A stretch of DNA of 64,000 nt from Rhodothalassiaceae bacterium. Its GTDB lineage: Bacteria > Pseudomonadota > Alphaproteobacteria > Sphingomonadales > Rhodothalassiaceae. Shown one piece after another: positions 1 through 64,000 of this stretch; position 1 is the stretch's first letter; each line of letters opens with the position of its first letter. The stretch is from contig BPKC01000001.1 in assembly GCA_026004935.1 (NCBI GenBank), forward strand, positions 2,243,381-2,307,380, written 5' to 3'. The position numbers were made by a program, and so were the translations under genes. The notes beneath the pieces are model-generated. The model was not told the DNA's origin. It made no database searches and was given only the letters and a program-made list of their open reading frames with translations.

Positions 1-109
1 GGTTGAAAGCGCGCGGATCCAGCATGGTGACATCCACCAGCTGGAGCATGACGAACAGCGCCATCCAGGCGATCTTGGCAACCTTCGGCAAGCGCAAGGC
101 TCCTGACAT
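1..109 (-). CDS. Partial unknown protein, N-terminal fragment with a membrane segment
   Basis: Reading leftward from an ATG at 109, the frame stays open for 36 codons to the window edge. The visible start is MSGALRLPKVAKIAWMALFV followed by more hydrophobic residues, which would fit one transmembrane helix or an uncleaved signal anchor. No family can be named from this little sequence. A G-rich stretch lies about 14 bases upstream but is not a convincing ribosome binding site, and internal ATGs offer alternative starts. It would be divergent from wecB with about 200 bases between them, in which nothing else is evident. Confidence 0.3.
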   Translation of the reverse strand, partial: MSGALRLPKVAKIAWMALFVMLQLVDVTMLDPRAFN

Positions 110-312
110 CTTCCATTCAGCCCCCCATGGGGATGGGGGCTTCCCGATATCACGACTGGCCGCCTCCCGCAAGGCCGTCCGCCACCTCATGGACCATGAG
201 CAACCGCAGGAAGCATGTGCCATTCTTGCAAGCACCCGCCCTGGTGGCTAAGGATGCATGATGTGCGGGCGGGGGCCGAACAGGGGAGCAAGAAGGGGAA
301 AGGGGGCGCAAC

Positions 313-1479
313 ATGGGGGCGCCGATCCGCACGCTTGTGGTGGTGGGCACGCGGCCGGAGGCGATCAAGCTTGCGCCCGTGATCCGGCGGCTCCGCGCCG
401 ATCACCGCTTCGCCCTCACCGTCTGCGCCACGGGTCAGCACCGCGGCCTGCTCGATGACGCGCTTGCGGCCTTCGGGATCAAGCCCGACATCGATCTGGA
501 CCTCATGACGCCGGACCAGCGGCCGGCGGTGCTGGCGGCGCGGGTGCTCCAGGCGCTCGACGGGCTGCTGGCGCAGCGGCGGTTCGACTGGATGCTCGTG
601 CAGGGCGACACCGTGACGACGCTGGCGGCCGCCGAGGCCGCCTTCTACGCCCGCGTGCCGCTTGCGCATGTGGAAGCCGGCCTGCGCAGCGGCGACCTCC
701 GCCAACCCTTCCCGGAGGAGGGCCAGCGCGCGATGGTGGCCCGCATCGCCGACCTGCATTTCGCGCCCACCGAGGAGGCGCGCGGCAATCTGCTGGCCGA
801 GGGGGTCGACTGGCGGCGCATCCATGTCACCGGCAACACCGGCATCGATGCGCTGCTGACGATGGCCGAGGCCGTGCGTGGGTCGGATGCGTGCGACCGC
901 GACGATGTCGACGGTGCCCTGCGGCAGGAGCGCGGCCCGGATACGCGGCGCCTGCTGCTTGTCACCGCCCATCGCCGGGAGAACCTGGGTGACGGACTCG
1001 CTCGCATCTGCGTACGGCGCTGCACGCAGTTAGCGGAGCGTACGGATATCGAGATCGTCTGGCCCCTGCATCCCAATCCGGCCGTGGGCAAGGCCGTCCC
1101 GCCCCTTCTCGGCGCCCACCCACGCATCCGGCTGATCGCGCCGCCCGACTACCGCGCCTTCGTGAGGCTGCTGCTTGAGGCCGAGATCGTGCTGACCGAT
1201 TCGGGCGGTCTGCAGGAGGAGGCGCCGGCGCTGGGCAGGCCGGTGCTCGTGCTGCGGGACGTGACCGAACGGCCCGAGGCGGTGGCGGCGGGGGCGGCAC
1301 GGCTCGTCGGCACGGATCCGGACCGCATCCTGGGCGAGGCGATGCGCCTGCTGGACGACCCGGCCGCCTACGCCGCCATGGCCCGCCCGCGCCTCATTTT
1401 CGGCGACGGAAACGCCGCGGAGCGGATCGTCAAGGTGCTGGCGAAGGTCACGGAAGGAAGAGACAGGCTGACGAAGTAG
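313..1479 (+). CDS. wecB: UDP-N-acetylglucosamine 2-epimerase (non-hydrolysing)
   Basis: This cytoplasmic enzyme interconverts UDP-GlcNAc and UDP-ManNAc, feeding ManNAc-type sugars into surface polysaccharide. The 388-residue length is normal for the family. Visible hallmarks are the N-terminal GTRPEAIKLAPVI block, VQGDTVTTLAA, HVEAGLRSGD, TGNTGIDALL, TAHRREN, and the UDP-binding LTDSGGLQEEAPALGRP near residue 300, followed by TERPEA. The ATG is preceded by a G-rich AGGGG-type site in 294-306. It converges with the helicase gene across a 46-bp gap that contains a small ACCAA/TTGGT hairpin. The neighbouring polysaccharide genes beyond the defence operon make a role in exopolysaccharide synthesis likely. 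Family assignment is secure; the final sugar is inferred. Confidence 0.94.
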   Translation: MGAPIRTLVVVGTRPEAIKLAPVIRRLRADHRFALTVCATGQHRGLLDDALAAFGIKPDIDLDLMTPDQRPAVLAARVLQALDGLLAQRRFDWMLVQGDTVTTLAAAEAAFYARVPLAHVEAGLRSGDLRQPFPEEGQRAMVARIADLHFAPTEEARGNLLAEGVDWRRIHVTGNTGIDALLTMAEAVRGSDACDRDDVDGALRQERGPDTRRLLLVTAHRRENLGDGLARICVRRCTQLAERTDIEIVWPLHPNPAVGKAVPPLLGAHPRIRLIAPPDYRAFVRLLLEAEIVLTDSGGLQEEAPALGRPVLVLRDVTERPEAVAAGAARLVGTDPDRILGEAMRLLDDPAAYAAMARPRLIFGDGNAAERIVKVLAKVTEGRDRLTK

Positions 1480-1525
1480 AATCTCTTTCTGGGCATTTCC
1501 CCGCTAGCCCACCAATTTCAGTTGG

Positions 1526-4120
1526 TTAGTCAAGATTCGTATCATGCTCTTCTAGTTCCCTCATCTCGCCGGTCTCGGGATTCCAGAAAACAAATTGCCA
1601 GTCATCCCCGACCGGCTCCACCTGATCGTGTATGACAAAAGCCCTCCCGTTAGGGCTGTCGGTTTCGTACGCATACGCCAAAATCTTTTCACCATCACCC
1701 AGTAGATCGGCAAAGACGGGCTGCAGAATCCGCCGCTCTACCAATTGGCCCTGAATGCGGACTCCAACCACACTGCCCGGCTTATAAATGGCCAGCCAGC
1801 CTTTGGGAGCCGTTGGGATAGTAACGGGAGGCGCCACCTCGCTGGGAGACAGTGTTGTCGCCCACCGCTGGAGTTTCTCCATAAAATCGCGTGTCAGCAT
1901 AGCGCCTTCCAATGCGAGCTCTGCGCCTTCAGCAAGGTGAGCGAGATAATCCTGAAAATGAAGAAAGACATCCTCTGTAAGTCGTAATCCGCCATAAACC
2001 GTATCATAGATCACTATCATGCTGGTCATGCGCCGCGCTGTTGGATACCCGCCATAGGAAAGATTGGATGCAGCCCAATCAACATCATAGGGTGAAATGC
2101 CGCGCTTTCGACACAGCAGTTCAGTCAATGCTTTCGCCAACCGTTGGCGGGCTTGGGAAATCTGTCGATCTGATCCCGCAAACCAAGCCTCGTCAATGTT
2201 GATGACAACACCTGTTGTCCAAAAATCTCGGTGCTTTCGATTCATATTTGGATTCTCTGAGCGTAAATCATTGTAGTAAAATTGTTTTCCTCCAATCGAA
2301 AATCCATCTACACTCTCATATACACGAATATTTTGTTCGGCGATCCAGCCTGTTTCGTTTGCATGAAATCTGCCGGCGATAATATCCTTGGGGTCATTGG
2401 GAACGGTCACGAAAGTCCGGAAGATAGGGCGTGTTGGTGCCGCTTTTTGGGTCGCATCGACACGTATCGCCCAGTCGCCGCCGTGGCGTGACCAGCTTCG
2501 AACTCTGTAGGGCCGCCCCAGATGAAAATATGTGGCGCCAGGATAGGCTTCACGCAGGGCTTGTGTGCTGGAAATGGTACCAAGGCGCGCCTCATGTCCT
2601 CCTCGACCCACCCGAATATCGATCGTCGGCTCCCCCACCGAACGCAAACCATAGTTCAAGTGCGGCGCATCGGCGCCTAATTGAGCGACATGATCGAACT
2701 CGCGGGGGCGTCGCCCGTGAGGGCCGAGGTATCCCCATACCCGTTCGAAACCCTCTGGCCATGAGATGCCCTTCAGAGGATGGATAAGACGAGCTCCCAA
2801 ACTTTCCATTTCATCCCGCAGACAGCGGGCATGCATGTATTGGATGAACCGGTTCCCGAGGTAGAGAAGAGAGGGCTCTACACCGCCTTCGATATAGTCC
2901 CGAAAACTGGTTCCATAGTTGGCGAAGGCACCAGGTGGAGCGAAAATGCAGAACAAACCCGGCCTTGCCCTTCCTACGCGTCCCAATCGTTGCCAGAACG
3001 CTTTGCGTGAGGGTGGAACACCAAAATTGATACCGATCTCGAGGTCCGGAATATCGATCCCAAGTTCCAGTGCAGATGTCGCAACGACGCCACGCAGATT
3101 GCCTTCGCGCAGTTCCCGCTCGATCTTTTGCCGATCCTCGGCCTCGTAGCCGCTGCGATACGGCAGAACATTCGGCAGGTCCGCGTGAAAAACGGTCTGT
3201 TCGGCCCCCTGACGGGAATCGTAGAAGACGATAAACCGCGGCGCGTGTTCAAGTTCGTGTATGTGATGGATTAGTTTTATGATCTCTTCCATCGCAAGTT
3301 GCTTCTGCGATGGTGCAGCAAGATGAGTGATCATCGTTCGATGACGCGGTGCACCATTCTCATCCTCACCGACAACTGTAAATCTCTCCCCCGTGAGCCG
3401 ATGAAGATGCGTTTCTGGATCATCAATTGTAGCAGACGCCGCAATCAGTTGAATACGGCGCTGGCGATGCTCCGCTCGCGCCAGCATCGCTGCAGCCCGA
3501 AGGCGCCTGATCAGGAAAGCTGTATTGCTCCCAAAGACCGATTCGTAAACATGAGCTTCGTCAAGAACGATCAGATCGAGGTCCCGTAAGACTTTCCTTA
3601 CACTTTCGCTGGCGCATTGGCGCATTAACCATGCCTGACAGACATCGGGGGTAAGAAGAAGAATGCGCGCCCTCTGCAGAATGCTGCTGCGGTCCTGTGC
3701 ATCGACACCACCATCGATCCGACCGACGATGTCCGGCTCGAAGCCCGCTGCTTCTATAGCGTGCCTCCAACGCCGCTCCTGATCGCCTGCAAGGGCTTTT
3801 AAAGGATAAAACACGATGATGCGGGCATCCGGATTGATGCGAAGAATGGTTAAGGTATAAAGTTGAAAGACAAGAGACTTACCTGACGCCGTCCCTGTGA
3901 CGATGGCGACATTTTCGTTCTTCAGAAGATGCTCCAGCGCCTTCGCCTGATGTCGCCAAAGTTGCTGCTTCGGACACAAATCACGCCAAGAATCCGAGAG
4001 GAAGTTCCGGATTTCCGTTGGCACGGGAGCCGTTTGTTCAGGTCGCTCGGCAATCTCATATGAGTCGAGTATGTGGAGCGTTTCCTCTTTGGCAAGCTGA
4101 GACAGAAATGCGAAAGGCAT
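1526..4120 (-). CDS. DEAH-box superfamily 2 helicase with DUF1998/MrfA-like C-terminus
   Basis: This is an 864-residue nucleic-acid helicase. The helicase core is clear: Walker A GTASGKS (residues 76-82), DEAH (187-190), SAT (229-231), motif V ATSALELGIDIP (347-358) and motif VI QRLGRVGRA (377-385). The remaining half includes an IYDTVYGGLRLTEDVF segment around residue 705, like the DUF1998 region of MrfA/YprA helicases, though I see no tight four-cysteine cluster. The ATG follows a strong GAGGGAGGGAAAG site. It starts 59 bp after the CARF-HEPN gene on the same strand, so it may be the last gene of the type III-B operon. Its base composition is visibly less GC-rich than the cmr genes, suggesting a separate origin. 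Helicase function is sure; a role in CRISPR interference is inference. Confidence 0.86.
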   Translation of the reverse strand: MPFAFLSQLAKEETLHILDSYEIAERPEQTAPVPTEIRNFLSDSWRDLCPKQQLWRHQAKALEHLLKNENVAIVTGTASGKSLVFQLYTLTILRINPDARIIVFYPLKALAGDQERRWRHAIEAAGFEPDIVGRIDGGVDAQDRSSILQRARILLLTPDVCQAWLMRQCASESVRKVLRDLDLIVLDEAHVYESVFGSNTAFLIRRLRAAAMLARAEHRQRRIQLIAASATIDDPETHLHRLTGERFTVVGEDENGAPRHRTMITHLAAPSQKQLAMEEIIKLIHHIHELEHAPRFIVFYDSRQGAEQTVFHADLPNVLPYRSGYEAEDRQKIERELREGNLRGVVATSALELGIDIPDLEIGINFGVPPSRKAFWQRLGRVGRARPGLFCIFAPPGAFANYGTSFRDYIEGGVEPSLLYLGNRFIQYMHARCLRDEMESLGARLIHPLKGISWPEGFERVWGYLGPHGRRPREFDHVAQLGADAPHLNYGLRSVGEPTIDIRVGRGGHEARLGTISSTQALREAYPGATYFHLGRPYRVRSWSRHGGDWAIRVDATQKAAPTRPIFRTFVTVPNDPKDIIAGRFHANETGWIAEQNIRVYESVDGFSIGGKQFYYNDLRSENPNMNRKHRDFWTTGVVINIDEAWFAGSDRQISQARQRLAKALTELLCRKRGISPYDVDWAASNLSYGGYPTARRMTSMIVIYDTVYGGLRLTEDVFLHFQDYLAHLAEGAELALEGAMLTRDFMEKLQRWATTLSPSEVAPPVTIPTAPKGWLAIYKPGSVVGVRIQGQLVERRILQPVFADLLGDGEKILAYAYETDSPNGRAFVIHDQVEPVGDDWQFVFWNPETGEMRELEEHDTNLD

Positions 4121-4179
4121 CTTTCCCTCCCTCGGGCAGACGAGCTGCAGCGTAATGCGATCAGCCCAGAATCGCCGCT

Positions 4180-5988
4180 TTAGCCCTCCTCATCGGATGC
4201 AAGGCCGAGGTCGGGATAGCGGCGCAGGCGGACGAAGCGGAAGCGGGAGACCTTCGTGCCGTCCGGCCGTTCCTCGACATCCCGCGCGGTCGTCGCCGCC
4301 CAGCAGGTGATGCCGCGGGCCTGCAGGCAGCGCACCAGCTGGCAGGTCAACGTAAACTCGCCCTGGACCAGTGCATGGCCCGTCCCCTCGGGGATCCGCG
4401 CCACGAGACCGCGGGCAAGCCGCTCGATCTCCTGCTCGCCCGCATCCGGCGGCACGCAGGGAAAGGGCAGGTCGTGGACCTCATCCGCCAGTTTCAGCGC
4501 CGCCTGCCGCTGCTCCTCAGGCCAGCCATCGCTTGGATGGTTGGAGATGTTGAGGAAGATGGGAGGCTTTTTTTGTTTTTTCGAAAGTGCCCTAGATGCG
4601 CGTTCTTTCTTCTCAAACGCCTCGAATTCCTCCAATACTTCCTTCGTCTGTTGGATGATCTGAGACGCTGGTTTCGCCTTTTTCGGATCCGAGTCTCGAC
4701 CCGAATGTCGTTTCTGATACTGGGCATGAGCGATATCGTTGCGGAGATTGCCCACCTTCTTATAGAGTTGGTCGCAGCGTGCATCGGATTCGGACTTCTC
4801 GCGGCCACTCCCACTGAAAGCGCAAGTGGCCGGTTTGGCAACGTTTTCATTTCGGGCGTATCGGTTCACAATGCCCTCGCTCATCGTGATCAGTGCTTCG
4901 TTGTAGCGGCCGAAGTTGAGATAGAGCCGGGCCAGTGCGGCCACGGCCCTGTGGCCGTCCTTACAGGCCAGATGCTCCAGATTGTCGGCCAGCGGCTCCA
5001 CCATGCGCCGGACGCGCCCGGCCAGATCCGCGATGGGATAGGGTTCGTCCTTCCAGGCTTCGATTACACATGTTGCCGCATCGAACAGGCGCTTCGCCGA
5101 GGATGCGCTGCCGTCATCACACTTCAAGAGCATGTCGCCGGTGCGGATGGTCTCGAAATCCCTCCCGAAAGTATCCAGCGCCTCGGCAAAGCACTCGAGC
5201 TCGCCCAAGGCTTCCTGCTTTGGCTGTCCCGTCCAGTCTTCTTTCTTAAGGGCTTCCTTGAGCTGACGCGTCGCCTGGGCCGCATCCTCGGCGCGCCCGG
5301 TCTTGAGGAAGAGGTGCAGCGCCAGGGCCCAGTCCAGGACGGTGACGAATTCCGTCAGCTCCCAGATGGGAGCTTCCGGAATCTCGTCTTCTTCAGACGG
5401 GTCCGCCTCTTCAACCGTGCGCGCTTTGGAAGGGGAACGCTTTTCCTTCCCGGCATCGAAGGCACCATAGAAGACGCGGATGGGCGTGCGCTTGGGTGCC
5501 CCCTTACCCTTGCCGGAATCTGCGCCCGTCTCTTCTTCCAACCCTTCCACGGCCCGCTGGAAGGCGATCACCGCCGCCGCGAAGAAGGGCTGCGAGCGGA
5601 AGCCATGGGTGATGTCCAGGGCCACCGGGCCTTTCAGGCATTCGCTGATTTCCCGCCGGATTACGTCGAACTGCTGCCATGCTTCTGTAGAAGAAGAGCC
5701 CTTCGGGATTTTCTGGAAGCAGATCCGGGACACACCATCACCCTCAAGGGCGTCTTCCAGCCTCTCGTGATGGGCGTTCCGCGCCTCGACCGTGGAGATG
5801 ATGACGGCCTGGCGCGGCTTCAGGAATCTGGCCAGTGCGTCAGCCACATAGGTCGTCTTCTCCTCACGGCCGTTCCACTGCCACCTGGCCTTCTCATATT
5901 CATACTGTCCCGTCTGCGGGTTCCGCTTTCCAAGGCCGAGAAAACTGACAAGGCGGTAGATTTCATCGGTATCGGATTTTGTGCTCAT
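4180..5988 (-). CDS. csx1: CARF-HEPN ribonuclease (Csx1/TM1812-like) with an extra C-terminal domain
   Basis: This is the probable cyclic-oligoadenylate-activated RNase of the type III-B system. The N-terminus has the TM1812-family look (YRLVSFLGLG at 11-20) and the CARF signature ALDITHGFRS (123-132). The middle is helical and holds the HEPN catalytic motif RNDIAH (R416 to H421). After a lysine-rich linker (about 466-476), residues 477-602 form a separate alpha/beta domain starting IFLNISNHPSDGW and containing ALVQGEFTLTCQLVRCL and RGITCWAATTARD. That domain resembles short stand-alone proteins I associate with type III loci, possibly ring nucleases, but this is from memory. The start at 5988 gives an ATGA overlap with cmr6; the open frame extends 47 codons further upstream but would then overlap cmr6 heavily. 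Confidence 0.82.
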   Translation of the reverse strand: MSTKSDTDEIYRLVSFLGLGKRNPQTGQYEYEKARWQWNGREEKTTYVADALARFLKPRQAVIISTVEARNAHHERLEDALEGDGVSRICFQKIPKGSSSTEAWQQFDVIRREISECLKGPVALDITHGFRSQPFFAAAVIAFQRAVEGLEEETGADSGKGKGAPKRTPIRVFYGAFDAGKEKRSPSKARTVEEADPSEEDEIPEAPIWELTEFVTVLDWALALHLFLKTGRAEDAAQATRQLKEALKKEDWTGQPKQEALGELECFAEALDTFGRDFETIRTGDMLLKCDDGSASSAKRLFDAATCVIEAWKDEPYPIADLAGRVRRMVEPLADNLEHLACKDGHRAVAALARLYLNFGRYNEALITMSEGIVNRYARNENVAKPATCAFSGSGREKSESDARCDQLYKKVGNLRNDIAHAQYQKRHSGRDSDPKKAKPASQIIQQTKEVLEEFEAFEKKERASRALSKKQKKPPIFLNISNHPSDGWPEEQRQAALKLADEVHDLPFPCVPPDAGEQEIERLARGLVARIPEGTGHALVQGEFTLTCQLVRCLQARGITCWAATTARDVEERPDGTKVSRFRFVRLRRYPDLGLASDEEG

Positions 5989-7262
5989 ATCGGCTTCGCC
6001 TCGCCGATCGGGACTTCCACCGCTGCCGCGCCTTCGCCATCCGCATCGAACACGATAAGCAAGTTCCCCCCTCTCACGCCAACCACCCTCCCCGATTCGG
6101 TGTAGGCCTCTACTTGGCGCCCAACCCAATCGGTCAAAGAGGCCGGCGGCTCATCATCCAGTCGCTTGGCGGAGGACTCAGCATTCCCAGATTGATTCCC
6201 CCCTTCCGCCTTCCTGAAGGGTTCCACACAGAACACCCCGTAGCCGGCGGCGGTCTTGGCGCCGGCGCCCAGCGTGGCAAGCGCCTGCTTCAGCCAGCAG
6301 GCGGCCGTTTCGGCATCCTTGCGGTCCTGTTCCACCTCCGGCCGGCGGGGCAGGACGGCGAAGAGAAATTCGTTGCCGGGAGCGACGGTGAGGAAGGGAA
6401 TGGGATTGGGGCTGTGCCAGTCGGCAGGTGCGTTTTCGAGAGAGTCTGCCTTGATTGCCCCTCCTTCCTGATACCAGGCCCCGTAATGCGGGGTCATGAC
6501 GTCGATATCGAGCCCGACGGGGGCACAGGGCAGGGCATCGAGGAAGATGACGCTGCCGACGGCGCGCTCGTCGTGGCCTGCGCCGTCCTGCGACGCTTGC
6601 CTGGCCTCTTTCTCCTTTTTCGGGTCGGGCGGCGGCGGCAGGCTGAAGATGCGGCGGGCAAGCTCCTGCGCGTCGGCCTTCTCCCAGTCCCGCGCAAAGG
6701 CGCGGGCGAGCCCCTTGAGGGCGGAGCCCGGAATGAAGGGCACTCCCAAGGTGGGATGCCAGAGAAAGCCGTTTTCCACCGGATGCGGCAGGCCCAGCCC
6801 GGTCACGAAGCGCCATTGCGTGGCCAGTGCGAAGGCCTGGCCCTTGGACGCGTCAACCAGATTTTTGCGGCGCACGATATAGTGATCGAGAAGCTCCCGA
6901 TCGCCGACCCGACGCCCGCGCCCCCCGAAGTATTCGCGGATCCAGGTGAGCTTGCCCGCTTCCTCTCTGCCATTCTCCTTGTTGACCCGGAAGCCGGACC
7001 AGTCGTCCTTCCACTGGTCACAGAACTTGTCATACCACAGGCCGGCGTGGCCGATGGTGTCCGAACGCAGCGCGGGCTCGTATTCTTGGGGATCATAGAG
7101 CGGTCGCATCGGCGGATCCTCTTGCTTCTCGCCTCCGCTGCCCTTGCCACCGGCAGAGCGGCGGGGGCCTTTGGATTGCGGTCCGCGCGGACCACGCCCC
7201 CTGCGCTGCCCGCCGCCGCGACGATGCTCAGCCATCGCCTGCCGCCCTCTTTCCGTCGGCAT
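5985..7262 (-). CDS. cmr6: Type III-B CRISPR RAMP protein Cmr6
   Basis: Cmr6 is a Cas7-group subunit near the head end of the Cmr backbone filament that binds crRNA. Residues around 160-205 carry a typical Cmr6/RAMP pattern: GLGLPHPVENGF, PFIPGSALKGLARAF, then VGSVIFLDALP and the glycine-rich GAGAKTAAGYGVF near residue 365. The N-terminal 45 residues are rich in Arg and Gly (HRRGGGQRRGRGPRG), an unusual basic tail that could touch RNA. Two starts are possible: 7262 (GGAG 10 bases upstream, overlapping cmr5 by 35 bp) or ATG at 7235 (8-bp overlap); the longer is given. Its stop overlaps the CARF-HEPN start by ATGA. Identity is confident, the start is not. Confidence 0.9.
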   Translation of the reverse strand: MPTERGRQAMAEHRRGGGQRRGRGPRGPQSKGPRRSAGGKGSGGEKQEDPPMRPLYDPQEYEPALRSDTIGHAGLWYDKFCDQWKDDWSGFRVNKENGREEAGKLTWIREYFGGRGRRVGDRELLDHYIVRRKNLVDASKGQAFALATQWRFVTGLGLPHPVENGFLWHPTLGVPFIPGSALKGLARAFARDWEKADAQELARRIFSLPPPPDPKKEKEARQASQDGAGHDERAVGSVIFLDALPCAPVGLDIDVMTPHYGAWYQEGGAIKADSLENAPADWHSPNPIPFLTVAPGNEFLFAVLPRRPEVEQDRKDAETAACWLKQALATLGAGAKTAAGYGVFCVEPFRKAEGGNQSGNAESSAKRLDDEPPASLTDWVGRQVEAYTESGRVVGVRGGNLLIVFDADGEGAAAVEVPIGEAKPI

Positions 7263-7701
7263 CGTCGGGCGTCTCCGTCCCGGATGAGTCCGCGGCGGTG
7301 GCGAACAGCTTCAACCATTTGAGCCAGACCAGCGCCTCCCGCTGCGCCCAGAGATAGGCGTGCTGGTCCTGCTTAACGACGCAATTGAGCAGCCGAACGG
7401 CCGCGTCTCCTTCTTCCTTCCCAGCCTGTTCGCGATATGGACTGGTGCCGCCAGCATCGAGCAGCCAGCAAGCGAGATGATTGGCGAGAAACTTGCGGCC
7501 CTTATCCCCGCTCGCATATTCGGCGGCCAGCGCCTGCCCCAGCCCGTTGATCAGGATCGCCACCGGCAACCCCTTGGCGGATTGGCGGTATCGGTCGAAC
7601 TCGCCTTTGCCCCTTGCCTCATTCACGCAATCGAGCGCGTGCCGGGCACGTTTCTGGTCGAAGCTGCGCTTCGTATCATGACCGGATGCCGTCCCGCTCA
7701 T
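7228..7701 (-). CDS. cmr5: Type III-B CRISPR small subunit Cmr5
   Basis: Cmr5 is the small helical subunit that forms the minor filament of the Cmr complex and helps position target RNA. At 157 residues it is in the usual size range. The start DQKRARHALDCV and the stretch YRQSAKGLPVAILINGLGQA match the Cmr5 family pattern (Q-x-R-A ... Y ... LP-x-x-I-x-x-x-G-L), and the C-terminal helix has the typical WLKWLKLFA ending. The ATG at 7701 overlaps the cmr4 stop as ATGA, which indicates translational coupling. The last 12 codons overlap the cmr6 reading frame if cmr6 starts at 7262. Confidence 0.92.
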   Translation of the reverse strand: MSGTASGHDTKRSFDQKRARHALDCVNEARGKGEFDRYRQSAKGLPVAILINGLGQALAAEYASGDKGRKFLANHLACWLLDAGGTSPYREQAGKEEGDAAVRLLNCVVKQDQHAYLWAQREALVWLKWLKLFATAADSSGTETPDDADGKRAAGDG

Positions 7702-8597
7702 GCCGCCGCCTCCCGCGATTCGGCGGTTCGATCGCCGCCCCCTTTCAGATCGGTCCGAAACCAGCCCTGGCCGACCGTCTCATTGCCGCCGACCTGAAGA
7801 TAGCCGGACTCCTTGAGAACCTGTTCAAGCTGGCCGAGGGCCCCGCCCTTACCCGTGCCCGGCCGTTCCATGAGGGCCGCCACCATCAGGGTATCGGGAG
7901 GCAGCGCTTCCTCGTACCAAAGATTTTTGCTCGTCTTGGTGTCTTCGTCGAGCACATTGCGGGCGATGACCGGCAGGGCGTTCTCTGCGAACCATTTGAA
8001 ATCGGTGTCCGAGACGATGACGAGCTGCCGCTTAAGGCGCGCTCCCGCCTTGTCATCGGGCATCAGCTTCCCGAGCGTCTCGACGAGTTTCTTCATCGCG
8101 TCGCCGCCATCAGTCACCGTGAAAGAGCGTTCCTCCAGATAGAGATAGCGGGCGCCGTTCGCCGATGATGTATCCCTCGATCCTTCCCCGCTCATCAGTG
8201 CCGTGCCCTCATCGGGTGCAAGATCCGGCAGGTCGAGGGGGAACCCCAGGCGAGCGGCATCGCGCGCAAGACGCTCCAGCAGCAGCGGGCAGGTGAGCCA
8301 GGCATAGGGCATCTCGAGGCTGCGCACCGGCAGCAGCACGAGCCGCGCGTCCGAGACCAGTATCCGGCCGGCGCGCTCCTGGTCGCCGAAAAGATCATCG
8401 GCTATAGGTTTCCCTTCTTTGCGCTGGACCGCATCGCGCAGCGCGCCCTTCAGACTCGATCCCGCGATCACCGGATGGCCAGTGGTGCGCTCGCGCATCA
8501 CCGGCAGATCGATGGCGCCCACCGTCTGGCCGACGCCCGGATGCACCAGGGTTTCTGCCAGCATCACGAGCAGGCGGCCCGATGTCGTGGCGGTCAT
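7698..8597 (-). CDS. cmr4: Type III-B CRISPR backbone ribonuclease Cmr4 (Cas7)
   Basis: Cmr4 is the repeated backbone subunit that holds crRNA and cuts target RNA at 6-nt intervals. The family's catalytic-loop region is present: GVGQTVGAIDLPVMRER, with the conserved Asp at residue 30, followed by HPVIAGSSLKGALRDAV, the RAMP glycine-rich/KGALR motif. The 299-residue length is typical. A longer open frame runs upstream inside cmr3, but ATG at 8597 gives the ATGA overlap with the cmr3 stop that is repeated throughout this operon, so it is chosen. The intact Asp implies active target RNA cleavage. Confidence 0.93.
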   Translation of the reverse strand: MTATTSGRLLVMLAETLVHPGVGQTVGAIDLPVMRERTTGHPVIAGSSLKGALRDAVQRKEGKPIADDLFGDQERAGRILVSDARLVLLPVRSLEMPYAWLTCPLLLERLARDAARLGFPLDLPDLAPDEGTALMSGEGSRDTSSANGARYLYLEERSFTVTDGGDAMKKLVETLGKLMPDDKAGARLKRQLVIVSDTDFKWFAENALPVIARNVLDEDTKTSKNLWYEEALPPDTLMVAALMERPGTGKGGALGQLEQVLKESGYLQVGGNETVGQGWFRTDLKGGGDRTAESREAAA

Positions 8598-9805
8598 GGT
8601 CCTCCTCCCTTTCCATCCTGCGAAGGAACCGGCCAGCGGCCGATCAGCACCCGGCCGAAGCCCCACTCCCGCGCGCGGCCGATGCTGCACGCAGAGATGC
8701 GGCCGTCGCATTCTTCCAGAAACAGCACACTGCCCGCCGGCAGGCAGGCCCGCAGCGGGATCGGCCGCCGCGCCACGCCGTCCCAGCCGCCGATGCGCAC
8801 CGGCTTGCCGATCGCGGCGCTGACGACCCTGCCGGGCAGGCCGTCCACCGCCTCACCCGGCTTCGGCCGCTCCGCCAGATCGGCGGGGGTGATGAAGACT
8901 GCGATGTATGCGGCCTTCTCGCCCTCTGCCGCCTTGTTCTCCTCTGGCAAGGCCGGCGGCTTCTCCAGCTCCGAGACGGCCGCCGCGCGCCCTTCGCCGC
9001 CAAGCGGGGTGATCACGCCATCGAGCGAAAGCTCGTTCGGCACGCCACGCACCGCCATCACGAGCTTCACACCGGGCGCAAGCCGCACATGGCGGGTCGC
9101 GAACAGGCCGCCACCATTTTCCTGGCGCTTGACGGTGCGGCTTTCCAGTTCGCGCGCGATGCCGATGCGCGGTTCGGTCCGCCACAGGCAATCCGGGCAG
9201 AAGACAACTTTCGGATCAGGGCACTCGCCGGCCAGAATCCGCTCCATCCCGGCGCGCGTGACCCAGCATCCTTCCGCCGGCTTCCAGCGGCCGCCTTCCG
9301 GCGCCACGGGCAGACGCACCTCGCCGAGGTCGCATTCCATCTGCCCGCCGGGCTCCAGGAGCGCGTATTCCCGGGGCACCGACCGGCACTTCCTGCATCT
9401 TCCGTCTGTCCCAGGCTCCGGTGCGCGCGAACCCTCCTCCCCTTTCTGCTTATCGCGACGCAGCAAATGGAGCGGCGCGGGAAACAGCAGCTCGTCATCC
9501 TTCATCAGGAAGGGCCCCGCAAACTCGAGCGGGCCCAGCGACGTGTTCTCTTCATCCTGCCAGTCGGTGCCGGTGCCGAGCACCTCTTCCGGCCAGGCCT
9601 TGCCCTCCCTCCGGCCATTCCAGCCCAGCGCCCGGGCCAGCGCTGCCCTCAGCGCTCCGACCATCGTGGGGGGATACGGCGGGAAGAGCGAGGTGGTGTC
9701 CGCCTGATTGGGATCGTCCTGATTGAAGGGCCGCCCGTCGCGGAAGAACAGGCTGTCGAGCGGCTCGAACGTGAACCAGCGGGTGCCTTCGGCTGCATGC
9801 GTCAT
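8594..9805 (-). CDS. cmr3: Type III-B CRISPR protein Cmr3 (Cas5 group) with two CxxC pairs
   Basis: Cmr3 caps the crRNA 5' tag and contacts Cas10. The N-terminus is typical: FTFEPLDSLFFRDGRPF followed by SLFPPYPPTMVGALRAAL. The length is 403 residues, within the Cmr3 range. Unusual for what I know of the family, the middle holds two CxxC pairs, CRKC (137-140) and CPDC (203-206), flanking a segment that starts with REYALLEPGG, so a zinc-binding insertion is likely. Its start forms ATGA with the end of cas10 and its stop overlaps cmr4. Identity is confident from both sequence and operon order; zinc binding is inferred. Confidence 0.92.
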   Translation of the reverse strand: MTHAAEGTRWFTFEPLDSLFFRDGRPFNQDDPNQADTTSLFPPYPPTMVGALRAALARALGWNGRREGKAWPEEVLGTGTDWQDEENTSLGPLEFAGPFLMKDDELLFPAPLHLLRRDKQKGEEGSRAPEPGTDGRCRKCRSVPREYALLEPGGQMECDLGEVRLPVAPEGGRWKPAEGCWVTRAGMERILAGECPDPKVVFCPDCLWRTEPRIGIARELESRTVKRQENGGGLFATRHVRLAPGVKLVMAVRGVPNELSLDGVITPLGGEGRAAAVSELEKPPALPEENKAAEGEKAAYIAVFITPADLAERPKPGEAVDGLPGRVVSAAIGKPVRIGGWDGVARRPIPLRACLPAGSVLFLEECDGRISACSIGRAREWGFGRVLIGRWPVPSQDGKGGGP

Positions 9806-12006
9806 GGCCGCGCCTCCCCTTCTCCGCCGGCCGCCGGATTCTCCTCACACGGGGCGCAGCGGGCGGCCTGATGGCGGGCCGGCAGGCGCCATTCGCCCTG
9901 CAGGAAATGGGCGAGCAGGGGCCCGGCAAGGGACGGGTCCGTCCGGATCTCGGACGTCTTTTGCGCCGCCAAGCCCCCCGCGCCGGGGCGATAGTGCCGA
10001 GCAAGGGCAAGGAGGTGGCAGAGCAGCTGGGTCTCCTGGTCGTCACCATCCTTGTCGCCGGTTCTGGCACGCCGGAATTCGCCTCGGATGACGCCCGCTA
10101 TGATGTCATCGAAGGCTCTCTCGCCCTCAAGTGCGGCAAGTCGCGCCCGGATGTTGTGAAGGAAGCTGCCGGGCAGGCGCCGGCCGGGATCGGCTGCGAG
10201 TTCCTGCAGCCGGCGGGGTGGCGAAAGCTCCTTGTTGTCCCCTTCCCGCACCCACCACTTGCCGACCGCTTGGCGGGTGCGGCCGGAGGGTGTGAGCACC
10301 GCCAGCGCGAGCGAGTCGCGGCCGTTCCCTTCTTTCGCCACATCCTCGAGCTGATGATGCGCTTCTTCGATCACGCGATAGAGCGGCACCCGGAAATGGG
10401 CGAAGACGATGGCACCCGAGATGGTGGCCCGCGCATCGCCCGCTGTCGGCTTGCCGTCTTTGCAAGTCTCCCCGAATGCGGCCCGATACGCCTGCTTCAG
10501 CGCCACGGCTGCCGGAATGGCGCCCTCCAGCGGCAGCAGCGCCAGCACGTCGTCGCCGCCGGCATAGACGGTGCGGCCCAAGTGCCGCCGCACGATCCCG
10601 TCTACCCCGGCCGAAAAGTCCGCGAGCGCCCTTGCGACGCAAACCCCGCCCCGCTCGCGAATGAGCTTGCCGACGGAATCGCCGTCCATCAGCAGCAGGG
10701 CGTAGAAGGACGACGGCCCGGCAGGGCAGCCGGCGTTCCCGGCTGCGTCTTTGAGGGCTGTGTATGCATCGCGCAGTGCGGGGCGTATATCGCGCTCCGG
10801 ATCACGCGAATCGGATTTTTTTCGCGGCCGCAGCTCCTCCTCCGCGGCAAAATCGACCCCGCTTTCATGCAGCAGGTGGCCGGCGACCGTGGCAAGCTTG
10901 AAGCGCCCGCCCTGCCGGTCGTCATCAAGTCCCGGCTCGCGGCAGCCGGCGTTCAGCTTGTCGACGAATACGGCATACTCCTTCGCGGCGGCCGCAAGCG
11001 CCTTTGTGTTGTCGGAATTCTTTCGAATCGCCTCATCAAGGGCCACCAACCAGCCGGTGGCGGCGATCCGCGGCGTCGAGGGCCATTTGAGACGATCCTC
11101 GCCTTTCTTGTCGTCCCTCTTATTCTTCTCGTCCGCCCGGTTGCCCGTCTCTTCCGCGCCGGTTTCGCCCGCGTCCCATGCCGGCGTCCAGCCGAGCACC
11201 TCGGGCGCCACATGCAGGAACAATCGCTTGATGAGCGCGATTGCGGACAGGCGCTCACCCTCCTCGAGGTCGAGGGGGTTCTTCGTCTGTTTCACGATCT
11301 GCCAGCGCAGGCGCTGCCAGAAGGCATCCTGCTTGTCGCGCTCTTTGGCCCGCACGATGCCCGAGAGCTCCTGCAGATCGCCGATTAGCATGCAGTGGTC
11401 GCCGGGCTCGTCGGGCGGCCGGTGGCTGCGCCAGTTCTTGCGCCGGTCGAGCCAGGCGCCGTCCGGGCCATCGCTTGACTCATCGCCGATGACCCAGGCC
11501 ATCTCCCAGAAATGCACGACCTGCCGGTCCCAGATCTCCCGGCTTCGGGCCAGCGCGCCGGAAAGATCGACCGACTCTTCGCCCTTCTTCGTCGCGATTT
11601 CCATGCTCGCCAGCTCAGGCTTGACGAACCTCTCCCAGACCGCATCGGCGAGCCTCTGCCATGCCGCGCGCACCGCCCTCTCGCAGCAGTTGGGATCAAA
11701 TCCCTCCGGCACCTCGGCCCGGAAGCGGTTGGGCAGCGAGCCGAGGGCGGGTGCCGGAGCAGTTGAAAGCGGCTTTCCCGTGATCGCGGCGAACAGCAGA
11801 TCGACGATCTGCCCCTTCGCATCCGTGAGCCGCGGCATGGTGACGGTGCCGTGCGCATCGACCACCGCCTTCATGGCATGCCCGGCGAGCCAGGACAGCA
11901 GAAAGGAGCCCGCCCAAAGATCCTGCGTGCGCCGCGCCTGCGCCACGAAGGCCTGCACCGGCCCCAGCGTGAAATGCAGAATGCGCTTCCCGCCCCCGCC
12001 CATCAC
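9802..12006 (-). CDS. cas10: Type III-B CRISPR large subunit Cas10 (Cmr2), cyclase-competent, no HD domain
   Basis: Cas10 senses target RNA binding and makes cyclic oligoadenylates from ATP. The 734-residue protein begins directly with the first palm-type domain (ILHFTLGPVQAFVAQARRTQ, residues 9-28, then DLWAGSFLLSWLAG). The second palm domain has LLLMDGDSVGKLI (DGDS 441-444) and the cyclase motif YAGGDDVLALLP (GGDD 483-486). There is no N-terminal HD nuclease domain, so single-stranded DNA cleavage is not expected. A charged insertion (about 280-310) is rich in Lys/Asp. ATGA overlaps join it to cmr1 and cmr3. The intact GGDD fits with the downstream CARF-HEPN effector. Confidence 0.94.
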   Translation of the reverse strand: MMGGGGKRILHFTLGPVQAFVAQARRTQDLWAGSFLLSWLAGHAMKAVVDAHGTVTMPRLTDAKGQIVDLLFAAITGKPLSTAPAPALGSLPNRFRAEVPEGFDPNCCERAVRAAWQRLADAVWERFVKPELASMEIATKKGEESVDLSGALARSREIWDRQVVHFWEMAWVIGDESSDGPDGAWLDRRKNWRSHRPPDEPGDHCMLIGDLQELSGIVRAKERDKQDAFWQRLRWQIVKQTKNPLDLEEGERLSAIALIKRLFLHVAPEVLGWTPAWDAGETGAEETGNRADEKNKRDDKKGEDRLKWPSTPRIAATGWLVALDEAIRKNSDNTKALAAAAKEYAVFVDKLNAGCREPGLDDDRQGGRFKLATVAGHLLHESGVDFAAEEELRPRKKSDSRDPERDIRPALRDAYTALKDAAGNAGCPAGPSSFYALLLMDGDSVGKLIRERGGVCVARALADFSAGVDGIVRRHLGRTVYAGGDDVLALLPLEGAIPAAVALKQAYRAAFGETCKDGKPTAGDARATISGAIVFAHFRVPLYRVIEEAHHQLEDVAKEGNGRDSLALAVLTPSGRTRQAVGKWWVREGDNKELSPPRRLQELAADPGRRLPGSFLHNIRARLAALEGERAFDDIIAGVIRGEFRRARTGDKDGDDQETQLLCHLLALARHYRPGAGGLAAQKTSEIRTDPSLAGPLLAHFLQGEWRLPARHQAARCAPCEENPAAGGEGEARP

Positions 12007-13547
12007 GAATCCCCCGTGTTGGTGGGCCAGAGTTCTTCGTTGTTGGGGAAATAGGGATTGCTCTCGCCGTTATCCTCTTCGCCTTTAGACTTTCCGTCAA
12101 TAAATTGATGCAGAACATCCCAGTCTACACTCACGTCTCTTAACGTCGCCTCATGTAGCCGTCCTGGTCGTCTCGGACTTCTTCGCCAGATCCAGAGCCG
12201 CTCATCGTTCGGGAGAAATTGAGAGGGGAAAACAGTCAGAACCGCAAAATATCTTGCGCGCGCATTGGCTCCGCCGCCGGCATTGCCCCCGCCGCCGAAT
12301 TTCCCGATATGGATGAAGAGGGGGCTGGCGCGACGATCATGCTGTTCGCCCAACACGCCGGCTTTCTGCGGTTCGTGGTGCTTCCCAAAATAATTATGCG
12401 GCAACCCGAAAATGACGCGCCTTGGATGGCCTTTCGGTTGGTCTCGCCTTATTTGGCCATCATCAGGAATGGACACGAACCAGTCATGATCGTCTTCGAA
12501 CCTCTTTTCACCGGGCGGGCGCCATCCCCGATATCGGCGCATCTGCTCGCCAACATGATTCAATGCCGACAGGGCATTGCCTGCCTTCAACGGCGCAATC
12601 ACCACCCGCGTGTCCCGTGCGAAGGCGCTGTAGGGCGGCTCGCCGGGCGGCAGACCGGAACGCGTACCATTGGCGGTGGCTTCTGAAGCCGTAAGGATAT
12701 CCTGCACGCAGCTGAGAAACTCCTTCTCATTCGCGGGCGGTTTCCAGCTGCAGAGCGCGCAGCCGCAGCCATTCGGGGCGCCGCCATCCGCTTCGGCGTC
12801 CAGGCCCTTTCCGCAACGGAGCGACAGCAGCCGCACGCTGCCCCAGCCGCGGCGGGTACGCGCGCCGAGCCCGCCGATCAGCCCGAAAAGCTTGAGCGCG
12901 TCGATGATGGTGGGATCGATACCTGCGTTCTTCTCACCCCCCCGCCTGCGGGGGATGAGCTCGACCCAGAAACGCGCCCCTTCCCGGATGCAGGGCCGCG
13001 TCAACTGCCCTGCGCTGCGATTCTTTTTCCTGTTGTCAAAAGCCTCCATCAGCCCATAGCCGAGATAACGCGCTCCGGGGCCGACAACCGAACCGTTTTT
13101 ACCTTTGCCGACTTTCAGGATCCGGTCTTTCCCCACGATCCGGGGCTGCGTCTCCCACCCCGCCCGGAGCAGGAAGCTGGCCTGGCCGCGGCCTTCGTGG
13201 TCCTTCTCCTGCCCGGACCTTGCCGCATTGTCCTTTGCTTCTTTGTCCCCGCCTCTCTCACCCGTCGCCGCTGCCGAACCGAACAGACAGGCTTCTTCCT
13301 TCCATATCTCTCGGAGAACGGCGTCCGGTTTGCGAGCGCCTTCCTTCGCGCCATTCTTTTGGTTCCAGTGCCGCCCCCAGGCGAGCGCGCGCCACCAGAA
13401 GCGCAGCGCGCCCTTGATGCTCGCCGGGCGCAGCTCCACCGTCTCCTCCGGCACCGCGCCGCCGAGAAACATTGGTGTCACGACTTCGAAGACGGCACGG
13501 ATGAATTCCGGACCGCGGGATGCGTCCCCGCAGGCGTCGGTCGACAC
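12003..13547 (-). CDS. cmr1: Type III-B CRISPR RAMP protein Cmr1
   Basis: Cmr1 sits at the crRNA 3' end of the Cmr complex. The diagnostic N-terminal block is present: FEVVTPMFLGGAVPEETV, then RPASIKGALRFWWRAL. Later segments include FGLIGGLGARTRRGWGSV, a glycine-rich RAMP motif. I chose the GTG at 13547 because a strong GGAGGG lies six bases before it; the frame is open to an ATG at 13652 but the extra 35 codons do not look like protein of this family. It is the first gene of the operon, and its stop overlaps the cas10 start by ATGA. At 514 residues it is at the long end for Cmr1 because of Lys/Glu-rich insertions around residues 90-130. Confidence 0.9.
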   Translation of the reverse strand: MSTDACGDASRGPEFIRAVFEVVTPMFLGGAVPEETVELRPASIKGALRFWWRALAWGRHWNQKNGAKEGARKPDAVLREIWKEEACLFGSAAATGERGGDKEAKDNAARSGQEKDHEGRGQASFLLRAGWETQPRIVGKDRILKVGKGKNGSVVGPGARYLGYGLMEAFDNRKKNRSAGQLTRPCIREGARFWVELIPRRRGGEKNAGIDPTIIDALKLFGLIGGLGARTRRGWGSVRLLSLRCGKGLDAEADGGAPNGCGCALCSWKPPANEKEFLSCVQDILTASEATANGTRSGLPPGEPPYSAFARDTRVVIAPLKAGNALSALNHVGEQMRRYRGWRPPGEKRFEDDHDWFVSIPDDGQIRRDQPKGHPRRVIFGLPHNYFGKHHEPQKAGVLGEQHDRRASPLFIHIGKFGGGGNAGGGANARARYFAVLTVFPSQFLPNDERLWIWRRSPRRPGRLHEATLRDVSVDWDVLHQFIDGKSKGEEDNGESNPYFPNNEELWPTNTGDS

Positions 13548-13910
13548 GACAGGCCCTCCCTTCTCTCTCGCCGCCCACCCACCGGCCGAAGATTCGCCGA
13601 TATGGAAACAAGCCTTCCGGTGTGGCGATGGCGGACGCCCCTGCCCGGTCAAAGCCTAGTCGTGAAGCGAGGCCGACATCAACGCCACAATCGGAAAGCG
13701 CGAAATCAAGGGGTTGCGGCAGCTGAAGATGCAACCAACAGGGGCTGATGGGAGCGACTCGCTGTCACGGAGCCCACCCCTCTCGCCGCAAAGAAAGAGG
13801 GAAGCAGCGCCAGCCCGGCCGCTCAGGAAAGCTGCCGTTCATTCTCGCCCCGGCAGAGAGGCCGCAGGGCCGTCTCATGAGCCGGCGACGTTGCGTGCCG
13901 GCTTCCCGTC
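13548..13910. other. Upstream region of the cmr operon; no gene or array seen
   Basis: About 360 bases between the cmr1 start and the galE fragment. I looked for evenly spaced direct repeats, a leader, and tRNA folds and saw none. The operon promoter should lie here. A TTGACC can be read on the minus strand near 13650 but it has no good -10 partner, so no promoter is claimed. Confidence 0.5.
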
Positions 13911-14118
13911 AACCTCCCGGCAGTGCCAGCGCCAGGCGTCGGTGATGATGGTGGAAAGCTCGCTGCGGGCGGGCCGCCAGCCGAGCAGCTCGCGCGCCCG
14001 GCTGCTGTCGGCCACCAGCACCGGCGGGTCGCCCGGCCGTCGCGGCGCCTCCTCCACCGGGATCGGGCGCCCCACCACCGCCTCGGCCGCGCGGATCACC
14101 TCGCGCACCGAAAAGCCC
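13911..14118 (-). pseudogene. Duplicated 3'-end fragment of galE
   Basis: These 208 bases match 15019-15226, the 3' end of the galE reading frame, in the same orientation and without gaps; the only mismatches I see are near the left end (13920 and 13922). The fragment encodes VREVIRAAEAVVGRPIPVEE onward to DAWRWHCREV, then runs into unrelated codons instead of the native GalE ending. No start or N-terminal part is present, so it cannot make an epimerase. Together with the second copy it brackets the AT-rich methyltransferase gene, pointing to a duplication or a single-crossover insertion event. Confidence 0.9.
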
Positions 14119-14256
14119 CGGTTCTTTCAGTGCGTGTCTGAGGCACTCGCTATTGCTTCCTCTTGACCCCATTCTATCCTCGCGTTAGCAATCTTGATCA
14201 TGTCAGATATGCAACCATATTTGGGGCGTCAGACTCACAAAGAGGAAGAATAGCTC

Positions 14257-14961
14257 ATGAAAATTCGGTATGCGCCAAGCGAGGAGGGGTGGTCTTCCTT
14301 TGAGGAGCGCGCGTATGAGCTCATTCGCTCTTATGGGGCCAACCGCATTCTGGAGGTTGGCGGCGGAGCCAATCCCACTTTCACCTTGGATATGATTAGG
14401 CGCTTGGGATTAGATTATCACGTGCTCGATATCTCAGAAGAAGAGCTAAATAAGGCGCCTGATGGGTACCAAAAGATCGTGGCAGATATATGCAAATACA
14501 AAAGCGACGATAAAAAATACGACTTCATCTTTAGCAAAATGTTGGCAGAACATGTGCCGGATGGAAAAGCTTTTCATAAGAATATTTATAATCTCCTTTC
14601 ATCAGGAGGTGTTGCATTTCATTTCTTTCCAACACTCTATGCTTTTCCGTTCGTTGTAAACAAACTGATTCCCGAAGCCCTATCTCAATCGATACTTTCA
14701 ATAGTTCAGCCAAGGCGGCCTAGAGACACGAAATTTCGGGCATATTACTCTTGGTGCTACGGGCCAACCAAGCGACAGATCTCAAGGTTGCGCGGAATCG
14801 GCTACGAAATTGTAGAATATACCGGCTATTTCGGCCATGAAGGATACTACAATAGATTCCCGGTCATTCTTAACGTTCACAAAAAGATAGTCGGCTATCT
14901 TTTACAATCGGAAATCCCGCAATTGACAAGTTTTGCCCAAGTCATTCTCATGCGTCCATAA
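14257..14961 (+). CDS. Class I SAM-dependent methyltransferase
   Basis: A 234-residue cytoplasmic methyltransferase probably acting on a sugar or lipid-linked glycan, judged by the locus. Motif I is RILEVGGGANPTF (residues 30-42), followed by the acidic motif II region YHVLDISEEEL and a post-motif FIFSKMLAEHVPDG typical of the Methyltransf_11/23 group. A GAGGAAG site lies eight bases before the ATG. The gene and its flanks are clearly AT-richer than the surrounding DNA and sit on the opposite strand, between two copies of the galE 3' end. This supports recent acquisition. The substrate is unknown. Confidence 0.8.
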   Translation: MKIRYAPSEEGWSSFEERAYELIRSYGANRILEVGGGANPTFTLDMIRRLGLDYHVLDISEEELNKAPDGYQKIVADICKYKSDDKKYDFIFSKMLAEHVPDGKAFHKNIYNLLSSGGVAFHFFPTLYAFPFVVNKLIPEALSQSILSIVQPRRPRDTKFRAYYSWCYGPTKRQISRLRGIGYEIVEYTGYFGHEGYYNRFPVILNVHKKIVGYLLQSEIPQLTSFAQVILMRP

Positions 14962-15000
14962 GAATGGAATATCTCACTACACGAAGAATTAACCGGACCT

Positions 15001-16003
15001 TTAGGCTTTCTTGTTGCCAACCTCCCGCCGGTGCCAGCGCCAGGCGTCGGTGATGATGGTGGAAAGCTCGCTGCGGGCGGGCCGCCAGCCGAGCAGCTCG
15101 CGCGCCCGGCTGCTGTCGGCCACCAGCACCGGCGGGTCGCCCGGCCGTCGCGGCGCCTCCTCCACCGGGATCGGGCGCCCCACCACCGCCTCGGCCGCGC
15201 GGATCACCTCGCGCACCGAAAAGCCCTTCGCGCTGCCGAGATTGAAGATGTGGGCCCCGTCGTGGTGCTCCATCCAGGTCAGCGCGAGCCAGTGGGCCTC
15301 GACCAGGTCCATGACATGGACATAGTCCCGAACCGCCGTGCCGTCGGGCGTGTCGTAGTCCGTGCCGAAGATGCGGATCGCCGGCACCTCGCCCAGCGCG
15401 GCCTTCAGCACATTGGGAATGAGATGGGTTTCCGGCTCGTGACGCTCGCCGATCCGGCCGCTTTCATGGGCGCCGGCGGCGTTGAAGTAGCGCAGCGACA
15501 CCGAGCGCAGCCCATGGGCACGGTGCAGCGCGGCCAGCATCGCCTCGATCGCGCGCTTCGTCTCGCCATAGGGGTTGATCGGGGCGGGCTGGTGCGTCCT
15601 CGGGAATCGGCACCCGCGCCGGCACGCCGTAGACGGCCGCCGTCGACGAAAACACGAGGCGGTTGACGCCATGGGCCAGCATCGCCTCCGCGAGCAGCCG
15701 CGTGCCCTCGACATTGTTGCGCCAGTAGGCGAGCGGTTGCGCCACGCTCTCGCCCACGAGCGACCTGGCGGCGAAGTGGATGACGGCGTCATAAGGCCCG
15801 GCGGCGAAGGCGCGCGCGCGCGCCGCCGGATCGAGCAGCGAGCCCACAACAAGCTCGGCGCGCGGATCGACCAGATCGCGATGGCCTGTGGACAGATCGT
15901 CGAACACGACGACCTCGGCGCCGCGCTCGACGAGCAGCCGCACCATGTGGCCGCCGATGTAGCCGGCACCGCCCGTGACGAGGAAGCGGGGGAGTACCGT
16001 CAC
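15001..16003 (-). pseudogene. galE: UDP-glucose 4-epimerase split by a +1 frameshift
   Basis: GalE interconverts UDP-glucose and UDP-galactose. The first half (from ATG 16003) reads FLVTGGAGYIGGHMVRLL, the NAD-binding motif, and FSSTAAVYG. The second half, in another frame, has the catalytic tyrosine segment INPYGETKRAIEAM, RYFNAAGAHESG, and ends at 15001. The frame changes between 15580 and 15600, in or next to the run GGGGCGGG, where one base appears to be extra. Apart from this, both halves look intact and full length (about 333 codons), so it is either a very recent pseudogene or a sequencing error. The start overlaps the fcl stop as ATGA. Confidence 0.85.
15019..15226. repeat. 208-bp direct repeat, native copy inside galE
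   Basis: This is the resident copy of the repeat also found at 13911-14118. The offset is a constant 1108 bases, so the copies align without gaps. Left of the repeat the two sites diverge quickly (only short matches remain); right of it they diverge completely after AAAAGCCC. The interval carries just the methyltransferase gene and its promoter region. Confidence 0.9.
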
Positions 16004-16974
16004 TGCGGAGATTCTCCTTCCAGGCCGCGCACGCTCGGCTGACTGCGGAACCAGGCGTAGGTCTGCGCCAGCCCTTCCTCCAAGGAAATCCTCGGAGTCC
16101 AGCCCAAATGCGTAATTCGGGAAACATCCAGCAGCTTGCGCGGCGTGCCGTCAGGTTTCGAAGGATCAAACCGGATTCGCCCCCCGAACCCGACAACCCT
16201 TGCAATCAGCCTCGCGAGTTCCGCGATCGATATGTCGCTTCCCGCGCCGACGTTGACATGCGGTGCGTCACTGTAATGCCGCATCAGAAAAACCAGAGCA
16301 TCGGCCAAATCATCCACATGCAGGAATTCCCTGAGCGGCCTGCCCGTCCCCCATACGATGACGGCCTCCTCCCGCCGCATCTTGGCTTCGTGCATCTTGC
16401 GCATGAGCGCCGGAATGACATGGCTTTTCTCAAGATCGAAATTATCGCCCGGGCCGTAGAGATTGCAGGGCATGGCCGAAATGAAATCGGCTCCATGCTG
16501 CTTGCGGTAGGCCTGACAAAGCTTGATGCCGGCGATCTTGGCGATCGCGTACCATTCATTGGTGGGCTCAAGGGGACCCGTGAGGAGAGCGTCTTCCGGG
16601 ATGGGCTGCGGGGCCTGCTTCGGGTAGATGCAGGATGAGCCGAGGAAGAGAAGCTTTTCGACGCCGCAGGCGAACGCCGCGTGAATCACGTTCGCCGCGA
16701 TCACCAGATTGTCGTAAAGAAAATCGGCGGGATAAGTATCATTTGCCAGAATCCCGCCTACCTTTGCCGCAGCCAGAAACACCGCGTGCGGCCGCATTTT
16801 GGCGAACCAGGCATGAACGGCCTGCTGGTCCCTGAGATCAAGTTCTTCGCGGGAAACCGTAAGGAGTTCACAGTTCTCACGTTGGAGGCGTCGGACGATG
16901 GCCGACCCCACCATGCCCCGATGACCGGCAACGAAGACGCGCTTGCCCGCCAGATCGTAGAGCGGATCACTCAT
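16000..16974 (-). CDS. fcl: GDP-L-fucose synthase
   Basis: This NADPH-dependent epimerase/reductase converts GDP-4-keto-6-deoxymannose to GDP-L-fucose. The 324-residue SDR protein has the Rossmann motif [36 protein letters not shown], the LGSSCIYP segment and the catalytic [14 protein letters not shown] (Y and K of YxxxK), all standard for Fcl/WcaG. It overlaps gmd by eight bases upstream and galE by ATGA downstream, so the three form one minus-strand operon. With gmd it makes a complete GDP-mannose to GDP-fucose route, so fucose is expected in the polymer. Confidence 0.95.
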
Positions 16975-18034
16975 TATTGGACCGCCTCCACTTGGCGCGC
17001 GTGGTCTTCAGATCCTCGGCGACCATCTCGCGCACGAGGTCTCGGAAGCTGTGCTTCGGGCGCCAGCCCAAGCGCTGACGAGCCTTGCTCGCATCGCCGA
17101 GCAGGAGATCCACCTCCGTCGGCCGGAAATAGCGGGGATCGACCTTGACAAGCACCTTGCCCGTCTTCTCGTCGATACCCTCTTCGTCCACGCCCGTGCC
17201 GCGCCAGACGATGCGGCGCCCGACCTCCGCGAAAGCCAGCTCCACGAACTCGCGAACCGAATGGGTCTCTCCCGTTGCCAGAACATAGTCATCGGGCTCG
17301 TCCTGCTGAAGGATCAGCCACATGCCTTCGACATAATCCCGGGCATGCCCCCAGTCACGCTTGGCGTCCAGATTGCCGAGGTAGAGCACCTTCTGCAGCC
17401 CCAGTTCGATGGCCGCGACGGCACGCGTGATCTTGCGGGTCACGAAGGTCTCGCCGCGGATCGGGCTTTCGTGGTTGAAGAGGATCCCGTTCGAGGCATG
17501 CAGACCGTACGCCTCCCGGTAGTTCACGGTGATCCAGTACGCATACAGCTTGGCAGCGGCGTAGGGACTGCGCGGGTAGAAGGGGGTCGTCTCGCGCTGC
17601 GGCACTTCCTGGACAAGCCCATACAGCTCCGAGGTGGACGCCTGATAGAATCGCACCCTCTCTCCGAGGCCGAGGATACGAATCGCCTCCAGAAGCCGCA
17701 GTGTGCCCAGCGCATCGGCATTCGCCGTATACTCTGGCGTCTCGAAGCTGACCTTGACGTGGCTCTGAGCGGCTAGATTGTAGATTTCGTCGGGCTGGGT
17801 CTCCTGCACGATGCGGATCAGGTTGGTCGAATCCGTCATGTCGCCATAGTGCAGGAAGAAGCGCGCACCGGGTTCATGCGGATCGACGTAAAGGTGGTCA
17901 ATGCGCTCGGTGTTGAAGGACGAAGACCGGCGCTTGATACCGTGGACCGTGTAACCCTTCTCAAGCAGAAGTTCCGCCAGATATGCTCCGTCCTGGCCGG
18001 TAATGCCGGTTATCAGTGCGGTCTTATTAGACAT
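16967..18034 (-). CDS. gmd: GDP-mannose 4,6-dehydratase
   Basis: Gmd removes water from GDP-mannose to give GDP-4-keto-6-deoxymannose, the precursor of GDP-fucose and related sugars. The 355-residue sequence shows [38 protein letters not shown], the [14 protein letters not shown] segment and catalytic [16 protein letters not shown], then [17 protein letters not shown], all diagnostic for Gmd. The C-terminal [20 protein letters not shown] is also typical. It is the first gene of the gmd-fcl-galE operon. Confidence 0.97.
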
Positions 18035-18532
18035 CGTCTCCTATCCCAAGTTTCTTCGTGTCATCACGATACGCATCATCAGCGCCCCAAAAGACCTTCT
18101 CCGAACCAAGCACCCCGACCCAGCACGGGCTCTGGAACGCAGCGCTTCGAAGAGGGCTTTACTCGTTGGTCCCCGTTGAGGCAAGAAAAGACCACGCTGT
18201 TCGCTGACGGCCGGACCACTGGCCGTGAGGGGTTTAATTTATCTTGCGTTGTGTCGCACATTCTCATCACGACGGAGGCTGCGAGAGATGTGTCATGCCG
18301 AAATGAATCTTGGAACAAACTCTCCTTACTCCAAACAAATTAATTCTACTAATAAAATATTTATGACATGTGATTTCCTTCCTAGACAAAAATTGACGAT
18401 TTCTATGCAGGAATGCGAACGATACTATCTAGCATACGGAATTTATTCGTTTTTTCTTATATATATGAAAAAAAAGGATTGACCATCGTAACGGCTACCT
18501 CAATCTTGAGACAAAGGTTCTATTTTTGGAAC
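18035..18532. other. Divergent intergenic region between gmd and the glycosyltransferase
   Basis: About 500 bases. The left half keeps the local high GC; from about 18310 the sequence turns AT-rich and marks the border of the low-GC polysaccharide block. Promoters for gmd (leftward) and the following gene set (rightward) should lie here. I see no gene. An open frame does continue into the glycosyltransferase from 18413, see that entry. Confidence 0.4.
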
Positions 18533-19459
18533 ATGGCCATGAAGCACTTGGCGCCAGTAGTTGTTTTCGCCTACAAACGACCCGACCATTTACGTCAAAC
18601 CATATTGAGTTTGATGGCGTGCGATGGGTTTGATGAAAGCCCTATTATTATATATTTTGATGGGCCAAAGAATGACAAAGAGAAGGAGGCCACGAATCTT
18701 ACAAGAGAAGTTGCCAAAGACCTAATCGGCAATATTGCAGAATTTCATTTTCAAAATCGTAATATTGGCCTTGCAAAGTCCGTAATACGCGGCGTAACGG
18801 ACGTGACAAATCGTTTTGGTAGAGCAATCATCATAGAGGACGACCTCATCCTTGCCCCAGGTTTCCTTCGCTTCATGAATGATGCTCTCGATCGATATGC
18901 GGATGTCCCAAGAATTTTCCAGATATCGGGATTCATGTTTGACATCCCTGAGTGGAAACACCGCAAAACTGCCCTTTTCTTGCCATTTACGGTATCTTGG
19001 GGCTGGGCGACGTGGAAACGGGCGTGGGACGCTTTTGATCCGGACGCCACGGGTTGGGAAATTTTGCGTCACGACCGAGCCTTGCGCCGACGATTCAATC
19101 TTGACGGAAATTACAATTACGCCGCAATGCTGGAAGATCAGATGGCCGGACGGATTGATTCCTGGGCAATCCGCTGGTACTGGAGCGTCTTCAAGGCGAA
19201 CGGCTTGGTTCTTTTCCCGCCGGTGAGCCTTGTCCGGAATATTGGAATGGATGGATCCGGAACCCATGGACACGGGTGGTTGTGGCGCACTCGTTCGCTT
19301 ATGGCCGCCAATTTCTCGGCGGATTGCCTCTATTTCCTTCCTCACGATGTCCGTATTGATCCCGTCGACGTTCGGATAGTCCACCGGAATCTACGGCATC
19401 AAAGTGGTGGATGGATTTCATTTATGAGAACCAAATTCTTAGATTTGTTGAGATTATAG
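18533..19459 (+). CDS. Glycosyltransferase, GT-A fold
   Basis: A cytoplasmic, probably membrane-associated sugar transferase of the exopolysaccharide locus, about 308 residues. It begins with the GT-A beta strand [21 protein letters not shown] and has [11 protein letters not shown], then [13 protein letters not shown] and the DxD-like [17 protein letters not shown] (EDD for metal and nucleotide-sugar binding), a pattern shared with GNT-I-like and GT2 enzymes; [12 protein letters not shown] is a frequent conserved block in this group. The frame is open from 18413, but the extra 40 residues do not resemble this fold, so ATG 18533 (or 18539) is preferred despite a weak binding site. Donor and acceptor are unknown. 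Codon use is AT-rich. Confidence 0.8.
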
Positions 19460-19487
19460 CAATCTTAATTCATGCATTGGCTTGCAA

Positions 19488-20081
19488 ATGAACATTCGAC
19501 TAACATTTCTCAGAGCTATTGGCCATGTCCGGTTCAAGACCGGTCGAGGCACCATAATAAGTTCTTCCGCCAAGATCGTTGATACGCTTAGGTCTTCTCA
19601 AACCAGAATTTATATAGGTAACAATTGTTATGTTGAAGGTGAATTGCTTGTCTTTTCACATGGAGGGAAAATTGTTATAGGGGATTGGTGTTTTATTGGG
19701 CGTGGGACGCGCATATGGTCTGGCGCCTCCATTGTTATCGGGAGCCGTGTCTTAATTTCCCATAATGTTAACATATTTGACAATTTGACGCACCCTTTAG
19801 ACCCACGAGAGCGGCATGCTCACTTTCGCCAGATATTTTTAGAAGGTCACCCCCGCGACATCCACCTATCGGACATGCCGATCGTGATCGAAGACGACGC
19901 TTGGATAGGAGCCGGCGCAACTATATTACGAGGCGTCCATGTTGGAAAGGGCGCCATTATCGGCGCGGGAGCCGTGGTAACTAAGGACGTACCATCAATG
20001 CATGTGGTCGCCGGAAACCCAGCACGAATCATGGGATCACTCAACGCCCAGCAAACGCATGGAGGAAGAGATGGATTTTAA
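19488..20081 (+). CDS. Left-handed beta-helix O-acetyltransferase
   Basis: A hexapeptide-repeat acyltransferase likely to O-acetylate the polysaccharide or a nucleotide sugar. Repeats run through [48 protein letters not shown], then the His-containing loop, and finally [19 protein letters not shown] and [18 protein letters not shown] with the [10 protein letters not shown] ending. This layout matches maltose O-acetyltransferase/WbbJ-type enzymes. ATG 19488 is chosen; a TTG two codons earlier would also open the frame. Its last 11 bases overlap the next gene. Confidence 0.88.
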
Positions 20082-20988
20082 TTTTCATGCCATTCATCTA
20101 TACCTTAAGCATCTTATTAAATTCCATAAAGATATCGACGTGATCAAAATAAACCAAGGACGTATACTTTCTCGGTTGAATCAGGGGATTCGTGTCCGCA
20201 CGCTTTCGGAATGCGAATTTAAAGTATTCTCCCAATGGGGTGAGGACGGTATAATTCAATACCTAGTAGCACACCTTGATATTCCGAACAAAACATTTAT
20301 TGAGTTCGGCGTAGAAGATTTTTCTGAGTCCAATTGTCGGTTTCTTATGATGAAGGATTATTGGAGCGGATATGTTATCGACGCAAACTGGAAAAAAATA
20401 GCTAGACTTCGGACATCATATTATTATTGGCAATATCGGTTGTTTTGTAAAACGGCGAGGATCACGAAAGAAAATGCGAATGATATTCTTCTTGAAGGTG
20501 GTTTTGGTAAGAATCCGGGAATATTGTCCATTGATATTGACGGGGTCGACTGGCATATCTTATCGGTATTAACAGATTGGCGACCTTCAATTTTGATTGT
20601 CGAATATAATGATGTTTTTGGATTTGATGTTCCTATATCAATACCATATGACCCAAATTTTGTGAGAGAAAAACATCATTTCTCTAACTTATATTGGGGC
20701 GCTAATCTACCTGCATTTACATTATTAGCTAACAAAATGGATATGGCTTTCGTTGGTACGAATGGGGCGGGTAGTAATGCTTTTTTCGTTAGTCGAAATT
20801 TATTGAACGATGTGATTTGCGAAGTGGATGTTGATACGTATCGTAGGGAAAGATCATTTTCTGATAGCCGTTCGGAGGACGGCAGACTGACCGTCCTGCG
20901 CGGAGATGATAGAAGGCGTGTTATTGCGCATATGCCCGTAGTAAACGTTTTAACTGGCGAAATGTTGCTTGTTAGGGATATCCCTTGA
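20071..20988 (+). CDS. Unknown polysaccharide-locus protein, possible FkbM-like methyltransferase
   Basis: A 305-residue protein, function unproven. A Rossmann-like start is seen in [36 protein letters not shown] and [14 protein letters not shown], with [18 protein letters not shown] resembling the acidic motif of FkbM-type methyltransferases (compare LKLDVQGGEADVL in the gene at 26108). The SAM-binding glycine motif is replaced by [11 protein letters not shown], so activity is uncertain. ATG 20071 is fixed by a perfect GGAGG five bases upstream, inside the end of the acetyltransferase gene. It is AT-rich like its neighbours and coupled to the next gene by a TGATG junction. Confidence 0.65.
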
Positions 20989-21863
20989 TGGAAAAGAGCG
21001 TCACTAAATCTGGAGTCGCTTTCGGTAGTTGGGAGGACGCTGTCAGATGGCTGCGAAACCAGCCTGACAAAGCCCAGCTGGTCCGCGACTCCTATTACGA
21101 CGATCCCCTTTTGGCCGCTGCGGAGCGGTATTGGCGTAGTGACGAATGGGCGGCTGCTCGGGAATTGCTCCCTCCGAATCGGGGACACGCGCTGGATGTC
21201 GGGGCCGGACGGGGGATCGCCAGTTATGCGCTGGCACGCGAAGGGTTTCATGTCACGGCTGTCGAACCGGATTCCAGCAGTCTGGTCGGGGCCGGAGCCA
21301 TCCGCGCCTTGGCAAAGGAAACCGCCTTGCCAATCCGGGTTGTCGAAGCGGTTTCCGAGCAGTTGCCTTTTGCTGATGCCAGCTTCGATCTCGTGTTTGC
21401 GCGCGCGGCACTTCATCATACCGCTGATCTGCATCAGGCCTGCCGCGAGTTTGCACGGGTGCTGAAACCAGGTGGACTTTTCCTCGCCATAAGAGAACAT
21501 GTGATTTCCCGGCATGGTGACAAGAAAGCTTTCTTAGAGAACCATCCTCTTCACAAACTATATGGTGGGGAAAATGCATTTTTACTTTCTGAGTACATAG
21601 ATGCGATGAGACTTTCCGGGCTGCACGTGAAATACGTGTTTGATTATTTTTCAACACCAATAAATTTTTTTCCTCATACCCTGCGAACTCTTCAGAATGA
21701 AATCGCGAATGGGATTGCCGGTTCTGATTCCCGTTTCTCTCTCGTTATAAAATTTTTTCTTCGGCGTTCACTCGTGTGGGCATTCCTGAGGCGTTTGCTC
21801 GCTGCTATCGATCAACGACCCGGCAGATTGCATTCTTTTCTGGCTGTAAAGGGCAAACCGTGA
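20988..21863 (+). CDS. Class I SAM-dependent methyltransferase (Methyltransf_11 type)
   Basis: A 291-residue methyltransferase. Motif I is ALDVGAGRGIASYALAREG (around residues 68-86), motif II VTAVEPDSSSL, motif III ASFDLVFARAALHH, and the post-motif EFARVLKPGGLFLAIREH, which together define the Methyltransf_11 group. The ATG overlaps the previous stop as TGATG. GC content rises here compared with the two genes before it, so the block is a mosaic. The substrate is probably a sugar or lipid-linked intermediate, by context only. Confidence 0.82.
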   Translation: MEKSVTKSGVAFGSWEDAVRWLRNQPDKAQLVRDSYYDDPLLAAAERYWRSDEWAAARELLPPNRGHALDVGAGRGIASYALAREGFHVTAVEPDSSSLVGAGAIRALAKETALPIRVVEAVSEQLPFADASFDLVFARAALHHTADLHQACREFARVLKPGGLFLAIREHVISRHGDKKAFLENHPLHKLYGGENAFLLSEYIDAMRLSGLHVKYVFDYFSTPINFFPHTLRTLQNEIANGIAGSDSRFSLVIKFFLRRSLVWAFLRRLLAAIDQRPGRLHSFLAVKGKP

Positions 21864-22789
21864 TTGTGCTGATCACTGGAGCTCGCGGTTTCATAGGGAG
21901 ACACGTCAGTCGCGCATTGGCGGCGGATGGCGATTGCGTACTCGGTATCGGACATGGTGATTGGCCCTCCGCCAGGGAGGAAGCGGGCCTCGCGCTGTGG
22001 TTAAATGCGGACGTCTCCTTAGCAAATCTTCGCTTGGTCTGCCGCGAGTTCGGCGCGCCCGATGTGGTGGTGCATTTGGCAGGCGGCTCATCCGTCGGCG
22101 CGGCACTCGCTAATCCGTTAGAGGATTTCCGGCGGACGGTGGTCAGCACCGCGGAGCTTCTCGAATGGATGCGCCACGACGCTCCGCAGGCACGGCTTGT
22201 AGCGCTTTCAAGCGCAGCCGTCTACGGAGAGGGGCATGAGGGCAGGATTCCGGAGTCCGCACCGCTTCGCCCCGTTTCACCTTATGGCTATCACAAAGCC
22301 GTGTCTGAATCACTATGCCGAATGTATGCCAAATGTTACAATCTTTCTATTTCACTCTTGCGCCCCTTTTCCGTTTTTGGACCAGGTCTTCGAAAACAGT
22401 TGATATGGGATTTGTGCACCAGGCTGAGAAAGGGCGAAAATATTATCAAACTTGGTGGCACGGGACGCGAAACTCGCGATTGGCTCTACGTCGAAGATCT
22501 TGTGCAAGCCGTCAAACTAGCGATTCCTGAAGCCAGCGCTGAAGCACCTGTTTTCAATGCTGGAACCGGAAAAGCAATAACAGTGCAAGATTTTTCTCAA
22601 GCCGTCATAGAAATTTTTGGACTTTCCTCTAAAGTTGTGAATTTGGTTTTTACAGGCGAAGAACGTGCGGGCGATCCAAGAAATTTGGTATCAGATATAC
22701 GGAAGATTAAGGAGCGCGGTTTCAATTGCGGATGGACATTACGAGACGGAATAAAAGAGTACGTCAACTGGTTTAACAAATGTCGATGA
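21860..22789 (+). CDS. NAD-dependent sugar epimerase/dehydratase (SDR)
   Basis: An extended SDR enzyme acting on a nucleotide sugar. It shows VLITGARGFIGRHVSRAL (NAD-binding), VVVHLAGGSSVGAALANPLE, LVALSSAAVYGEGHEG and catalytic SPYGYHKAVSESLC (YxxxK), then LRPFSVFGPGLRKQLIW. The GTG at 21860 gives a GTGA overlap with the previous stop and has AAAGGG six bases upstream; it also starts right at the Rossmann strand, so it is preferred over an ATG at 21776 inside the previous gene. The 309-residue length suits a UDP-sugar 4-epimerase or a dTDP-4-keto-sugar reductase; the exact reaction is not determinable here. Confidence 0.82.
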   Translation: MIVLITGARGFIGRHVSRALAADGDCVLGIGHGDWPSAREEAGLALWLNADVSLANLRLVCREFGAPDVVVHLAGGSSVGAALANPLEDFRRTVVSTAELLEWMRHDAPQARLVALSSAAVYGEGHEGRIPESAPLRPVSPYGYHKAVSESLCRMYAKCYNLSISLLRPFSVFGPGLRKQLIWDLCTRLRKGENIIKLGGTGRETRDWLYVEDLVQAVKLAIPEASAEAPVFNAGTGKAITVQDFSQAVIEIFGLSSKVVNLVFTGEERAGDPRNLVSDIRKIKERGFNCGWTLRDGIKEYVNWFNKCR

Positions 22790-23976
22790 CGACACAAAAT
22801 CCGATAAGAATTTTGTTTCCACTAATCTCTAACGCTCGTTGGACGGGTGGATATAATTATCTTAAGAATTTAATTCATGCCATATCGGATTTTTGCTATG
22901 GAGAATTAGTTCCAGTTGTGCTATACTCAAAAGATTTATCTGACGAAGAACTTGCGCCTTTTGAGGAAATGCGCGGTATTGAGTTCGTTTTCTCGCCTTT
23001 GAGTTATGACAGGTTCACTTTCCACCAAGGAGTGTCCTCTATCATATTGGGCGTCGACAATAAATTTAATCATATTATTAAATCCAACAATGTATCAATT
23101 ATTTTCGAGCACGCCAACTTTTTTGGATGGCGTCTTCCTATTCCTGCTCTCGCCTGGTTGCCGGACTTTCAACACAGGCATCTTCCTCATCTATTCTCCC
23201 GTCGTGCGTGGCTCAAAAGGGAGCTGGGCTATCGTACGCAGATCCTTTTTAAACGCCACATCATACTTAGCAGCTACTCAGCACTCGCTGACTACGAACG
23301 CTGGTATGGACGCGATCGTACTCGCGTTCATGTTCTTCGGTTTGCGGTACGTCCGCCACCGCGTATCAGTGAGGCAACGGTCCGTGAAGTGCTTTCAAGA
23401 TATGATATCGATCAGCCTTTTTTTTACCTACCGAACCAATTTTGGCTTCATAAAAATCACGATCTCGTGCTGGAAACACTGGCGATGCTCAGGCGATCCG
23501 GGCATGAGCGCCTGGTAGTCGCGACCGGCAATACCACGGAAAAACGCAGCCAAAGTCATTATCGAACGCTTATCGAAAAGATTGACCGATACGGCCTCCA
23601 CAATAGTTTTCGCATTCTCGGAATGATCCCGTACCCTCACGTGCAATGTCTCATGCAGTGCTGTGCGGCTCTGATTAATCCATCCCGCTGCGAAGGATGG
23701 AGCACGACCGTCGAGGAAGCCCGTGCAATAGGGACACCAATGATCTTATCAGACCTGCCCGTCCATCGTGAACAGGCTGGTGGAGATGCGATTTATTTTG
23801 ACCCAGCCTCGCCAGAAGAGCTGGCCCAGGCACTATTGCGCTTCCGACCATTAACCGCAACCGAGAGAGAACGCCGTCGCGTTGCCGCTGAGACAGCAAG
23901 CTGGCGCCGTGTTGAGGCATTCTCTCGCCAATTTCTAGCGATCGTCCGCGGAATCATCCGAATGCCTCGCTCTTAA
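22786..23976 (+). CDS. GT4-family glycosyltransferase
   Basis: A GT-B fold glycosyltransferase of about 396 residues. The N-terminal half has ILFPLISNARWTGGYNYLKN, a typical acceptor-side start with a glycine loop. The C-terminal donor domain has FFYLPNQFWLHKNHDLVLE, VVATGNTT, FRILGMIPYPHVQCLM and the signature NPSRCEGWSTTVEEARAIGTP, with the E-x7-E motif of GT4 enzymes. ATG 22786 overlaps the previous stop as ATGA; an ATG two codons earlier is equally possible. It closes the rightward gene set begun at 18533. Linkage and sugar are unknown. Confidence 0.88.
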   Translation: MTTQNPIRILFPLISNARWTGGYNYLKNLIHAISDFCYGELVPVVLYSKDLSDEELAPFEEMRGIEFVFSPLSYDRFTFHQGVSSIILGVDNKFNHIIKSNNVSIIFEHANFFGWRLPIPALAWLPDFQHRHLPHLFSRRAWLKRELGYRTQILFKRHIILSSYSALADYERWYGRDRTRVHVLRFAVRPPPRISEATVREVLSRYDIDQPFFYLPNQFWLHKNHDLVLETLAMLRRSGHERLVVATGNTTEKRSQSHYRTLIEKIDRYGLHNSFRILGMIPYPHVQCLMQCCAALINPSRCEGWSTTVEEARAIGTPMILSDLPVHREQAGGDAIYFDPASPEELAQALLRFRPLTATERERRRVAAETASWRRVEAFSRQFLAIVRGIIRMPRS

Positions 23977-24009
23977 CTGATGTGTTGGCGGCAAACCGGC
24001 TATGGTCCA

Positions 24010-25254
24010 TTATGCGTTGCGATTGTTTCTGCATGGATCATTTGTGCGGCGATGCATCCTAGCGGATGAAACGAGCCCGCCAAGAAGAAACAAGGGTTTC
24101 GCCATCCACAATGTCATACTCAAATTCAGATAGGCCAGCTCAGCCAAGAACAACGCGATCAGAACGGCCGCCTCGCCGCGCAATCCGGGACGTTTCAATA
24201 TCTGCGCGCTGCGCCACAATATCGCTGCGATGAATCCCAGAAAGAAAACCAATCCGACCACCCCCTGCTCGCTGAGCAGTTCGAGGACGATATTGTGCGG
24301 ATAGCCAAGGCCGGTAAGCGCGTCAAAGGCTCCCATTCCGGTTCCGAAAAAAGGGGATTCGCGGAACATCGCCCATGCCGCCCTGAAGCGCTCCAGCCTA
24401 TCGAGAGCCGACGGATCGAGTATGACGCCGCCCTGGTCGATATTGGTCAGCAGGCGTAGCAGACCGGTCGTAAACACACTATCACCGAGCAGCATGGGAA
24501 AAACATACCATAGAGCGCCGAAGGTAGCCAGAATGCTGCCAAAAATCGTAGCGGGTCTTATATTTTTCATACCCAGCATAACGAATGTCACAATTCCGAC
24601 AAAGGCAGAAACGAATACACCACGGGTTCCGGATGTGACTGCAACATATATGTCAAAGAGTAAGGCGAAACTAAAAACCGCTACCTGCCATATTCTTCTT
24701 TCCGCCATCGCAAAAAACGCCAGAAACATGGTGGCCGCAATAACGAACGCCAATGGAGACGCGAGGCCAACGGCCGTTCCGGAACCCACCACCAGCCGTC
24801 CCGCCACGGAGATATCGCGGTGCGCCAGCATCAAGAGGCCGAAGAGAGCGCCGAAAATGGCCAGGCCAGCAAGCATCTGCCGGACGAGCGCCTCCAAGGG
24901 TAAGGTGCCGATAAATCTTCCGACGAAATAGGTGACGCTACCAACAGCGAAAAGACGCAGATAAGTTTCCTTCCCACCTGCTGGCCCTAAGAAAGCTGAT
25001 ATAGCAGAATAAGTAAGATACACTAGAAACAAGCCGTCTATCAAATTTAGTCGTTCGATTCTTTTTCTGCCTACTAAGAACAATATCATAAACAGGACTA
25101 TGACGGTATAAATTTCTCCTAACAATGAAACTCCCGATATTGCACCCGCTTGGTAGCTAATATAAAATCCAGAAAGCCATAAACCTGGCCAAATAATTCC
25201 AGCCAAAATAAGCGAAATAAATATTAGAATTGGCCACTGCAATGCAGCCTCCAT
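24010..25254 (-). CDS. O-antigen ligase/polymerase family membrane protein (Wzy-like)
   Basis: A polytopic inner-membrane protein of 414 residues with about ten to twelve hydrophobic helices. The Wzy_C/O-antigen ligase hallmark is the periplasmic loop near residue 310-330: FFGTGMGAFDAL followed by YPHNIVLELLSEQGVVGL. In this family that loop acts in polymerising or ligating undecaprenyl-linked glycans. It stands alone on the minus strand, convergent with the GT4 gene. A weak start region (no clear GGAGG) leaves the exact N-terminus open. Either repeat-unit polymerase or ligase is possible; a locus with a flippase and Wzz favours polymerase. Confidence 0.85.
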   Translation of the reverse strand: MEAALQWPILIFISLILAGIIWPGLWLSGFYISYQAGAISGVSLLGEIYTVIVLFMILFLVGRKRIERLNLIDGLFLVYLTYSAISAFLGPAGGKETYLRLFAVGSVTYFVGRFIGTLPLEALVRQMLAGLAIFGALFGLLMLAHRDISVAGRLVVGSGTAVGLASPLAFVIAATMFLAFFAMAERRIWQVAVFSFALLFDIYVAVTSGTRGVFVSAFVGIVTFVMLGMKNIRPATIFGSILATFGALWYVFPMLLGDSVFTTGLLRLLTNIDQGGVILDPSALDRLERFRAAWAMFRESPFFGTGMGAFDALTGLGYPHNIVLELLSEQGVVGLVFFLGFIAAILWRSAQILKRPGLRGEAAVLIALFLAELAYLNLSMTLWMAKPLFLLGGLVSSARMHRRTNDPCRNNRNA

Positions 25255-26107
25255 AAACTCAAAGATTTCTACTTATAAAGATTGACGTCATAATCAGAAA
25301 GATCATATGTTGGACTATTGTCATGCGGCGCCGAGACGCCAGCCTGCCAAAGCCGTATCCCATCGCGTCATCGGCGATCTGGTGCTGCCTCGCAGGGGCT
25401 CCGATGAATACGGAACAATCGGCGCGGCTATCTTCGCGGCCATTCATGTGGACACCCCACGGGTGGGAAAACCAATCATGCTCATTGTTAGCTAAGCTTG
25501 CGCGCCGCCGCAAGATCTGCGAAACCACATGCGCGATTCTGAAATCCTATCCAGACTCGCGGGACTCATGTCGGATGATTCCATCAGCTGAACTGCGCAT
25601 ACACGCTTTTCTATTGTGTTTCGACTACTGTCCACTGGGCGTTTTCTGGGTCGACGCAATCATTGATAATAATTGATACGACGCCATGCGCTAGAAAAGC
25701 CTTGGACGGAAAAGCTGCAGGACCTACGCTTTCCGTCGTCTGTCAGGCTCCCGCGGGAGCGCACTTGAGTGCTCACGGCAGGGTTCGCTAGGATTTGCCG
25801 CCGTTTGACTGATGGCTGAGGGCCAAGCATTTGAAGCCCCTGCGTCCGCTGGTGCAGAGGTTGTAATTTCCTAGGTCGACGTCCGAATGCCATCACGGAT
25901 CAAGGAAAGAGTAAACTCTCGGCTGTGCGGCGCCACGTACGCACTCTGATGGACGTCCACTCTGGTGGTGTTTTTTAGCTGACGAGGTTGCAACAATCGG
26001 ATTCAGGAGTTCTCTAAGAGTGATTTAACATCCATGGGTGCCCCTTTGGCGTAAGTGGTTGGGTCACGGCGGGCCTGCGGCTCGCGAGCGCGACGAGGAG
26101 AAAGTGA
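25255..26107. other. 850-bp intergenic region without a recognised gene
   Basis: No convincing coding region. A 62-codon open frame (25307-25495, plus) and a 78-codon one (25660-25896, minus) exist, but neither has a binding site, family resemblance or domain pattern. Composition is mixed, which would fit decayed gene remnants between two imported pieces. A GAGGAGAAA binding site for the FkbM gene lies at 26093-26101. Confidence 0.4.
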
Positions 26108-26872
26108 ATGAAATTTACGAAAGTTTTGGCATCTAGAATAAGGCGTGTTCTTCGCAAAATCGGGCTGGATCTAGTTCTGTTTAATAATCGAAATCCAGAC
26201 TTCGTGTTGCAGCGGGAATTATATCGCCATGGCATAGAAATATGTTTGGATGTGGGTGCCAATCGCGGCCAATTCGCGGCGCGCATGCGCCGATACGGTT
26301 TTCGTGGCGTGATCCATTCCTTTGAACCGATCCCCGAGGCTTTTGGAGAACTGGCGTCCCGCGCCGCGCGCGACAAGAAGTGGTTCGCACATCAGCTTGC
26401 CTTGGGATGCACGCAGGGCGAGGCGCCATTCTTCCTCGCGGCCAATGACCAGACGAGCTCACTGCATAGGCCAACGTCGCTCAATCTGGAATCAACTCCG
26501 ACTGCGCGTACGCAACGCATGCTGAAAGTGCAGGTCTGCCGGCTGGATCAGGTCCTCGAAGATCTGGGACTCGACCCCTCCCGTTGTTTTCTCAAGCTTG
26601 ATGTACAGGGAGGAGAAGCTGACGTCTTGGCAGGAGCGGAAGGTGCTCTCGGTCAAATTCCACTCATCCAGCTTGAGACATCCTTCGAGCCTCTTTACGA
26701 GAACGAGCGATCATTTTCTGATCTCCTCGCCTATCTGAAGGCAGCGGGTTTTTCCCTGGTCTCGTTGATCCCCGGCTACTGCGATCCCAGGACGGGAGCC
26801 CTCCTTCAAGTGGATGCGATCGTTTCACGCCTTCCCCGGGACGCCGAAATTTCCCCTCGGACGCAAGAATAG
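26108..26872 (+). CDS. FkbM-family methyltransferase
   Basis: A 254-residue SAM-dependent methyltransferase of the FkbM (Methyltransf_21) family, found often in polysaccharide loci where it O-methylates sugars. Clear motifs are CLDVGANRGQFAARM (SAM-binding, near residue 48), VIHSFEPIPEAF (acidic ribose-binding residue), and FLKLDVQGGEADVLAGA (near residue 160). GAGGAGAAAGTGA precedes the ATG. It is flanked by two gene-poor stretches. A weak CGTCT/AGACG hairpin followed by TTATTT lies just downstream at 26879-26897. Confidence 0.9.
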   Translation: MKFTKVLASRIRRVLRKIGLDLVLFNNRNPDFVLQRELYRHGIEICLDVGANRGQFAARMRRYGFRGVIHSFEPIPEAFGELASRAARDKKWFAHQLALGCTQGEAPFFLAANDQTSSLHRPTSLNLESTPTARTQRMLKVQVCRLDQVLEDLGLDPSRCFLKLDVQGGEADVLAGAEGALGQIPLIQLETSFEPLYENERSFSDLLAYLKAAGFSLVSLIPGYCDPRTGALLQVDAIVSRLPRDAEISPRTQE

Positions 26873-27341
26873 ACAAGTCGTCTGAAAGACGTTATTTGAC
26901 AGATAGGAGTGATACATAAATTCATCTTCCGAACTAATCTGAGAGTGATCAATCATGATGGCAGACGCGATCTCAGGTCGTAACGATTCCGACGCCAACA
27001 TTTGAACCATAGACAAATTGGCATGCTTGAGATTCAAGTCGTGTACTGCACCATCCTCGTCCGGGGGCAGCAGAAAAGATTGAACGTGTGATAGGTAACA
27101 TGATGAAGGACGTGTTTCTATGCCTTGAGGGAACCTTGAGGAAAACTAAATGCAAACCGACAATGGCGTCTGGAGGAAATTTAAATTAGGCATTTTCCTA
27201 CGAAAATGTCGACTGGAGCGGCCGACAGTCGGGGCAGGCTATCTTGCGTGAGCTGCATATTCACGCACGGCATGTCTCCTGCTGACTATGAGCCCATAAG
27301 TGCGCCCGGTTTCTCCGCTGCGCGAGGCTCCGATGTTTAGC
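26873..27341. other. Gene-poor region left of the IS element
   Basis: Nothing coding is evident in these 470 bases. The small hairpin at 26879-26891 could end fkbM transcription. The stretch is AT-rich to about 27190 and then GC-rich up to the IS end. A short frame with QTDNG near 27150 resembles a transposase phrase, but it is too short to call. Confidence 0.4.
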
Positions 27342-28290
27342 TGTGGAGTCTCATGAGGTTGTTCATGTCCAGGCCTGATCGGCTGATGGGTGGTTTTCTG
27401 TTTATCTCGGCTTGGGGGCGGTGCCAATTGTAATGGTGCAGCCAGCGGGGGAGGTCTTGCTTTCGCTGCCCCGCGGTCTGATAGGCGCGCCCATAGGCCC
27501 ATGCGCGCAAGCTCGACTGGATGAAGCGTTCGGCTTTGCCGTTGGTCTTCGGCGTATAGGGGCGTGCATGGACATGGCGCAGCCCGAGGGCCTTGCAGGC
27601 CTTGTTGAAGGCCTTCGAGCGGTAGCAGCTGCCGTTGTCGGTCATCACGCGCATCATCCGGATCCCCGGCGCATGATACCACGCCACCGCCGCTTTGAGG
27701 AAGGCGACGGCATCCTCCTTGCGCTCGCTGTCGAGAACCCGGCCGAAGGCGAGGCGCGCGTGGTCGTCGATGCAGACATGGACGAACTCCCATCCGACGC
27801 CGCGGCTGCTGCTCCGGCGGGAACGGTCTTTGGTGATGCGGTGTCCGGTGCGGGTGAGGCGGCCGAGTTTCTTGATGTCGAGGTGCAGGAGCTCGCCGGG
27901 GGTGGCGTGCTCATATCGCCTGACCGGTTCGGCGGGTTCGAGATCGCGCCAGCGGTTGAGACCGTGACGCGCGAGGATGCGCCCGACGGCGGCGCGCGAG
28001 AGGCCGGCCTCCGCCGCGATCCGGTCCATGGTTCGCCGCTGACGCCGCAACCGCGTCACTTCCGCCTCGGTCGCGGCAGGCGTGCGGGTCGGGCTGCGGT
28101 GGGGTCGCGACGACCGGTCCTCAAGCCCGGCCAGCCCATGCTCGCGAAACCGCCGCGCCCATCTGAAAACCGTGCGGACGCTGACCCCCATGGCGCCAGC
28201 AACGTCGGCAACCCGTTCGCCACGCTCCAGGCGCCGAATCATGATCTCTCGACCTTTCGGCGTCAGTCGTGCATTCTTGTGCATGTCCAT
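27337..28290 (-). CDS. IS481-family transposase
   Basis: A DDE transposase of about 317 residues. The N-terminal helix-turn-helix region reads VADVAGAMGVSVRTVFRWAR, followed by a second one (RIAAEAGLSRAAVGRILARH). The catalytic core has LLHLDIKKLGRL and WEFVHVCIDDHARLAF (first Asp residues), VMTDNGSCYRS (second Asp) and YTPKTNGKAERFIQSSL (Glu), which is the IS481/IS3 integrase pattern. ATG 28290 has GGGGAGGA five bases upstream; the frame is open 11 codons further. The stop codon TAA lies at the very edge, in what seems to be target-site DNA just outside the terminal repeat. The gene looks intact. Confidence 0.92.
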   Translation of the reverse strand: MDMHKNARLTPKGREIMIRRLERGERVADVAGAMGVSVRTVFRWARRFREHGLAGLEDRSSRPHRSPTRTPAATEAEVTRLRRQRRTMDRIAAEAGLSRAAVGRILARHGLNRWRDLEPAEPVRRYEHATPGELLHLDIKKLGRLTRTGHRITKDRSRRSSSRGVGWEFVHVCIDDHARLAFGRVLDSERKEDAVAFLKAAVAWYHAPGIRMMRVMTDNGSCYRSKAFNKACKALGLRHVHARPYTPKTNGKAERFIQSSLRAWAYGRAYQTAGQRKQDLPRWLHHYNWHRPQAEINRKPPISRSGLDMNNLMRLHS

Positions 28291-28374
28291 TCGGTCCTCC
28301 CCGAGGCGCTTCGGTTCGTGCAAACTTCAGCCTCTCAGGAACGGTTCGAATGAACAACGTGGTGAGAAATCACA
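27342..28374 (-). mobile_element. IS481-family insertion sequence with imperfect terminal inverted repeats
   Basis: The ends are defined by imperfect inverted repeats: TGTGGAGTCTCATGAGG then TTGTTCAT at the left (27342-27366), and TGTGATTTCTCACCACG then TTGTTCAT read inward from the right (28374 down to 28350). The element is about 1033 bp and holds one transposase gene. The flanks are TTTAGC at the left and GCTAGC at the right, so only TAGC is shared; IS481 elements often choose CTAG-like targets, and one flank may have mutated. The right end touches the stop codon of the flippase gene. Confidence 0.82.
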
Positions 28375-28375
28375 G

Positions 28376-29728
28376 CTAGCGCACGCTCGCAGCGAACGCG
28401 CGCCAGCTGGCGATCGGTAGAGTGAACGTCTCAGAGAGAAAATACGCGATCGCCAATGCCGCCATTGCACCTATTCCTCCGTATTGTGGAATAAGAGACG
28501 CGCCGAAAGCACCAAGTATGGCGATGCGTAGCAAATGTGTTGTGGCAACGAGTCTTTCTTTTTTTAGTCCTATCAAGACAACATCCCAAAAATAAATCAA
28601 GGCTGCTTGCCCAAGCATCGCCCCCCACATTGCCCGATATACGTTCCCTGTTCCAAAATCATTACCAACCCAAAAACGTAAAAGATCATCACCAAAGACC
28701 GCCACGAGACCTCCTACGCTAACAGCAATGGCCCATACCAGGAGCAGGTAACTTATTATGACGCGACGTAACCATTTGCGATCCCTTGTCCGGTTTGCAT
28801 CCAGCATCGCCGGCCATAGCGGATTGTTCAGCGTCGTAAGGATACCTATCATCATGCCGTGGACACGCATCATCAGACCGAAATGTGCGGCATCCTCAGG
28901 ATGTGTCTGTGCCCCGACCCAGAACACCAAAAATCCGCTACAGGCGGAGGCGGCGAAATTTATAATTGTAAATGAAAATCCAGTAGACAGGAGCCTCGGC
29001 ATCCATGGCCGCAATTGACGCCAAGCGAAATGTTCGGTGCCGTTCTCCCGACGTACACGGAGTGCCGACAGAACATCTCCGATTAGAGGGCCACCAACCA
29101 AGGCGAGCACAAAACCCGCCACGTGATGCCAGCAAAAACTTACCACCACCAGCAGACTGAAGGCAGTCAGCTGGCCGATTAACTGATACCAATTTACAAG
29201 ATAGAGTTGTAATCTTCCTATGAGAACCCCAGATGCCATGGATATGACCGTCCTCATCCATACGAGGCCGAGGAGCAGAGCGGCCGAAGACACCACTTCA
29301 GCGCGCGCAACGCCAAGAGATCCGGCTCTGGTCGTGTACCACAAGGTGATCGCTGCAGTGCAGATGAGCACGAGAAGGCCACCGAAGCCACCCGCTAGTA
29401 ACGTGGCCACTTTCAGCAATAGAAGAATACGCCTGCGACCAGCTCCGCGATCCGCAATGAAGCGCGCGATTGAATTATGCATCCCGAAATTGCCAAGTCC
29501 GACCCACTGCGCGAGCCCCATTAGCATAAGAAAGATACCAAAACGCTCCTCCCCAAGTCGCGAAAAGGCAAGTGGCATTGCGACCACATTGGTGGCAATT
29601 CCTGCAATTTTGCCCGCACCGCCAGATAGGATCCCGACGACAATGCCACGCCGATCCCGCTCCCGAATCCATCGCAAGACAAGTGGTATACCCACTTCCC
29701 GATCATCCTTTGCTGAGATATCAACCAT
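28376..29728 (-). CDS. Wzx-like polysaccharide flippase
   Basis: A 450-residue inner-membrane protein with about 12 predicted helices, of the MATE-like polysaccharide exporter superfamily. It would flip lipid-linked repeat units to the periplasm. The start GGAGKIAGIATNVVAMPLAF and GMHNSIARFIADRGAGRR resemble the first helix and loop of Wzx/RfbX proteins. ATG 29728 is preceded by AGG five bases away. The stop TAG is at 28376-28378, two bases outside the IS481 end, inside the target CTAG. It is therefore unclear whether the natural C-terminus is complete; the last helix appears present. Confidence 0.82.
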   Translation of the reverse strand: MVDISAKDDREVGIPLVLRWIRERDRRGIVVGILSGGAGKIAGIATNVVAMPLAFSRLGEERFGIFLMLMGLAQWVGLGNFGMHNSIARFIADRGAGRRRILLLLKVATLLAGGFGGLLVLICTAAITLWYTTRAGSLGVARAEVVSSAALLLGLVWMRTVISMASGVLIGRLQLYLVNWYQLIGQLTAFSLLVVVSFCWHHVAGFVLALVGGPLIGDVLSALRVRRENGTEHFAWRQLRPWMPRLLSTGFSFTIINFAASACSGFLVFWVGAQTHPEDAAHFGLMMRVHGMMIGILTTLNNPLWPAMLDANRTRDRKWLRRVIISYLLLVWAIAVSVGGLVAVFGDDLLRFWVGNDFGTGNVYRAMWGAMLGQAALIYFWDVVLIGLKKERLVATTHLLRIAILGAFGASLIPQYGGIGAMAALAIAYFLSETFTLPIASWRAFAASVR

Positions 29729-30113
29729 CGAACCTGGGCAAACCCGAAAAGCGGCGTTCTCTCCCGCTTCGCATCATTACCTTGATAATAAGAATTCTTT
29801 AATCAGTTAATCCTTCTCACAGATGGCCAAAGTCACAGCAACGTGTCGGATAAAAATAAAATGTTCCCCTCATCTATGATAAAATAAAAGGTCATATTCG
29901 TGTTTGAGAAAGATTGAGGCAACGTGGAGTGCAGTTGAATTCTCCGACCGAAGCATCCCCTCTCGTCAGCATCAAACGCCGCTGCTCGAATCTCCCGGTG
30001 TGCCCGCAGCAGATGGCACAGGATCTTCTGGACTCGGCGGGATCGACCCGCTAGACTGCACACTTGCGATTTATTGGCCTTCACGAAAGGCCGCGTCGCC
30101 ATACTGTTCATCC
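29729..30113. other. Intergenic region between two minus-strand polysaccharide genes
   Basis: About 385 bases separating the glycosyltransferase stop and the flippase start. I see no gene in it. The part at 29770-29930 is AT-rich and would be a reasonable place for a flippase promoter, but no pair of promoter boxes is strong enough to name. Confidence 0.4.
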
Positions 30114-31319
30114 TCATTCGGCTACATGTGTAAACAAGTGCGCACCAAGGCATTCTGCAAACTTCTCCTTGCCATGCCGGCTAATGAAGGCGTCAAATTG
30201 CCGTGTCCCTTCGAAACCTTTCAGACATTCCCGATTCAGTCGGCAGATACCCTCGGCAATGGCTATGGGATCACGTGTATCGACTGGTTCGCCCAACTGA
30301 TACCGACGTACCTCAGCTCCGAGGAGCATCTCTTGCTGCGTCAGAATCGGTTTGCGGAAGGCCGCCGCGAGCAAGAGAACGCCGCTTGAGCCCACATGAC
30401 CCAGATAGGGGGCGAGAACTACGTCGCAGGCGGAGATCTCCGCCTCGAGCTGTCGGCGGGGAAGAAAGCCACGCTCGAGGGACACGTCCAAGCCCGCTGA
30501 TCGAAGTATAGGCAACCGCTCCTCGATGAAAGAAAGCATTTCGCCCTCCCCGCAGAAGCGGAATTCGCTCGCCGCCGCAACATCCCGAGGTAGCAGCAGG
30601 AGCGCATCCAGAAGCGGGCGAATTCCTTTCCGCTCCTGCATGGAGCCAAAAAAAAGAAATCGCACCCTCCCACTCATGCGTGCTCCCCATGCCTGAGCTG
30701 CATCGCACGGAGCATCAAAAGGCTCTGGGAGAAGAATTACCTTTTTGCCCTGCGAGGAGTGGAGATCCATGTACTCCTTGAAATAGGGGTCCAGCGTAAA
30801 GAGGTTCTCGAACCACGGCTTCGCCAGTACCACTCTGAGCGCGTGTTCCTTGATACCCTCTCGAACCAAACCCAACCATCCAGCCCTTCGTTCGCGCCAG
30901 TGACTGCTGCCACGAAACAACAATCCCGAGACCCGAAAGGGCGGCAGGCTGCTGGTAGCCGCCGCCAAGAGAATATGATCGAGCGCTGCGAAAAAAACCT
31001 GCCGAGCATTGCAGCGCTGGGCCGCTCGCAAACCGAGCTGCCAACAGCGGCGATGCCGCTGAAAAAGTGTTGGCGCATTCATTGCATCGCGAATGTCTTT
31101 TTCGGGAAGCTCAACGAATTGGAATCTAGGCGACGTTTCCGCAAGCTCTTCTCCGAGTTGCGCGAACGCTCGTTCCCTGAGTTGTGCCGGCCCTGCGAAT
31201 ATGACCTGATCCGCCTTGTTCCAAGCCGTCAGATACTTTGCCAGTACAGCAACGTAATGAGCGCGGTGACCGCTTCCTGCCGTCTCGAAATATAGAACGG
31301 GCGAACCCGACACAACCAT
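30114..31319 (-). CDS. GT-B glycosyltransferase (GT4-like)
   Basis: A 401-residue glycosyltransferase. The N-terminal strand VLYFETAGSGHRAHYVAVLA has a glycine-rich acceptor loop; the C-terminal domain has VRFLFFGSMQERKGIRPLLDAL, FRFCGEGEM and CDVVLAPYLGHVGSSGVLLLAAA, where the last phrase corresponds to the nucleotide-sugar binding region of GT4 enzymes, although the usual E-x7-E is replaced by a GSSG loop. The ATG overlaps the preceding wzz stop by one base (TGATG), showing translational coupling in a wzi-wzz-GT operon. Substrate unknown. Confidence 0.82.
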   Translation of the reverse strand: MVVSGSPVLYFETAGSGHRAHYVAVLAKYLTAWNKADQVIFAGPAQLRERAFAQLGEELAETSPRFQFVELPEKDIRDAMNAPTLFQRHRRCWQLGLRAAQRCNARQVFFAALDHILLAAATSSLPPFRVSGLLFRGSSHWRERRAGWLGLVREGIKEHALRVVLAKPWFENLFTLDPYFKEYMDLHSSQGKKVILLPEPFDAPCDAAQAWGARMSGRVRFLFFGSMQERKGIRPLLDALLLLPRDVAAASEFRFCGEGEMLSFIEERLPILRSAGLDVSLERGFLPRRQLEAEISACDVVLAPYLGHVGSSGVLLLAAAFRKPILTQQEMLLGAEVRRYQLGEPVDTRDPIAIAEGICRLNRECLKGFEGTRQFDAFISRHGKEKFAECLGAHLFTHVAE

Positions 31320-32354
31320 CAGCTCCCTGACGCTCCGTTGCGAACCAAAATGATCACCCCACTCGTCAGCAAACCTAGAAGAACGGCCAGCGCAAGAACG
31401 AGCTTTCTCTTCGGCTCCGCCGGATCTTGCGGCACCTTGGCGGGGTCGACGATGCGGAAGGCGTATTCCGGGCGGGCCCTGGCGGTGGCGACCCGCTGCA
31501 GCTGGCTCTGGATCAGGTCGAAGATGGCGTTCTTGAGCTGCATGTCGGTGGTGCGATCGGCCTCATGCTCCAGAAAACGGATCACGGCCTCTGCCTCCGC
31601 GATCGTCCGCTGCCGGATCTCCTCGTTCGCCATGGCCACATAGGCGTTGGCCCAGCGGGCGGCCAGCTCCGGCTTGCGGTGTTGCATCGACACGCTCACC
31701 AGCCCCGTCTTCAGATCCTCGGAGATCGAGCGCACATCCTCGTCGAATTTCTCGTACGCCTCGGCCATGGTCGGCGCGGAGCCGCTGCGCGGCTTGTAGC
31801 CCTCGTCTCCCGAGATCGCGGCCAGCGCGCTCTTGACCGTGCGCTTGATGCGCGTGGTGACCGGCGGCTCCGGGATCCAGTCGCCCTTCTCCGCCTCCCA
31901 GAGCTCCGGGAACAGCTCCGGCATCACCTGGTAGCGCTCGATGAAGCGTTCGGCGAGCTCGCGCGAGCGCAGCACGCCCAGATATTCTTCCTTGTTGCCG
32001 CCGCCACCCAGATTGATGCCCGGCGAGCGACGCCAGGCCGCCGAACCTGCTTGCGAGCGAAGAGGCCGCGCCCGCCTCCTCCTCCACCGGCTGGATCACG
32101 ACGGTCGCGCGATACTCCGGCGTCTTGAACAGCGCATAGGCAAGCCCCAGCAGGAAGGAGACGCCGACGCACCAGGCGATCAGCCGCCTGTTCTCGCGAA
32201 TCAGGGCGACGATGTCGGCAAGCGTGATGACGTCCTCGTCCGGCACGGCGACGGGCGCGGGACCGGCAGCCGCCCCTGCACCGGAGCCCGCCGCTGCGCC
32301 CGCCGGCGCCTCCGCCCTCCGCCGTTCCGACGCGCTCACGTCCACCTCGCTCAC
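31319..32354 (-). pseudogene. wzz: Chain-length determinant (Wzz-like) split by a +1 frameshift
   Basis: Wzz proteins are inner-membrane co-polymerases that set polysaccharide length. The N-terminal half has DEDVITLADIVALIRENRRL, a helix LIAWCVGVSFLLGLAYALF and PEYRATVVIQPVEEE, as in the Wzz domain. The C-terminal half, in another frame, has a coiled-coil region, YAFRIVDPAKVPQDPAEPKR (the conserved P-x2-P-x4-P-K/R motif) and the second helix LVLALAVLLGLLTSGVIIL. The frame shifts at about 32019-32022, where GGGC should be GGC to read LAGINLGGGG. GTG 32354 has GGGAG six bases upstream; ATG 32423 inside wzi is an alternative. Otherwise it is complete, so a sequencing error or very recent mutation are both possible. 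Confidence 0.85.
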
Positions 32355-32404
32355 GCCCGTCTCCCTCGTCTCGGCCGAGAGTTCCGCTGCCCGGTGTCGC
32401 ACAG

Positions 32405-34003
32405 CTAAAACCCGTAGCTCCATCCGATCTCGATGCGACCCTTCGTCGGCGAGCGGCCGGGGGTGTTCGGCGCGTCATCGGCGATCCCCGCCTCCAGCCG
32501 GAACCGGCCGAAGCGCTCCGTCGGCCAGATCACCCGCGTCTCCAGCATGTTGATCTTCTCGTGATTCGCGCTCACCAGATGAGCCCGGAACAGGCCGCCC
32601 TGCTCGGGATCGGGCCTGTTGATTCCCGCATAGCGGTAGATGAGCTCGAAACTCGGCCCCTTGTCCAGCTGCAGCATGAGGCGGCCCGTCACCTGCAGAC
32701 TGTTGAAGTCGAGCGAGGGCCCCAGCACCCGCCGCCGGTAGGTCGACCCGTCCCGGAAGATGCTGTTCTGGAACAGCAGCCCGCCCTTCGATGTCTTGTG
32801 GATGAAGGTGCTGCGGTCCACCACCGTGTCCGCCGACTCCCCCATGATCCGCCACTGGCCGCCGCCCAGCCACTCGGTGCGGCCGGTCAGCGAAATGCCG
32901 TAGAGGGCACCCGTGTCCTCGGCCTGATCCTCCCACACCTGCTGGGTATAGGCCGACCAGGCGAGGTCGCCGATGGTGCCGTGGAAGGTGACGTCCCAGC
33001 CCGACTGGGCATCGCCCGGATCGCGGTTGAGGCGGTCGATGCGCGTGTTCGTCTGGTTCGGAAACGGCAGCAGCGCCTTCCTGATGTTCGTGAAGCTGCA
33101 GGGGCGGCCCTTGCCGCAGAACTGCACCATGTAGGTGAGGCCCCAGCTCATCCAGCTCGTCGGCGCAAAATCGACGCGATACCCGGCAAGCCAGGGATGC
33201 GCGAAATCGTTCCTCAGCCTGCTCTTGCGTCCGGCGAAGACGCGCAGGTTCCACGGCCCGATCCAGCGCAGCCAGCGGCTCTCGAAGGGCTTCGGCTCGA
33301 GCCTGCCGAGCCCGACCACCGCCATCGGCCGGGCGTTGTTGGACAGCTGCATCGCCGCATCCCACCCCGGCCCCCACCACTGCTCGACGCGCCCGCCGAA
33401 CAGCATCCAGTTGCCCAGCGCCACCGCGCCGTAGGAACCGTCGAGGTTGATGTCATGGGGATCGACGGGATCATCCCGGAAATTGACGGCCAGCCGCGCA
33501 TAGGCGCTCGCCCAGTGGCGCTCCACCGCGACCCTGCTGTCGAAGTCGCCCCGCGCGCCGCCGCCGAAGTCCCGCACGAGCCGCGCGCGGTTGGTGCCCA
33601 TGGCCTCGGCCGAGGCCTTCGGCCGGCGGAAGTCCGCCCGCTTCGGCATCTTCGCGCGCACGCGCGCGATCGCCGCCATCACATGGGGCGGATAGGCCTG
33701 CCCCTGCGCCCGCGCCAGCGCGCCCGAGATCGCGGCCCAGGGAATGGGCCAGGTCGTCACGCTGCCGGGGATGATCCCGTATTCCTTCAGCGTCGTGATG
33801 TCGTTCTTGAGCTGGATGTCGTTTACCGGCGCCCAGGGCTCCGCGCGGGCCGGCCGCGGCGACACGGTCGCCCCTCCCGCCACCGCGACCAGCGCCAGCG
33901 CGAGCACCGCCCCGCACGCAAGGCGCCGCATTCCGATGTTCCGGACCCCGCTGTCCGCCACGCCCATCCCCTTGCCTGTGCACGACTCGTCCGTCCAGCG
34001 CAT
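32405..34003 (-). CDS. Wzi-like capsule assembly outer-membrane protein
   Basis: A 532-residue secreted protein of the capsule assembly Wzi family, a beta-barrel that tethers capsular polysaccharide at the outer surface. The signal peptide hydrophobic core is LACGAVLALALVAVAGG with cleavage expected near RPARAEP. After that come alternating strands with phrases such as GNWMLFGGRVEQWWGPGWD, GPWNLRVFAGRKSR and a terminal aromatic residue (GWSYGF) typical of outer-membrane barrels. ATG 34003 has AGGAGAGG six bases upstream; it leaves a 24-residue tail before the signal core, so ATG 33931 is an alternative. It heads the wzi-wzz-GT operon. Confidence 0.87.
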   Translation of the reverse strand: MRWTDESCTGKGMGVADSGVRNIGMRRLACGAVLALALVAVAGGATVSPRPARAEPWAPVNDIQLKNDITTLKEYGIIPGSVTTWPIPWAAISGALARAQGQAYPPHVMAAIARVRAKMPKRADFRRPKASAEAMGTNRARLVRDFGGGARGDFDSRVAVERHWASAYARLAVNFRDDPVDPHDINLDGSYGAVALGNWMLFGGRVEQWWGPGWDAAMQLSNNARPMAVVGLGRLEPKPFESRWLRWIGPWNLRVFAGRKSRLRNDFAHPWLAGYRVDFAPTSWMSWGLTYMVQFCGKGRPCSFTNIRKALLPFPNQTNTRIDRLNRDPGDAQSGWDVTFHGTIGDLAWSAYTQQVWEDQAEDTGALYGISLTGRTEWLGGGQWRIMGESADTVVDRSTFIHKTSKGGLLFQNSIFRDGSTYRRRVLGPSLDFNSLQVTGRLMLQLDKGPSFELIYRYAGINRPDPEQGGLFRAHLVSANHEKINMLETRVIWPTERFGRFRLEAGIADDAPNTPGRSPTKGRIEIGWSYGF

Positions 34004-34135
34004 GCGCCGCCTCTCCTAGCCGAAGCCAGCCGCCCGGGACAAGACTGCTGTAGGCCGCAATGTGACGGAATAGGGGCGTCGCCTGGCGAAAGCCCGGCTC
34101 GGCGGCGACCGCCCATGCCGAATCTGAGGCAGACC

Positions 34136-35158
34136 CTAGCGGCCCGTCTCGATCCGGCTGTCGGGGTGAAAGGAGGCGAAGGCGAAGGCGAAATCGAGAC
34201 CGTAGGGGACGGGTTCGCGCGTGCCGTCGGCGCGCAGCCGCTCCACCATCACGTCCCCCCAGACGTCAGAAGGCTTCCCGCTCTCCTCCGGCAGAGGCGC
34301 CCGGAAGATCGAGCGCGCGCCGGGTCGCCAGGTGATCACCAGACCATCTTCGGTCGTGATCCGCCCCTTCCGCCGCACGAGGTCCAGCGCCCAGGCCCGG
34401 TCGCCGACGCTGACCACGAGACTCATCGCCGGCACCTCGCGCGGCAGCCGGCGCACCGGGAACCAGGGCGCGGGCGACCTGTCGTAACCGGCATAGGGCG
34501 GACTGCGGTAGTCGTACCAGGGATAGGGCGGAGAGAGCACCTCGCCATCCGGGTGCTCGGCCCTGAAGCGCGCGAAGCTCATGATCCGCGCCGGCAGCCG
34601 CTCGAGGTGGTCGCCCGCGAAGCGGCCGACGAGACCGCGGCCGGTGAACTGCTGCCAGAAGGTTTCGGTCGTCCGGTCGTACATCACGAGATCGGAGTTG
34701 CGCAGACGCCCGGTCGTGCCGAAGGTGGCAACCGCCCCGTCCGGCAGCACGCGGCGGAAAACGATCGCCGCATTGCACAGCGGGCAGTAGGTGACCGCGA
34801 CCGGCAGCTCCCCCAGCCGGTCGTTCGCGATCTCGTGGCGGGCCAGAATCGCGAGCGGATAGGCCCGGGCGCGGCCCGCATGCACGAAGGCGATCACCGG
34901 GTCGCTGGCCGACAGGTGCAGCCGCGGGCGGGCGACGGGGTCGAACCGCGGCTCGTCGACGCTGCGGATCCCGTCACGCGGCGGCCCGCCCGAGACGATG
35001 GATTCCAGCGGCACCACGGCGCGGGAAAAATCGGTCTTCGGGAATTCCCGACGCAGGGCTTCCGGCGCGCCATCGCCGCTGGCGGGCGCCGCCCGTATCA
35101 GCGTCGCCGCGAGCAGGGCCGTGATGACGAGTGCCATGCGCGTCATGGCGGCGATCAT
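34136..35158 (-). CDS. DUF3179 domain protein, secreted
   Basis: A 340-residue protein with an N-terminal signal peptide (ALVITALLAATLIRAAPASG). The DUF3179 hallmark is VTYCPLCNAAIVFRR, a CPLC motif near residue 125, followed by FGTTGRLRNSDLVMYDR and TETFWQQFTGRG. The family has no firmly established biochemical role that I know of; the CxxC suggests redox chemistry or metal binding in the periplasm. The start is uncertain: ATGs at 35158, 35146 and 35137 are in frame and none has a clear binding site. It lies between the capsule locus and the transporters without obvious operon links. Confidence 0.88.
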   Translation of the reverse strand: MIAAMTRMALVITALLAATLIRAAPASGDGAPEALRREFPKTDFSRAVVPLESIVSGGPPRDGIRSVDEPRFDPVARPRLHLSASDPVIAFVHAGRARAYPLAILARHEIANDRLGELPVAVTYCPLCNAAIVFRRVLPDGAVATFGTTGRLRNSDLVMYDRTTETFWQQFTGRGLVGRFAGDHLERLPARIMSFARFRAEHPDGEVLSPPYPWYDYRSPPYAGYDRSPAPWFPVRRLPREVPAMSLVVSVGDRAWALDLVRRKGRITTEDGLVITWRPGARSIFRAPLPEESGKPSDVWGDVMVERLRADGTREPVPYGLDFAFAFASFHPDSRIETGR

Positions 35159-35228
35159 AGCAGGCCGGCGCGCATCCGCGTCTTCACAATCCGCTCACGG
35201 ATGCTGACGATTGCGCGAGCGCGCGGCC

Positions 35229-36635
35229 CTAGCCCAGCACGAGGCCCGCCGCCAGCAGGACCATGATCGCAAGCGGCACCCAGGTCTTGAGCGCTAGGCG
35301 CAGCAGGCGCACGAGCGGGGCCGGATCGCCGGGGAAGACCGCGGCAAGCGCGGGCGCGGCGATGATCCGCCCCGCGAACCAGGAGATCAGCAGCGCGCCT
35401 GCCGGCAGCACCAGCTTGTCGACGCCCAGCGTGATGAGATCGAACGCCGTGAACGCCGCGAACGGCCCGCCGAGAAATCCCAGGGGATGGACGTCCCGTG
35501 CGAAGCTGAAGCTTGCGACGGTAACGAGCCCCAGCAGCCAGGAGATGCCGGCGGCCAGCAGCGTGGCCCGCAGCCGGCTCGCGCCGCGCTCGATCCGCCA
35601 GGCGACGAAGGGCTCGTAGAGGGCGACGGCGCTGGTGAGAGCGGCGAGAAACAGAAACAGGAAGAAGGCGCCGCCTATGATCGCGCCCGCCGGCATCGCA
35701 TGAAAGGCGATGGGAAGCGTGATGAAGATCAGCGCCGGCCCCGCCGCGGGATCGAGGCCGTGGGCGAAGACGATCGGGAAGACGGCAAGCCCCGCCAGAA
35801 GCGCGACCGCCGTATCGGCGCCCGCGACGGCGACCGAGGCGCGCAGGGGCGAGGCGCGCTCCGGCAGATAGGCGCCGTAGGTCATCATCCCGCCGATGCC
35901 GACGGAGAGCGTAAAGAAAGCCTGGCCGAGGGCGGCAAGGGCGACGCGGCCGTCGAGCTTCGTCCAGTCCGCGGCAAAGAGCCAGTCCAGCGCCCTGCCG
36001 CCCGCTCCCGCCGCCAGCGCGTAGACCACGACGATCACGAGCAGCACCGCCATCAGCGGCGCCATGACGCGCATGCTGCGCTCGATCCCGCGCCGCACGC
36101 CGCCGGCCACGATCGCGACGGTCGCGATGATGAAGAGAAGCTGCAGCGCGAGCATGCCGGACGGGTCGCCTTCGAGCGCCTGCTGATGGGCGAGGGCGGA
36201 AGCGGCATCGGCGAAGGCGGCAAATCCCGTCGCGGCCTCGGCCGCGAACAGGATCGTCCAGCCGCCGATCACGGAGTAGAAGCTCATGATAACCAGACTC
36301 ATGACGACGCCGACGACCCCGGCCGCGCGCCAGAATCCGCTGCGCGCCCCGAATTCGGCGGCCTGACGCGCGAGCGCATGGGGCGGGCTCGCCCGCCCGC
36401 GCCGGCCGATTGCGACCTCGGCCACCAGGATCGGCAGCGCGACGAGCGCAAGAAACACGAGATACAGCAGCACGAAGACGGCGCCGCCGTTGGCTCCGGC
36501 GAGATAAGGGAACTTCCAGACGTTGCCGAGGCCGACGGCCGCCCCCACCGCCACCATCACGAATCCGAGGGCCGAGCCGAAGCGGCCCGGACCCGCGCCT
36601 CGAGGCGGCGCCCCGTCTTCCTGACAATGCGCCAT
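35229..36635 (-). CDS. Sodium-dependent transporter, NSS/SNF family
   Basis: An inner-membrane sodium:amino-acid or amine symporter of the neurotransmitter:sodium symporter family, 468 residues with about 11 to 12 helices. The first helix has the family motif GAAVGLGNVWKFPYLAGANG, where unwound glycines bind sodium and substrate; helix 6 has FFTLSVGIGGMMTYGAYL. ATG 36635 has GGAGGGGAGAG immediately upstream; the frame is open 28 codons further but that part is Arg/Gly-rich and unlike protein. It is divergent from the AGCS symporter with a 200-bp gap. Confidence 0.92.
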   Translation of the reverse strand: MAHCQEDGAPPRGAGPGRFGSALGFVMVAVGAAVGLGNVWKFPYLAGANGGAVFVLLYLVFLALVALPILVAEVAIGRRGRASPPHALARQAAEFGARSGFWRAAGVVGVVMSLVIMSFYSVIGGWTILFAAEAATGFAAFADAASALAHQQALEGDPSGMLALQLLFIIATVAIVAGGVRRGIERSMRVMAPLMAVLLVIVVVYALAAGAGGRALDWLFAADWTKLDGRVALAALGQAFFTLSVGIGGMMTYGAYLPERASPLRASVAVAGADTAVALLAGLAVFPIVFAHGLDPAAGPALIFITLPIAFHAMPAGAIIGGAFFLFLFLAALTSAVALYEPFVAWRIERGASRLRATLLAAGISWLLGLVTVASFSFARDVHPLGFLGGPFAAFTAFDLITLGVDKLVLPAGALLISWFAGRIIAAPALAAVFPGDPAPLVRLLRLALKTWVPLAIMVLLAAGLVLG

Positions 36636-36836
36636 CTCTCCCCTCCCTCCCCGCGTGCGGCACCCGCCCGGGCGGACCGCAGCCCGCGCTTGTCCTTGAT
36701 GCGCATGCGTTCTTGCCATCGCGCCCCGTCTTCAGGCAAGCTCGCGCGCCGTTGCGACACCGGCTTCATCCTTTCGATGCTGCGGGCGGACACGCGCCCG
36801 CGGGCCGTGCGGAAAGACGGGGAGGAAAGGCGGCAG

Positions 36837-38291
36837 ATGGCGGACGTGCTGGAGGGGCTGAAGGACGCCTTTCTTGCGGGGGTCGACCGGTTCTCCCAGG
36901 CGCTGAGCGAAGCGGTCTTCGCGCAGGTGACCCTCCTCGGTCAGCCGGTCGAGCTGATCGTGCTGTGGATGGCGGCACCCATGCTGCTGCTCACCTTCTA
37001 TTTCGGCTTCGTCAATTTGCGGGGCTTCCGGATCGCCTGGGACATCGTGCGCGGCCGCTACCACGATGCCACGGCGCCGGGCGAGGTCACCCAGTTCCAG
37101 GCGCTGGCGACCGCGCTCTCCGGCACCGTGGGGCTCGGCAACATCGCCGGTGTCGCGATCGCGATTGCCATGGGCGGGCCGGGCGCCGCGTTCTGGATGA
37201 CGGTGATCGGCTTCTTCGCCATGACGCTCAAATTCGCCGAGTGCACGCTGGGCGTCAAATACCGGCGCGAGCACGCAGACGGCACGGTCTCGGGCGGGCC
37301 GATGTACTATCTGTGGCGTGGACTTGCGGCCCGCGGCCGCCCGCGCCTCGGCAGGGCTCTCGGCTGGACCTATGCGCTGCTCGCGGTGCCGTCGCTGCTG
37401 CAGATCGGACAGGTCAACCAGTCCTACAGCCAGCTTTCGGCCGTCACCGGGATCGACGCCCCCTGGGTCTACGGCGTGCTGCTTGCGGGGCTTGTCGCCG
37501 TCGTGATCTTCGGCGGGATCACGCGCATCGCCCGCGTGACCGCGCGTCTCGTGCCGCTGATGGCGGCCATCTACATCGCCGGCGGAATCGTGATCCTGCT
37601 GCTGCATCTGCCGGAGCTGCCGGCCGCGATCGCGCTGATCGTGCGCGAGGCGCTGGCCCCCGAGGCGGGGATCGGTGCGGTCATCGGCGCCTTCGTCTGG
37701 GGCATGCGGCGCGCCGTCTACTCCACGGAAGCGGGTCTCGGCTCGGCCACCATCGCCCACGCCGCCGCCAAGACCCGCGAACCGGTCTCCGAGGGCATGG
37801 TCGCGCTGATGGAGCCCTTCATCGACACGGTGGTGATCTGCTCGATGACGGCCCTGGTGATCGTCGTCACCGGCGCCTACCGGGTCGAGGGCCTCACCGA
37901 CATCCAGATGACGTCCTACGCCTTCAATTCCGTGCTGCCCCACTTCGACATCGTGCTCGCCGTCGCCGTGTTCCTCTTCGGCTATTCGACGATCATTTCC
38001 TGGGGCTACTACTCGAGCAAGGTGTGGACCTTCGTCTTCGGCTTCTCCCGCTTGAGCCAGACGGTCTTCAAGATCGTCTATTGCGGGGCGATCATCCCGG
38101 GTGCCGCGCTCACCGTCACCCAGGTCTTCGACATCATGGATTCCTTCTTCTTCCTGATGGCGGTGCCCAACATCGTCGGCATCTATCTCATGGCGGGCGA
38201 GCTGAAGCGGGATCTCAAAAGCTATCTCGCGCGGCTCAGGGCGGGCGCGATCCCGACGCGCGCCGAGCTGGAGGCGGAACGCGCGGCGTAG
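36837..38291 (+). CDS. Sodium:alanine/glycine symporter (AGCS family)
   Basis: A 484-residue inner-membrane protein importing alanine or glycine with sodium. Family motifs are ALATALSGTVGLGNIAGVAI, GGPGAAFWMTVIGFFAMTLKF, GTVSGGPMYYLWRGL, and STEAGLGSATIAHAAAKT. ATG 36837 follows GGGGAGGAAAGG; the frame is open far upstream only because of high GC. A divergent pair with the NSS transporter suggests shared sodium-driven amino-acid uptake. No linked regulator is visible. Confidence 0.94.
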   Translation: MADVLEGLKDAFLAGVDRFSQALSEAVFAQVTLLGQPVELIVLWMAAPMLLLTFYFGFVNLRGFRIAWDIVRGRYHDATAPGEVTQFQALATALSGTVGLGNIAGVAIAIAMGGPGAAFWMTVIGFFAMTLKFAECTLGVKYRREHADGTVSGGPMYYLWRGLAARGRPRLGRALGWTYALLAVPSLLQIGQVNQSYSQLSAVTGIDAPWVYGVLLAGLVAVVIFGGITRIARVTARLVPLMAAIYIAGGIVILLLHLPELPAAIALIVREALAPEAGIGAVIGAFVWGMRRAVYSTEAGLGSATIAHAAAKTREPVSEGMVALMEPFIDTVVICSMTALVIVVTGAYRVEGLTDIQMTSYAFNSVLPHFDIVLAVAVFLFGYSTIISWGYYSSKVWTFVFGFSRLSQTVFKIVYCGAIIPGAALTVTQVFDIMDSFFFLMAVPNIVGIYLMAGELKRDLKSYLARLRAGAIPTRAELEAERAA

Positions 38292-38394
38292 GCGGGCCGC
38301 AGGACATCCGGACGGAGCCGTCCTCCCGGCCTTGGCGACCCTTCAGACCCGCATCCGGATCGGGCCCCGGTGGCGGACGCGATAGCGGGACGGA

Positions 38395-39126
38395 CTAGTG
38401 GGCCGCGGCGGCCGCAGCGGGCTTTTCGGCGGCCTCCTTCTTCGTTTCCTCCTCGGGATCGCGCAGGACGTAGCCGCGCCCCCACACGGTCTCGATGTAG
38501 TTCTCGCCGCCGGTCGCCGCCGCAAGCTTCTTCCTCAGCTTGCAGATGAAGACATCGATGATCTTGAGCTCGGGCTCGTCGATGCCGCCGTAGAGATGGT
38601 TGAGAAACATCTCCTTGGTCAGCGTCGTCCCCTTTCTCAAGGACAGCAGCTCGAGCATCGCGTATTCCTTGCCGGTCAGATGCACGCGCTGCCCGTCGAC
38701 CTCCACCGTCTTGGTGTCGAGGTTCACCGCAAGCTTGCCGGTGCGGATGATCGACTGGGAGTGCCCCTTCGAGCGCCGCACGATCGCCTGGATGCGGGCG
38801 ACCAGCTCCTCCTTGTGGAAGGGCTTTGTGAGGTAGTCGTCCGCGCCGTAGCCCAGCGCCTTCACCTTGTCCTCGATTTCGGACAGCCCCGAAAGAATCA
38901 GCACGGGTGTCGAGACCTTCGACATCCGCAGCTTCTTCAGCACCTCGTAGCCGTGCATGTCGGGCAGGTTGAGGTCGAGGATGATGATGTCGTAGTCATA
39001 GAGCTTGCCCAGATCGAGGCCTTCCTCGCCCAGATCCGTGGTGTAGACGTTGAAGCGCTCCGCGGTGAGCATGAGCTCGATGCTGCGTGCGGTCGCCTCA
39101 TCGTCCTCGATCAAGAGCACCCGCAT
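38395..39126 (-). CDS. ctrA: Cell-cycle response regulator CtrA
   Basis: An OmpR-type response regulator of 243 residues, master regulator of cell cycle and polar development in alphaproteobacteria. The receiver domain starts [20 protein letters not shown] (acidic pocket), with the phosphoacceptor Asp in [17 protein letters not shown] (about residue 51) and the Lys in [11 protein letters not shown]. The DNA-binding domain includes [24 protein letters not shown] and the near-invariant [17 protein letters not shown]. The C-terminal tail is Glu/Lys and Ala-rich, ending in alanines as in degradable CtrA proteins. Upstream TTAA half-sites suggest autoregulation. Confidence 0.97.
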
Positions 39127-39250
39127 TTTGCGTCTCCTTCCCGCCGGAAGCGCCTTTGACGCTGATCGGCCCGCTTCCGGCAGCCAGCGTTTCTCGCCTT
39201 CGAAGGCGGGGAAGCCGGCACCGACCGCACCGACCGTTCCTCACCTCCTA

Positions 39251-39295
39251 TTAACGAAGGTTAATACGAAAAATCTTAACAAAATGTAACCTTAA
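39251..39295 (-). promoter_or_regulatory. Cluster of TTAA half-sites upstream of ctrA (candidate autoregulation)
   Basis: Within 45 AT-rich bases, 125-170 bp upstream of the ctrA start, TTAA occurs at 39251, 39261, 39276 and 39292. Two pairs have the form TTAA-N6-TTAA (39251-39264) and TTAA-N6-GTAA (39276-39289). The classical CtrA box is TTAA-N7-TTAA, so spacing is one base short. The patch stands out against GC-rich surroundings, which supports a promoter here, but CtrA binding is inference. Confidence 0.45.
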
Positions 39296-39401
39296 AATTC
39301 GCCATGGGCGTCTTTGGCCGGTGTCGCTCATCGCATTGAGCGCCGAACCCGGCCGCGGTCGTTGCATTCCCGGCGCCGGGGGTTCGGCCCCCTTCCACGC
39401 T

Positions 39402-40259
39402 GGACCCGCCGGTCAAGCCGGCGGGTGACGAGGGGCAGAATACGCCAGCCGGTCAAGCCGGCGGCTGAGGAGAAATGGTGTACCGACTCGTGAGGACGCG
39501 AAAACCCGGCGGGGGCTGTCGCCAAGGGAGCACGCACAGGCGGGTGGTGCTCTTCCTTCCACGTCGTTCGCCGGCTTGACCGGCGAACCCATGAGGCGGT
39601 GACGAGAGCCCCGGCGCCCGTCGGCGTGCCCGCCGTCGGCTGGACCCGCCGGTCAAGCCGGCGGGTGACGTGGAAAGAAAACGGACCCGCCGGTCAAGCC
39701 GGCGGGTGACGAGGGGCAGAATACGCCAGCCGGTCAAGCCGGCGGGTGACGTGAAAAGGAAACGGACCCGCCATTCAAGCCGACGGGTGACGAAAAATGG
39801 TGTGCCAATGGGTGAGAACGCGAGAACGCGCTGAGGGCTGACGCGGAAGGAGCGCGCACAGGCGGGTGGCCGTCCCTTTTCGCGTCGTTCGCCGGCCTGA
39901 CCGGCGAACCCATGAGGCGGTGACGAGAGCCCCGGCGCCCGTCGGCGTGTCCGCCGTCGGCTGGACCCGCCGGTCGAGCCGGCGGGTGACGTGGAAAGAA
40001 ACCGGACCCGCCGGTCGAGCCGGCGGGTGACGTGGGAAGAAAACGGACCCGCCGCTCGAGCCGGCGGATGACGAAGAGAGACTGCCGGCAGGTGAAGCTC
40101 TCTTCCTCGTCATTCGCCGCGAAAGCGGCGAATCCGGATGCCATGCGTGATGGCGGCCAGCGCCGGAAACCGGCCGTCCTGCACGCTGGACCCGCCGGTC
40201 GAGCCGGCGGATGAGGAGGGAAAGAATACGACGCCCGCCGGTCGAACAGGCGGGTGACG
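39402..40259. repeat. Cluster of GC-rich extragenic palindromes (REP-like)
   Basis: About ten copies of a 23-base palindrome, ACCCGCCGG-TCRAG-CCGGCGGGT, usually followed by GACG. Clear copies lie near 39402, 39443, 39642, 39683, 39725, 39764, 39972, 40013, 40047 and 40190, with a partial one at 40232; inverted relatives (TTCGCCGG-CYTGA-CCGGCGAA) lie near 39567 and 39888. The loop is TCAAG in the left half and TCGAG in the right half. Distances vary from about 40 to 180 bases and the material between is shared, so this is not a CRISPR array. As RNA each unit would form a strong hairpin. Confidence 0.9.
39473..40110. repeat. Imperfect tandem duplication, about 321-bp period
   Basis: The block starting AAATGGTG at 39473 recurs at 39795 (offset 322), and ATGAGGCGGTGACGAGAGCC at 39591 recurs at 39912 (offset 321). 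Copies differ by scattered substitutions and a few indels. Each unit contains one inverted GAACC-type palindrome and two or three of the GACCCGCC palindromes, so the palindrome cluster grew at least partly by segmental duplication. No protein-coding frame is supported here. Confidence 0.8.
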
Positions 40260-40406
40260 AGGCGAGGGATGCACCCGCGGGCGCCCCGGCCACGGGATGA
40301 CAAGAAACCCGCCGCCCCGGGGGCGACGGGCTTCCGTGGGATGCGGTCCGGACTTGGCGGCGCCGTCGCCGCCGTTTGCAGCGCGGATGAGGAGGACGGC
40401 GCGCGC

Positions 40407-41117
40407 TCAGGCCTTCTCGGCAGCTTCTCCGCCCTCTCCTTGTGCGGATGCGGCACCGGCGGCTTCGCCGGCCTCGGCAGCCCCGCTCTCACCGGCCTCT
40501 TCGGCCTCCTCGCGGGCCTTGAGTTCGGCGAGCGCCTCCTCCTCCAGCAGCTCGGCGGCCAGCTCCTCCTCATCGAGGGCCTCTTCGGCCTCCTCGGGCA
40601 TCTGGCCCATGGCCTCGCGCTCGGTGCTGGCGATGAGCGCATGGCCGAGCTTCCACTGCTCTTCCGCCTCGCCCTCGGAGCGCGCGACATTGACCTTGAC
40701 GACCGCTTCCACCTCGCCGTGGAGCCGGAGCGTCACGTCGAAGATGCCGATGGTCTTGATCGGGGTGTCCAGCACGACCTGCGAACGGTCGACCGCGACG
40801 CCCTCGGCCGCCAGAGCCTCGGCGATGTCGCGCCGGCGCACCGAGCCGTAGAGCTGGCCGGCGGCACCCGCCTGGCGGATGATGACGAGCTTCGCGCCGT
40901 CCACCTTCTCCTTGACCGCCTCGGCCTCCTTGCGGCGCTCGAGATTGCGCGCCTCGATCTCCTTGCGGCGCTCCTCGAAGGCCTTGAGGTTGGCCTCGGT
41001 GGCCCTGAGCGCCTTGCCGCGCGGCAGCAGATAGTTGCGCGCATAGCCCGGCTTGACGTTGACGACATCGCCCATCTGGCCGAGATGGGGCACGCGTTCC
41101 AGAAGAATGACCTGCAT
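40407..41117 (-). CDS. rplI: 50S ribosomal protein L9 with a long acidic C-terminal tail
   Basis: L9 binds 23S rRNA at the base of the L1 stalk. The N-domain [19 protein letters not shown] and [17 protein letters not shown], the long connecting helix (residues 45-75) and the C-domain [16 protein letters not shown] are all canonical. Residues after about 165 form an extra 70-residue tail very rich in Glu and Ala ([20 protein letters not shown]), longer than the usual 150-residue protein; similar acidic tails occur in other alphaproteobacteria. GGAGAGGGG precedes the ATG. Third gene of rpsF-rpsR-rplI. Confidence 0.97.
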
Positions 41118-41127
41118 CGCCCCTCTC

Positions 41128-41367
41128 CTATCGCACGGTGAACGGCAGGAGCGCGAGAATCCGCGCCCGCTTGATCGCGCGCGCCAGTTCCCGCTGCTTC
41201 TTGGCCGACACGTTCGTGATCCGGCTGGGAACGATCTTGCCGGTCTCGGAAATGAAGCGCGAGAGCAGTTTCACGTCCTTGTAGTCGATCTTCGGCGCGT
41301 TCGGCCCGGAAAACGGGCAGGATTTCCGCCGCCGGAAAAAGGGTCTGCGCCCGGAACCACCAGCCAT
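41128..41367 (-). CDS. rpsR: 30S ribosomal protein S18
   Basis: S18 binds the 30S platform together with S6. The 79-residue protein has [15 protein letters not shown] at the N-terminus, [19 protein letters not shown] and the RNA-binding [20 protein letters not shown], all canonical. One cysteine remains. Its ATG overlaps the rpsF stop by one base and rplI begins ten bases after its own stop, so the three genes are one transcription unit. Confidence 0.98.
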
Positions 41368-41732
41368 CAGCCTGCCCTCCGTTCACCACGCTCGCGGCGC
41401 GACCGGCGCTCGCGACCCTTCGCCATCACCGAGGGCTCGGTCTCGAGCTCTTCGGTGCGCACCGTCAGCAGCCGGATGATGTCCTCGTTGAGGCGGGCCC
41501 GCCGCTCCATCTCCTGGACGGCGGCCGCCGGCGCGTCGATCGCAAGCAGCACGTAATGGCCCTTGCGGTTCTTCTTGATCCGGTAGGCGAGCGGCCTCAG
41601 ACCCCACATCTCGGTCTTGGCCACGCTCCCGCCATTGTCCTCGATGATCTTGGCCAGGTCCGCGGCGATGGATTCCACCTGCTTGGCGCTCACGTCCTGG
41701 CGCACGATGAAGACCGTCTCGTAGAACGGCAT
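41367..41732 (-). CDS. rpsF: 30S ribosomal protein S6
   Basis: S6 partners with S18 on the small subunit. The 121-residue protein begins [15 protein letters not shown] and has [20 protein letters not shown], the conserved RNA/S18-binding strand, ending in a basic Arg-rich tail ([14 protein letters not shown]). AAGGAG lies eight bases before the ATG. The 187-bp leader upstream contains a perfect hairpin, see separate entry. Confidence 0.98.
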
Positions 41733-41833
41733 CGGCGCATCTCCTTGATGACATCGCGAGACAGCGGCGCCCGTTCGCCTCCTTGACCGCAGATCCGACT
41801 GCGGCGCGCCCGCTTCCCGCGTCCAACCCGACG

Positions 41834-41857
41834 CCGGACGGCAAGGAGACCGTCCGG
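41834..41857 (-). promoter_or_regulatory. Hairpin in the leader of rpsF
   Basis: A perfect 8-bp inverted repeat, CCGGACGG and CCGTCCGG, with an 8-base loop, about 100 bases upstream of rpsF and 63 bases downstream of gmk. There is no T-tract, so a factor-independent terminator for gmk is not convincing. Because S6:S18 often control their own operon through a leader structure, this could be such an element, but no specific motif is claimed. Confidence 0.4.
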
Positions 41858-41919
41858 GAGGCCGGGCTTATAGCGCCCGCCCGCCGCGCTGGCAAGGGGC
41901 CTCGCGCAGGACCGGGCTC

Positions 41920-42639
41920 TCACCCCTTGCGGGCGGCGAGCAGCGCCTCGGCCTCCGCGAGCAGCCGCTCGGCGAGGGTCCTGTAGCGCCAGTCCCGGTC
42001 GAGCCTGAGGCGCTCCGCATCCAGCACCGTCTTCAGGTCGCGGAAGCAGCGGTCGAGGTCGTCGTTCACCAGCACGTAGTCGTATTCGCGCCAATGGGTG
42101 ATCTCGTCGCGCGCGCCGGCCATGCGGCGGGCGATCACCTCCTCCGGATCCTGGGCCCGGCGCTTGAGGCGCGCCTCGAGCTCGGCCATCGAAGGCGGAA
42201 GGATGAAGACGGAGACGACCCGGTGCGGACTTCTTGCGAGATTGCGCCTGATCTGCGCCGCGCCCTGCCAGTCGATGTCGAAGAGAACGTCGATCCCCGC
42301 CTTCAGCCTCTCCTCGACCGGCGCCCGCGGGGTCCCGTAGTGGTTGCCGAAGACCTCCGCATGCTCGAGGAACGCCCCGGCGCGCACCATGCGCGCGAAT
42401 TCCTCGGGGGTGACGAAGTGATAGTCCTGGCCGTCGATCTCGCTCTTGCGGCGCGGGCGCGTGGTCACGGATACGGACATCCACAGCCGCCCGCCCTCCT
42501 CGCGCAGAAGCCGCTGGGCGAGCGTGGACTTGCCCGCTCCGCTCGGCGAGGAGAGGATCAGCAGCAGCCCCGGCCGGCTTGCGCCGGCGTCGGTGCTGCG
42601 CCCGCTGCGGGGCATTCTCGGCGCGCGGTCATTCGACAT
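41920..42639 (-). CDS. gmk: Guanylate kinase
   Basis: Gmk phosphorylates GMP to GDP in the cytoplasm. The P-loop is [20 protein letters not shown]-binding residues are seen in [20 protein letters not shown] and [15 protein letters not shown], and the lid region in [14 protein letters not shown]. The chosen ATG (42639) overlaps the yicC stop by 11 bases and is preceded by GGGAG; the frame is open 15 codons further upstream. The protein has a short unstructured N-terminus of about 20 residues. The yicC-gmk order is common in proteobacteria. Confidence 0.96.
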
Positions 42640-43534
42640 TCTGAATCTGCTCCCGGAACTGTTCGACGAGGTTCTTGAGCGCAAGACCCGATGCGGTCAG
42701 CGCCGGCTCCTGCGCCTTGGCGGTGAGCGTGTTCGCCTCCCGCGCGAGCTCCTGGGCGAGGAAGTCCAGCCTGCGGCCGATGACTCCGCCCTGTGCCAGC
42801 AGGGCCGCAGCGGCGTCGAGATGAATGGCGAGCCGGTCCAGCTCCTCCGTCACGTCCTGGCGCATGGCGAGCAGGGCCAGCTCCTGCTCCAGCCGGTTCT
42901 CGTCAAGCACCGCGCGGTCGGCGAGAAGGGCCTCGAGCCGCGCGCGGAACCGCTCGCGCAAGGCGGGCAGGGCGTCCGCCGCATGCCTGCGCGCGCTCTC
43001 GAGCTCGGCACGCATCCCCGCGATCTGGGCGACGAGCGTCTCGCGCAGGGCCGCGCCCTCCTCGGCGCGCATGGCGACGAGATCGTCGATGAGGGACTCC
43101 GCAAGCTCCAGTACGGCCTCGGCCAGGCGGCGCTCGGTATCCTCATCGAGGACGCCGCCGCGCTCGCCCGAGGCCCCGGCCAGCGCGATCAGGCCGTCCA
43201 GCCGGGCCGGGGCCGTGCCCGCATGACCCGCATCCGCGAGGCGCGAGGCAAGCTTGAGCAGCGGCCCGAGCCGGCGCTCCAGCGCGCCGAATTCCGCCTC
43301 CTCCTCCGCCGTGACCTGCACCCGGATCTGCACGGCGCCGCGATCGAGCCGCGCGCGGGCGAGCGCGCGCAGGCGGGGGTCGAGATGTTCCAGCATGGCG
43401 GGCAGCACGATCTTGAGGTCGAGCCCGCGGGCGTTCACGCTGCGGGCGGTGAGCAGAAGCGCGAACCCCGCAGCCTGCCCGCGTCTGCGGGCGTAGCCCG
43501 TCATCGAATGCACGCGGCCCGCCGAATCCGTCAT
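42629..43534 (-). CDS. YicC family endoribonuclease
   Basis: YicC/YloC proteins are recently recognised endoribonucleases. The 301-residue sequence has the family start [45 protein letters not shown] near residue 200, and the highly conserved C-terminus [20 protein letters not shown] followed by [15 protein letters not shown] 43534 places the family motif at residue 11, as usual, and GGGAG lies about 11 bases upstream. It is translationally coupled to gmk. Confidence 0.94.
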
Positions 43535-43632
43535 CTTCGCGCTCCCGCCATCGCGTGCGGCCTTGCGGTCGTCCGTGGGCCCGTCTCTAATGGGCGGCGG
43601 CGGCCGTGAAAAGGTCTTTGGGAGCAAGCGGC

Positions 43633-44388
43633 ATGGAAACCGAGGGCATTCTCATCACCGGCGCCTCCAGCGGGATCGGCGCGGCGCTGGCCGACGCGCT
43701 CGCGGCCCCGGGGCGCCACCTGTTTCTGATCGCACGGCGCCGGGACGCGCTCGAGGAGCTGGCGGGCCGCCTGAGGGAGAAGGGCGCGCAGGCCACCGCC
43801 ATCGCCTGCGACGTGCGCGACCGCGAGGCGATGGCCGAGGCGGTGCGGCGGGCGGACGACACCGCGCCTCTTTCGCTCGTGATCGCCAATGCGGGGATCG
43901 GCGTCGTGGGCGGCGGGCTGGATGAGCTGCAGCGCATCGCGGACGACATCTTCGCCGTCAATGTCGCCGGCGTCTTTCACAGCATCCACCCCGCGATCCC
44001 GCCGATGGCGGCCCGCAAACGGGGCCAGATCTGCCTCATCGCCTCCATCGCGGGGCTCTACGGCCTTGCACCCGCCCTCGCATATTCCGCGAGCAAGGCG
44101 GCGGTGATCGCCTACGGCCAGGGCCTGCGCGCGCGGCTCCGCCGGCACGGCATCCGGGTCTCCGTCGTCTGCCCGGGCTTCGTGCGCACGCCGATGACGG
44201 CCGAAAACCGCTTTCCCATGCCCTTCCTCATGGAGGTGGAGGATGCGGCGCACCGGATCGTGCGGGGGCTCGCGCGCGACAAGCCGATGATCGGCTTTCC
44301 CTGGCCGCTCTATGCCGCCGCCCGCCTTGTGGCCTGCCTGCCGGCGCGTCTTGCCGACCGCCTGATGCGGATCACGACGCGGGTCTAG
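43633..44388 (+). CDS. Short-chain dehydrogenase/reductase
   Basis: A 251-residue classical SDR oxidoreductase. It has the cofactor motif [18 protein letters not shown], the Arg-rich LIARRRDAL suggesting NADP, the NAG motif LVIANAGIG, the catalytic Ser in [11 protein letters not shown] and [15 protein letters not shown] (YxxxK), and [17 protein letters not shown] 43633 has GGGAG eight bases upstream; a GTG at 43606 is an alternative. It converges with purD with a 4-bp overlap. A membrane-associated C-terminus ([19 protein letters not shown]) is suggested. Substrate is unknown. Confidence 0.9.
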
Positions 44389-45680
44389 GATGAGGGCGCC
44401 CCGCCTCCGCGTGCGAGCGCCCGCCAGCCGATGTCCGTGCGGTGGAAGCCCTCCGGCCAGTCGATCTCGGCGACGGCCCCATAGGCCCGCTCGCGGGCAC
44501 TGCGGATGTCCGGGCCCAGCCCCGTCACATTCAGCACCCGGCCGCCCACGGCCCGCAGCGTGCCGTCCGGATCGCGCCGGGTGCCCGCGTGGAAGACGAC
44601 GACGTCCTCGCGTCCCGCAAGCCGCTCGAGGCCCCGGATCACGGAACCCTTCTCGTAGCTGCCCGGGTAGCCGCGGGTGGCGAGCACGACGGTGAGCGCG
44701 GCCTCGTCCCGCCAGCGCGGGGGCGGCATGTCGGCGAGCGCGCCCGTCGCCGTCGCCTTCAGCCACGGCAGGATGTCGTCGGCGAGCCGCGGCATCAGGA
44801 CCTGGCACTCCGGGTCGCCGAAGCGGACGTTGAACTCTATGAGCCGCGGCCCGTCGGCCGTGATCATGAGACCGGCGTAGAGCACGCCGCGGTAGGGCGT
44901 GCCGCGGGCGGCCATCGCCCGGGCCGTGGGAATCATGATCTCGTCCATCACGCGGCCCGCCATCGTCTCGTCCAGCACCGGCGCGGGCGAATAGGCGCCC
45001 ATGCCGCCGGTGTTGGGCCCCTCGTCGCCGTCGAAGGCGCGCTTGTGGTCCTGCGCGCCGGCGAGCGGCAGCACGGTCTCGCCGGAGACGAGCGCAAAGA
45101 AGCTCGCCTCCTCGCCTTCCAGATACTCCTCGATCACGACGCTTCGGCCCGCCTCGCCGAAGGCGCCCGCGAACATGGCGCGCACCGCATCTTTGGCCTC
45201 GGCCCGCGTTGCCGCGATGATGACGCCCTTGCCCGCCGCCAGCCCGTCCGCCTTCACGACGATGGGCGTCGGCTGCCGGGCAATCCACGCCAGCGCCGCC
45301 TCGGCCTGCTCGAAGCGCCGGTAGCCGGCGGTGGGGATGCCGCATTCGGCACACAGATCCTTGGTGAAGCCCTTGGATCCCTCGAGCCGCGCCGCCGCCG
45401 CCGAAGGTCCGAAGACGGCGATCCCGGCCTTGCCAAGGTCGTCGGCCAGACCGGCCACCAGCGGGGCCTCGGGCCCGACGACGACGAGATCCACGCCATT
45501 CCCGTGGCAGAATGCGGCGATGGCCGCATGGTCCGCGGGGTCGAGCGGCACGATCTCCGCGACCTCTTCAATCCCCGCGTTGCCCGGCGCGGCGAATATC
45601 GCCTCAAGCTCCGGCGACTGCGCCATCTTCCACGCCAGCGCATGCTCGCGCCCGCCCGAGCCGATCAGAAGAACCCGCAT
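44385..45680 (-). CDS. purD: Phosphoribosylamine-glycine ligase
   Basis: PurD catalyses the second step of purine synthesis, joining glycine to phosphoribosylamine with ATP. The 431-residue ATP-grasp protein begins [19 protein letters not shown] and has [16 protein letters not shown], the ATP-binding [33 protein letters not shown] and [15 protein letters not shown], all canonical. ATG 45680 starts at the Rossmann strand; the open frame continues 24 codons upstream without family resemblance. Convergent with the SDR gene. Confidence 0.97.
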
Positions 45681-45711
45681 GTCCGCCGCTCCGCCCGCCG
45701 GCAGTCCCGCC

Positions 45712-47220
45712 TCAATTGCCCGTGGTCGGAATGTGGAACTGGGCGCCCGCACGGATGCCCGTGGGCCAGCGCGACGTCACCTTCTTGAGCTCCGTGTAGA
45801 ACCGCACCGCATCCGTGCCATACTGGTTGAGGTCCCCGAAGGCGCTCTCCTTCCAGCCGCCGAAGCTGAAGAACGAGGCCGGCACCGGGATCGGCACGTT
45901 GATGCCCACCTGGCCGACGTTCACCTTGTCCGCGAATTCGCGCGCGGCATCGCCGTCGCGGGTGAAGATCGAGGTGCCGTTGCCGTAGCGGTGATTGGAC
46001 GGCAGCGCCATGGCTTCCGCGAAATCCTTCGCGCGCACGATCTGCAGCACGGGGCCGAAGATCTCGTCCTGGTAGGACTGCATCTCGGGCGTGACATGAT
46101 CGAAGAGCGTCGGCCCGAGGTAGAAGCCGTTCTCGTAGCCCTGCTGCGTGCAGCGGAAGCCGCGGCCGTCGACGATCAGCTTGCCGCCCTCGCGCTCGCA
46201 CATCTCGATGTATGAGATGACGCGCTGGCGGTGCTCGGCGGTCACCAGCGGCCCCATCTCGGAGGCCGGATCCAGAGACGGACCGACCTTGAGCTGCTCG
46301 ATGCGCGGCACGAGCCGCCGGACGATCTCGTCGGCGAGATCGTCGCCCACCGGCACCGCCACCGGATTGGCCATGCAGCGCTCCCCCGCCGATCCATAGG
46401 CCGAGCCGATGAGCGCATCCACCACCTGGTCGAGATCGGCATCCGGCATGATGATCATGTGGTTCTTCGCGCCACCCATGGCCTGGCAGCGCTTCCCGTG
46501 GGCCGCCGCGGTGGCGTAGACGTATTTGGCGATGGGCGTGGAACCGACGAAGGAGACGGCCCTCACGGACGGATGCGCCAGCAGGGTATCCACCGCCTCC
46601 TTGTCGCCGTTGACGATGTTGAGCACCCCTTCCGGCGCGCCGGCCTCGAGCATCAGCTCGGCCAGCCTGAGCGGCACGCTCGGATCCTTCTCGGACGGCT
46701 TGATGACGACCGTGTTCCCGCAGGCGACGGCGATCCCGAACATCCACATCGGGATCATGGCCGGGAAGTTGAAGGGCGTAATCCCGGCCACCACGCCGAG
46801 CGGCTTGCGCATCGAGAAGACGTCGATGCCGGTTGCGACATTGTCCGCGAACTCGCCCTTCATCAGATGCGGAATGCCGCAGGCGAACTCGATGACCTCG
46901 AGCCCGCGCTGGACGTCACCCCGGGCATCCTCGAAGACCTTGCCGTGCTCGTTGGAGAGCACGGTGGCCAGCGCGTCCTGCTCGGCCTGCACCAGCTCCA
47001 GAAAGCGGAACATGACCCGCGCGCGCTTGACCGCAGGCGTCGCCGACCAGACGGGAAAGGCCTTCTCGGCCGCGGCGATCGCTTCCTCCACCTCGGCGGC
47101 GCTGGCCAGCGGCGTCTTGGCCTGCACCTCGCCGGTGGAGGGATTGTAGACGTCGAGAAACCGGCCCGAACGCCCCGGCACCTGCCGCCCGCCGATGAAG
47201 TGATGAAGTTCGCGCGTCAT
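45712..47220 (-). CDS. mmsA: CoA-acylating methylmalonate-semialdehyde dehydrogenase
   Basis: MmsA oxidises (methyl)malonate semialdehyde to acetyl- or propionyl-CoA in valine, thymine or inositol breakdown. The 502-residue aldehyde dehydrogenase has [20 protein letters not shown] and IKPSEKDPS typical of the MMSDH branch, [12 protein letters not shown], and the catalytic cysteine in [28 protein letters not shown] replaces the usual ALDH glutamate region, as expected for CoA-dependent members. ATG 47220 is chosen; the frame is open to 47292. No dedicated regulator or partner gene lies beside it. Confidence 0.93.
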
Positions 47221-47415
47221 GACGATGGCTCCCCGTCTGGCCCGTGAGGATTCGCCCTTGCCGGGCTCGGGGCCGGCATAGACCGCGCGCAAGGCGATCG
47301 CAAGCCCCGCCCCGCCCGCCGTTGCGGCGGCGCCGGCTGCGGGCTAGAAGGCGGGAGGAAAGGCCGGGCGCAGGAAGCGCCCGCCGCCGGTTTCGACGCC
47401 TTCTGGGAGAACCCT

Positions 47416-48417
47416 ATGCTGCCCTATCCCGGACGCTTTCCGACCACCCGGCTGCGCCGGCTCCGTCGCAGCGGCTGGTCGCGGTCGCTGGTCGCCGAGT
47501 CGCGGCTGGCGGTGAGCGACCTCATCTGGCCGATCTTCGTGACCCCGGCGGCGGACGACGAGGACATCCCCAGCATGCCGGGCGTCAGGCGCCATGCGCT
47601 CTCCTCGCTTCCCGCCGTGGCGGAGGAGGCGGCCCGGCTCGGCATTCCGCTGATCGCGGTGTTTCCCTATACGGCGAAGGAGGACCGCACGCCGCGCGGC
47701 GAAGAGGCGCTGAACCCCGACAACCTCGTCTGCCGCGCGATCCGCACGCTCAAGCGCGCCGCTCCCGAGGTCGGCGTCATGGCCGATGTCGCGCTCGATC
47801 CCTACACCAGCCATGGCCAGGACGGGATTCTGGACGAGCGGGGCGAGATCGCAAACGACGAGACGGTCGCCGTGCTCGTGGAACAGGCGCTGGTCGAGGC
47901 CCGTGCCGGCGCCGATATCGTCGCGCCCTCGGACATGATGGACGGGCGCATCGGCGCGATCCGGCGCGCGCTGGATGAGGCCGGGTTCGCGCATGTCCAG
48001 ATCATGTCCTACGCCGCCAAATACGCCTCCTGCTTCTACGGGCCGTTCCGGGATGCGGTGGGCTCGCGCGGGGTGCTCAAGGGCGACAAGAAGACCTACC
48101 AGATGGATCCGGCGAACGCGCGCGAGGCCCTGCGGGAGGTGGAGCTGGATCTGGCCGAAGGCGCGGATTCGCTGATCGTCAAGCCGGGGTTGCCCTATCT
48201 TGACGTGCTCTGGCGGGTCAAAGAGGCCTTCGGCGTGCCGACCTTCGCCTATCAGGTCTCGGGCGAATACGCGATGATCGCCGAAGCCGCCGCCCGGGGC
48301 GCCTTCGATCTCGATGCCGCGGTGCTCGAGTCGCTTCTCTGCTTCAAGCGCGCCGGCGCGGACGGCGTGCTCACCTACTTCGCCCCCCGCGCCGCGCGCC
48401 TGCTTGGGAGAAGTTGA
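47416..48417 (+). CDS. hemB: Delta-aminolevulinic acid dehydratase (porphobilinogen synthase)
   Basis: HemB condenses two 5-aminolevulinates to porphobilinogen for haem synthesis. The 333-residue protein has RLRRLRRSGWSRSLVAE, VALDPYTSHGQDGIL with no cysteine cluster (the magnesium-type enzyme found in alphaproteobacteria), IVAPSDMMDGRIGAI, MSYAAKYASCFYGPFRDA with the first active Lys, and ADSLIVKPGLPYLDVL with the Schiff-base Lys. GGGAG lies six bases before the ATG. It converges with the small-peptide cluster and a hairpin separates them. Confidence 0.97.
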   Translation: MLPYPGRFPTTRLRRLRRSGWSRSLVAESRLAVSDLIWPIFVTPAADDEDIPSMPGVRRHALSSLPAVAEEAARLGIPLIAVFPYTAKEDRTPRGEEALNPDNLVCRAIRTLKRAAPEVGVMADVALDPYTSHGQDGILDERGEIANDETVAVLVEQALVEARAGADIVAPSDMMDGRIGAIRRALDEAGFAHVQIMSYAAKYASCFYGPFRDAVGSRGVLKGDKKTYQMDPANAREALREVELDLAEGADSLIVKPGLPYLDVLWRVKEAFGVPTFAYQVSGEYAMIAEAAARGAFDLDAAVLESLLCFKRAGADGVLTYFAPRAARLLGRS

Positions 48418-48465
48418 GCGCCCCGCCGCCCGGTTTCCCTGGAACGGGACCGCGCAGCGGGGCGC
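48418..48465. terminator. Nested hairpin between hemB and the peptide cluster
   Basis: Outer arms GCGCCCCGC (48418-48426) and GCGGGGCGC (48457-48465) pair perfectly, and an inner GGTTTCC/GGAAC repeat can extend the stem. It begins at the hemB stop codon and lies 26 bases beyond the last peptide gene on the other strand, the right place for a bidirectional terminator. No clear T-tract follows, so the call is tentative. Confidence 0.5.
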
Positions 48466-48490
48466 GAATGGTGAAGCCGTGTCGGCTTCG

Positions 48491-48673
48491 TCAGCCGTCA
48501 CCCTCGGGCTCGACATCCAGAGGATAGACGTAGGTGATCCCCGTCGGGCAGCCGATGGGCGCCCCCGCACCTGCGATCACCACCTGCTCACGCTCATCAA
48601 GCGGACGCGCGACGAGCCGTCCCAGAACCCGGTCGCGCACGCTCACTTTGATCGTTTTCTGTTGCCGCGACAT
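48491..48673 (-). CDS. RiPP precursor-like peptide D
   Basis: A 60-residue peptide. Its leader RDRVLGRLVARPLDEREQVV ends in IAGAGAP and matches the leaders of the other three small peptides here (R-x-L-G-R-x-x-A-R-x-L-x-x-x-E). The presumed core after the AGAG is short and lacks the CxxC motif: IGCPTGITYVYPLDVEPEGD. It offers Thr and several acidic side chains, the partners needed for omega-ester links made by ATP-grasp ligases. AAGGGGG lies upstream of the ATG. Last gene of the cluster. Confidence 0.75.
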   Translation of the reverse strand: MSRQQKTIKVSVRDRVLGRLVARPLDEREQVVIAGAGAPIGCPTGITYVYPLDVEPEGDG

Positions 48674-48740
48674 CCTTGAACCCCCTTTTCGGTCGGAAGC
48701 ACGCCTCTCGATGCGGCATGCGGTTCAGAAAAGTAATCCT

Positions 48741-48929
48741 TCAACTGCCGCTTTCACCGTCAAGCGCGATATCGACCTTGCCGCCCACGCAGGTGATGCA
48801 GCTCTCGCAATTGAGCAGCCCTTTTTCATAGGGCTGGCCTGCGCCGGAAACCATTGCAACTTCACGCCCATTGAGCGGCCGAGCAAGCTGCCTGCCCAAG
48901 ACGCGAGCGCGATTTTCCGACTGCTGCAT
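48741..48929 (-). CDS. RiPP precursor-like peptide C, CxxCxxC core
   Basis: A 62-residue peptide with leader ARVLGRQLARPLNGREVAMV ending SGAGQPYEKG and core LLNCESCITCVGGKVDIALD. It is a close relative of peptide B: both share SGAG-x-PY-[ED]-K, then C-E-[ST]-C-I-T-C and GGK-[VF]-D. GAGAGGAGA lies seven bases before ATG 48929; an earlier in-frame ATG exists at 48950. Two such paralogues in a row suggest an expanded substrate set. Function is inferred from the neighbouring ATP-grasp genes. Confidence 0.8.
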   Translation of the reverse strand: MQQSENRARVLGRQLARPLNGREVAMVSGAGQPYEKGLLNCESCITCVGGKVDIALDGESGS

Positions 48930-48976
48930 GCTGATTCTCCTCTCAGCCATCATCCGCCTGTCCACACCAAAACCCC

Positions 48977-48997
48977 GCGGGAACCGCTTCTTCCCGC
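48977..48997 (-). terminator. Hairpin between peptide genes B and C
   Basis: Perfect 7-bp arms, GCGGGAA (48977-48983) and TTCCCGC (48991-48997), with a 7-base loop. On the minus strand it is followed by GGGGTTTTGG. It lies 28 bases past the stop of peptide B and could reduce read-through or protect an upstream mRNA end. Weak as a terminator. Confidence 0.4.
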
Positions 48998-49025
48998 AAT
49001 GGCGGACCCTGGGGCCGGAAAAGAA

Positions 49026-49202
49026 CTATATCTCGTTTTGCAGATCGAACTTTCCTCCGTAGCAGGTGATGCAGGTTTCACAGCCGATCAGCTCCTTGTC
49101 ATAGGGACCACCAGCACCTGAAACGAGCATCATCTCTCTTTTCGTCAACTCCCGCGCCACGCGGCGACCAAGCACCCGCATCGTCGCATCAGGTTTCTTC
49201 AT
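49026..49202 (-). CDS. RiPP precursor-like peptide B, CxxCxxC core
   Basis: A 58-residue peptide with leader MRVLGRRVARELTKREMMLV ending SGAGGPYDKE and core LIGCETCITCYGGKFDLQNE. The leader matches peptides A, C and D, and the core matches C. The binding site is excellent: GGAGGAGAGGAGCA directly upstream of ATG 49202, suggesting high expression, as is usual for RiPP precursors. The core combines three spaced cysteines with Thr and Asp/Glu, so either ester or amide crosslinks, metal binding or thioether chemistry could be imagined. Only the first is supported by the neighbouring ligases. Confidence 0.82.
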   Translation of the reverse strand: MKKPDATMRVLGRRVARELTKREMMLVSGAGGPYDKELIGCETCITCYGGKFDLQNEI

Positions 49203-49240
49203 TGCTCCTCTCCTCCTTCCTTTCCGGGTCAATCGTAGGG

Positions 49241-49324
49241 TCAACCCTCACAGGCGAAGCAGGCGGCGCAGAAACCGCAAGTCCTGCTCCCGTCGGAAAT
49301 TTCGGCCGTGCTGGCAGCCCCCAT
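49241..49324 (-). CDS. 27-residue cysteine-rich micropeptide (CxxCxxCxxC)
   Basis: A very short gene between the second ATP-grasp gene and peptide B. It has a strong binding site (GGGGAGG, five bases before the ATG) and a promoter-like sequence just upstream. The product starts MGAASTAEISDGSRT and ends CGFCAACFACEG, so four cysteines are spaced CxxCxxCxxC. It has no leader like its neighbours, but the cysteine spacing echoes the CxxCxxC cores of peptides B and C. It could be a leaderless substrate, a metal-binding helper or a regulatory peptide. No family is recognised. Confidence 0.6.
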   Translation of the reverse strand: MGAASTAEISDGSRTCGFCAACFACEG

Positions 49325-49350
49325 TGACACCTCCCCATCCGGGAATGGAC

Positions 49351-49379
49351 ATTCTGCCTTATTAGTATGCAGGAGTCAA
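49351..49379 (-). promoter_or_regulatory. Sigma70-like promoter in front of the micropeptide and peptides B-D
   Basis: On the minus strand TTGACT (49379-49374) and CAGAAT (49356-49351) are separated by exactly 17 bases. Transcription would start near 49344, about 20 bases before the micropeptide ATG. The patch is AT-rich relative to its surroundings. It would give the downstream peptide genes expression independent of the ligase genes. Confidence 0.5.
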
Positions 49380-49423
49380 TACTGACACACGCCGCCTTTT
49401 GAACATTTTCTTTCTGCGGACAC

Positions 49424-50557
49424 TCAGACTTCGACAACGGCTTTGCGCCCAGCTGCAATGTCGGCAAGAGGGATGAGAGACCCTTCCGGTCGGTAGACGA
49501 ACTCGGGATCGCGACTCAGCAGGAAGCGGCAGAAGGCATCCAGCAATGGGACCTCTGGCAGGCGGAACTCGATCCACAGCCATTGGCCCATCTCGTTGAC
49601 TTCCAGAAAAACGGTGTCACCCTCGGGGGTCACAATCAGGTCGAAGCAACCGAAGACGATCCCCAGCATCCTCATGACGCGTCGACAGGCTTCGACGACC
49701 GCCGGCGGCAGCGTGACGCGCGCAAGCGGCAACTCCTCGGGAAAGATGTTGCGCCAATCTACGGATCCATCGGGATGGCGCTGCGAATCGATGCGGATCG
49801 CAAAAGCCTGCGCGCCCATGATGGTCAGGCGTACCTCGTATGCCTTCGGGACACGGCGCTGGAGGATGTTGGGTGTCGCGCGCAACAGCTCGTCATCGGG
49901 CAGATCCTCCTCCGAGACCGGACTTGCGAGCGTCGCCAGCATACCTCCGTCCTCTTCCCAGCTGTTGACGGCGAACGGCTTGTACACGACGCCCGCGTCG
50001 CGATTCCGACGCAGGAACGCGCGGATCTGGGCGGGATCATTGGTAACGATGGTCTCGGGGATCGTGAGCCCGGCCGCCCGCGCCACCTGCAGCTGAAGGA
50101 TCTTGCTGTCGGCGCGTCGGGCAGCGGCAAAGGGATTGACCCAGAAGGCGCCTGGTGCCGCCGCATGCCACAGAGCATTGTGGAAAAACCGCAGCTCGCG
50201 CGCGACAAATGCACGGTCCCGTTGATCGACCACCGCAGGCGGCTGCGGCATCCGGATTCGGCGTGCCCAGACGACATCGGCGTCGCCCAGCTCCGCTGCG
50301 CCCGCTTCATGCGCATATTCTTTGAGCGCGCGCGCCTCATCATCATCGCGCTGCGCTTCTTCGGCCGTCTCTTCGCCTGGCTCCAGCCGCATGTGCCAGG
50401 AAGAATCCCCATCCGGCCCCAATGTGATCGTCTGGCGGAGATGGGCGGGGTAGGCAGAAGTATAGAGCAGGACGACCTCGTGACCGAGCCTTTCGAGGCC
50501 CCGTCGCACCGCCCGCGCGTGCACGTCTTCCGCGATGGTGGCGATGACAACCTTCAT
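49424..50557 (-). CDS. ATP-grasp peptide ligase, graspetide-synthetase-like (second)
   Basis: A 377-residue ATP-grasp protein like the MvdC/MvdD-type enzymes that join Ser/Thr or Lys side chains to Asp/Glu in precursor peptides. It has an N-terminal Rossmann-like half (MKVVIATIAEDVHARAV), DADVVWARRIR (98-102 region), FWVNPFAAARRADSK (138-152), ETIVTNDPAQIRAFL (168-182), VVYKPFAVNSWEED (ATP-binding Lys 193) and VFLEVNEMGQWLW (316-328, metal ligands Glu319 and Asn321). ATG 50557 overlaps the preceding ligase stop as ATGA. No transporter or protease gene is beside it. Confidence 0.85.
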   Translation of the reverse strand: MKVVIATIAEDVHARAVRRGLERLGHEVVLLYTSAYPAHLRQTITLGPDGDSSWHMRLEPGEETAEEAQRDDDEARALKEYAHEAGAAELGDADVVWARRIRMPQPPAVVDQRDRAFVARELRFFHNALWHAAAPGAFWVNPFAAARRADSKILQLQVARAAGLTIPETIVTNDPAQIRAFLRRNRDAGVVYKPFAVNSWEEDGGMLATLASPVSEEDLPDDELLRATPNILQRRVPKAYEVRLTIMGAQAFAIRIDSQRHPDGSVDWRNIFPEELPLARVTLPPAVVEACRRVMRMLGIVFGCFDLIVTPEGDTVFLEVNEMGQWLWIEFRLPEVPLLDAFCRFLLSRDPEFVYRPEGSLIPLADIAAGRKAVVEV

Positions 50558-51672
50558 GCCGGCGCTTCCTCCCTCTTCGGTTTCAGGAATCTTTCGAGCC
50601 TGAGACTGCGTCGAAACGCCTGCGTGGCCCCTGAGAATCCGGCATCCGCCTCCCACAACAGACCGCAGAAATGGGCGAGCATCGGCAGCTCCGGACAGGC
50701 CTCCTCCAGCCAGAGGAACTGGCCGGCCTCGTTGACTTCGAGAAAGACCCACTCGCCCTCGGCAGTGCGGACAAGATCAAGGCAGCCGAACCGCAGATCG
50801 AGACTGTCCATGAGGCGCCGCACCGCATCTTCCACCGGGGCAGGCAGATTCACGGGGGCCACGGTAAGCCATGAGGGGTGAACCCTCTTCCAATCGATCG
50901 CACCGGCTGGAAGCTCGGCCGAAACCTCGGCCGCGACCACGCAGTGGCCGAAGACCACCACCCGGACATCCGCGACCTTCTCGATGACCTCCTGATAGAT
51001 GCCCGGCGCTGCTTCCAGCATCGCGCTGTCGCCAAGAAAATCCGTCGTTACGACTTCGGCGTGGACTGCCAGTCGCGCATCCTGTTCCTCCCAATTGAAG
51101 GGGCCGAAGGGCTTGTAGACCGCGCGACCTCCAAGGGTGGACACGAATGCCCGGATGCGCTCGGGCTCATTGCTCATCAGCGTGCGGGGGATCTTCCAGC
51201 CCATGTCGGCCGCGGCACGCAATTGCCGGGCCTTGCGCTCGGCCTCGCGGGCGACCCTCGGCCCGTTGACCCAGAAAGCCCGCGGCCACGCGACCGACAG
51301 CGCGCTCTGCCAGAACCGCTCCGCCTCTCGTTCGGCAAACCGCCTGTCATCGGGATCTGCGAGCGCGCTGCGCGCCAGGCCGGTACGCCGCAGCCAGACG
51401 CGCAGTCCTTCCCCGCTTGCCGCGAAATCAACGCATGACGGATCTATGACACGCTCTGATGGTGCCGGTTTCTCTGCGATACCCCTGAGAGGATCAATAA
51501 GCAGCGAATGTGGTTCACCGCTCAGCAACCGAGTCGTGTCTACCGCAGCCACCGCCCCGCCGAGGGCCTGCCATGCGGATGACACGACATGCGCATGCGT
51601 GTCGCCGTCGGAGGTAAAAACGACGAGAGTGGGGCCGCCGTCATCTCGAGCGCCGCCACGACACCCAGCCAT
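50554..51672 (-). CDS. ATP-grasp peptide ligase, graspetide-synthetase-like (first)
   Basis: A 372-residue paralogue of the second ligase. It keeps the key pieces: LRVWLRRTG, FWVNGPRVAREAERKARQL, IPRTLMSNEPERIRAFV, AVYKPFGPFNWEE (ATP-binding Lys) and WVFLEVNEAGQFLWLE (metal-binding Glu/Asn). The N-terminal half TLVVFTSDGDTHAHVV is shorter and differs from the second ligase. ATG 51672 has a run of G just upstream. Two non-identical ligases in tandem suggest sequential or differently placed ring closures on the same precursor, as in microviridin-type systems; the ester/amide split is not decidable here. Confidence 0.85.
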   Translation of the reverse strand: MAGCRGGARDDGGPTLVVFTSDGDTHAHVVSSAWQALGGAVAAVDTTRLLSGEPHSLLIDPLRGIAEKPAPSERVIDPSCVDFAASGEGLRVWLRRTGLARSALADPDDRRFAEREAERFWQSALSVAWPRAFWVNGPRVAREAERKARQLRAAADMGWKIPRTLMSNEPERIRAFVSTLGGRAVYKPFGPFNWEEQDARLAVHAEVVTTDFLGDSAMLEAAPGIYQEVIEKVADVRVVVFGHCVVAAEVSAELPAGAIDWKRVHPSWLTVAPVNLPAPVEDAVRRLMDSLDLRFGCLDLVRTAEGEWVFLEVNEAGQFLWLEEACPELPMLAHFCGLLWEADAGFSGATQAFRRSLRLERFLKPKREEAPA

Positions 51673-51696
51673 GAGCCCCCCGGATTGCAGACAGAT

Positions 51697-51725
51697 GGGG
51701 AAAGGGGGCCGATCCCCCTTTCCCC
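51697..51725 (-). terminator. Perfect 12-bp hairpin between precursor A and the first ligase gene
   Basis: GGGGAAAGGGGG (51697-51708) and CCCCCTTTCCCC (51714-51725) are perfect inverted repeats with a 5-base loop. It starts eight bases after the stop of precursor A and ends 25 bases before the ligase ATG. There is no U-tract. Such a stable stem is well placed to stabilise the precursor mRNA 3' end or attenuate ligase expression, giving more peptide than enzyme. Confidence 0.6.
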
Positions 51726-51732
51726 GCTCCGG

Positions 51733-51927
51733 TCAATAGCGCGAGCCGGAGGAGTCGCATTTGACGACGAGATTGCCGTTCTCGTCATAGTAGGCCGTCG
51801 TCGCGAAGGTTTGCCCTGAACAGAACTGATCGAAATACGACTCGCCGCCTGAAACGCGAGCGACCTCCTCCTCCGCAAGCGGCCGTGCCAGCCTGCGAGC
51901 CAGCGTCTGCGTGCGTGCGTCAATCAT
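51733..51927 (-). CDS. RiPP precursor-like peptide A
   Basis: A 64-residue peptide, first gene of the cluster. Its leader RTQTLARRLARPLAEEEVAR ends VSGGESYFDQ, matching the leader pattern of B-D. The core differs: FCSGQTFATTAYYDENGNLV then KCDSSGSRY, rich in Thr and Ser with Asp and Glu, which suits omega-ester formation by the ligases encoded just downstream. AAGGGGAAA lies seven bases before ATG 51927; the frame is open 27 codons further without a similar signal. Confidence 0.8.
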   Translation of the reverse strand: MIDARTQTLARRLARPLAEEEVARVSGGESYFDQFCSGQTFATTAYYDENGNLVVKCDSSGSRY

Positions 51928-52033
51928 GAGATTTCCCCTTCTTCGTTGGACAGTTCGTCCGAGGCGCCCCCGGACAACAATACCTTGCTCCAGCCGGATG
52001 CTCGCCACAAATCACAATTGCGTGAGGATAACA

Positions 52034-52061
52034 GATTTATCGCACTCCTCTCGGAAATCAA
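52034..52061 (-). promoter_or_regulatory. Candidate sigma70-like promoter of the ligase operon
   Basis: On the minus strand TTGATT (52061-52056) and TAAATC (52039-52034) are separated by 16 bases, about 105 bases upstream of peptide A. The area is the only AT-rich patch between peptide A and the divergent amidase gene. The match is moderate. Confidence 0.4.
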
Positions 52062-52223
52062 ATGAAAACACCCGCGATGCGGGCATTGCCGACGAGCGGT
52101 GCCGTCCGGTAAACTCAAGCAGGAATTGCGCTCTGGCCACCGGGCCCCTCAGAGTATTCGTTGCGTTCCGGCATCGCGCTCGACACCATGAATGGAGGGC
52201 CAGGCGCGGGAAGGAGACCGGCG

Positions 52224-54092
52224 ATGAGCGGCAGAATCGAGAAACGTGCCGACACTGGTGCCGTCGCAAGGCGGCACCGAAAAGCACGCGACGATGGAGG
52301 CCTGTCCCGCCGGGCGCTGCTGCGGGCGGGGGCCGCTGCGGGAATTGCGGCACCGCTGGTGCCGGGGCTGCTGGCCAGGGCGCAGGAGGCGGCGGAGGCA
52401 CCGAAACCAGGGGCGGCCGAGATCATGGCCTGCTCCCGGGTCATCGATCTTCCGCTCACCGAGCATGAGACCGAGCAGCTTGCGCGGACCATCGAGGAGA
52501 ACCTCGGCGCGATCCGCGCCCTGCGGGCGCTTAACTTGGAGAACGACGTCGCACCCGCCACCATCTTCCGGCCGCTGCCGAACGGTGAGGCTCCGCCGGC
52601 CGTGAAACCGGGCGTGCGCGGCATCAGGGCCGACACGCGCCGCAAGCCGGGCGGCGAGGAGGATGTCGCCTTCGCCCCGCTCGCCGATCTCGGCCACTGG
52701 ATCCGCACGAAACAGATCTCCTCGCGCGAGCTCACCCGGCTCTATCTCGACCGCATCGCCCGCTACGATCCGCTGCTGCTCGCCTTCATCACCGTGACCG
52801 AGGATCTGGCGATCCAGGAGGCGGCCGCACGCGACGAGGAGACGGCGAAGGGCCGCATCCGCGGGCCGCTGCACGGCATCCCCTACGGGCTCAAGGATCT
52901 CGTGGATACGGCCGGGATCCGCACGACCTGGGGCGCCATGCCCTACAAGGACCGCGTACCGGCACAGGACGCAGCAATCGTGGAGAAGCTGCGCGCGGCG
53001 GGCGCCGTGCTCCTAGGCAAGACGACGGACGGCGCCATCGCCTACGGCGACATCTGGTTCGGCGGCCGGACCCGCAATCCCTGGAACCCGCTCGAAGGCT
53101 CGAGCGGGTCATCGGCCGGCTCCGCGAGCGCCACCGCCGCCGGGCTCGTCGCCTTTTCCATCGGCACGGAGACCCTGGGCTCCATCGTCTCGCCGTCCAA
53201 TCGCTGCGGCACCGTGGGCCTCAGGCCCACCTTCGGGCGGGTGTCGCGCCACGGCGCGATGGCGCTGTGCTGGTCGCTCGACAAGATCGGTCCGATCTGC
53301 CGCCATGTCGCGGACACGGCGCTGGTGCTCGCGGCCATCAACGGCTTCGATCCGCGCGACGCCGCCTCCGTCGCGGCCGACTTCGGCTGGAACGCGGGCG
53401 AGAAGCGGAGCCTGCGCATCGCCCATGACGAGGCCTGGTTCAAGGATGCGGCGGACGCGGACAAGGCCGCACTCGCCGCCCTGAAGGCCATGCCGGGCGT
53501 CACTCTGGAAACCGTCTCGCTGCCGGACTGGCCCTATGCGGGGCTCTTTTCCGTCGTCGAGATCGAGGCGGCGGCGGCCTTCCAGGAGCTGACGCTTTCC
53601 GGCCGCGACGATCTCATGGTCTGGCAGGACGACAACGCATGGCCCAACACCTGGCGCAAGGCTCATTTCTTCCCGGCCGTGGACTTCGTGAACGCCCAGC
53701 GCTTCCGCCGGCGAGTGATGGAGATGATGTGGGAGAAGCTGGACCGCGCCGGCATCGACGCGCTGATCAGCCCGAACTACGCCGGCAATCTGCTCGTGAT
53801 CACGAATTTCACCGGCCATCCCTGCCTCACCATCCCGGCCGGATTCATCGAAACGCCCACGCGCACCGGCTTCGGCAACCAGGCGGACGAACAGGCGCCG
53901 CGCTTCCGCGTGCCGCGCAACGTCACGCTTTGGGGACCGCTGTTCCGGGAGGATCGGCTGCTCGCGATCGGCGCCCGTCTCGAGCAGGCGCTCGGACTCG
54001 CGCCGCAGCTGCGCCCGCCGCTCGAGCGCTGGATGGCGGAATACGATGGCAGGGCTCCCGAGATGTCCAAACCGGAGCCGCAGCCCGCGTGA
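52224..54092 (+). CDS. Tat-exported amidase (amidase signature family)
   Basis: A 622-residue amidase-signature hydrolase acting on amide bonds, probably periplasmic. The N-terminus has a twin-arginine signal, LSRRALLRAGAAAGIAAPLV, ending near LLARAQEA. The catalytic core shows GIPYGLKDLVDTAG (catalytic Lys), the serine-rich EGSSGSSAGSASATAAG (cis-Ser and nucleophile) and FSIGTETLGSIVSPSNRCG. ATG 52224 has GGGAAGGAG about seven bases upstream; the frame is open to 52161. It is divergent from the peptide cluster; a role in trimming its products is conceivable but unproven. Confidence 0.9.
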   Translation: MSGRIEKRADTGAVARRHRKARDDGGLSRRALLRAGAAAGIAAPLVPGLLARAQEAAEAPKPGAAEIMACSRVIDLPLTEHETEQLARTIEENLGAIRALRALNLENDVAPATIFRPLPNGEAPPAVKPGVRGIRADTRRKPGGEEDVAFAPLADLGHWIRTKQISSRELTRLYLDRIARYDPLLLAFITVTEDLAIQEAAARDEETAKGRIRGPLHGIPYGLKDLVDTAGIRTTWGAMPYKDRVPAQDAAIVEKLRAAGAVLLGKTTDGAIAYGDIWFGGRTRNPWNPLEGSSGSSAGSASATAAGLVAFSIGTETLGSIVSPSNRCGTVGLRPTFGRVSRHGAMALCWSLDKIGPICRHVADTALVLAAINGFDPRDAASVAADFGWNAGEKRSLRIAHDEAWFKDAADADKAALAALKAMPGVTLETVSLPDWPYAGLFSVVEIEAAAAFQELTLSGRDDLMVWQDDNAWPNTWRKAHFFPAVDFVNAQRFRRRVMEMMWEKLDRAGIDALISPNYAGNLLVITNFTGHPCLTIPAGFIETPTRTGFGNQADEQAPRFRVPRNVTLWGPLFREDRLLAIGARLEQALGLAPQLRPPLERWMAEYDGRAPEMSKPEPQPA

Positions 54093-54095
54093 GGG

Positions 54096-54581
54096 TCAAG
54101 GGGTCGGATCGCCCGCGCTGCGCGCGATCGCCTCGCCGCCGGCGAGAAGAAGGCGGTCGGATTCGGCGATCCGATGCCACATTTGGGTGCGACAGAAGAA
54201 GAGAAGGCAGCCCTTCACCTCGAGCGTCGCCGCATCGACCAGCTTCAGCCGCCCGCGGTAGACCGAGCCGGTGCGCGGGTCGACGATGCGGCCCTTCACC
54301 TTCGGTTCGCCGTCCACCCCGAAATCGACGAGCACCAGCCGGCCGTTGAGCTCCGCCTTCTTCGCGCGCGCCACGCGCCCGCACAGCCGGTCGGCGACAC
54401 CGAGAGGCGCACCGTCCTCGGCACAGGGATAGAGCTCGACGATCGAGCCCTTCTCGTCGGTCTGCCACAGGCCCGTGAAGGCCTGAGGATCCGCGCCGTC
54501 CTCCTCGGCCGGCGCGCGGGCCGGCATGAATGCGCCGAGAACCGCCAGAACGATCCAGACGATCTTGCGTGACGTTCCCAC
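54096..54581 (-). CDS. DUF2147 domain protein, secreted
   Basis: A 161-residue protein with a signal peptide (IVWIVLAVLGAFMPARAPAE). The DUF2147 pattern is clear: FTGLWQTDEKGSIVELYPC, ADRLCGRVARAKK, GRIVDPRTGSVYRGRLKL and LEVKGCLLFFCRTQMWHR, including the conserved Cys residues. The family forms small beta-barrels (lipocalin-like) in the periplasm of alphaproteobacteria, with no established function. It converges with the amidase gene only three bases apart. Confidence 0.88.
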   Translation of the reverse strand: MGTSRKIVWIVLAVLGAFMPARAPAEEDGADPQAFTGLWQTDEKGSIVELYPCAEDGAPLGVADRLCGRVARAKKAELNGRLVLVDFGVDGEPKVKGRIVDPRTGSVYRGRLKLVDAATLEVKGCLLFFCRTQMWHRIAESDRLLLAGGEAIARSAGDPTP

Positions 54582-54717
54582 GCGCCGGTCCTTCCCATGC
54601 CACCCTGGACGACGTCATTCGCCGCCGCGCCCCGCGCCGGAGCCCGCCTGCTAGGCGGGAAATGCGACGAAACTGGGGCACCTCTCGGGCGTCCCCAAGA
54701 CAGGCGGCGTGTCTCTT

Positions 54718-56067
54718 TCAGTAGACGGGCATCTGCGCGCGGGCGAGAACCCAGTCGGGGCCGGGGTGCGGCGCCGTCTCCTTCAGCCGGGCCGGCTCTT
54801 TCATACGGTGGCGGGCAAACCAGCGGACCAGCGGCAGCCGCCGCATCGCGCGACGCATCTGCCGGATCTGCCGATGGGGATCGGCGAGATGCGTCTCGGG
54901 CGGCTTCACCCCCATCGCCTTCAGCACATCGCCCAGGGGATGGGCGATCTCGTCCTGCAGCCGGATCAGGCGTGCCACCAGCTCGGAAGCGGGCACCAGC
55001 AGCGGCCCGAAGCCGTACCGCGGCTGGCTCCAGCCGATGAGGTAGAGGTGGCGGAAGCCGGGCACCACCAGCCCGCCGTAGGCCTTCACGACCGGACCTT
55101 CGACCGGCGCCATCTCCGGCGGCAGGAAGGGGAAATCGACATGATAGCCGGTCGCCGCGATGACGAGATCCGCCTCGATCGCGCTGCCGTCGACGAAGAC
55201 CACCCGGCTGCCCTCGAACCGCGCGATGTCCGGATGGGGCGTGATGCGCCCGTGCTTCAGGTAATGCAGGATCTCGGTGGAGATCGTGGGGTGGTGCTCG
55301 AAAAGGTCGTGGTCGGGCCGGGGCAGGCCGTAGCGGCGGTAGTCGCCGACGGCGATGCGGATGAGAGCCTTCAGCAGGATCTTCTGCAGGGGAACCGGCA
55401 TCAGAGGGTGGATGAGCTCGGCGGTGGGCACGCCGAAGAAGGTCTTGGGCATGAACCAGTAGCCGCGTCTGAGCGACAGATGCGCCTCCACCGCGCTGCG
55501 CGCGGCCTCCGAGACGATGTCGCAGGCGGAATTGCCGCCGCCGATGACCAGTACGCGCCGGCCGCGCAGCTGATCGGGATGCCGGTAGTCCTTGGAGTGG
55601 ATCAGCTCGCCCGCAAAGCGGCCGGGAATGTCGGGCATCCGCCGCGACCAGTGGTGGCCGTTGGCGACCAGCACCCCCTTGTAGCGCCGGCTGGCGCCGT
55701 CCGCGAAGGTCACCTCGTAGCCCGCCGCGCCCAGCGCCCGCACCCAGACCACGCGGGTGTTGAAGCGGATGTTCTCCAGGAGACCGAAGTGGCGCGCATA
55801 ATCCTCGAGATAGGCGAGCATCTGGGCACGGGAGGGAAAATCCGGCGTGCCCGCGGGCATGGGGTAGTCGGGAAACTCCGTCGTGCGGCGCGAGGAGATG
55901 ATGTGCACGCCCTCATAGACACCGTGGCGCCAATTGCCGCCGACCCCCGAGTCCGCATCCACCTGCTCGTAGGGGATGGCGTGGGTCTTCAGCGCCTTCG
56001 CCATCGCGAGGCCCACGGGTCCCGCGCCGATGACGAGAAACCTGCTTTCGCTGTCGACCGCCGTCAT
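54718..56067 (-). CDS. Flavin-containing monooxygenase
   Basis: A 449-residue FAD/NADPH monooxygenase. It has the FAD motif FLVIGAGPVGLAMAKAL, the FMO fingerprint region FAGELIHSKDYRHPDQL (F-x-G-x-x-x-H-S-x-x-Y), the NADPH motif VLVIGGGNSACDIVSEA, and LVIAATGYHVDFPFL (ATGY motif). These enzymes oxygenate soft nucleophiles such as sulfur or nitrogen compounds. ATG 56067 has GGGAGGCGAGG directly upstream. It follows rodA on the same strand after rodA's stop would be read from the other side, so it is a separate unit; its substrate is unknown. Confidence 0.9.
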   Translation of the reverse strand: MTAVDSESRFLVIGAGPVGLAMAKALKTHAIPYEQVDADSGVGGNWRHGVYEGVHIISSRRTTEFPDYPMPAGTPDFPSRAQMLAYLEDYARHFGLLENIRFNTRVVWVRALGAAGYEVTFADGASRRYKGVLVANGHHWSRRMPDIPGRFAGELIHSKDYRHPDQLRGRRVLVIGGGNSACDIVSEAARSAVEAHLSLRRGYWFMPKTFFGVPTAELIHPLMPVPLQKILLKALIRIAVGDYRRYGLPRPDHDLFEHHPTISTEILHYLKHGRITPHPDIARFEGSRVVFVDGSAIEADLVIAATGYHVDFPFLPPEMAPVEGPVVKAYGGLVVPGFRHLYLIGWSQPRYGFGPLLVPASELVARLIRLQDEIAHPLGDVLKAMGVKPPETHLADPHRQIRQMRRAMRRLPLVRWFARHRMKEPARLKETAPHPGPDWVLARAQMPVY

Positions 56068-56145
56068 CACCTCGCCTCCCGGCCGCGACGCCTCACCCAG
56101 TATAGGAGCGCGCGAGGCCGGGCCCAACCAGCGACTGCCGGCAGG

Positions 56146-57294
56146 TCAGGTTGCGAGCCGGGGGATCACGCGCTCGCGCTCGATGCCGACGACGAGCATC
56201 AGGCCGAGGGCGATCGCGAGCGTGAACATGGCCGAACCTCCATAGGAGAGCAGCGGCAGCGGCACGCCGACGACGGGCAGCAGCCCCGTCACCATGCCGA
56301 CGTTGATGAACACGTAGGTGAAGACGGCAAACCCCAGCCCGGCCGCGAGCAGCCGCCCGAAATGGTTGCGGCAGGCAAGACCGACGGTGAGCCCGAAGCC
56401 GATGATGATTCCATAGAGGCCCAGCACGACCAGCGCCCCCATCAGCCCGAACTCCTCCGCGAAGGCGGCGAGGATGAAATCCGTCTTCATCTCGGGCAGA
56501 AACTTGAGATGCGACTGGGTCCCCTTCAGCCAGCCCTTTCCCCACACGCCCGCCGAGCCCAGCGCGATCTTGGACTGGATGATCTGGTAACCCGCGCCCA
56601 GCGGGTCGCGTTCGGGATCGAGGAAGGTCTCCACCCGCTCGCGCTGATAGTCGTGGAGATTCGTCCAGATGACGGGCAGCGCCACCAGAAAGGCGGCGAA
56701 TCCCACGATGAAGACGAGCCGCCGCGCGCCGGCGAGAAAGATCACCACGACCCCGATCATCACGAGAATCGCGGCGGTGCCGAGATCCGGCTGGCTCGCC
56801 ACCAGCGCAGCCGGCGCGAGCGTCATGAGCGCGGGCGGCACGAGCGTGAGAAGCTGCTGCGTCGTCCACACATGCCGCGCATGGAAATAGCGGGCGAGCG
56901 CGAGCACGAGGGTGACCTTCATCAGCTCGCTCGGCTGGATATGCATGACGCCGAGGTCTAGCCAGCGCTGGCCGCCCTTGCCGACGACGCCGATGAACTC
57001 GACCGCGACGAGCAGCAGCAGCACCGCCGCATAGGCGGGATAGGCCAAGGCCAACCACCGTCTCAGATCCACGCTCACGACCGCGAACAGCAGCGCCGTC
57101 GCGGCGCCCAGCCGGACGAGATGCCGCAGCGCATAGGGCTCCCAGCTCGCCTCCGAGACGGAGTAGAGCGCCGCAGTCCCGATGCCGCCGAGGATGAGCC
57201 AGGCGACGAGCGGCAGCAGCGAGACGCGGAACGGCCGCTGCCACCAGGCGAGCCGCAGCTCGCGCGGCGCAAAGAGGGAGTGGGTGGCGCGCAT
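56146..57294 (-). CDS. rodA: Rod-shape peptidoglycan glycosyltransferase RodA
   Basis: RodA is the SEDS-family polymerase of the elongasome, an inner-membrane protein of 382 residues with ten helices. Hallmarks are GGQRWLDLGVMHIQPSELMK, PDLGTAAILVMIGVVVIF, and the C-terminal VFTYVFINVGMVTGLLPVVG then VPLPLLSYGGSAMFTLAIAL. Its start overlaps the mrdA stop by one base, coupling it to its transpeptidase partner. Confidence 0.96.
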   Translation of the reverse strand: MRATHSLFAPRELRLAWWQRPFRVSLLPLVAWLILGGIGTAALYSVSEASWEPYALRHLVRLGAATALLFAVVSVDLRRWLALAYPAYAAVLLLLVAVEFIGVVGKGGQRWLDLGVMHIQPSELMKVTLVLALARYFHARHVWTTQQLLTLVPPALMTLAPAALVASQPDLGTAAILVMIGVVVIFLAGARRLVFIVGFAAFLVALPVIWTNLHDYQRERVETFLDPERDPLGAGYQIIQSKIALGSAGVWGKGWLKGTQSHLKFLPEMKTDFILAAFAEEFGLMGALVVLGLYGIIIGFGLTVGLACRNHFGRLLAAGLGFAVFTYVFINVGMVTGLLPVVGVPLPLLSYGGSAMFTLAIALGLMLVVGIERERVIPRLAT

Positions 57295-59198
57295 CAGGCC
57301 GGCTCCCCGCGCCGCCTCATGCGCGCCGGCCCCGCCACGGGGCGGGAGGCTCCGGCGCCATCCGGGCGCGCGGGCGGGTTTTCCAGAATGTGCCGCAGGA
57401 TGTCGCGCGCCACCGGCGCCGCGGCCGCGGCTCCGCCGCCGCCGTGCTCGATGAGAACGGCCACCGCATAGCGCGCCCCGCGTGCGGGAGCGTGGGCGAT
57501 GAACCAGGCGTGATGGCGCTCATGCCAGGGCCGGTCGCTCTCGGAGCGGTCGCTCTCGCGGTCCTCGTCACTGATCCGGCGCACCTGGGCGGTGCCCGTC
57601 TTGCCGGCCAGCCGCCCGAGCCGGCGCGGGATCTGGGCATGCGGCGCGGTGCCGCCCGGCGCGACGGCCGCACGCAGCCCCTTTTCCACCAGCTCCCAGT
57701 GCTCCTCGCGCGCAGCCGCAAGTTCTCCTGAAGGCACGTCCTCGGCATCCATGGGCACCGGCACGCCGCCCACCCCGTGGACCAGCCGGGGCGTGAAATC
57801 GAGCCGGCGGGTGGCCAGGCGGGCCGCCGCCACCGCCATCTGCAAGGGTGTGGCGAGCAGCGCGCCCTGGCCGATGCCGACGTTGAGCGTCTCTCCTCCC
57901 TGCCAGTGCCGTCCGGTCGCCCCGTAGGCCCAGTCCGGATCGGGAACGAGTCCCGCCTTCTGGTCGCCGATGCCGAGAGGATGCGCGCGCCCCAGCCCGA
58001 AATCTCTCAGCGCCGCCGCAATCCGCTCGATCCCGAGGCGCTGGGCCATCTCGTAGAAGAAGACGTCGCAGGAGCGTGCGATCGCATCGACGACATCGAC
58101 CGGTCCGTGCCCCTCATGCCGCCAGCAGTGCCAGACATTGTCGCCGAAGCGATACTTGCCGCGGCAGACGACCTTCTCGTCCGGACGCACGATCCCGTGG
58201 TGCAGGGCGGCCAGGGCGACGATCGGCTTGACGGTCGATCCCGGCGGATAGGCGCCGCCCCCGCATTTGTCGAGCAGTGGCCGGCGCGGGTCCTTCAGCA
58301 GCGCGTTCCAGTTTTCCCGGCTGATGCCGCGCACGAAGAGGTTCGGATCGAAGCCGGGGTTCGAGACATAGGCGAGCACCCCGCCGTCGGCGAGATCGAG
58401 CACCACCACCGCGGCCGATTCCTCGCCGAGCCGGTCCGTCACCCACTCCTGGAGCGCACGATCGATGGTCAGCTGCACGGGTGCGCCGGGCGTGCCGGCC
58501 TCGCGCTCCAGCTCGCGCACGAGGCGGCCGTGGGCGTCGATCTCGATCTTCACGACCCCGGCGCGGCCGCGCAGGACCGGCTCGAAGGTCTTCTCGATCC
58601 CGCTCTTGCCGACGCGCATGTCCGGCAGCTGGAGCACGGGATCACCGTCCAGCTCGTCCTTGGCGGGCGCCGCGACATAACCTATGACATGCACGCCCGC
58701 CCCCTCCATCGGATATTCGCGGGCGAGCCCGGCGGTCGCCTCCACGCCCTTGAGCCCCGGCAGCGCGACATTGAGGCGGGCGAACTGCTCCCAGCTCAGA
58801 TTCTCCTTGACGATGACGCCGCGCTCGCGGGGGTTACGGCGGCGCAGCCGCCGCCGCACGGCCGCAAGATCCGCCGCATCGAGCTCGAGCAGCTCGACCA
58901 GCCTGAGCAGCATCTCTTCGAGCCCGTCGGTCTCCTCCGGGATGATGCGCGCCTGGTAGTTCAGACGGTTGCCGGCGAGCGTCCGCCCCGCCCGGTCCAG
59001 GATCAGCCCCCGCGGCGGCGGCAGCGGCCGCAACGCGATGCGGTTGCGCTCGGAGCGCAGGCGATAGCGCTCGCCGTCGATGATCGCGAGCTGACCGAGA
59101 CGGCCGGCGAGCAGCAGCGCCAGCGCTCCCTCCGCCGCGCCCAGAAGCAGGGCCCGGCGGGAGAAGATCTGGAAGCGTGCGAGCTCGCCTTTCATCAT
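57294..59198 (-). CDS. mrdA: Penicillin-binding protein 2 (elongasome transpeptidase)
   Basis: PBP2 crosslinks lateral-wall peptidoglycan with RodA. The protein of about 634 residues has an N-terminal membrane anchor (ALLLGAAEGALALLLAGRLG), the pedestal domain starting LPPPRGLILDRAGRTLAGN, and transpeptidase motifs PPGSTVKPI (SxxK), ARSCDVFFYE (SxD variant of SxN) and AGKTGTAQ (KTG). Starts at 59198, 59195 or 59225 are all possible; the first two have GGAG about 11 bases upstream. Coupled to rodA downstream and mreD upstream. Confidence 0.96.
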   Translation of the reverse strand: MMKGELARFQIFSRRALLLGAAEGALALLLAGRLGQLAIIDGERYRLRSERNRIALRPLPPPRGLILDRAGRTLAGNRLNYQARIIPEETDGLEEMLLRLVELLELDAADLAAVRRRLRRRNPRERGVIVKENLSWEQFARLNVALPGLKGVEATAGLAREYPMEGAGVHVIGYVAAPAKDELDGDPVLQLPDMRVGKSGIEKTFEPVLRGRAGVVKIEIDAHGRLVRELEREAGTPGAPVQLTIDRALQEWVTDRLGEESAAVVVLDLADGGVLAYVSNPGFDPNLFVRGISRENWNALLKDPRRPLLDKCGGGAYPPGSTVKPIVALAALHHGIVRPDEKVVCRGKYRFGDNVWHCWRHEGHGPVDVVDAIARSCDVFFYEMAQRLGIERIAAALRDFGLGRAHPLGIGDQKAGLVPDPDWAYGATGRHWQGGETLNVGIGQGALLATPLQMAVAAARLATRRLDFTPRLVHGVGGVPVPMDAEDVPSGELAAAREEHWELVEKGLRAAVAPGGTAPHAQIPRRLGRLAGKTGTAQVRRISDEDRESDRSESDRPWHERHHAWFIAHAPARGARYAVAVLIEHGGGGAAAAAPVARDILRHILENPPARPDGAGASRPVAGPARMRRRGEPA

Positions 59199-59229
59199 CG
59201 CCCGGGGAACTCCAGCCGCCGCCATCGCC

Positions 59230-59784
59230 TCAGCGCGGCAGCAGCCGCAGGCGCAGAAGAAGCGGCACGAGCAGGATCCAGGCCGCCACCGTCACGCCCG
59301 CCTGCACGAGAAAGCCGCCCACCGGCAGCGCCGCGGCCGACGCCAGCGAGCCGAGGCTCCATGCCATCATGGCATAGGCGAGCGCGACACTGAAGAAGAA
59401 GACGCCGAGGGCCCCGCGGCCCGCCTGGCGAAACTGGGAACGCCCGTCGCGCAGGATCGTGTGCACGAAGAGCAGCGCCAGGACGTTCACCCCGAAGGGG
59501 GCGCCGGTGATGAGGTCGATGAGCAGGCCGGAGCCCGCCACCACAGGCGTCGAGAGCCCGCCGGGGCTCGTCAGCGTCAGCGCGAAGACGGCGATGAGCG
59601 CGAGATTGGGCGCGGGGATCCCGCTGCCGAGCAGGCGCGTGCCGGCGCTTGCGACGAGCACCGCCCCGACGAGCGCCAGCGCCTGCCACACGACGGGCGG
59701 GACCCGCCCGGCGAGCCGGCGCAGCCTCAGCTGCCATTCCGGCCAGATGGTGCGCCTGCGCGGTCTTCTCGATGGCCGCCTCAC
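59230..59784 (-). CDS. mreD: Rod-shape determining protein MreD
   Basis: MreD is a small inner-membrane protein of the elongasome. The 184-residue sequence has a basic N-terminus and about five hydrophobic helices, with FGVNVLALLFVHTILRDGR and LLIDLITGAPFG in the conserved central region. Its ATG overlaps the mreC stop as ATGA. Position between mreC and mrdA confirms the assignment, as sequence conservation in this family is low. Confidence 0.9.
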   Translation of the reverse strand: MRRPSRRPRRRTIWPEWQLRLRRLAGRVPPVVWQALALVGAVLVASAGTRLLGSGIPAPNLALIAVFALTLTSPGGLSTPVVAGSGLLIDLITGAPFGVNVLALLFVHTILRDGRSQFRQAGRGALGVFFFSVALAYAMMAWSLGSLASAAALPVGGFLVQAGVTVAAWILLVPLLLRLRLLPR

Positions 59785-60659
59785 GGTTCGCCCTCCCCGG
59801 CATCCGCATCCTCCTCGCCCGGGTCGAGCAGCGCACGCCGCACCGCCGCCAGCACCGCCACCCGGTCGAGCCGCGAAAAGGCGACCACCGGCGCGATCAC
59901 CAGCGCGCCGTCCTCCGGAGCCACGACCCGGCCGACGGGCAGATCCGGCGGAAAGACGCCATCGGCACCCGAGGTCACCACGAGTTCGCCGCTTTTCACC
60001 CTCGCCCCCTCCGGCAGGAACAGCAGCGACAGCCGCGGCGCATTGCGCCCCGCCGCGATCGCCTCGATGCCGCTGTCTTTGAGACGCACGGGCACGCGGC
60101 TGTTGAGATCGGTGATGAGCAGCACGCGGCTTGCACGCTCGCCCGTCTCGAGAATGCGGCCGACGAGCCCGTCGTCGGCGACCACCGCGTCCCCCACATG
60201 CACGCCATCGCGCCGGCCGGCGGTGATCAGCGCGCTTTCCTGGAAGGCGCCGCCGTCGAAGGCGACGAGCCGGCCCGTCGCCACCAGCTCATGCGGCGCC
60301 TCGCGATAGGCCATGAGACGCGAAAGCGCCTCGGCGCGCGCGCGCAGATCCTCGGTCGCGGCAAGCGCGCGCTCCAGCTCGGCCACCCGTGCCTTCAGCC
60401 GCCGGTTCTCGGCATGGAGGGCGAAGAGCCCGTCCACCCATTCCCACGCCGAGCGCGCCCAGCCGACCGGCGCCTCGACGACCGCGATCGCCGGCGTCAC
60501 GACGTCCAAGGCACCCGCGCGGATCGCGCGGCTGACCGGATTGTCGAAGCGTCCAAGCAGGAACAGCGCAAGCGCGAGCAGAACGGCACCCATCACCAGC
60601 CGCCGCATCCTGCGGCTGGCCGCCCGCGGGCGCATCAGGAGTTTCCACCGCGCATCCAA
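59781..60659 (-). CDS. mreC: Rod-shape determining protein MreC
   Basis: MreC is a bitopic inner-membrane protein that activates PBP2-RodA from the periplasm. It has one N-terminal helix (LVMGAVLLALALFLLGRF), a coiled coil (LHAENRRLKARVAELERAL and following) and the MreC beta domain with DAVVADDGLVGRILETGERA, VLLITDLNSRVPVRL and ELVVTSGADGVFPPDLPVGR, all typical. The 292-residue length is normal. It ends in an acidic tail. Confidence 0.95.
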   Translation of the reverse strand: MDARWKLLMRPRAASRRMRRLVMGAVLLALALFLLGRFDNPVSRAIRAGALDVVTPAIAVVEAPVGWARSAWEWVDGLFALHAENRRLKARVAELERALAATEDLRARAEALSRLMAYREAPHELVATGRLVAFDGGAFQESALITAGRRDGVHVGDAVVADDGLVGRILETGERASRVLLITDLNSRVPVRLKDSGIEAIAAGRNAPRLSLLFLPEGARVKSGELVVTSGADGVFPPDLPVGRVVAPEDGALVIAPVVAFSRLDRVAVLAAVRRALLDPGEEDADAGEGEP

Positions 60660-60725
60660 TCGCGCTCTCTGGCCTCCCGGACCCTGCCATCATGCCGGCC
60701 CACATCGCGGCCGGCAGCTCCCCGT

Positions 60726-61796
<1,071 letters not shown>

Positions 61797-62007
61797 TCAC
61801 GCACGGCACGCAGCGGCCCGCATGCATCTCCGCGCCATCGCATCCGGCGGTTGCGGCATGCGGGCGGCGTGCCGGATGTCGCAACCGGCCCCGTCCGCTT
61901 CGCTTTGAGCATGAATGCACGGCCGCTGGCAAGAGCATCTCTGCCCCCGCCCGACCGCTTTCCACCGCGAGATGATGTGGGCGCCACCCCGACCCGCTAC
62001 AAGATGC

Positions 62008-62994
62008 TCAGCGCCCGCTTCCGGCCAGCGCGCGGACCGTCCGGCCGGCCTCCTCGAGTACCGGGTCCGCCAGTTTCGCGCGCAGGCGTTCGAGCTCCGG
62101 GCTGCCGGCGCGGGCGTCGGCGACGAGGCGGCGCGCGAAGCGTCCGGAGCGGATGTCATCCAGTATTGCGCGCATTTCGGCCCTCGTCGCCTCGGTGACG
62201 AGACGCCCGGCCGCGAGCGCGCCGCCGTATTCGGCGGTCGTCGATATGCGCTCGCGCATCCAGGAAAACCCGCCCTCGGCGATCAGATCGACGATCAGCT
62301 TGGCCTCCTGCACGCATTCGAAATAGGCGAGCTCGGGGGGATAGCCGGCCTCGACGAGGGTGTGGAAGCCGGCCGCGATCAGCGCCGGAATGCCCCCGCA
62401 GAGCACCGCCTGCTCGCCGAAGAGATCGGTCTCGCACTCGTCCTTGAAGCTCGTCTCGATGATCCCGGCCCGGCCGCATCCGAGCGCCAGCGCATAGGAC
62501 AGCGCGATGGCATGCCCCTCGCCCGTCGCATCCCGGTGCACCGCCATGAGGCAGGCGAGCCCGCCACCGGCCTCAAAGCTCGCCCGCAGCCAACGGCCGG
62601 CACCCTTCGGGCCGATGAGGAAGACGTCGAGATCCGGCCGCGGCGTGATCAGGCCGAAATGCACCACGAGCCCATGGGCGAACCCGAGCGCCGCCCCCTC
62701 CTTCAGATGCGGTGCGACCTCCGACTCGTATATCGCCGGAATGTGCTCGTCCGGCAGCGTCATCATCACGACATCCGCGGCCGCCGCCGCCTCCGCATAC
62801 GCATGCACGGCAAAACCGGCGTCCGCGGCCGCACGGGCCCCGGCCCCGCCGGCACGGGCGCCGACGATGACCTCGACCCCCGAATCCCGGAGATTGAGCG
62901 CATGGGCATGGCCCTGGTTGCCGTAGCCCAGGATCGCCACCCGCCGGGCGCGGATCACGCCGATGTCGCCGTCGCCGTCGCGGTAGACCTTCAT
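62008..62994 (-). CDS. ilvC: Ketol-acid reductoisomerase
   Basis: IlvC makes the dihydroxy acids for valine, leucine and isoleucine synthesis. The 328-residue class I enzyme has VAILGYGNQGHAHALNLRDS (NADPH-binding), DVVMMTLPDEHIPAIY, GAALGFAHGLVVHFG, GIIETSFKDECETDLFGEQ (metal-binding Asp/Glu) and the knotted C-domain ISTTAEYGG. ATG 62994 overlaps the miaA stop as ATGA, linking the two genes; the frame is open 11 codons upstream. Confidence 0.95.
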   Translation of the reverse strand: MKVYRDGDGDIGVIRARRVAILGYGNQGHAHALNLRDSGVEVIVGARAGGAGARAAADAGFAVHAYAEAAAAADVVMMTLPDEHIPAIYESEVAPHLKEGAALGFAHGLVVHFGLITPRPDLDVFLIGPKGAGRWLRASFEAGGGLACLMAVHRDATGEGHAIALSYALALGCGRAGIIETSFKDECETDLFGEQAVLCGGIPALIAAGFHTLVEAGYPPELAYFECVQEAKLIVDLIAEGGFSWMRERISTTAEYGGALAAGRLVTEATRAEMRAILDDIRSGRFARRLVADARAGSPELERLRAKLADPVLEEAGRTVRALAGSGR

Positions 62995-64000
62995 CGTCCG
63001 TCCCTTCGCCCCGTGCGGCCCGCGCACCAGCGCCTCAGGTCCGCCGCCGCCTGCGCGAGCAGGGTCTCGGCGTGACCCGCGAGCCCAGCCGCCTCGTCAT
63101 GCTGCAGCGCAACAGGCAACCTTGTCCAGCCCGCGAACTGGTGGCGCGCCCAGGTGAACTGGCGCTTGGCGTAGCGGCGGCTGTCGCGTTGCGCGAGCGC
63201 CATTGCCTCATCGAGCGAGATCCCGCCGGACAGATGCCGCAGCAGCGGGGGCACACCCACCGCCTTCATCACCGGCAGATCGGGTGGAAGATCGGCGGCC
63301 GCGAGAGCCCGCGCCTCCATCAGCGCACCCGCGGCCATCATCGCGGCAAAGCGCGCGTCTATACGCCGATAAAGCGCCGTCCGGTCCGGCCACAGCACGA
63401 AGGCCGCGACCCGCCCCGCGCGGGCGGCGGGGCCGAGCGGGGCCTCGGCCTCAGCCTCGGCCTGCCAGCGGCTGAGAGGTATGCCGGTCGCCTCGAGCAC
63501 GGCCAGCGCGCGCAGGATCCGCTGCCGGTCTGCGGTGGTGATGCGCGCGGCCGCCACCGGATCGCGCGAAGCCAGCTCGGCGTGAAGAGCCTCGGGGCCT
63601 TCCGCCTCGAGCCGTCGGCGCAGATGGTCCGTCACGGCCTGCGGCACGGGCGGCGTGGGGGCGAGACCAAGGATCGCCGCGCGCAGATAGAGCCCGGTGC
63701 CGCCCACGAGAATCGCGGGCCGGCCGGCCGCGCGCAGCTCAGCGAGCAGGGGTTCGAGAGCGCGCAGCCACCAGCCCGCGGAGGCCCGCTGCCGCCAGTC
63801 GAGGACGGCGTAGAGCCGGTGCGGCGCCCGCGCGAGGAGCGCGGGTTCGGGCTGTGCGGTCAGGATGGGAAGCCCCCGGTAGAGTTGAAGGGCGTCGGCA
63901 TTCACGACGACGCCGTTCAGGCGCCGGGCGAGCGCGGCCGCGAGAGCGCTCTTGCCGCTGGCGGTGGGCCCGAAAAGGATGACCGCCTCGATCCCGCTGC
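62991..64000 (-). CDS. miaA: tRNA dimethylallyltransferase, 5' end outside the window
   Basis: MiaA adds a dimethylallyl group to A37 of tRNAs reading UNN codons. The frame is open to the window edge; the P-loop LFGPTASGKSALAAALARRL lies at 63914-63973 and only a few N-terminal residues are missing. Other motifs are VVNADALQLYRGLPILTAQP (Asp-Ser/Ala site), LVGGTGLYLRAAI, DRQRILRALAVLEATG and YAKRQFTWARHQ, the tRNA-binding block. Its stop overlaps ilvC. Confidence 0.95.
   Translation of the reverse strand, partial: SGIEAVILFGPTASGKSALAAALARRLNGVVVNADALQLYRGLPILTAQPEPALLARAPHRLYAVLDWRQRASAGWWLRALEPLLAELRAAGRPAILVGGTGLYLRAAILGLAPTPPVPQAVTDHLRRRLEAEGPEALHAELASRDPVAAARITTADRQRILRALAVLEATGIPLSRWQAEAEAEAPLGPAARAGRVAAFVLWPDRTALYRRIDARFAAMMAAGALMEARALAAADLPPDLPVMKAVGVPPLLRHLSGGISLDEAMALAQRDSRRYAKRQFTWARHQFAGWTRLPVALQHDEAAGLAGHAETLLAQAAADLRRWCAGRTGRRDGR

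Follow-up and report, generated by a model that had tools for sequence, protein, structure and literature searches.

A predicted graspetide operon with two tandem ATP-grasp ligases and four precursor peptides in a Rhodothalassiaceae bacterium

What is made by an operon in which two tandem ATP-grasp ligase genes lie among four genes for small peptides? Such a group of genes had been picked out in the window, the whole stretch of 64,000 nucleotides of Rhodothalassiaceae DNA that was analysed, and was thought to be a graspetide-like locus. All six genes are indeed present, on the minus strand and in the order A, lig1, lig2, B, C, D. Precursor A (64 aa) is encoded at 51733..51927, lig1 (P0002, 372 aa) at 50554..51672, lig2 (P0003, 377 aa) at 49424..50557, precursor B (P0004, 58 aa) at 49026..49202, precursor C (P0005, 62 aa) at 48741..48929 and precursor D (P0006, 60 aa) at 48491..48673. 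The start of lig2 overlaps the stop of lig1 by 4 bp (ATGA). The span first assigned to the cluster contains all six genes but runs too far at its upper limit (52061), since the ATG of A is at 51927. Codon use shows B and C to be genuine coding genes: 20 of their 32 identical residues use a different synonymous codon, and their differences are distributed 23/15/40 over the three codon positions. An Rfam search gave no matches, and precursor C gave none against plasmids.

The operon is flanked by two plus-strand genes that are not part of it, hemB (47416..48417), which is 65–84% identical in family relatives, and a divergent amidase gene (52161..54092). In three genomes of the same family (G002, G005 and G006) 0.3 to 1.1 kb separates the hemB and amidase matches, and neither a ligase nor a good leader match lies in between. 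Thus, on this comparison of gene order, the cluster seems to have been inserted in this genus. Its GC content is about 57–66%, against roughly 66–73% in the flanks.

The best NCBIfam profiles for both ligases are RiPP ATP-grasp maturase models, with E-values of 1e-37 to 1e-60 (for TIGR04187, 6e-53 with lig1 and 2e-59 with lig2), all scoring below the curated cut-offs. The nearest solved structures are MdnB/MdnC-type enzymes, AMdnB for lig1 (E 2e-25) and MdnC for lig2 (E 8e-37). AlphaFold models of the two ligases (mean pLDDT 84.7 and 88.5) match MdnC at Z 28.4 and 30.9, respectively, and MdnC, AMdnB, CdnC, MdnB, PsnB and PruB together at Z 24–31. An alignment-based scan of named genome contigs yielded 80 ligase loci, mostly in Pseudomonadota and Myxococcota, while a protein-only scan with lig2 gave no match in genome contigs. 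In an alignment with 93 relatives, lig1 and lig2 keep all invariant columns (N141, K152, Q155, Q233, R243, D267, D306, F317, L318, E319 and G324 in lig2 numbering), and both are therefore likely to be catalytically active. By sequence, tree and predicted fold, lig1 and lig2 are graspetide synthetases.

The four peptides had been reported to share a leader pattern. This pattern is real, far beyond chance, but only approximate, as A has Q for the first R and D has I-A-G for V-S-G. The leader has two layers, a specific RhLxRxxAR part followed by a generic LxxxEhxxhxGG/GA export half. The latter is the general double-glycine export signal, as in leaders of the class II bacteriocin type, and the leader matches its positions L(-12), E(-8), h(-4), G(-2) and G/A(-1). 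A bacteriocin-like ORF elsewhere (L063) has the export half without RhLxRxxAR. A profile of the four precursors run across the genome recovered the four operon genes and two weaker matches (E 0.006–0.007), which likewise adjoin ATP-grasp ligases. The co-occurrence of leader and ligase was searched for with a 22-residue leader profile in 385 alphaproteobacterial and 398 proteobacterial genomes. Full-length matches occurred in the bacterium's own genome only, beside ligases; all others were partial and mostly within long frames. Because the profile was built with the genome's own leaders (that of A, QTLARRLARPLAEEEVARVSGG, scores E 7e-9), the informative point is the absence of background. Among the 80 ligase loci, about 39 gave matches to the leader profile, with about 47 distinct precursors in all, so the leader is conserved in relatives, and precursors with an RhLxRxxAR-type leader accompany such ligases in many genera.

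The cores of A, B, C and D are ESYFDQFCSGQTFATTAYYDENGNLVVKCDSSGSRY, GGPYDKELIGCETCITCYGGKFDLQNEI, GQPYEKGLLNCESCITCVGGKVDIALDGESGS and GAPIGCPTGITYVYPLDVEPEGDG, respectively. They were originally sorted into three types, a division that did not survive closer comparison: B, C and D follow one template, [S/T]xxTx(5-6)Dxxx[D/E], and A is the odd one out. C has the S/T-T-D-D spacing of B, with T/S and E/D the sole differences at the ring positions, and D, with a loop one residue shorter, is a shorter relative of both, not a separate type, which keeps the template with two of its three Cys positions (CxxCxxC) replaced. The more general pattern [S/T]xx[S/T]x(5-6)[D/E]xxx[D/E] arose in shuffled sequences at frequencies of 0.003, 0.010 and 0.002 for B, C and D, although these chance rates are a guide only, as the template was derived from the same cores. 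Core alignments of B with D (P 0.012) and of D with a Kordiimonas precursor (L027; P 0.016) gave these values as single pairs among 91. The core of A, which also contains donors and acceptors, departs from the template and shows no recognised pattern. Homology of its core to that of a precursor in the sister genome G001 seemed plausible by eye and was dropped (P 0.17).

Over 40 cores of this ligase clade, the fraction of pairs with Ser/Thr ahead of Asp/Glu is 69%, where 50% is expected and 2000 shuffles reached at most 61%. Graspetide donors and acceptors should stand in this order, though the effect is somewhat inflated because related cores are not independent. Cysteine-bearing cores had been taken as foreign to described graspetides. 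That view fails for this clade, where Cys occurs in 34 of the 40 cores and at least two Cys in 26, and Makarova et al. 2022 (PMC8939145) had already reported multi-precursor loci and, in many graspetide precursors, conserved cysteines. Enrichment of CxxC and of [ST]C across the cores was not significant (P 0.13 and 0.07). A CxxCxxC core is also seen in a Pelomonas precursor (L132:3724-3939; MTGCDGCGGCDAD / MTGCDGCGGCDADYGRDND), adjoined by a divergent ligase and a C39-ABC gene.

Further information on the ligase pair came from G001. Here the divergent amidase gene, 77% identical over 256 aa, flanks a precursor with this leader, a ligase and the first part of a lig2 orthologue, and the two ligase genes again overlap by ATGA. 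The G001 ligase is 40% identical to lig1 and 39% to lig2, while the lig2 orthologue is identical at 25 of 32 residues (78%), only its start being seen as the contig ends there. Thus, the tandem pair is conserved in the genus, in two species, as read from these gene starts and overlaps; within the flanks covered, it was seen at none of the 80 named relatives. The lig1/A half is far more divergent between the two species than the lig2 half, with neighbouring genes 77–84% identical, and fast change or replacement is a possible cause. In G001, hemB (84% identical; L185, contig C259) lies apart from the graspetide genes, and contig C137 has another partial match to hemB; either rearrangement or a mixed assembly could give this placement.

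The two ligases are themselves 41% identical. In the careful tree lig1 groups with the G001 ligase (support 94/97, short of a star), and the grouping of lig2 with that ligase gave p 0.04. A recent tandem duplication is possible, a lig1+lig2 clade having an AU test p of 0.149; the ligases may also have come from an older common duplication. We infer, with moderate to low confidence, that lig1 serves A and that lig2 serves B, C and D. The relative with the highest identity to lig2 (46%) is a Kordiimonas ligase fragment (L026:4718-5554), a remnant missing ∼123 N-terminal residues, the N-terminal third, and without a recognisable precursor, and it is therefore of no help with the pairing.

No transporter gene lies within the operon. 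About 20 kb away, outside it, is a gene for a C39 peptidase-ABC protein of 777 aa, TIGR03796-like but below cut-off. It shares 57% identity with the C39-ABC gene near an Azospirillum ligase, 50% with a Nitrosomonas one and 35–50% with those at more than 20 other relatives, giving about 25 ligase loci (35–57%) in all within the flanks. As the simplest reading of this homology, the protein probably cleaves the leader and exports the product in trans. The genome also has an NHLM export locus (L044:4209-6337), in which HlyD is above cut-off and a frameshift divides ABC1 (peptidase plus permease).

The idea of a graspetide-like locus is thus supported by profiles, PDB relatives, tree, fold, conserved columns, leader–ligase co-occurrence and core residue order. 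The operon has ATP-grasp ligases of the synthetase branch, leader-conserved precursors adjoining them and, in B, C and D, cores of the graspetide kind (Ser/Thr/Lys donors, Asp/Glu acceptors). We have high confidence, from sequence and structural models, that it is a graspetide biosynthetic operon, and it is predicted, very probably, to make four ring-closed peptides of this known class. In the proposed mechanism, the RhLxRxxAR part of the leader would dock on the ligase, which would phosphorylate Asp/Glu side chains of the core, and Ser/Thr hydroxyls would displace the phosphate to give side-chain esters, as graspetide synthetases do (PMC13097080). For B, C and D two nested side-chain ester rings are predicted with moderate confidence: in the inner ring the template's second Thr would be linked to Asp, and in the outer ring its first Ser/Thr would be linked to the Glu/Asp located four positions beyond that Asp, forming a hairpin (in B, T46-D53 and T43-E57). 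Most likely lig2 would act on the downstream B, C and D and lig1 on the preceding A. The C39 peptidase-ABC transporter would then cut after SG(G/A) and export the product, and the cysteines may finally be oxidised or metal-bound outside the cytoplasm. Taken as a whole, with leader docking, ester rings and export in trans, we consider this explanation likely to be right.

The ligases could instead act sequentially on all precursors. In microviridin biosynthesis one ligase makes esters and the other an amide, and here the Lys of GGK(F/V)D would serve as amide donor. This precedent, the 4-bp overlap in both species of the genus and the occurrence of that Lys in both B and C agree with sequential action; however, the core of D has no Lys, microviridin ligase pairs branch together and apart from lig1 and lig2 (100/99), and relatives with similar leaders usually have a single ligase, which leaves it possible but doubtful. 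The cysteines raise a different question, whether the thiols of CxxCxxC are the native donors and attack activated carboxylates to form thioester rings. We think this very unlikely, given that B, C and D hold Ser/Thr of the right order and spacing and that the template of D persists despite its lost cysteines, even though graspetide synthetases can form non-native thioesters once the donor is replaced (PMC13097080, PMC12291112) and Cys precedes Asp/Glu somewhat more often than expected in the 40 cores (0.60, P 0.018). The broader proposal that CxxCxxC is functional, either as native donor, making these natural thioester graspetides, or as a metal or redox centre presented by the ester hairpin, is unlikely too; if the hairpin did present such a centre, graspetide ring closure would build a miniature metal-binding or redox peptide.

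It would be a departure from graspetide chemistry altogether if the ligases, like RimK or glutathione synthetase, added free amino acids to a peptide or metabolite and the small ORFs were incidental. The superfamily fold is shared, the RimK profile matches weakly (E about 5e-5 to 7e-5) and RimK structures reach Z about 22, but the RimK profile falls far behind the graspetide profiles, and all nine entries for solved structures that score higher than RimK belong to RiPP ATP-grasp ligases. Neither enzyme type is the best profile or structural match, and the ligases do not group with them by profiles, tree or fold ranking. With same-leader precursors accompanying such ligases in many genera, this reading is extremely improbable, and the graspetide operon is the explanation we retain.

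Besides that in the window, the genome has five more graspetide-type ligase loci (L034, L035, L036, L037 and L038). The microviridin-like leader PF(I/L)xxKRE marks a second graspetide family, which occurs at L034, L035 and L038 and at L031 of G001. Its four cores share [ST]TxC..[NT]S..C x[GA]DDxxxD, and within nested ester rings their two invariant Cys could be joined by a disulfide. The ligase gene at L038:4707-5916 (minus strand) is broken into two overlapping reading frames by a frameshift, which indicates a pseudogene or a sequencing error.

The operon documents, in two species, a two-ligase graspetide system outside the microviridin branch. With its lig1/A half divergent (40%) and lig2 (78% over 32 residues) and the neighbours (77–84%) conserved, it is a natural setting in which to ask whether paired ligases divide their work by bond or by substrate. 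As Cys-bearing cores are the rule in the leader-sharing clade, the role of cysteine can be tested on many loci.

Among known systems, the microviridins (MdnB/MdnC or MvdC/MvdD) likewise have two tandem ATP-grasp ligases of the same fold and, it is expected, the same mechanism, but MdnB, MdnC and AMdnB form a separate branch, none of A, B, C and D has the PFFARFL leader, and the operon has no microviridin core motif. The thatisin-type graspetides of Lysobacter are alike in leader (RPLARxxARELSLDEIAAISGG), ligase clade and a nearby C39-ABC gene, but have one ligase and a core, THATGPNGDDPGDP, without Cys. Leader profile and alignment show the THATGPNGDD cores of Lysobacter antibioticus to be preceded by the same leader as in the operon; these precursors are probably thatisin, which is named as a group-16 graspetide (PMC13097080), and a THATGPNGDD-like core is found in none of A, B, C and D. 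Multi-precursor loci of Bacteroidetes (branch 5 of Makarova et al.) share several diverse precursors, GG motifs and conserved cysteines (PMC8939145), but carry SPASM radical-SAM enzymes, none of which is seen in this operon. For the nested Thr–Asp ester hairpin, fuscimiditide provides the precedent (PMC12291112): fuscimiditide and the CPR cores TxxxTx(6-10)Dx(1-4)D also have two Thr donors, a loop and two acidic acceptors in a nested hairpin (PMC12291112, PMC8939145), whereas here the donors are three residues apart, not four, and Cys-flanked, with a loop of 5–6 residues. Two ligases and cysteines beside the ring-forming residues make the operon unusual, but neither a new class nor a new kind of system.

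Follow-up and report, generated by a model that had tools for sequence, protein, structure and literature searches.

A 27-codon open reading frame (ORF; positions 49241–49324, minus strand) lies in the window, the 64,000-nucleotide stretch of DNA analyzed here, among genes that are all read from the minus strand in the order precursor 0, ligase A, ligase B, micropeptide, and precursors 1, 2, and 3. The genes for the two ATP-grasp ligases (ligase A, 50554–51672; ligase B, 49424–50557; both minus strand) overlap, and their products are of the graspetide-ligase type and related to MdnB/MdnC. Both ligases match solved graspetide ligases and their relatives (5ig8, 5ig9, 7m4s, 7mgv, 9bou, and 7drm), with E values of 7.7e-37 for ligase B against 5ig9 and 2.4e-25 for ligase A against 7m4s. 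Their matches to TIGR04187, TIGR04185, and TIGR04184 are strong yet far under the cut-offs (best 201.7 bits, against 350). The cluster genes scanned against Pfam and NCBIfam are ATP-grasps and short peptides. An earlier reading made from the sequence alone (the sequence-only reading) had placed the micropeptide within a peptide-maturation cluster, and the presence of two ATP-grasp ligases and four leader-bearing precursors on one strand bears this out; by homology, the surroundings are a graspetide-type cluster, which is a known kind. The cluster shares with graspetide (omega-ester peptide) clusters of the MdnB/MdnC type its two ATP-grasp ligases and its group of short precursors that share one leader, but it differs in having ligases so far under the NCBIfam cut-offs and in having an extra leaderless ORF with four Cys codons at the head of its second precursor group.

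A leader with the motif LxRxxxRxLxxxExxxxxG, terminating in small residues, is common to the four precursors of the window and to one precursor from G001, the sole other genome of the genus. Precursor 0 (51733–51927, minus) lies ahead of the ligases. Precursor 1 (49026–49202, minus) combines the leader with a core containing CETCITC, and its product has three Cys residues. Precursor 2 (48741–48929, minus) is a duplicate of precursor 1 (72% over 81 nt) with CESCITC in its core, and precursor 3 (48491–48673, minus) has the same leader and a core with one Cys. A hairpin between precursors 1 and 2 (48930–49030, minus; z −2.62, with 1 of 200 shuffles equally stable) may stabilize or separate messages. 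Several precursors that cannot be aligned to one another are reported from graspetide loci in the part of PMC8939145 that we draw on.

The micropeptide ORF begins 99 nt past ligase B and translates as MGAASTAEISDGSRTCGFCAACFACEG* (minus strand, 49324–49241), with CxxCxxCxxC within its last 12 residues. Its ribosome-binding site, GGGGAGG (49330–49336, minus), stands 5 bases ahead of the ATG (49324–49322), and the gap behind ligase B also holds a sigma-70-like sequence in which a −35-like TTGACT (49374–49379, minus) and a −10-like CAGAAT (49351–49356, minus) are separated by a 17-nt spacer. The 84-base ORF, the GGGGAGG, and the TTGACT-N17-CAGAAT are thus all where the sequence-only reading had put them. 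Its further claim, that the gene has its own promoter, goes beyond the location of this sequence, which was called from consensus match only (9/12 agreement); the match is the sole sigma-70-like one on either strand in 4 kb, for which shuffles lead one to expect 0.5. Transcription would start about 7 bases past CAGAAT, leaving an untranslated leader of about 20 nt before the micropeptide ATG. At the other end of the ORF, a direct repeat, TTGACCC-N5-TTGACCC (49226–49244, minus), spans the stop codon just ahead of the precursor 1 ribosome-binding site, where a small stem is possible. An Rfam scan found nothing. As had been proposed, the 27 residues do not contain the leader motif shared by the flanking peptides, and the product has zero matches in Pfam and NCBIfam.

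To ask how often such a frame arises by chance, we shuffled the 221-nt gap from ligase B to precursor 1 20,000 times, preserving dinucleotides and reading the coding strand only. An ORF of at least 20 codons appeared in 17,815 of the shuffles, and one with GGAGG in 917; per 64 kb, 5 ORFs of 20–60 aa with GGAGG were observed, against 6.6 in simulated DNA. Taken alone, the ribosome-binding site is weak evidence for a gene. An ORF with CxxCxxC was found in 25 of the 20,000 shuffles, one with both CxxCxxC and GGAGG in a single shuffle, and one with CxxCxxCxxC in none, and the six frames of the window contain CxxCxxCxxC once, against 0.117 per 64 kb of simulated DNA; these figures are not clean probabilities, because the Cys pattern was picked post hoc, after it had been seen. 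They agree with the proposal that the frame did not arise by chance.

The opposing view, that there is no gene and that a chance frame happens to stand ahead of the precursor operon, draws on the frequency with which ORFs of this length acquire GGAGG, on the lack of any conservation seen among 296 genomes of the order, and on codon-position GC contents that are not gene-like (0.50, 0.77, and 0.73, whereas the second position in neighboring genes is at 0.44–0.51). The codon GC is not decisive, since mycobacterial Cys-rich regulatory small ORFs are also reported, in the portion of PMC9094748 consulted, to lack the usual codon-position skew. Against this view stands the absence of the Cys ladder from every shuffle of the gap. 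We consider it quite improbable that the locus holds no gene, and the sequence statistics make a chance reading frame very unlikely.

The micropeptide was also said to repeat the cysteine spacing of the flanking peptides. This is true of precursors 1 and 2, which carry CE[TS]CITC and whose CxxCxxC the micropeptide exceeds by one Cys, but not of the other two precursors of the window, which are without CxxCxxC. When the micropeptide was aligned locally, as protein, to precursors 1 and 2, its score was equalled by 57 and 37, respectively, of 1000 shuffles that moved all codons, and when the Cys residues were held fixed this rose to 607 and 492 of 1000, so the Cys pattern is all that the micropeptide and the precursors have in common. 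Descent of the micropeptide from a neighboring precursor was unsupported beyond Cys. A related possibility is that the ORF is translated and has no function, being either newly arisen or a relic, such as what is left of an earlier precursor core. Such an origin would suit an orphan in all collections searched and a locus that is in flux, as the duplication of the precursors indicates; an ORF without function should not have kept an intact frame together with a ribosome-binding site and a promoter-like site, and the DNA of the micropeptide resembles that of the precursors no better than codon shuffles do. On balance we find a functionless ORF improbable.

We searched for relatives at several taxonomic depths. 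G001 has the cluster, with a leader-bearing precursor and a ligase A homologue that is 42% identical, but its contig (G001:C273) carries no more of ligase B than the first 32 residues (78%) and stops before the micropeptide would begin; searches of G001 with the micropeptide and with precursor 1 gave no match, the contig stopping inside ligase B. The micropeptide query, run on the order (296 genomes), returned its own genome at 3.5e-13 and found no homologue: 68 genomes had matches at E ≤ 1, and the best of these outside the own genome (E 0.0075) is noise, being about the yield expected by chance from 296 genomes. No match was found in plasmids with either the micropeptide or precursor 1, or in viral contigs with the exact degenerate pattern of the micropeptide. 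The precursor 1 query reached E 0.55 in one genome of the family (G005), which we judged to be noise, and a precursor profile matched 9 of 384 other genomes in the class sample, all at E 0.001–0.01, with nothing convincing beyond the own genome.

Relatives of the ligases are few: they were present in 1 of 6 other genomes in the family sample and 3 of 295 in the order sample (both at 1e-25), in 1 of 397 in the phylum sample (1e-30), and, with ligase B as the query, in 1 of 384 in the class sample (1e-35). A scan of genome contigs for related ligases yielded 10 loci, ligase A matched 7 plasmid records, and ligase B had 2 matches in phages; viral contigs contained no related ligases. We then compared 23 other ATP-grasp loci (L011–L018, L020, L024–L033, L064, L065, L067, and L068; overlapping copies, namely L019, L021–L023, L063, and the short search loci, were excluded), 22 of them informative because L029, from G001, is without downstream sequence. 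Looking up to 2.5 kb away on the strand of the ligase, we found no leaderless ORF with CxxCxxCxxC at any of them. CDGCGGC occurs in a leader-bearing precursor at the Pelomonas locus L015. Across the collections searched, the micropeptide is an orphan and, judging from its sequence, apparently a real small gene.

Five of these loci, L024–L028, are further graspetide-type clusters of the window's own genome (2.9 Mb), located on G000:C1 near 2.75, 1.00, 1.04, 1.10, and 0.73 Mb, respectively, and each pairs an ATP-grasp gene that matches TIGR04187 with an adjacent precursor that has a leader and contains Cys. Proteins of 301–420 aa with no Pfam match are encoded beside the ligases at L024:6240–7400, L026:8100–9362, and perhaps L027:8016–8921; those of L024 and L027 have no NCBIfam match either, and those of L024 and L026 are 34% identical over 257 residues, making an unnamed partner family possible. 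The ATP-grasp frame is split over two overlapping frames at L027:6943–7919 and L028:6887–7835, which we attribute to frameshifts or sequencing errors. Dispersed intergenic repeats with the translations RRLDRRV and PARPAGP occur at about 39770–40300 of the window, and similar ones at about 8865–9689 of L024. Locus L068, on a Legionella adelaidensis plasmid (NZ_LR134435.1), combines three leader-bearing precursors, an ATP-grasp ligase annotated as hypothetical, an unknown protein, and genes for HlyD-type and peptidase-ABC transporters, and is apparently a complete, export-equipped cluster of the same graspetide type.

The ORF might matter for its translation rather than for its product. As a cis-acting upstream ORF, it would use its Cys codons to gauge the supply of cysteinyl-tRNA, or would merely couple translation, the position of the ribosome opening or closing the precursor 1 ribosome-binding site while the peptide itself had no task. 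The micropeptide is indeed the first ORF past the promoter-like site and lies 38 nt ahead of precursor 1. Folding predictions leave little of the precursor 1 ribosome-binding site unpaired (0.31), nearly all of it being paired to the stretch of Cys codons. With a ribosome placed at the second, third, or fourth Cys codon or at the stop codon, the site is predicted to become free (0.67–0.78), but not with one placed at the first Cys codon. However, 31 controls in each of two sets of 250, one synonymous and one codon-shuffled, showed an equal gain (about 12%), the sequestration of the site ranks 94/1000 among synonymous variants, the predicted freeing weakens or shifts with the choice of transcript end, and the fold is not better than that of shuffles (z +0.95). 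Attenuation of the terminator type was rejected because there is no terminator-like site between the micropeptide ORF and precursor 1, the notable hairpin at 48930–49030 being ahead of precursor 2.

A precedent for sensing by Cys codons exists in mycobacteria, in which polycysteine small ORFs are described as cysteine-responsive attenuators (Canestrari 2020, as relayed in the parts of PMC9094748 and PMC9031893 consulted). Like the micropeptide, these are short Cys-rich ORFs directly ahead of possible target genes, and their codon GC skew is likewise not positive (PMC9094748, same part). According to those accounts, they have contiguous Cys codons on leaderless mRNAs, whereas the micropeptide comes with a ribosome-binding site and, by inference, 20 nt of untranslated leader, and has a Cys at every third residue, a regular spacing that an upstream ORF leaves unexplained. 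We regard cis action as unlikely, though it is the main rival of the reading favored below; were the ORF to sense Cys in this manner, cysteine supply would be tied to the production of a Cys-bearing RiPP.

CruR, a copper-responsive upstream ORF of Bordetella (DUF2946), is also the first ORF of its operon and also has a CxxC, but it is far longer than the 27-residue micropeptide, with the CXXC at residues 90–93 followed by an arrest motif, as described in the part of PMC9426467 that we draw on. The micropeptide has no match to DUF2946 in Pfam. When translation reaches the stop codon, a chain of 27 residues has not yet emerged from the ribosome tunnel, which makes metal sensing by the nascent chain unlikely, and on this ground of length we rejected a CruR-like role. 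The methanobactin precursor MbnA is a short peptide that, like the micropeptide, ends in closely spaced Cys residues; MbnA differs in carrying a leader and in having enzymes dedicated to it; the micropeptide is leaderless.

The reading that we tentatively favor, at somewhat less than an even chance, is that the ORF is a real small gene, that it is translated, and that its leaderless product functions as a peptide within the cluster. A transcript would start within the cluster, with the micropeptide as its first cistron, and would also supply the three downstream precursors; the row of thiols, spaced like those of two precursor cores, would work alongside the processed cores, and the peptide could be their partner, through a metal or disulfides, or else an atypical substrate. 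In favor of such a product are the Cys ladder, absent from the shuffled gaps and unique in the six frames of the window, the correct placement of the promoter-like match and the ribosome-binding site, the strand shared with both graspetide-type ligases and all four precursors, the Cys spacing in common with precursors 1 and 2, and the reported presence of mutually unalignable precursors at graspetide loci (PMC8939145). Counting against it are the lack of homologues in the order genomes, in plasmids, and at the other ligase loci, the missing leader, the restriction of the resemblance to the Cys pattern, and a codon-position GC unlike that of the neighbors.

With respect to graspetide precursors, the micropeptide has the position beside an ATP-grasp ligase and lacks the leader, and without a leader it is not an ordinary substrate. 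Adding the leader peptide separately is, according to the part of PMC13003496 consulted, an established way in vitro to get RiPP enzymes onto a leaderless core. It is a doubtful suggestion that the four-Cys ladder is matured by the ATP-grasp pair with the neighbors' leaders acting in trans, or that it binds metal together with the CxxCxxC graspetides. In the open-licence literature we found no paper joining graspetides with CxxCxxC or with leaderless Cys peptides, and no description of a two-peptide, thiol-based product of this kind. For now, the setting is familiar and the micropeptide, as a small gene, is an orphan; it is not yet a discovery. If it is translated and used, peptide-maturation clusters can hold leaderless Cys peptides that escape both gene callers and leader-based mining.
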